From a virus: a stretch of DNA of 20,807 nucleotides. Positions 1 through 20,807 of the stretch are shown here, in pieces. The first letter of the stretch is position 1. Each line of letters starts with the position of its first letter. Position numbers and translations under genes: made by a program. The notes under the pieces were generated by a model, which was not told the DNA's origin, searched no databases, and worked only from the letters and a program-made list of their open reading frames with translations. Location: the IMG/VR virus record IMGVR_UViG_3300030105_002008, positions 1 to 20,807 of that record; one strand, given 5' to 3'.

Positions 1-2
1 TT

Positions 3-197
3 TTTCGATGTGAGCTAGATGAAGTAATTGATATTGATTCACTTCTTCTAGAAGCCTATATACTTGTGAAACGAGCGAGCTTTACATATTTGGATGTAAA
101 GGGTATGACTCGTACAGAAAGAACAATATTTTTAACCCTTTTAAAAGAAGACCTAGAGAGAGAACAAGATGCAATTAAACGGAACTCCAGTAGTTAA
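3..197 (+). CDS. Hypothetical protein, C-terminal fragment (possible T4 gp26/tail chaperone type)
   Basis: The gene enters from the left edge and only its last 64 residues are present; it ends at TAA 195-197. The fragment is acidic and strongly helical. It contains a run like MTRTERTIFLTLLKEDLERE followed by a charged tail, with no cysteine pair or membrane segment. Small helical proteins with an 'ER..FL..L..E..RE' tail occur near the tail genes of T4-like phages as baseplate/hub assembly or tail-chaperone proteins, and the position fits that role. I recognise only the general pattern, so the assignment is weak. Its 3' end overlaps the next gene by 29 bases in another frame, which suggests the two are translated together. 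An ordinary hypothetical protein is equally possible. Confidence 0.6.
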   Translation, partial: FRCELDEVIDIDSLLLEAYILVKRASFTYLDVKGMTRTERTIFLTLLKEDLEREQDAIKRNSSS

Positions 198-1170
198 TAG
201 ATTCAATCGCCCGAGTGTGGGTGGAAAAGTGGCACTTAGAACACTATTTATCAATAACGGAGAGTTTATTGATCCGTATGATGTTAGCTCCTGCACTATT
301 TTTGCAAGAAACTCGAACCTAACTCCTAGTTCAGTGATTTCGACCACTGATGGTGTAATCACTTCAATTGCACAGTCTGTTGTTTTAATGAACTTTGCCA
401 TATCTGGAAACCCAGGTACAGGCGATCTTCCACATGATGGAGTTCATCCTAGAGTTACTTCTCAGTATTCTGGGTGGATAAGTCCCACCGCTACCACTGT
501 CGATGGAGGAACCTCCTTTGCCACAGATGGATATGTCCCGCATCCACAAGCTAGTGGTATTTATAGAACAGGTGTTGGTGATTACGTTGCTGTTTTAGAT
601 GGGGAGCTTGCTCTGTCTGGGGGATATAACAACCGAGTTGGATTCCAAGAAGGGATTACGGTCGCAAATGCAGCTTCGGCTGTTCAAGACTACATTGATG
701 TTTGGACTGTAAAATTATACCAAGAGTCTGAGTATCAGTTATTTGTTAATACCTTTGATTTATATAATGATACCTTCACGACCATCACGGAACCTCTCCT
801 ACTCACGACTCGGAACAGGTTGCTAAATAAGAAACTTCGTTTTGGTGAAAAAGTTGACATGAAGATTACTACGGACATTACTGTTCAAAATCGTACTCTT
901 TCTGAGGAAACTAAGAATATCCTGAAGGATTATCAAATCACTAGCCCTACGATTTCAATTAGTAAGGTTACTGATGACAGCGTTAACCAAGCACCTTGGA
1001 GCAGCGTGGTCACTAGTGTTGCTGAAATAACGACGGATAATACAATCCTTTATACTTATGACACAACCGCTGGATCCGCTTCAGGTGCAGGGACATATTT
1101 CATTGTGGCTAAGTATTCTTACTTGACTCAGGACTTTGTAACTCCTCCGTACTATTTTACAATTACCTAA
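169..1170 (+). CDS. Putative virion structural protein, 333 aa, unrecognised family
   Basis: No named family is recognised. The protein starts at ATG 169, preceded by a purine-rich GAGAGAGA stretch at 156-163, and overlaps the previous gene by 29 bases. The N-terminus has a conserved-looking motif, LFINNGEFIDPYDVSS (about residues 26-41). The middle is rich in Gly, Ser and Thr. The last hundred residues look like a beta-sandwich, ending in a pattern (GAGTYFIVAKYSYL near 310-323, then PPYYFTIT) seen in Ig-like or receptor-binding modules of phage tail proteins. No signal peptide, membrane helix or catalytic motif is visible. Being in line with the tail genes, it is probably a structural or decoration/adaptor component of the tail or neck. 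That function is inference from position and beta-rich composition. Confidence 0.85.
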   Translation: MQLNGTPVVNRFNRPSVGGKVALRTLFINNGEFIDPYDVSSCTIFARNSNLTPSSVISTTDGVITSIAQSVVLMNFAISGNPGTGDLPHDGVHPRVTSQYSGWISPTATTVDGGTSFATDGYVPHPQASGIYRTGVGDYVAVLDGELALSGGYNNRVGFQEGITVANAASAVQDYIDVWTVKLYQESEYQLFVNTFDLYNDTFTTITEPLLLTTRNRLLNKKLRFGEKVDMKITTDITVQNRTLSEETKNILKDYQITSPTISISKVTDDSVNQAPWSSVVTSVAEITTDNTILYTYDTTAGSASGAGTYFIVAKYSYLTQDFVTPPYYFTIT

Positions 1171-1185
1171 AATTAGATAATATTT

Positions 1186-1193
1186 TATAAAAA
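1186..1193 (+). promoter_or_regulatory. Possible late-type promoter upstream of the 1235 gene
   Basis: The 64-base gap between the 333-aa and 189-aa genes is one of the few non-coding stretches in the window and is very AT-rich. It contains TATAAAAA, a 7/8 match to the T4 late consensus TATAAATA, 41 bases before the start codon. Further on, ATCTA and TAGAT (around 1196-1215) could form a weak hairpin in the leader. The promoter call rests on location and similarity only; in DNA this AT-rich such matches arise by chance. Confidence 0.25.
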
Positions 1194-1220
1194 ACATCTA
1201 AGATATAACCTAGATATGTT

Positions 1221-1226
1221 AGAGGA
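1221..1226 (+). promoter_or_regulatory. Ribosome binding site for the 189-aa gene
   Basis: AGAGGA lies 8 bases before ATG 1235 and is a good Shine-Dalgarno sequence. It fixes the start and shows that this gene is translated independently of the gene upstream, unlike most genes in the tail operon. Confidence 0.6.
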
Positions 1227-1234
1227 AAAATATT

Positions 1235-1804
1235 ATGCCGCTAATTCCAATTGTACCGAGTCCTATTGCTAACGTAACAACCACTAATTTCAATGTATCA
1301 GGAGATTCCGATACCTGTGAATTTGCTGATTGGCATACGCACACACAAGTTGTAAATGGAATGTACCAAAGAAAGTATGTTTACGATCAGATGCCCACCC
1401 CTGGAGTAGGGGGAGTTGTATCAGGGGCTCCTTCCGTTTCTTATAACTACATAGATATTAACTTTTCTGTCCAAGTTGCTCATGAAAAGGAACACGCTTC
1501 TTACTGTAGTGGAAACGCGCAACCCCAAGAATTGAAAATCTATGGGGATGGTGCCTTAGGTGGTTTTGGGCAATCGGGAACCTTTACTACCAGTGCTGTT
1601 GGGTACATGCGAAGGAAATGGAATATTAATAATGACACCGAAGCACTTTGCAGTCAAACAGGAAACTTGGTTATCGGCAAACTTCCAGGGTCCTACGAAC
1701 CTGCCTTAGACACCTCAGCTACTACGGGATCTACCGTAGCAGAGTTGCTAATGGGATGTGAAGGTGCTTGTTCGATTTTTAACCAAAATCTAGTTGAGTA
1801 CTAA
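1235..1804 (+). CDS. Hypothetical Cys/His-containing protein, 189 aa (probable virion protein)
   Basis: The family is not recognised. The 189-residue product has five cysteines (C28, C91, C139, C175, C179) and clustered histidines (WHTH at 33-36, HEKEH at 83-87), unusual for a phage structural protein of this size. Metal binding or disulphides are possible. The C-terminal CEGAC (175-179) is a compact two-cysteine motif. The remainder is Gly/Ser/Thr-rich and beta-like, without membrane segments or a clear signal peptide. The gene has its own AT-rich leader and ribosome binding site, and its last 26 bases overlap the convergent primase gene. Its position next to other tail genes suggests a virion or assembly protein; no enzymatic role can be supported. 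Confidence 0.8.
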   Translation: MPLIPIVPSPIANVTTTNFNVSGDSDTCEFADWHTHTQVVNGMYQRKYVYDQMPTPGVGGVVSGAPSVSYNYIDINFSVQVAHEKEHASYCSGNAQPQELKIYGDGALGGFGQSGTFTTSAVGYMRRKWNINNDTEALCSQTGNLVIGKLPGSYEPALDTSATTGSTVAELLMGCEGACSIFNQNLVEY

Positions 1805-2774
1805 TCTTATATTCGAAATCATACGCTTGGGTCTTTTCTGACATCCATGAGAATAAATCTTCTCCAGCTATGTGAGCTTCGTTCCAATCTTTGTATCCCG
1901 AGGGTGGTGGGCAGACCTCAAAAGTCTCCATCCTCATTTCTTTTCTGGTTCTATCAAATTTGTCAATCCCTCGTTTTCCCGCTGGATCATTGTCGTATCC
2001 TAGGATAATAGTACCACCAAAGGTAGAGAGGATCTCAGCCTGTCTGGGACTGATTGAGCTTCCGATAGTAGCAGTAGCGTTTACTCCCTGAAGTTGGAGA
2101 GCGCGAGCGTCTAGAGGCCCTTCACAGACAACCACATACTTCTCGTTCTCGTCGTAGGGATATAAAATATCAGAAGGCTTCGGAGCTATCTCAGTGGAGG
2201 GGTTGAGATACTTAGGGGACTGGTCATACAATGCTCTTGCCTGGAAGTAATACACCACCCCCTCGTCACTGGTGAAAGGAATGATAACCCTGTCTGTAAA
2301 CTTTCCTTCCTTGCATAGGTAAAAAGGAGCCTCTTCCTCTGTCTTTAAATCAAACAGATTTCTGCCAAACAAGAAGCTCCAGGCATCAAGCTCTGTCTTG
2401 TCTTCCGAGTTTGCGGAGGAGAGGTTGATGGGGATGAGCCTACTGGTGTCAAGCTCTAGCTGCTGCTCAGGTCTATCTAATTCGGGAACGTCTTCTCCTA
2501 GGAATTCGAAATTCTTAATGATTAAATCTCTTTGAGCCCTGAAATAAGGCACCCCCTCAATCTCCGCGTAAAGTCTGGTAAAGTTTCCTGAGCGTCCAGT
2601 CTTAAAGCACTGCCACAGACCGCTATCTATATTGACGCTCATGTGCTTCTTCCAGTCGTTTTGTACGAATACGGATTCCATAATAAACTCCCTCCCACCA
2701 GCAGAGAGTTTGCCGATATTACTGAAGTTCTCAACTAAGTAGTCTTTAATAAACTGAGGTGCTATTATGTACAT
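1779..2774 (-). CDS. DnaG/T4 gp61-type DNA primase with TOPRIM domain and degenerate zinc ribbon
   Basis: This protein would synthesise RNA primers for lagging-strand replication. Residues 8-70 correspond to the N-terminal zinc-ribbon domain, ending in GLWQCFKTGRSGNF (52-65). Residues 160-210 match the primase catalytic N-subdomain (DRVIIPF, then YYFQAR and KYLNP). Residues 212-300 are a TOPRIM domain: the acidic residue in VVVCEGPLDA is E218, D261 and D263 lie in GYDNDPAGKRG, and KDWNE is at 295-299. These are the metal-binding positions of active primases. At 331 aa it is about the size of T4 gp61 and lacks a fused helicase. Only one zinc-ribbon cysteine (C56) remains. The start at 2774 is supported by the domain boundary but has no clear Shine-Dalgarno. 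It runs against the surrounding tail genes, overlaps the nuclease gene head to head by 8 bases, and overlaps the 1235 gene tail to tail by 26. Confidence 0.9.
   Translation of the reverse strand: MYIIAPQFIKDYLVENFSNIGKLSAGGREFIMESVFVQNDWKKHMSVNIDSGLWQCFKTGRSGNFTRLYAEIEGVPYFRAQRDLIIKNFEFLGEDVPELDRPEQQLELDTSRLIPINLSSANSEDKTELDAWSFLFGRNLFDLKTEEEAPFYLCKEGKFTDRVIIPFTSDEGVVYYFQARALYDQSPKYLNPSTEIAPKPSDILYPYDENEKYVVVCEGPLDARALQLQGVNATATIGSSISPRQAEILSTFGGTIILGYDNDPAGKRGIDKFDRTRKEMRMETFEVCPPPSGYKDWNEAHIAGEDLFSWMSEKTQAYDFEYKISTQLDFG
2722..2750 (+). promoter_or_regulatory. Weak candidate promoter for the nuclease gene
   Basis: CTGAAG (2722-2727) and TTTAAT (2745-2750) are separated by 17 bases and match a host sigma-70 promoter at 3/6 and 5/6 positions. 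They lie inside the primase coding sequence on the opposite strand, the only place a dedicated nuclease promoter could be. The match is weak and unproven. Confidence 0.2.
2756..2761 (+). promoter_or_regulatory. Ribosome binding site for the nuclease gene
   Basis: GAGGTG lies 5 bases before ATG 2767 and decides the nuclease start. It sits within the first codons of the oppositely oriented primase gene. No comparable site precedes the primase start on the other strand. Confidence 0.6.
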
Positions 2775-2776
2775 AA
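2765..2776. repeat. 12-bp perfect palindrome containing both divergent start codons
   Basis: TTATGTACATAA reads the same on both strands. Its centre ATGTACAT supplies the ATG of the nuclease (+, 2767) and of the primase (-, 2774), so both proteins begin Met-Tyr-Ile. Whether the palindrome is also a protein binding site cannot be told from the sequence. Confidence 0.85.
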
Positions 2777-3555
2777 AAACAATATCTGAATCAAAATTCC
2801 AAACTTTTAAACAATGCCAATTGAAGTATCGCTATCGCTACGTCGAAAGGCTCCCTGAGCCCCCTGAGACGAACACGGAAGCTTTACACTTTGGATCATA
2901 CATCCACAAGGTCCTTGAGGACGGAGTGAACGCAAAGACCCAAGAGGAGCTTGTGTTGATCGCTGAAGAAGTGAGAGGCTCATACAAGGTATCAAAGAAG
3001 TATGAGGGCAAGGATTTAAAATGTATCGACAATTTTCTTAAGTTCAACCCTAAGCTGTCCGATACGGTTGCTACTGAGCTTGTCTTTGAAGTTCCCGTCA
3101 AAGATGACATCACCCTTAACGGAATTATTGACCGTGTAGTAAAGGGTAAGGATGGCGGGTTTTTAATAATCGACTACAAGACATCCAAGAGAGAGAAGAC
3201 CAAAGTTGAGTTATACCAGGACACCCAACTAAAAGGTTATGTGTATGCTATTAGTAAGCTGTACAAGGTACCGATCTCAGCCATTGTCGCTGCTCACTAT
3301 TACCCACTAACCGATAACTTCGTCCATGTCCAATATTCGGTGCCTCAAATAAATGCTCACCTACGGAAGATCGTTGATGAAGTCTGGAAGATCCGTAAGA
3401 AGAAGAAGGAAGAGATGAGGGCTAACAGAAATGAATTCTGTAACTGGTGTGCATACAAGACTGCTTGCCCTGAGTTCTGTACAGTGCATGAAGTACAGAA
3501 AACCATAGAAGATTTAAAATCTAAGAAGAAGAAGAAGATAAAGAAGAAGCCGTAG
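2767..3555 (+). CDS. PD-(D/E)XK nuclease, RecB/Cas4-like, with Fe-S cluster cysteines
   Basis: This 262-aa protein is a RecB-family DNA nuclease. Visible motifs in order: KFQTFKQCQLKYRYRYV (10-26, carrying C17), GSYIHKVLE (43-51, H47), GIIDRV (119-124, D122), LIIDYKTSK (133-141, catalytic D136 and K138), and QLKGY (154-158, the QxxxY motif). C-terminal cysteines C225-x2-C228-x5-C234 with distant C17 match the 4Fe-4S arrangement of AddB, Cas4 and Dna2 nucleases; C238 is extra. It ends in a Lys-rich tail (253-261). It would process DNA ends in replication, recombination or host DNA degradation. The start has a good ribosome binding site and overlaps the primase start. The 3' end overlaps the convergent small gene by 35 bases. 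It has no CRISPR context, so it is not a Cas protein in the functional sense. Confidence 0.9.
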   Translation: MYIKTISESKFQTFKQCQLKYRYRYVERLPEPPETNTEALHFGSYIHKVLEDGVNAKTQEELVLIAEEVRGSYKVSKKYEGKDLKCIDNFLKFNPKLSDTVATELVFEVPVKDDITLNGIIDRVVKGKDGGFLIIDYKTSKREKTKVELYQDTQLKGYVYAISKLYKVPISAIVAAHYYPLTDNFVHVQYSVPQINAHLRKIVDEVWKIRKKKKEEMRANRNEFCNWCAYKTACPEFCTVHEVQKTIEDLKSKKKKKIKKKP

Positions 3556-3838
3556 GGTACCTACCATATATAAATGGGTGGTAGATATCTATCTCAATAG
3601 AGACAAAGAACTTATTTACTTGTTCTGGTGAATACTTACACTTCTTAGTTAAGTAATTATATAACATCTCTAACTTGATAGGTTTTTGTTTATTCATAGC
3701 GTCCAGTACTTTAAACTGGAAGTGCTTAACAAACTTTTCAGAGAACTTATGTCTCCACTTTTCTACAAAGGAATAACTAAGTGTTTGGTTAATCAAATCA
3801 AGGAAATCAATAATGTCTATGTCTAGGTTGTTACTCAT
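3521..3838 (-). CDS. Small hypothetical protein, 105 aa, with poly-Ser tail
   Basis: The family is not recognised. I chose ATG at 3838; an in-frame TTG four codons upstream (3850) is possible but less likely. The protein is mostly helical with many aromatic and basic residues (for example FVEKWRHKFSEKFVKHFQFK), then a segment with CKYSPEQVNKFF and IYHPFIYGR, then a low-complexity end, SSLSSSSS. That serine tail is antisense to the poly-Lys tail of the nuclease and was probably created by the gene overlap. A helical core with a basic surface could bind nucleic acid or a replication partner, but this is speculation. A sampled 60-base row (3601-3660) has only about 27% GC, lower than the adjacent nuclease. 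A sigma-70-like promoter lies just upstream on the same strand. Confidence 0.7.
   Translation of the reverse strand: MSNNLDIDIIDFLDLINQTLSYSFVEKWRHKFSEKFVKHFQFKVLDAMNKQKPIKLEMLYNYLTKKCKYSPEQVNKFFVSIEIDIYHPFIYGRYPTASSLSSSSS
3523..3549. repeat. AAG trinucleotide repeat in the convergent gene overlap
   Basis: Five AAG units, one ATA and three more AAG units form an imperfect triplet repeat. The + strand reads it as lysines 253-257 and 259-261 of the nuclease; the - strand reads it as the Ser tail of the small protein. Changes in unit number would alter both proteins without shifting frame. Confidence 0.85.
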
Positions 3839-3860
3839 GTTTAAACTCAATATATATATT

Positions 3861-3889
3861 ATTATATAAGCTCATGGCTAAATCTTCAA
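3861..3889 (-). promoter_or_regulatory. Sigma-70-like promoter for the small minus-strand gene
   Basis: On the minus strand a perfect -10 box TATAAT (3866 to 3861) follows TTGAAG (3889 to 3884, 4/6 match to TTGACA) after a 17-base spacer. Transcription would start near 3854, giving a leader of about 15 bases before ATG 3838. The -35 box lies inside the first codons of the + strand gene at 3874. The -10 match and spacing are good, but the surrounding DNA is highly AT-rich, so chance is not excluded. Confidence 0.4.
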
Positions 3890-4242
3890 AACAAATCCAG
3901 AATTTTTTAACTGCCGTAGGTGCAGACCCTGCTAGAGATGTCCAGCTTGTCCCTAAGTCCGATTCTTGTGCTGATCCAGGAGACGTTGTGTTTTTTAGAT
4001 ATAAACTTGGAACTGGAAGAGGCAGCCGTGCAGAGAGACTCCTTTTGGTAACTAAGCCAGTAACTAGGGATGCCGCAACTGGAAACCAATTACTTACAGG
4101 ATTTAAGCTTCCTGCGGATGGAGATTACACCCCAGAATCATTAGATACGCTATATACACAAGGAGATCTAGGAGAAGACGATTTTAGAACTTATATAATG
4201 ACTAATATATTTGGGCAACTTAAGAGGATAAGAAAACAGTAA
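3874..4242 (+). CDS. Small tail-operon protein, 122 aa, unknown function
   Basis: The family is not recognised. The protein sits directly before the tape measure gene, where tail-assembly proteins are often encoded, and its stop overlaps the next start (TAATG). After a short helical N-terminus (to about residue 25) comes a beta-rich core with GDVVFFRYKLGTGRGSRAER (37-56), then LLLVTKPV, and a second strand-like part, NQLLTGFKLP. Hydrophobic strands around a Gly/Arg turn are compatible with a small SH3-like barrel. The C-terminus is helical and basic. No frameshift signal typical of lambda-type tail chaperones was seen. ATG 3874 lacks a strong Shine-Dalgarno. It may be a tail chaperone or minor tail protein; the sequence does not decide. 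Confidence 0.8.
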   Translation: MAKSSKQIQNFLTAVGADPARDVQLVPKSDSCADPGDVVFFRYKLGTGRGSRAERLLLVTKPVTRDAATGNQLLTGFKLPADGDYTPESLDTLYTQGDLGEDDFRTYIMTNIFGQLKRIRKQ

Positions 4243-6098
4243 TGGTTTTATCAACAATAGGTGATGCTGCAATGGGTCCCCTCATTGGGGCTATGGGGGC
4301 ATTAAAAGATCAGATTAAAGCTGCAATGTCTTTTGCTGATAATGCTCAAAAAGCATCCTTAGCTCTCGGCCAGACATATGAGCAAACCCGTGATTCCCTC
4401 GGAAGCTCCATGGAAGGCTTGCGCGGTGACATCAACCAGAGATTTGGTGCAGCTATCGCTGGGATGGAGGCTGGCTTACAGGGCAACACAGCAGGGGTAG
4501 CCAAACTAATCAACCAGCAGCAATTAACTGGAACAGCCTATCAAGCTACTGCTAAGGCTTTTGCTGGGTTAGAAGCAGGTATGAACCTTTCCAGGGATGA
4601 TACTAATGCACTTTCTGAAAGCTTGATTAACACAGGAGCAGAGTACGGTGTTAGCACTGATAAGCTCGTTGGTGCCATTGACGCTTTGAAAGATACATTC
4701 CCTGCACAAAAATTAGCAGGAATGGGTAAAGATGTTATGGGAGCAGTAGCCTCCCTTCAATCCGAGTTAGGCCCCGCGTTGGCAGGACCTCTTAATAAGG
4801 TTATGAAGGCAGTCTTTGACCCCAGCCAGTCGGGGATGGAACAGCTAACCAAACTTGGTCTTGAGGGGGTTCGGGAACAACTCTCTGCTGCTAAAAGCTC
4901 GGAAGAAGCACAAAAGATTTTAAAAGACGCATTTGTTAGAGCTTCAGATACATTTAAGATGCATGCTGGTGGGGCGGATCAGTTCTTCCGTCAGACAGGT
5001 GTCGCTATGGAAAACTTAGGAACGGCGGCGATTGATTTTACAACTGTTGCTGATGCGTTTGGGGATAGAACAAGACAAGAGATTGACCAGACAGCAGACT
5101 TTGGAAAAACATTAGCAAACTTAAAAAATGAGATCATGGTTCCGTTCCAAGAAGGTCTGGCTGTTGCATATCCCTTCCTCTTGGAAGCTATGGATGTTAT
5201 CTCAGGAATTATGAACACGGTAGGAGAGAGGTTTAAGAAATTCGCAGAAAGTCTGGGAGGAGAGGATGGAGCAGCAGCGACCATGAAGAAATTTAAACTT
5301 GCTGTTATTGATTTTTCTATAATTGCCTTAGGTAAGTTAGAAGGAACATTTGGGTTTATGAAAAAAATCATAACTCAAACTGTTCCTTCCGCTTTTGGAA
5401 TGCTCTCTGATGCAATTACGAATTTTGCTAGCCCAGGGGGGCCTTTAGATCACTTAAAATTTGGCTTCGCTGTACTTGCTGGTGCTGCTGGAAAGATCGG
5501 AGAGATTCTTCGCATATCAGGCGCGGGTCTTCTTAGGACTTCGTCTCGTGAGATGTCAGATGAAATGAAACAGCGCATTCAAGCGGTTCAAGCAGGTGAA
5601 GCAGGTAGAGGTGTTTTCGGAGGAAAAACCAAAGAAGAATCTCAGTTCGTTCTTCGTATGATAGATCAGGGTAAAGGTGTATTTGAGTCTATGAGATTAC
5701 TATCAGACTTTAGAAAAGATCCTGAAAAGTTTGGATTTGGGGCAAGACTAAAAGAGATGGCTGACATGTCATTTGGCCCTGGCGCAAAGAGAAGTCCAAT
5801 GTTTCAAGAATTGTCAGAGATGCGAGCGAACATTGAAGCTGGAAATGCTATGCGAGAGAAAAGTGTTGAAACCCTTGGAGAGCTTAATGATAAAACACCT
5901 GAGCTAGAAACAAAATCTGAGTTCTTGGGAGAGACAGCAAACATGTTAAGTGCAAGTATTGAACAGATTTTAGGAATTAGAGAAGATACTACATCTAAAG
6001 ACATATTAGAGGAGTTAGTAATTGCAAATATACAAAGAGGCTCGGCAACGGGCTCACCAGCAGCATCAACAGCACCACAAATAGATAGTAATGGGTAA
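4242..6098 (+). CDS. Tail tape measure protein, 618 aa
   Basis: The tape measure sets tail tube length during assembly and is usually ejected ahead of the DNA. The product is long, Ala/Gly-rich and mainly helical, with hydrophobic helices in the middle (around 345-425, including FAVLAGAAGKIGEIL). The N-terminal half has long amphipathic helices such as QLTGTAYQATAKAFAGLEAG, and the C-terminus is charged, all typical of the family. The length is close to T4 gp29 (590 aa). The gene lies directly upstream of the tube-cap and gp53 genes, as expected. It starts by TAATG overlap with the preceding gene, with AAGAGG some 14 bases upstream, and its end overlaps the next start by 8 bases. No lysozyme or peptidase domain is visible. 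The family assignment rests on composition and gene order, since tape measures diverge strongly. Confidence 0.8.
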   Translation: MVLSTIGDAAMGPLIGAMGALKDQIKAAMSFADNAQKASLALGQTYEQTRDSLGSSMEGLRGDINQRFGAAIAGMEAGLQGNTAGVAKLINQQQLTGTAYQATAKAFAGLEAGMNLSRDDTNALSESLINTGAEYGVSTDKLVGAIDALKDTFPAQKLAGMGKDVMGAVASLQSELGPALAGPLNKVMKAVFDPSQSGMEQLTKLGLEGVREQLSAAKSSEEAQKILKDAFVRASDTFKMHAGGADQFFRQTGVAMENLGTAAIDFTTVADAFGDRTRQEIDQTADFGKTLANLKNEIMVPFQEGLAVAYPFLLEAMDVISGIMNTVGERFKKFAESLGGEDGAAATMKKFKLAVIDFSIIALGKLEGTFGFMKKIITQTVPSAFGMLSDAITNFASPGGPLDHLKFGFAVLAGAAGKIGEILRISGAGLLRTSSREMSDEMKQRIQAVQAGEAGRGVFGGKTKEESQFVLRMIDQGKGVFESMRLLSDFRKDPEKFGFGARLKEMADMSFGPGAKRSPMFQELSEMRANIEAGNAMREKSVETLGELNDKTPELETKSEFLGETANMLSASIEQILGIREDTTSKDILEELVIANIQRGSATGSPAASTAPQIDSNG

Positions 6099-7080
6099 TA
6101 GACACTTAGTAGATCGTAAACTTCCTGAAAGAGCAAAACTAATGTTCTACTTCCCAGTCCCTACTAAGGGATCTGATTACTATGTTGTAGAATTGCCATT
6201 CTTTGAGAATGTAGCAATTAAAGAATCTAAGAAAGCTCGATTTCAAAAATACTCTATGGTGTCTAGATCAAGTAATTTGTATAGTTATCTTGGAGCAGAC
6301 TCTAAAACGCTATCTCTTTCCTTTAATATGACGATGCCCCATATTCTGGACACCCACCCAGGGTTAACTCTTGAGCATTACATAGACTATCAATCTAAGG
6401 AAAACCTAGATGCGGAGAGGGATAAATTTAAAAAACCATACAAGGGAGATTCTAACCCAAAAGGTATGGCTTTTGAACTGGGAACACACTATACAAAAAA
6501 ATTGGCGCAAGATTCAGCTACGCAAGTTCTTAATTCAGATTGGGCCAAGCAAGGGATGACGGCACAGGAGCACTTTGAGTTTACTCAAAGTTATGCTATT
6601 GCAGCAGAAAATATTAGTCCTTTTGTTACGAACAGGAGTGTGGTAGATGAAGATCCAAGTATTCCGCCTGTCTCCGCAAAAGTTATTGATGATAACATAC
6701 AAAAACAATTAAAATATCGTATTGTCGATTTAATTATTTATTGGACTAATATTGTTAGATCCAGCGTGGTCAACTACTCTAAAAATCCAATTTATGGACC
6801 ACCAATTATTAGATTAAGGCATGGAATTCTATATCAAGATATTCCTTGTATATGTACCGACTATTCAATAAACTATAATGAAGCAGCGGGGTATGATATG
6901 GATACCCTCCTCCCCCGTCAATTAAAGATTACTATGAAATTAGAAGAGATTAGAACTGGAGACTTTGGAGAATTTGATACGTCGGATATCATTAAAAAGG
7001 ACAATCTTGCTGGCTGGGAGGCTGTAGTTTTGGGTGATACCCACAGTATGGATCCAGGATACGGAGGTATGCTTAAATGA
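6091..7080 (+). CDS. Baseplate tube cap/initiator protein (T4 gp48/gp54-like), 329 aa
   Basis: This protein probably sits on the baseplate centre and starts polymerisation of the tail tube, as T4 gp48 and gp54 do. The N-terminal part has FFENVAIKESKKARFQKYS (37-55) and then YSYLGADSKTLSLSFNM (64-80), a layout typical of tube-fold proteins. A helical insert fills about 95-225. The C-terminal half has the family pattern NPIYGPPIIRLRHGILYQDI (232-251), then CTDYSINYNE (255-264), GYDMDTLLPRQLKITMKLEEI (267-287). The gene overlaps the tape measure by 8 bases and the gp53 gene by 4 (ATGA). The fold family is fairly clear; whether it is closer to gp48, gp54 or an equivalent in other myophages is not. 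Confidence 0.65.
   Translation: MGNRHLVDRKLPERAKLMFYFPVPTKGSDYYVVELPFFENVAIKESKKARFQKYSMVSRSSNLYSYLGADSKTLSLSFNMTMPHILDTHPGLTLEHYIDYQSKENLDAERDKFKKPYKGDSNPKGMAFELGTHYTKKLAQDSATQVLNSDWAKQGMTAQEHFEFTQSYAIAAENISPFVTNRSVVDEDPSIPPVSAKVIDDNIQKQLKYRIVDLIIYWTNIVRSSVVNYSKNPIYGPPIIRLRHGILYQDIPCICTDYSINYNEAAGYDMDTLLPRQLKITMKLEEIRTGDFGEFDTSDIIKKDNLAGWEAVVLGDTHSMDPGYGGMLK
7063..7068 (+). promoter_or_regulatory. Strong internal ribosome binding site for gp53
   Basis: GGAGGT lies 8 bases before ATG 7077, inside the end of the preceding gene, whose TGA overlaps the start (ATGA). It is the strongest Shine-Dalgarno in the tail operon. Confidence 0.65.
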
Positions 7081-7382
7081 CCTCATTAGGTCCCTTGACA
7101 GGTCCATATAGCTTGGACTACCAAACCGTGCGACATAGAGGTGTTTTAACTACCACAACTGTAAACACGTTTAATTTTGATTCTATGCTATCAAATCTAG
7201 GAGCGGCCTACGAGTATGAGGTTGGATACGTCCCTGAAGGGTATGAACATCGCCCAGATTTAATTTCTAATGTATTTTATGGAAGCCCAAAGAACTGGTG
7301 GCTCTTGATGGTAGTTAATGGAATTTCAGACCCGTTTGAGGGCTTTACACAGAACCAAAGAATACTTATCCCAAAACTCTAA
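7077..7382 (+). CDS. gp53: Baseplate wedge protein gp53-like, 101 aa
   Basis: gp53 is a wedge component that links baseplate sectors in T4. This 101-aa protein has the characteristic C-terminal signature: HRPDLISNVFYGSPKNWWLL (58-77), then NGISDPFEGF (81-90) and RILIP (95-99). This 'rPDlis..vYG.p..WW' plus 'N.i.dPf...g..l.IP' pattern resembles LysM-like folds. It is shorter than T4 gp53 (196 aa) and represents the conserved core. It is tightly coupled on both sides: ATGA with the upstream gene, and TAATG with the hub gene. Its neighbours, tube cap and hub, support the baseplate assignment. Confidence 0.85.
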   Translation: MTSLGPLTGPYSLDYQTVRHRGVLTTTTVNTFNFDSMLSNLGAAYEYEVGYVPEGYEHRPDLISNVFYGSPKNWWLLMVVNGISDPFEGFTQNQRILIPKL

Positions 7383-10144
7383 TGAAAATTCCAACAGCAA
7401 ATATACTTGTAGCCTTTAGCAGAAAAACCATAAATAGGCTTTTTGTACAAGGAGGTAATGTTGAAAGTTTAATAAAAACTCTTACAAAAGATGGTGAAGA
7501 TGATGCTGTACTATTTAACGCTGAATCGAATCCAAATTTTATTTCGTTTCAGCATGATTTTGGATTTGCTCCTGGACATAGAATGAAACTTGAATTTATT
7601 GATCCAAAAGGAGTATTTGAGAGAAGATATTTAAATACTAGTATGGTCGGGAACATCGCAGGATACGACCATAAACCAAAAAAATCAAAACCAGACATTC
7701 TTAGCAGTAAAAACAACGAAGACATGAAGGAATCATCAAAAGAATATAGTAAGGCATATTATGATGATTTTACTAAAGAGTATATGAAAGAATATGCAAC
7801 AAAATTTATTTATGTTGCATATGGATCTGGAGATAATTTAGATCTATGGTCTGGTCCTCATAAAATGGTTCTCAATGCCGCTGATATTTCTGTAAAAGGT
7901 GCAAGGAAAATTTCTTTAACTTTAGTTCCTACTCCTAGGCCTTTAGACCTGGGACAGAGAACAGGTGCTTATAACGAAAAAGTTAATCTTAACCTTGGTG
8001 GGTTAACGATGAGATATGCTGGAGAATCAAAGCTAGTGAATTTTAAAAACTTACTTGAAGGTTCAGACAAACCACCTTATGATCCTTTAGAGTATTTAGA
8101 CTTACATAGCAACGCTGAAACTACTATTAATAATAGTCGATCAGAAAATATACAGCTATTAAAAACATCTGGTTTTCCTGATCTAGCATCAAATATTGGA
8201 GACTTTGATGTACATTCAATGATTATTGATGCTTTTAGAAGCTATATTCAAAAAGCAACAGGAAACTCAAACGTAATTGTTCTTCTACCTAATATCAATA
8301 TGATTTGTAGAAAGCATATTGATGAGGTAGCAAAAAATGCTAGACTTAATTGGAACTCAAGTAAGACAACAGGACCAGGCGCAGAAGCATATTCTGCCGT
8401 CCAAACACGTTACGCTGATTCTGCGGAGGCTCGTGAAGTTGCGAAAAAAGAAGAATGGATTAAGTTTGTCCTCTTTGATTTCGGTTTAACTCTTGGTAGT
8501 ATGAATCCTTACACCTGGAGATCCCCAAATGACGTTACTCCTATGGGGACACTGAGTAAATATACTTCGGTTGAGAAATATGAATCCGCATTAGATAGCT
8601 TTGAAGCTGATTATACCCAAAAAGATTACATAGCTATACTACAGAAAGCTAGTAATATGGGTATTCCTGACCATATGGAGGTTATAAGGGGTGTTATTAA
8701 TAAAATTAACGTCGCAGCCGCTGGAGAATATGTTATTAATCTAGGCTGCCTAAATGAGACGCAGACTGCATTACTAGATTACTGGGGAGGAGATCGCTCG
8801 ATAGCTAAACCTAAAGTGTATCCTACTTTTGGGGGTTATCATGAGTTCGATGCAGATAGAGAAGCAATTATTGTAGGAGATTTAGGACTCATTCAGCAAT
8901 ACTTATACGCCAAAGCAAACCTATCAGATGTTCAAGCTGCGGAACAAAGTGCCCGATCTGCGTTAGCTGATGTAAAATCCAACCAAGCTGAACAGGCCTC
9001 CTCAGACCAAGTAGATTTCCTTCAGTCCCTTCGTGGTGGAGAACAGACCACGCCGTTTGGAGCCCCCGCTTTCGATATCACACAGATACGGGATGACATT
9101 GCAACCCAACAAGCGACTGAAGCTGCGGTGGGGTCGGGAAAGGCAGTAGAGGCAGCCACAGAAAACATAATAAGAACAATACCTCTCCATCCTTTAGATC
9201 GAGCTATTGTAGGAATGAAGGGTTACAACAAAGCTGTAAAGAAAATTGTATTTCCTCCATGGACAAAAAATCCATTAGGGTCGTTCGGGGATATTACTGA
9301 TCTTCCTGATGAATTTGGGTATACTGACTTTAGCGAAGACAAAAAGAAATATATAAAGGAACAAGGAATTTCTATTTTTAGATATAATACGTCGAATCCC
9401 AATGTACTAGACTTGAAATTTAAATTTGGAGGAGTATACTTTGGGGCTCTAGAGATGGGATTTAAGAAAATGGTAAGCAGGCGAGCTTCTGCTGTATACG
9501 CTGGGGTATTGCCTTTGGGTACAGGGACCCTCCCTATCCGAACCCAAGGTGATGCCGCTGCTTTCCTAAGAGTAAATAATTTCTCTCTGGACACGGGAGA
9601 CGAAGAGCGAGCCGAAATATTACAAGAACTGGCTCGTCGAATGTCCCCAGAGTTGGCTGCCCAAATGACAAGCGACCCAAATAAACAAGCAAATTCTATA
9701 GAGGCTCTACTAGACAAGGCACAACTTAAAGACTTGCAGGGGTATGTTCAAATTGACCAAATGCTCCCAGGAAACCCAAACTCCACCTTAGCCGTTATGG
9801 CTGAACATATGTATAGAAAAGCTCTTCAGATGGATATTACCACTCTTCCCTCATTTCATATATCTAGTTCATCTATGATTAATAGTCCATGTATAGTATT
9901 CGCCCAAGATGCGGCTATTACCCAATCCCAAGAACAATCTAGGACTCCTTTGAATTCTTTTTTTAGTGGTTTGTATAAAGTTGTCGGATTTAGACACACG
10001 ATTAGTAGTAAAGAAGCTAAATCAGAGTTTAAACTGGTAAAGAATTCAGTGAGGACTCTTCCCCCGCCTGCGGCTATTGCGGATGCCATGGAGGCTTCGA
10101 TGAATGTCGGGGCCAATGTCGCAAAAAGTTTTCTGGGATTTTAA
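7382..10144 (+). CDS. Baseplate central hub protein (gp27/gpD-like), 920 aa
   Basis: The hub forms the centre of the baseplate and carries the spike. The N-terminal domain has NFISFQHDFGFAPGHRMKLE (52-71) and FIDPKGVFE, a pattern of hub barrel domains, followed by a charged Lys/Glu/Tyr-rich insert (about 97-140). The C-terminal end has SGLYKVVGFRHTISSKEAKS (about 861-880), the usual 'y.VvgvtHsis' ending of gp27/gpD-type hubs. At 920 aa it is far longer than T4 gp27 (391) or P2 gpD (387). The extra length includes a low-complexity Ala/Gln/Glu linker (about 510-600), encoded by DNA of higher GC than its surroundings. It starts by TAATG overlap without a Shine-Dalgarno and is followed after 3 bases by the spike gene, the usual hub-spike pairing. 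Confidence 0.8.
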   Translation: MKIPTANILVAFSRKTINRLFVQGGNVESLIKTLTKDGEDDAVLFNAESNPNFISFQHDFGFAPGHRMKLEFIDPKGVFERRYLNTSMVGNIAGYDHKPKKSKPDILSSKNNEDMKESSKEYSKAYYDDFTKEYMKEYATKFIYVAYGSGDNLDLWSGPHKMVLNAADISVKGARKISLTLVPTPRPLDLGQRTGAYNEKVNLNLGGLTMRYAGESKLVNFKNLLEGSDKPPYDPLEYLDLHSNAETTINNSRSENIQLLKTSGFPDLASNIGDFDVHSMIIDAFRSYIQKATGNSNVIVLLPNINMICRKHIDEVAKNARLNWNSSKTTGPGAEAYSAVQTRYADSAEAREVAKKEEWIKFVLFDFGLTLGSMNPYTWRSPNDVTPMGTLSKYTSVEKYESALDSFEADYTQKDYIAILQKASNMGIPDHMEVIRGVINKINVAAAGEYVINLGCLNETQTALLDYWGGDRSIAKPKVYPTFGGYHEFDADREAIIVGDLGLIQQYLYAKANLSDVQAAEQSARSALADVKSNQAEQASSDQVDFLQSLRGGEQTTPFGAPAFDITQIRDDIATQQATEAAVGSGKAVEAATENIIRTIPLHPLDRAIVGMKGYNKAVKKIVFPPWTKNPLGSFGDITDLPDEFGYTDFSEDKKKYIKEQGISIFRYNTSNPNVLDLKFKFGGVYFGALEMGFKKMVSRRASAVYAGVLPLGTGTLPIRTQGDAAAFLRVNNFSLDTGDEERAEILQELARRMSPELAAQMTSDPNKQANSIEALLDKAQLKDLQGYVQIDQMLPGNPNSTLAVMAEHMYRKALQMDITTLPSFHISSSSMINSPCIVFAQDAAITQSQEQSRTPLNSFFSGLYKVVGFRHTISSKEAKSEFKLVKNSVRTLPPPAAIADAMEASMNVGANVAKSFLGF

Positions 10145-10147
10145 ATT

Positions 10148-11251
10148 ATGGATAGTAACAAAAATATAATTTCGTTAGCAGAAGTCCAAAATCGGGGTGA
10201 TGCAAGAATGAATGGAACTTTCAAAGCTTTAGTTAGAAGTTTAGATGACACTGAACAAAGTATTAATTATGTTAGCCCATATGCAAGTAATAGCAATGGG
10301 GGCTTTGTTGCTATTCCTGAAGATGGGGTTGAGATTTTAGTGTGTTCTCCTGTTGGGTCAACTGCTTGGTATTATCTGGGAGCAACCTTTGCTCCTGAAC
10401 CTGGACAGGTAGAAGGCGATAAATTAGCTGACGGGGAAGTTTATCCTTTAAGTAGAATTGACCCAGAAAACTATAAGGCTAGAGGGGTTCCTATGAGAAT
10501 TAGCCTCAAAAGTGTAAATGGAGCAGGATTAACGATTTCTGAGGAGTACAATCCTAAATTCATTAATAAAAAAACTGAGTTAAAATCTACTGTGAATAAA
10601 ACCGTTTCTTTGAACGATAGTCCTGCTATTGATGCTATAGTCTTAGATTCAGGTAACGGTGCAAAAATTACTTTATCAGATAATCCTCAAAACCAAAGCG
10701 TTCCTTCCCGAGCTATTCAGGTTGAGACAGTAGGACCACAGAAGTATATTAATAACTCAGCACAAACAGACATTGTTGTAATAGACGGAAAGGAACTTCA
10801 AATGTTAAATAACTCTACTGGAACTAAGGCTCCCGAAGGGCAGCCTGATCTAGCTGGAAATGTAAACATTCAAAGTAAGTGGAAAGATGTAAATGTATTT
10901 ACTCAGGCTAAAGAGGGTAGAATATTCATCGAGTGTCTTAATGAGAGTGGAAGCAATCAAGTAATTCAGATAGAAACAAATGGTGCAGGAGGAGCAATTG
11001 TCATTAAGACTAAGGGAGATATTCGTTTAGATGCAGGGGGAAATATAGATATGAAAGCAGGAGGACAGATAAGGATGCAGAGTGCAGGAACTTATAGTAT
11101 TGACAGTGGTGGAGCTTTAGAGGTCCAATCTGCTTCAACCGCTAACATTGAAGCCCCTACTATACAATTGGCGAATGGAGCAGGTCCAGTGGCCCCTGTC
11201 ACTGACGGAGAACAAAGCTACTATGGAAACACGGGAGTCACTACATACTAA
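10148..11251 (+). CDS. Baseplate spike protein (gp5/gpV-like), OB fold plus beta-helix, 367 aa
   Basis: This protein forms the needle that pierces the host envelope. Residues 12-82 form an OB-fold domain of the gp5/gpV/VgrG type: EVQNRGDARMNGTFKALV (12-29), then GGFVAIPEDGVEILV (51-65), and WYYLGATF (74-81). From about residue 115 onward the sequence is beta-rich. Residues 290-337 are six octapeptide units (GDIRLDAG, GNIDMKAG, GQIRMQSA and so on), typical of the intertwined triple-stranded beta-helix of trimeric spikes. There is no lysozyme domain between the two, unlike T4 gp5. The C-terminus lacks the iron-binding HxH of gpV tips. The start at 10148 is required by the OB domain although no good Shine-Dalgarno precedes it. 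Confidence 0.88.
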   Translation: MDSNKNIISLAEVQNRGDARMNGTFKALVRSLDDTEQSINYVSPYASNSNGGFVAIPEDGVEILVCSPVGSTAWYYLGATFAPEPGQVEGDKLADGEVYPLSRIDPENYKARGVPMRISLKSVNGAGLTISEEYNPKFINKKTELKSTVNKTVSLNDSPAIDAIVLDSGNGAKITLSDNPQNQSVPSRAIQVETVGPQKYINNSAQTDIVVIDGKELQMLNNSTGTKAPEGQPDLAGNVNIQSKWKDVNVFTQAKEGRIFIECLNESGSNQVIQIETNGAGGAIVIKTKGDIRLDAGGNIDMKAGGQIRMQSAGTYSIDSGGALEVQSASTANIEAPTIQLANGAGPVAPVTDGEQSYYGNTGVTTY

Positions 11252-11255
11252 GAGG
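11251..11255 (+). promoter_or_regulatory. Ribosome binding site for the LamG-domain protein
   Basis: AGAGG lies 5 bases before ATG 11261 and begins at the last base of the spike stop codon. It is a good Shine-Dalgarno and fixes the start; this is one of the few junctions in the operon with a real gap. Confidence 0.6.
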
Positions 11256-11260
11256 TTATT

Positions 11261-13981
11261 ATGGCATCATTTGATTTAGAAACATTTTTAAAGGTTCAAG
11301 GGCAGACAGGCACGGGAGCATTCCAAGCTCTAGGTATGGCCTTTGGAATGCCTAGTTGTATGCTTAATTTAGCGCAAGGGGCTATGGTTCTGATACCTAG
11401 CTCGGTGCTAAGTGGCATTCAGTCTCAGATTACAGCGGGTAAAGCAGCAGCAGATGAAGTAACCAAAGAAGTCTTTAAAAAGCTCATGCTTGGTACGGGA
11501 ATTATTGAGTTTGACACAGAAACAGGATTACTTAAGTTTGGATCAGACACGGCTTGGATGGGTATTGACAATGATGATAATCAGACTAAGAATAATTTAT
11601 CTGGTCTTCTGGGAGCGTTTCAGTACGCTGCATCCTTCGGAGCCCAGATCTATCAAAACTACACAGATATAACTAACCAAATAGACTCCATCAAAGATTG
11701 CTTGGATAAATTCAGCCAACTCCAATCATTCCAGTCAGGAACATCCGCTGATGAGAAGGCTACCTTATCCTCCGCTCAAGCTGATGAGTTATTTAATACT
11801 GTATACGCGGGAGATAAAGCTAGGTTGGCTACTGCCTCTCAATTCATTTCCAAGTGTAACGATAAGATCTCTGAAATCAATACCATCCTTAAAGCTAGAG
11901 CACAGGACCCTTCCTTGGAACCGTGTTTACTAAACTCTTCAGAGTTAAACCCTTTCTTAGATAAGACGGATTTTACTAGATGCTCACCCGTAGATCCCGC
12001 CATTGGAGAGGACCAAGACGAGGTGTTCCGATTAACCTACGGACCCCCAGAGTCCGCAGCGGGTCAATATGTATTAACCTCTGATGGTCTATACTATGAT
12101 TCTCAATCAGGAGGGTTAGATCCTGTGTTCTTGGCTATCTCAGGAGTTGTTCCTATTGGTGATAAGTGGACCTATGATTATGATCCAAACTTGGGAGGTA
12201 AGGGACAATCGGTATCAATTGAATCGTTAAACAGATTTACGGATAATATTTTTGATCCCAATAGAATTGATGATAGCAAAGGACTACAAGATTACTATGA
12301 TGAAGATCATTTCCTTTCTGTTCTTAAACAGCAGCGAGATAAACATGTATATGATCTCTCTGGAGATCTAACTAATTTCATCGCAGAGTTTGGAGAAGAC
12401 TCGTCTATCGTAAACAATCAGAGAAATTTAATAATTTCAGATATTGCGAACCACAACAATAAAATTAATAGAAGGAAAAAACAGATTGAAGTTGCAGTCA
12501 AGGCTCCCCAGGTCTATGGAGAAGAGACGCAGCCTAGGTTTGGGCCTGGAGAGGTTCCTATTAACGATTTCTCTTACTTAGCAGATTACAATTTAGAGGT
12601 AGATTTTGAAAAACAAAACTCCTTGATCTTTAATCAAGCTGATGTAGTCGGCATTGTTTTGCCTATTAATGCTAAGTTTGCGGGAACAAGTGCTAAACCT
12701 CCATCAATGACCTTCGATCAGTTAAGAGTTCCAACGGTCGGAAAAGGAAGCATCCTCTACTCCCCCTCCTCTACTCAGGCAGGAACTGTTTTATCTCTAA
12801 ATGATCAAATTGTTTATAAAGATCTTTTCGCAATTTATAACTTTTTAGAAACTAAATTAGAGCTTCCTTCTTCTTTAGATTTCCAAACAATAAACTGTGC
12901 TACTGAAAATATGTATAATAACGCTCAACTGGTGGGTTCTTCCAAGCGAAATGTATATGTTTCTGGCTTAGGTATTCCCTACTTAGAGGGCATTGTCAAA
13001 AACAAGTCAAGTGATCCTGCCGCAGCCTCTGCATTAGGGTCGTATGTCAAGCTACCTGACAGTAAGGAATTCCAGAACCTAACTTATTCGTCAACTGGAT
13101 TTACTTTAGAGTGCTGGGCTCATGTTCCTGATATTACAAACGGAGGTGTGGGTTGGTTGAGTGCAACTGCATCCTCCTTAACTAAAGTTATTTTGTCTAG
13201 TGATAACGTGGGAGTTACTCCTGGAGTTGTTGCTAATGATCATACAGGATCTTTACGAAACTTGGATTCTCTAAAAAATAATAGAGGTGAAGATTATGTA
13301 AGAGGGATGGTTTGTGGATTTACAAGAGATAGGAGGCTTACTGAGGCAGGATGTTCTTTAGGTTTGTCGGGATATAGTAATCATAATTTTGATAATGATC
13401 CTGTGTCCTCTCTTAGCTTTTTTATTGCTCCAACCCAATCGAGAGACGGATCCTCAGCGTCCTGGATTAATGATGATGATTGCCAAGATTATGAAACCTT
13501 TCATAAAATGAAAGTAGACTTATCCTCGACAGCGTTTGGAGAGGTATCTTCTCAGTTTGTTTTGATTGATGTTACCTGCGATCCCACAAATAATGAAGTA
13601 AAAATGTTCGCAGACGGTGCTCACATAGCTACATCATCAGTATCTGAGGTCTTTGGTACGGAAGTAGGGATACCTCCGAACCTGCCAAACTTTAAGAAGA
13701 CTAATAGCTTCCAGTACTCCACCAGCACTGTTGACGGCCCTGAGGTTCTAAAACAAGGCCCTCTTCTAAACACTTTCTACTCTCCCTGGATTGTGGGTGG
13801 AGGATACACAGATGGAATGTATAAATATGGAAATTTCTTAGGCGGAGATCGAGGAGGCATTACGAGTGGCCTTCGTGGTCATGTTGGAAGTCTTAAGTTT
13901 TATTCTAGACCCCTAAATAACAGTGAAGTTCTAAAAAACTACAAAGCCCAACAAGGCTTCTTCAAAAATATTAAAATGTAA
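11261..13981 (+). CDS. Large baseplate-associated protein with C-terminal LamG/ConA-like domain, 906 aa
   Basis: The last 310 residues look like a concanavalin A-like (LamG/laminin-G) jelly roll: GSYVKLPDSKEFQN (near 592), then TGFTLECWAHVPDI (near 612), and the closing LRGHVGSLKFYSRPLNNSEV (near 873-892). Such domains bind carbohydrates or structure-stabilising ligands. The N-terminal 250 residues are mainly helical, with several cysteines and possible coiled-coil segments; the middle (250-590) is not recognised. The gene lies between the spike and gp25, a position where T4 has no LamG protein. It may be a peripheral baseplate or fibre-like protein that touches cell-surface glycans, or a structural spacer. 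The domain call is fairly firm; its role is inference. Confidence 0.75.
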   Translation: MASFDLETFLKVQGQTGTGAFQALGMAFGMPSCMLNLAQGAMVLIPSSVLSGIQSQITAGKAAADEVTKEVFKKLMLGTGIIEFDTETGLLKFGSDTAWMGIDNDDNQTKNNLSGLLGAFQYAASFGAQIYQNYTDITNQIDSIKDCLDKFSQLQSFQSGTSADEKATLSSAQADELFNTVYAGDKARLATASQFISKCNDKISEINTILKARAQDPSLEPCLLNSSELNPFLDKTDFTRCSPVDPAIGEDQDEVFRLTYGPPESAAGQYVLTSDGLYYDSQSGGLDPVFLAISGVVPIGDKWTYDYDPNLGGKGQSVSIESLNRFTDNIFDPNRIDDSKGLQDYYDEDHFLSVLKQQRDKHVYDLSGDLTNFIAEFGEDSSIVNNQRNLIISDIANHNNKINRRKKQIEVAVKAPQVYGEETQPRFGPGEVPINDFSYLADYNLEVDFEKQNSLIFNQADVVGIVLPINAKFAGTSAKPPSMTFDQLRVPTVGKGSILYSPSSTQAGTVLSLNDQIVYKDLFAIYNFLETKLELPSSLDFQTINCATENMYNNAQLVGSSKRNVYVSGLGIPYLEGIVKNKSSDPAAASALGSYVKLPDSKEFQNLTYSSTGFTLECWAHVPDITNGGVGWLSATASSLTKVILSSDNVGVTPGVVANDHTGSLRNLDSLKNNRGEDYVRGMVCGFTRDRRLTEAGCSLGLSGYSNHNFDNDPVSSLSFFIAPTQSRDGSSASWINDDDCQDYETFHKMKVDLSSTAFGEVSSQFVLIDVTCDPTNNEVKMFADGAHIATSSVSEVFGTEVGIPPNLPNFKKTNSFQYSTSTVDGPEVLKQGPLLNTFYSPWIVGGGYTDGMYKYGNFLGGDRGGITSGLRGHVGSLKFYSRPLNNSEVLKNYKAQQGFFKNIKM

Positions 13982-14445
13982 TGGCCGCTAATCAGACTGT
14001 ACAAGTATATGGAAAAATTCCTCCGAGATACATCAAGCAAGTCCCAACTTCTAAAAGACAAGAAGTTTTTGGGCTAGGATTTCCTTTAGGAGCTTCTGTT
14101 GATGGTGGGATTTTTTCAAGAAAAACAGGTGTTAACATGATTAAGGATGCTGTTAAGCAACTTCTTAAGACTGAAAGAGGAGAGCGGATAATGCTACCAA
14201 ATTTTGGATGCAATCTTAGACGATACTTATTCCAACCTTTGGACGAGGCTACATTTGAGGGTATTAAGAGAGAGATCCAGTTCTCATTTAAAAACTATAT
14301 TGTAGGGGCGAATATAGTAAAGCTTTCTGCCTTCCCAATGGGGGAAGCAGGTCCAGCGGGTGGAAACTCGCTCAAGGTAGTATTATCCTTACAATTAGAT
14401 ACTGCTGATTTAGAACAATTTGACGTTGAGGTAGATATATCATGA
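13981..14445 (+). CDS. gp25: Baseplate wedge protein gp25-like (GPW/gp25 family), 154 aa
   Basis: gp25 is the most conserved wedge component of contractile systems (P2 gpW, T6SS TssE) and links the baseplate to the sheath. The family core is visible: TGVNMIKDAVKQLLKTERGE (49-68), then RIMLPNFGCNLRRYLFQP (69-86), with the usual glutamate-arginine motif ('ERGER') and the 'pnfG...r.ylf.p' strand-turn. The rest has LKVVLSLQLD near 131-140 as the closing strand. The 154-aa length is close to T4 gp25 (132). It overlaps its neighbours by TAATG upstream and ATGA downstream, and is followed by gp6 as in many myophages. Confidence 0.92.
   Translation: MAANQTVQVYGKIPPRYIKQVPTSKRQEVFGLGFPLGASVDGGIFSRKTGVNMIKDAVKQLLKTERGERIMLPNFGCNLRRYLFQPLDEATFEGIKREIQFSFKNYIVGANIVKLSAFPMGEAGPAGGNSLKVVLSLQLDTADLEQFDVEVDIS
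14428..14432 (+). promoter_or_regulatory. Internal ribosome binding site for gp6
   Basis: GAGGT lies 9 bases before ATG 14442, within the end of the gp25 gene, and accompanies an ATGA start-stop overlap. Confidence 0.55.
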
Positions 14446-16028
14446 ACTTTTCTGGAACTGTAGCGTCGGACTTTATGAAGTTAGCAAATATACCTGTTAA
14501 CAAAAGACCGTCACTTATTAACTTTGCTGCAACGGATTTTCTAACTTTAAGAAATTCTTTGATTGACTATGCTAAAGCGGTATATCCCCTCGACTATCAG
14601 TACTTTGTTGAGTCTGATTTAGGTATGATGTTTCTAGAGCTTGTCGCTTACATGGGATCAGTCACATCTATGAAAGCGGATATGCTTGCAAATGAGAACT
14701 TTTTAGCTACTGCTAATCAAAGATCTAGTGTTAAAAAATTATTACAATTAATAGGTGTTCGTTTGCGTGGTCCTTTGTCCGCTGCCGCTGATATAAAAGC
14801 TACCACTGCTGCGACGGTCACTGGAACTATGGAAATTGCTGCGAGTAATCGTATTATCGAAACCACCTCTCCTGAAGACGGAGGAGCCTTAACCTATACA
14901 TTGTACAAAGTTGTGAATGGTCTTGTGGACACGGTAAACAAGGCAGGATCAATTACTTGTGCTGCCGTTGAGGCTATAGGGGCTGATAAAAAAGTATTTG
15001 AAAACTTAGTTATGCAAGAAGGTGCTCTTGTTAAAGATTCAGGAAGCTTCGCAGCGACAGAAGCTGTAAAAACCATTAAACTAACACAAGGACCTATTGT
15101 AGATGGAAGTGTTGAGGTGTATGTTAGCACTGATACTGCGTCAACGCAGGGAGCGTATACAGAGGTTCCTAACATTTATTTTGCCTCAGGGTCTTCAGAC
15201 AAAATCTTTGAAATGATTTATGATGATGATTATAATGGTACTATCGTTTTTGGTGATGGGAGTGTCGGAACCTCTCCAGACGATACAGCCCTGTACACGG
15301 TATTCTACAGAGTAGGTGGAGGCTCTCGTGGTAATATAGCTAAAGGTTCCATTAACTCCAGCGTAGTTGGGAAAGTGAATGGTGTCGCAGCGGCGATAGA
15401 CCTTACAAATATATCAAAAGGAACAGGTGGATCTAACGCAGAAACTTTGGAGCATGCTAAAAAGTATGCACCTCTAGAGTTTAGAAGGCAGGATAGGTTG
15501 GTAACACTTGAAGACTACTCAGTATTTGCTAACACCTATATTAGTTCTTTTGGTACTGTAGGAAAGGCTAACGCTGCTGTTCGTCAGGCATACTCTTCTG
15601 CTAATGTTATTGACATATATATATTAGAAAAAGCTTCTGATTTTCAATTACAAAGAGCAACCTCTAATTTCAAAACTCAACTTTTAGCTGCTATAAATAA
15701 AAAGAAAATGGCGACAGATGATGTTGTTATTGTTGATGGATTAATCAGAACTATAGACTTAGTTACAACAATTAGAATTGATCAAGCCGAAGAGCTAAAC
15801 GAAGTCCAAATTCAAGCAAAGGTAAGAAATAAGATTCTAACCTATATGAATGTAGATAATAGATCCTTTGGAGAGGACTTTAGTATTGCAGAAATCAACA
15901 GACAAATCTTTGAAGTTGAAGAAGTTAGGTATTCCACTATTGATAACGTGGAACAGGATATTCCTTTAGATTTTAATGAGATTATTCAACTGAATAACTT
16001 AACAATCAATGTAGAATTAATAGCGTAA
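14442..16028 (+). CDS. gp6: Baseplate wedge protein gp6-like (Baseplate_J family), 528 aa
   Basis: gp6 (P2 gpJ, T6SS TssF-like) forms the iris ring of wedge dimers around the hub. The N-terminal part has the family pattern SDLGMMFLELVAYMGS (about 58-73) and ANQRSSVKKLLQLIGVRLRG (about 92-111). Around 269-303 lies the Baseplate_J core: FGDGSVGTSPDD, then YRVGGGSRGNIAKGSI. Near 343-365 is APLEFRRQDRLVTLEDYSVF, the conserved 'AP...r..dR.VT..DY' motif. The length is between P2 gpJ (302) and T4 gp6 (660). The gene overlaps gp25 (ATGA) and the next wedge gene (TAATG). Confidence 0.9.
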   Translation: MNFSGTVASDFMKLANIPVNKRPSLINFAATDFLTLRNSLIDYAKAVYPLDYQYFVESDLGMMFLELVAYMGSVTSMKADMLANENFLATANQRSSVKKLLQLIGVRLRGPLSAAADIKATTAATVTGTMEIAASNRIIETTSPEDGGALTYTLYKVVNGLVDTVNKAGSITCAAVEAIGADKKVFENLVMQEGALVKDSGSFAATEAVKTIKLTQGPIVDGSVEVYVSTDTASTQGAYTEVPNIYFASGSSDKIFEMIYDDDYNGTIVFGDGSVGTSPDDTALYTVFYRVGGGSRGNIAKGSINSSVVGKVNGVAAAIDLTNISKGTGGSNAETLEHAKKYAPLEFRRQDRLVTLEDYSVFANTYISSFGTVGKANAAVRQAYSSANVIDIYILEKASDFQLQRATSNFKTQLLAAINKKKMATDDVVIVDGLIRTIDLVTTIRIDQAEELNEVQIQAKVRNKILTYMNVDNRSFGEDFSIAEINRQIFEVEEVRYSTIDNVEQDIPLDFNEIIQLNNLTINVELIA

Positions 16029-19000
16029 TGAGTGATAGTCAATATACTCCCAACCCAAGAAAGTACTCTAAGACTAACTATGTAGAACTGATCGAACTTA
16101 TTACTCCTGAGATCTATAAAACGGAAGATTTAAAGCTAAGTGGAACCGAAGTAAACCCAGTATCTCAGGTAATTAATTCACACCTACTAGCAGCGAATAA
16201 TATTAGCACCGTAATCTCTCTTTCGGCTGTCCCGTACTCTCAGACAAGTTCCATAGACAGTATCACTGGAATATCACAATACTTTGTTAAGCAGAACAGG
16301 CTTACAAATATTACTCCGTTTGATTTTGAAACTAAGATTTTGCTTCCTTTAAGTGCTTCCATGTCCAAGTATGACACAAGTGCAGAGTTTAATACTTACT
16401 TGTCTGCGACACTTCTGCCAATGCTTATCCCAGCCAGCACCTCTAAACCTGCTGGAAACATAGCAACCAACATAATCGCTTTATCCTCCCTGACCAATAG
16501 TATCGAACCGAGCAGCGTCCATAATTACTTAGCTGACGCTCTAGGGTGGATGTACTTCTTGAATACATCTGCTGATGGTGGATTAAGCTATTCTCCTTCA
16601 AGCTTTGTTCTTAGTTCCTTAAATAGTTTATACTTAGGAAATAACCTGGAAACCATAGACGGAGTTAAGGGGTTTGTAGAATATTTATGGAGAAACAACG
16701 AGACTTGTTCTTTTGGTCAGTATATCCCCTCTAATTTTGTTTCAGGAATAGCAGATGCAATACTAGAGTCTAGTGCGGGTGTTGTTGCAACCTACACGAG
16801 TGGTACTCAAAAGTTAGAGTCCTTACAAACCTTAATTGATGTAGTATACTCTCCACTATACATTGACGAACAGGATTACACGGTTAAGGATGCGTTTGAC
16901 AGCTTCATAGATTCAAATTTAGAGTTAGTAAATAGATCTAGCAAAGGACCTTATCGAAAGTTTACAAACCTATTAGGATATAATTTCGCAGACATCAGCG
17001 ACCAGGTCGAGAACCTTGAGTTAATTTATGATATCGAAAATGTTCAAGATGATCATTTACAATATATTGCTGATTTAATCGGATTTAAACTGAGAGGATC
17101 TTCTGCATCTAAGTGGAGACACCAACTTAGACTTGCTATAGATTTATACAAGTCTTCTGGAACAATAGCCTCAATTCAAACAGCAATTAATGCGTTGATT
17201 ATAGACTCTGTGTTTGATGTATCAGGACAAATTCAAGAACTTTGGGAATCATACATCCCCTTTCTTATCTGGTATGCTTTAGGTACGGAATCTCCTGATT
17301 TCAAAGATCTAAAGACTTGGACAATGAGTAAGTCTTCTAAGGCGGGAGTATTTCAATACAGTACGAGTAGCTTAGAAGAGAATCTAAAGCTGGTTGTCGA
17401 TAGTATTCTATTAGATCTCTACAAAGTATTTCCTGATAACTTTATTTTTCATGGAAAAAACTTTGAGGTTCCTAGGTTTGTAGTTGTTGATAATGATGGG
17501 ATAGAGCAAGAGGTGTATACCATTGTTGGAGATCCACAGATGAAGCCTTTCCACATCCATGAGTTGGATAGTAATGGATTCCAAGCTAGAAAGCAAGACG
17601 CAAAACAATTTGGAGAGGGTAACGCATTTAGGGCAGCTACAGGAGATGGAGCTTTAGGTAATGGAGTATACATGGCAGGTCTTGAACATCCAGATGAAGG
17701 CAGCAGACCGATATACTTAAAGCCTAAAGGTGCTTTAAACTTCTTGTTCAATTACAGAGAAAGGATTAATTTTCCAATGCCGCCTTTCGAATCCGTTAAG
17801 TACTATAGAGATTGTACTGTTACTGCGGATATGGTATCTTACCTTGTCGAAAGGTTAAAATGCTTTAATGTTAAGGATAGTTTTGCTGACAAGGTGGGGG
17901 ATTATATTGTAAGTAGTGCTGTTACTGATGACTCTGATCTTGGAGCATTAAACGAATTCTTAATGCTATTCAGTTCAGTTCAGGTACCCCCCAACTTTAA
18001 TGGGGTAATGTTAAGTATTTCTGATTATGAGAAAAACTTGCTTAACTTGTGGAACGGAAAATCCTCCCATTTATTTCTAAACTTTAAAGACACTGATTTT
18101 GATTTTTCAAAAACCACAATGGAAGGCGACGGTAAATATGCGCTATTCGAGGCTGCTAGGGTAGCTAGGGAGTTTGCTCCTGGACATGCAATTACACGGG
18201 TAAACCTTACGGGAAGTGCAGTAGATGATTTTTCTAGCTCCAGCGCGAAGTTCCATTACTTAGGGTTTGATCAAGATGATACCAGGGCCTCATATACCTC
18301 TGCATCTATTTTAGGAAACTTTGAATGGAGCGGGGTTAGTATGGGCACCGTCCTTACTGCTGGGGGAGGTGATAATAATAGTGATGGAGATGATGGTCGA
18401 GGTGGATTAAATACATTTAAAAGAGCCCAAGTAGATAAGATTACTGACTCTCTCCTTAATTCAACTACTGCTGCACCCTCAGGAACTATCCCTAGACGAG
18501 CCCTTAGAAGGCGCAACCTCAAGTACCTCCTCCCCCATGAAGGATACTACGATAGGACGGGCTTCAATGGCCCTGTAAGCTACGATCCCTCTACGCTTGA
18601 GCACTCATTCGTCTCGTCACTTGGAGAGCTTACGTTGGGCTACGTTGCGTCTGCTGGCAGGTTCCACCCCGTTGTTGATCCCATCGACCCTTCAGGCGTT
18701 TGGAATGAATGTGAAAAATTGGAATCGCCTAGATCCTTCTCTGGAATTGATACAAGTACAACCTTCCCGTATAGAGGTCTACATGGTTTAGGATCAAATA
18801 ACAAACGTCCTGAGGATGAGGTCACATCAGCAACTGCGCGATATGTTGATCGAGGACAGGTTCCTTTAATTTACAATACAATGCATGAGCTTTTTGAGTC
18901 TCAAGCCTTGGCTAATGCATTCCAACACATTTCTAAATATGATAACTCGTTAAGCCAGGAGGATACAAATACTTGGGCTACAGAATATCAAGTAAGTTCT

Positions 19001-20509
19001 TTTTCTACAAATGCCTACTGGAAAAATAATGTACAAAGTGTTGCCAACGAATCAATTGCTAGTGGGTATGTTCTAAATTCTTTTTCTGATTATGAGAACT
19101 TTAAATTTGGGACTGGGTTACAGAAAACCCATAGAGAATATTGTAAATATTTTGCTAAACATCCTTTGGGGTTAAACGAAAACGAAAAAACTGGAGGAAA
19201 CATTCTTGCTCAAGTGTTTGGGAAAGGACTCTTTAACTGTGATTTCTCTGTTGACGGTTCTGCTGTTGGAAATATGGTAGCTCCTACAATTGATAGTGCT
19301 AGTGCGATTAACATAAAAAATGTATGGAATACATCAGCAAAAGGAACCTTTATAGCCAGTAGCACTGGACAGTCGGTAATTCCCCTGTCGGGCACGTTTG
19401 TTTCTGGGAATCCAAATAATGCTGATTATAGAAATCCTGCTATTTTAAGTGGTATTGAATTTACTGATATTTCAGGGGCTCCCCCAGCCAATCAATTCAC
19501 TATCTTTAAACTAGATTCCTCTACTGCTGTTAAGGGTATGGAAAACGCTTTAACTGAGAATACAGTTATTAAATGCAAATCAATGGGTGGATTACCTAGG
19601 ATGAGGTTTGATCTTTCTGCATACGGGGATAGACCTAACCACTTTATTAAAGATCATAAATTTAAATTAGATGTTAAATCTCTTGTCGCAGAAGAAAACT
19701 CTCCCATTTTAGGTGGTGGCAAGTTAGGGGTTTGGATTCATACGGAACCAAAACATGGGAATCCTCGTTATTATTGGAGTTGGACCTCTAGAGGTAAGTG
19801 GGAAGTTATAAAGGAAAGCAGGTTATCCATTAATACCGTCATTAACTCTTTAGCTAATATCTATGAGTTCCCAGTTAAGACTTATCCTACAGAGGAGTTA
19901 TTTTGTTTAGGAAATATAAATGATTCTAATCAAGTTCTAAATAATAATACTCTTCTAAATATTAAGGATAGCTATTTCGAAAACTTTGAAATAGAATTTG
20001 ATACTAGAAACTTTACTATTCATAATAACTTTGAATATCTTGATATTATCCCAATGGAAGATGAAGTATATCAGGTACTAAATCAAGTTAATAAGGATGA
20101 TACTAACTACGTTGTGGAGGTGTTCTTTGTTCCAAATAATAATTCTGATAAGTACCTTCTATTAGATTCCATCGAGCTTCAAGACGTTACCCAAAGAGAA
20201 CACGCAGCCATAGGAACGGGGTATGGCATTGAGACTAGTGGAATCCCACATAGGAAATTTGTTAAAGAAGATAAACTATACCTTGATAAAGATCAACTTG
20301 TAGATGTTTTAAAGTTCTATAATGGATTGATAGGACAAGGAACTGGAGTGTACGCTACCAACCTTGCGTCTAGAGATGCTACAATTACATCTGAGGTGTT
20401 GGAGCTAAGTGGTGGAAGTAGATTGAATTACAGAATTGCTCCTGATTGGACAATCAATACCAAGCAAGCAAATTACTTAAACTTTGAGAGTGTGGAGCTA
20501 GATAATTAA
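16028..20509 (+). CDS. Giant baseplate wedge protein with P2 gpI-like domain (gp7 position), 1493 aa
   Basis: Residues about 311-391 carry a Tail_P2_I-like domain: DDHLQYIADLIGFKLRGSSA (near 340-359), then KWRHQLRLAIDLYKSSGTIA (362-381). P2 gpI and T4 gp7 are equivalent wedge components that bind gp6/gpJ, and this gene follows gp6 directly, so a gp7-type role fits. At 1493 aa it is larger than T4 gp7 (1032). The N-terminal 310 residues are mixed and not recognised. Around 705-770 is FEAARVAREFAPGHAI with flanking beta-rich sequence, and near 822-848 the motif RRALRRRNLKYLLPHEGYYD followed by RTGFNG, encoded in a GC-rich patch. The C-terminal third is beta-rich and may be an adhesin-like or fibre-attachment part. 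TAATG start; no Shine-Dalgarno. Confidence 0.8.
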   Translation: MSDSQYTPNPRKYSKTNYVELIELITPEIYKTEDLKLSGTEVNPVSQVINSHLLAANNISTVISLSAVPYSQTSSIDSITGISQYFVKQNRLTNITPFDFETKILLPLSASMSKYDTSAEFNTYLSATLLPMLIPASTSKPAGNIATNIIALSSLTNSIEPSSVHNYLADALGWMYFLNTSADGGLSYSPSSFVLSSLNSLYLGNNLETIDGVKGFVEYLWRNNETCSFGQYIPSNFVSGIADAILESSAGVVATYTSGTQKLESLQTLIDVVYSPLYIDEQDYTVKDAFDSFIDSNLELVNRSSKGPYRKFTNLLGYNFADISDQVENLELIYDIENVQDDHLQYIADLIGFKLRGSSASKWRHQLRLAIDLYKSSGTIASIQTAINALIIDSVFDVSGQIQELWESYIPFLIWYALGTESPDFKDLKTWTMSKSSKAGVFQYSTSSLEENLKLVVDSILLDLYKVFPDNFIFHGKNFEVPRFVVVDNDGIEQEVYTIVGDPQMKPFHIHELDSNGFQARKQDAKQFGEGNAFRAATGDGALGNGVYMAGLEHPDEGSRPIYLKPKGALNFLFNYRERINFPMPPFESVKYYRDCTVTADMVSYLVERLKCFNVKDSFADKVGDYIVSSAVTDDSDLGALNEFLMLFSSVQVPPNFNGVMLSISDYEKNLLNLWNGKSSHLFLNFKDTDFDFSKTTMEGDGKYALFEAARVAREFAPGHAITRVNLTGSAVDDFSSSSAKFHYLGFDQDDTRASYTSASILGNFEWSGVSMGTVLTAGGGDNNSDGDDGRGGLNTFKRAQVDKITDSLLNSTTAAPSGTIPRRALRRRNLKYLLPHEGYYDRTGFNGPVSYDPSTLEHSFVSSLGELTLGYVASAGRFHPVVDPIDPSGVWNECEKLESPRSFSGIDTSTTFPYRGLHGLGSNNKRPEDEVTSATARYVDRGQVPLIYNTMHELFESQALANAFQHISKYDNSLSQEDTNTWATEYQVSSFSTNAYWKNNVQSVANESIASGYVLNSFSDYENFKFGTGLQKTHREYCKYFAKHPLGLNENEKTGGNILAQVFGKGLFNCDFSVDGSAVGNMVAPTIDSASAINIKNVWNTSAKGTFIASSTGQSVIPLSGTFVSGNPNNADYRNPAILSGIEFTDISGAPPANQFTIFKLDSSTAVKGMENALTENTVIKCKSMGGLPRMRFDLSAYGDRPNHFIKDHKFKLDVKSLVAEENSPILGGGKLGVWIHTEPKHGNPRYYWSWTSRGKWEVIKESRLSINTVINSLANIYEFPVKTYPTEELFCLGNINDSNQVLNNNTLLNIKDSYFENFEIEFDTRNFTIHNNFEYLDIIPMEDEVYQVLNQVNKDDTNYVVEVFFVPNNNSDKYLLLDSIELQDVTQREHAAIGTGYGIETSGIPHRKFVKEDKLYLDKDQLVDVLKFYNGLIGQGTGVYATNLASRDATITSEVLELSGGSRLNYRIAPDWTINTKQANYLNFESVELDN

Positions 20510-20807
20510 ATGAGAGGCGAAGTAGAAATTTGGGAAGGAGATAAACTTCTCCATAAAGAACCCAACATGCTTGTGGATGGGGCTGGAGAACTCATAGCTG
20601 ACATTATGACGGTTTCTCCGTCCTTATCAGGTATTGAAGACCATGCTACATCTTCTATTCTAGATGCCTCTAATTACACTATCCAAGCTATTTCCTTTGG
20701 AACTGATAAGGTAGCGTTTAAAAATAACGCGCACTTTTTAGATGCTGCAAAAGGAACACTTCTATCTTCTGTGCATTTACACACAACTGTAACAGCAGTT
20801 TCTGATG
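20510..20807 (+). CDS. Putative virion protein, N-terminal 99 residues (continues past the window)
   Basis: The frame is open from ATG 20510 to the window edge, starting directly after the TAA of the giant wedge gene; GGAG about 14 bases upstream may serve as ribosome binding site. It begins MRGEVEIWEGDKLLHKEPNM (1-20), followed by LVDGAGELIADIM and, further on, YTIQAISFGTDK. A short beta-hairpin followed by an 'N.lvd.aG..ia..m' helix and an 'i...sfG.d' strand is a layout that I associate with N-termini of baseplate or fibre-linked virion proteins. The location after the wedge genes suggests a tail fibre, fibre connector or peripheral baseplate protein. The C-terminus, which would show the receptor-binding part, lies outside the window. 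Confidence 0.7.
   Translation, partial: MRGEVEIWEGDKLLHKEPNMLVDGAGELIADIMTVSPSLSGIEDHATSSILDASNYTIQAISFGTDKVAFKNNAHFLDAAKGTLLSSVHLHTTVTAVSD

Follow-up and report, generated by a model that had tools for sequence, protein, structure and literature searches.

Gene content and base composition of the locus

The window, the whole stretch of 20,807 nucleotides analyzed here, takes up the opening 20.8 kb of a viral contig 31.6 kb long and contains a T4-like baseplate region. The tail surroundings assigned to this locus by the original prediction were borne out by homologues of gp53 and gp25, found by HMM, and by gp6, identified via homology to an annotated baseplate wedge gp6; the match of a tape-measure-like gene was weak. 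Three genes of alternating orientation (−, +, −; hereafter the trio) lie within this region: a DnaG-type primase without zinc ligands (1779–2774, − strand, 331 aa), an Fe-S PD-(D/E)XK nuclease (2767–3555, + strand, 262 aa), and a small helical protein (3521–3838, − strand, ~105 aa) kept in all trio-bearing relatives. The coordinates and strands proposed earlier were upheld, and so were, by Pfam and phrog matches, the primase and nuclease identities. The left flank comprises gA (169–1170, + strand, 333 aa), a gene of the structural region without a family, and gB (1235–1804, + strand, 189 aa), a variable gene that separates gA from the primase and occurs in some relatives only. To the right, a divergent AT-rich gap of 35 bp (3839–3873; in most relatives it measures 29–49 bp and carries TATATATAATA-type sequence) separates the small gene from gC (3874–4242, + strand, 122 aa). 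Both gA and gC are kept beside the trio. Neighboring genes overlap tail to tail at gB/primase (26 bp, 1779–1804) and nuclease/small gene (35 bp, 3521–3555), and head to head at primase/nuclease (8 bp, 2767–2774, ATGTACAT); the overlaps at both inner trio junctions had previously been missed. In contig G000, just past the window, unknown bases at ~2811–2824 of locus L002 break a reading frame after 2511, marking an assembly gap.

The primase matched Pfam Toprim_2 (2.3e-11), DNAG_N, and the DNA primase family phrog_47 (4e-36). Its predicted structure (pLDDT 89) was most similar to Aquifex DnaG and T4 gp61, and the TOPRIM residues E218 and D261/D263, plus K188-Y189, were invariant. It shares the TOPRIM catalytic residues and the RNA-polymerase-domain fold with DnaG-type primases, including T4 gp61. 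Unlike the DnaG type, primases of this lineage have no CHC2 zinc ligands: the cysteines are absent from all members, with the zinc-ribbon-like region kept, and we therefore call the protein DnaG-type by its catalytic core only. Its gene is located within the tail region, whereas T4 encodes gp61 in its early region.

The nuclease matched PDDEXK_1 (6.4e-34), and residues H47, E104, D122, D136, K138, Q154, Y158, and C17/C225/C228/C234 were invariant. It thus carries the H, E, D, DxK, and QxxxY motifs together with four cysteines, a pattern common to Cas4/AddB/Exo5-like Fe-S nucleases. It differs from Cas4 in scoring below the cut-off of the Cas4 family model TIGR00372 (49.8 vs 65 bits) and in having no CRISPR context; sequence comparison with solved structures gave no match at E 0.1. 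The small protein, as originally called, fell into no family above threshold. Its model is helical (pLDDT 87), and the best structural match, topo VI A (Z 4.5 over 63 residues), was below the reliable range and weakly winged-helix-like. Identification as T4 gp62 or gp33, suspected by eye, was rejected for lack of a family or fold match.

The original prediction further ascribed a distinct base composition to the trio. The quoted 60-base rows were reproduced (2101, 57%; 2401, 55%; 2821, 55%; 3601, 27% GC), but the claim drawn from them did not hold, as whole-gene GC overlaps that of the neighbors: primase 44.7%, nuclease 41.8%, and small gene 31.8%, compared with gA 41.3%, gB 43.3%, gC 40.7%, the tape-measure-like gene 44.0%, and the window 39.8%. 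The small gene is the only AT-rich member. Rows of 57–58% GC also occur in tail genes (481, 1381, 4381, 4441, 9481, and 12001), and the 17 rows at ≤27% are scattered through tail genes too; the quoted rows are ordinary 60-base fluctuation. The deviant composition expected of a moron was not found in the primase and nuclease relative to the 40.7–44.0% of their neighbors.

Gene order in relatives and wider genome layout

We scanned IMG/VR with the primase, the nuclease, gC, gA, and the gene at 6091, obtaining several hundred loci (for gA and the 6091 gene, the best 80 matches each were listed). A flank gene was present in ~305 loci, and all complete ones (158/158, some contigs counted several times) had the same gene order and strands. 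Collapsing by nuclease sequence yielded 130 distinct members, 118 of which (window and LR756511 included) contained the divergent primase–nuclease pair, and 92 (window included) the full order gA+, primase−, nuclease+, small−, gC+. Identities ran down to ~33% for the primase and ~45–47% for the nuclease. The lineage is a large, diverse family of uncultured, mostly marine phages.

These data bear directly on the idea, put forward originally, that the trio is a recent moron-like insertion of a replication cassette into a tail operon. The strands opposing the tail operon and the single AT-rich gene would fit such an event. Yet no flank-bearing relative with room for the trio lacked it among the matches listed (very distant trio-less relatives are possible), identical order is held at ~33–47% identity, gene GC is not distinct, and the divergent pair also occurs in the 595-kb phage LR756511. 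Features of morons such as presence or absence at one site across relatives were not observed, nor was insulation by an own promoter and terminator, terminators being unconserved and a promoter detected for the small gene only. Since every relative found with enough sequence carries the trio in the same place and orientation, the very outcome that the original prediction had named as decisive against it, the insertion reading is refuted, and we give it almost no credence. Gene order and composition instead indicate that the trio is ancestral and fixed in the genomes of these uncultured T4-like myoviruses, which form a diverse lineage.

The interval between gA and the primase is less stable. 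Relatives without gB have gA or other inserts in its place, a query with the gB sequence alone retrieved no gB relatives from IMG/VR, and insertions of ~1–7.5 kb were found in L042, L047, L048, L118, and L119. Because of these insertions and the presence of gB in some members only, we consider the interval a variable spot beside the fixed trio. The uncultured phage LR756511.1 (L155, 18529–20966) encodes divergent primase and nuclease neighbors at 28% identity each; unlike in the window, a 204-aa gene separates the pair, the starts do not overlap, and gp6 is placed elsewhere relative to the pair.

The wider layout was examined in three long relatives (71–111 kb) and a 130-kb contig of the lineage in the Prochlorococcus single-cell assembly AG-409-P03 (QCKN01000003.1; L324, loci L422–L428). 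Nearly all genes in these sequences point in one direction. Recurrent opposite-strand genes encode a sigma-like protein (weak match, phrog_234), a PDDEXK_15/Holliday-resolvase-like nuclease, the small protein, the primase, and a UvsW-like helicase with a 75–82-aa partner; the trio is the tightest case of this general layout. Other opposite-strand genes share divergent gaps of 13–28 bp with their neighbors (1556–1573 and 2609–2623 in L158 of G001; 17166–17181 in L168 of G008). These gaps center on CTATAATAG boxes of near symmetry that lie just ahead of the ATG, by a few bases, and look like bidirectional promoters with near-leaderless starts. The left end of QCKN01000003.1 matched a Pistol ribozyme and, over a short stretch, tmRNA. 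The presence of this contig in a Prochlorococcus assembly is a host lead, not proof. The gene psbA, sought as a sign of cyanophage, was found in none of the viral contigs among the longer relatives, and its sole match was on another contig of the Prochlorococcus assembly.

Start signals, promoters, and terminators

Of 73 distinct junctions, 70 have primase and nuclease start codons that overlap by 8 bp (ATGTACAT or ATGTTCAT) or by 2 bp (CATG), or that directly adjoin (CATATG, 0 bp). Another has an 11-bp overlap, and in the remaining two the genes are set apart, by 30 bp in one and by 518 bp with an HNH-type reading frame in the other; among the few breaks of the overlap is an HNH-endonuclease-like frame between the two genes at 7186–7703 of L129. 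The overlap is not an annotation choice, as the window has no further ATG, GTG, or TTG among primase codons 1–22. The Shine-Dalgarno site of the nuclease consequently sits inside the primase gene. In the window, the start signals fall within primase codons 5–11 (2742–2762, + strand) and comprise a GAGG Shine-Dalgarno core (2756–2759) and a TTTAAT box (2745–2750) that may act as the −10 element of the nuclease. A GAGG/GGAG core precedes the nuclease within the primase frame in 69/73 distinct sequences. In 11 of these it occurs in another frame, opposite SS or TS rather than PQ; what preserves it is hence the nuclease, and not the residues that the primase needs there. Primase codons 3–11 also showed the strongest synonymous-site conservation of eight genes (ratio 1.83, against a gene mean of 0.99 with sd 0.14). 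The maxima were at codons 6, 9, and 10, which face the Shine-Dalgarno site and the T(C/T)TAAT box. Because the first codons of gA (1.53) and gC (1.48) are constrained too, part of this signal may reflect a general 5′-end effect; the constraint thus provides strong but not exclusive evidence for the embedded nuclease signals.

The shared start could alternatively serve as an operator bound by a dimeric regulator, which might be the small protein. In the window, TTATGTACATAA forms a perfect 12-bp palindrome at this position, and the small protein is weakly winged-helix-like. The palindrome is not kept in relatives, however: ATGTACAT is present in only 35/73 distinct junctions, the others having ATGTTCAT, CATG, or CATATG, and all variants are explained by two opposed ATG codons. 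We rejected the operator as a candidate and regard it as very improbable.

Upstream of the small gene, a sigma-70-like promoter motif (3861–3889, − strand; 10/12 match) comprises TTGAAG (3889–3884), a 17-bp spacer, and TATAAT (3866–3861). Its −35 element falls inside gC, whose codons 3–7 are under synonymous constraint. TTGAAA-17-TATTAT/TATAAT motifs scoring at least 10/12 occurred at this position in 28/77 sequences vs 6.5% of shuffles, and the same scoring returned 1% for the nuclease and 2% for the primase. The motif was clear in close relatives, not in the most distant third. The primase lacked a detectable promoter as well as its own Shine-Dalgarno site, whose core was present in 11% only. 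A candidate primase promoter within the nuclease gene was discarded: the best matches averaged 7.5/12, below the shuffles of the small-gene upstream region (8.3), and the expected position showed no synonymous constraint. Terminator-like hairpins were unconserved at the four convergent ends (12/81, 11/82, 3/71, and 9/64 vs 8.2, 3.8, 4.8, and 4.2 in shuffles). A weak enrichment after the nuclease (11 vs 3.8 expected) and after gB/gA (9 vs 4.2) leaves room for some members that may insulate their units.

Proposed opposition of transcripts and comparison with known systems

We propose, with a probability of roughly 0.55, that the ancestral trio is a noncontiguous operon or excludon, in which a leftward transcript of small gene and primase would oppose the late transcript. 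Gene maps show opposite-strand genes nested in a one-directional operon, as in noncontiguous operons; among the opposed genes, the small gene is preceded by a promoter motif in close relatives, and the primase by none. DNA-metabolism genes of these phages stand, one or two at a time, opposite a one-directional late region of >100 kb. An early-type promoter in the gap between small gene and gC would give rise to a leftward transcript of the small gene that continues antisense across the nuclease into the primase; we assign the primase to this promoter because no closer one was found. The nuclease would be read rightward from the signals in the first 11 primase codons, by read-through from the late tail operon, or both. 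With overlapping start codons and no conserved terminator, the two transcripts are predicted to be complementary across the primase–nuclease region, and hence opposed. Strong late transcription would then counteract expression of the primase and vice versa, in the manner of noncontiguous operons or excludons. Transcript extents, early/late timing, and mutual antagonism are inferred from these sequence features. The trio probably keeps early and late gene expression apart. Such a switch, which the original prediction had offered as the alternative to insertion, is compatible with the opposite strands, the small-gene promoter, the signals embedded in coding sequence, and the lack of conserved terminators. 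It is conceivable, if rather unlikely, that the device also acts as a timer: late transcription of the tail operon would shut off the primase, through either antisense RNA or colliding polymerases, and activate a nuclease promoter lying within the primase gene, which would end priming at the onset of virion assembly. If so, the same logic would apply to other opposite-strand DNA-metabolism genes in the late region.

The main rival is plain compaction, i.e. ancestral genes squeezed together with small, independent promoters and no antagonism between strands. This is a respectable possibility to which we lend limited confidence. Compactness is a general trait of phage genomes, bidirectional −10 elements have been described (PMC10268837), and other opposite-strand genes of the lineage have TATAAT-type boxes of their own and near-leaderless starts in their 13–31 bp divergent gaps. 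Compaction nevertheless leaves unexplained why overlap and strand alternation are never lost, and why the primase has no detectable promoter or Shine-Dalgarno site.

Should the opposed-transcript reading be correct, it would explain why single DNA-metabolism genes are reversed inside late operons and point to a testable mechanism, encoded in the sequence, by which large phages part replication from assembly. Noncontiguous operons or excludons have been demonstrated for menE-menC-MW1733-ytkD in S. aureus and tha/ith in phage 80alpha (PMC7154746, PMC11087260); a search for antisense-opposed early and late phage genes returned no direct match beyond these two papers. Unlike in these cases, the opposed genes here are replication genes with overlapping starts in a large T4-like myovirus. 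Like them, the trio has opposite-strand genes inside an operon, from which fully overlapping reciprocal transcripts are expected. Divergent overlaps are strongly under-represented in prokaryotes: across 58 species they made up 331 of ~15,000 overlaps (PMC2174442). Their rarity stems from the need of both genes for start signals upstream. Those overlaps are head-to-head like that of primase and nuclease, but here the arrangement is kept across a whole phage lineage, with the ribosome-binding site of the nuclease written in primase codons.
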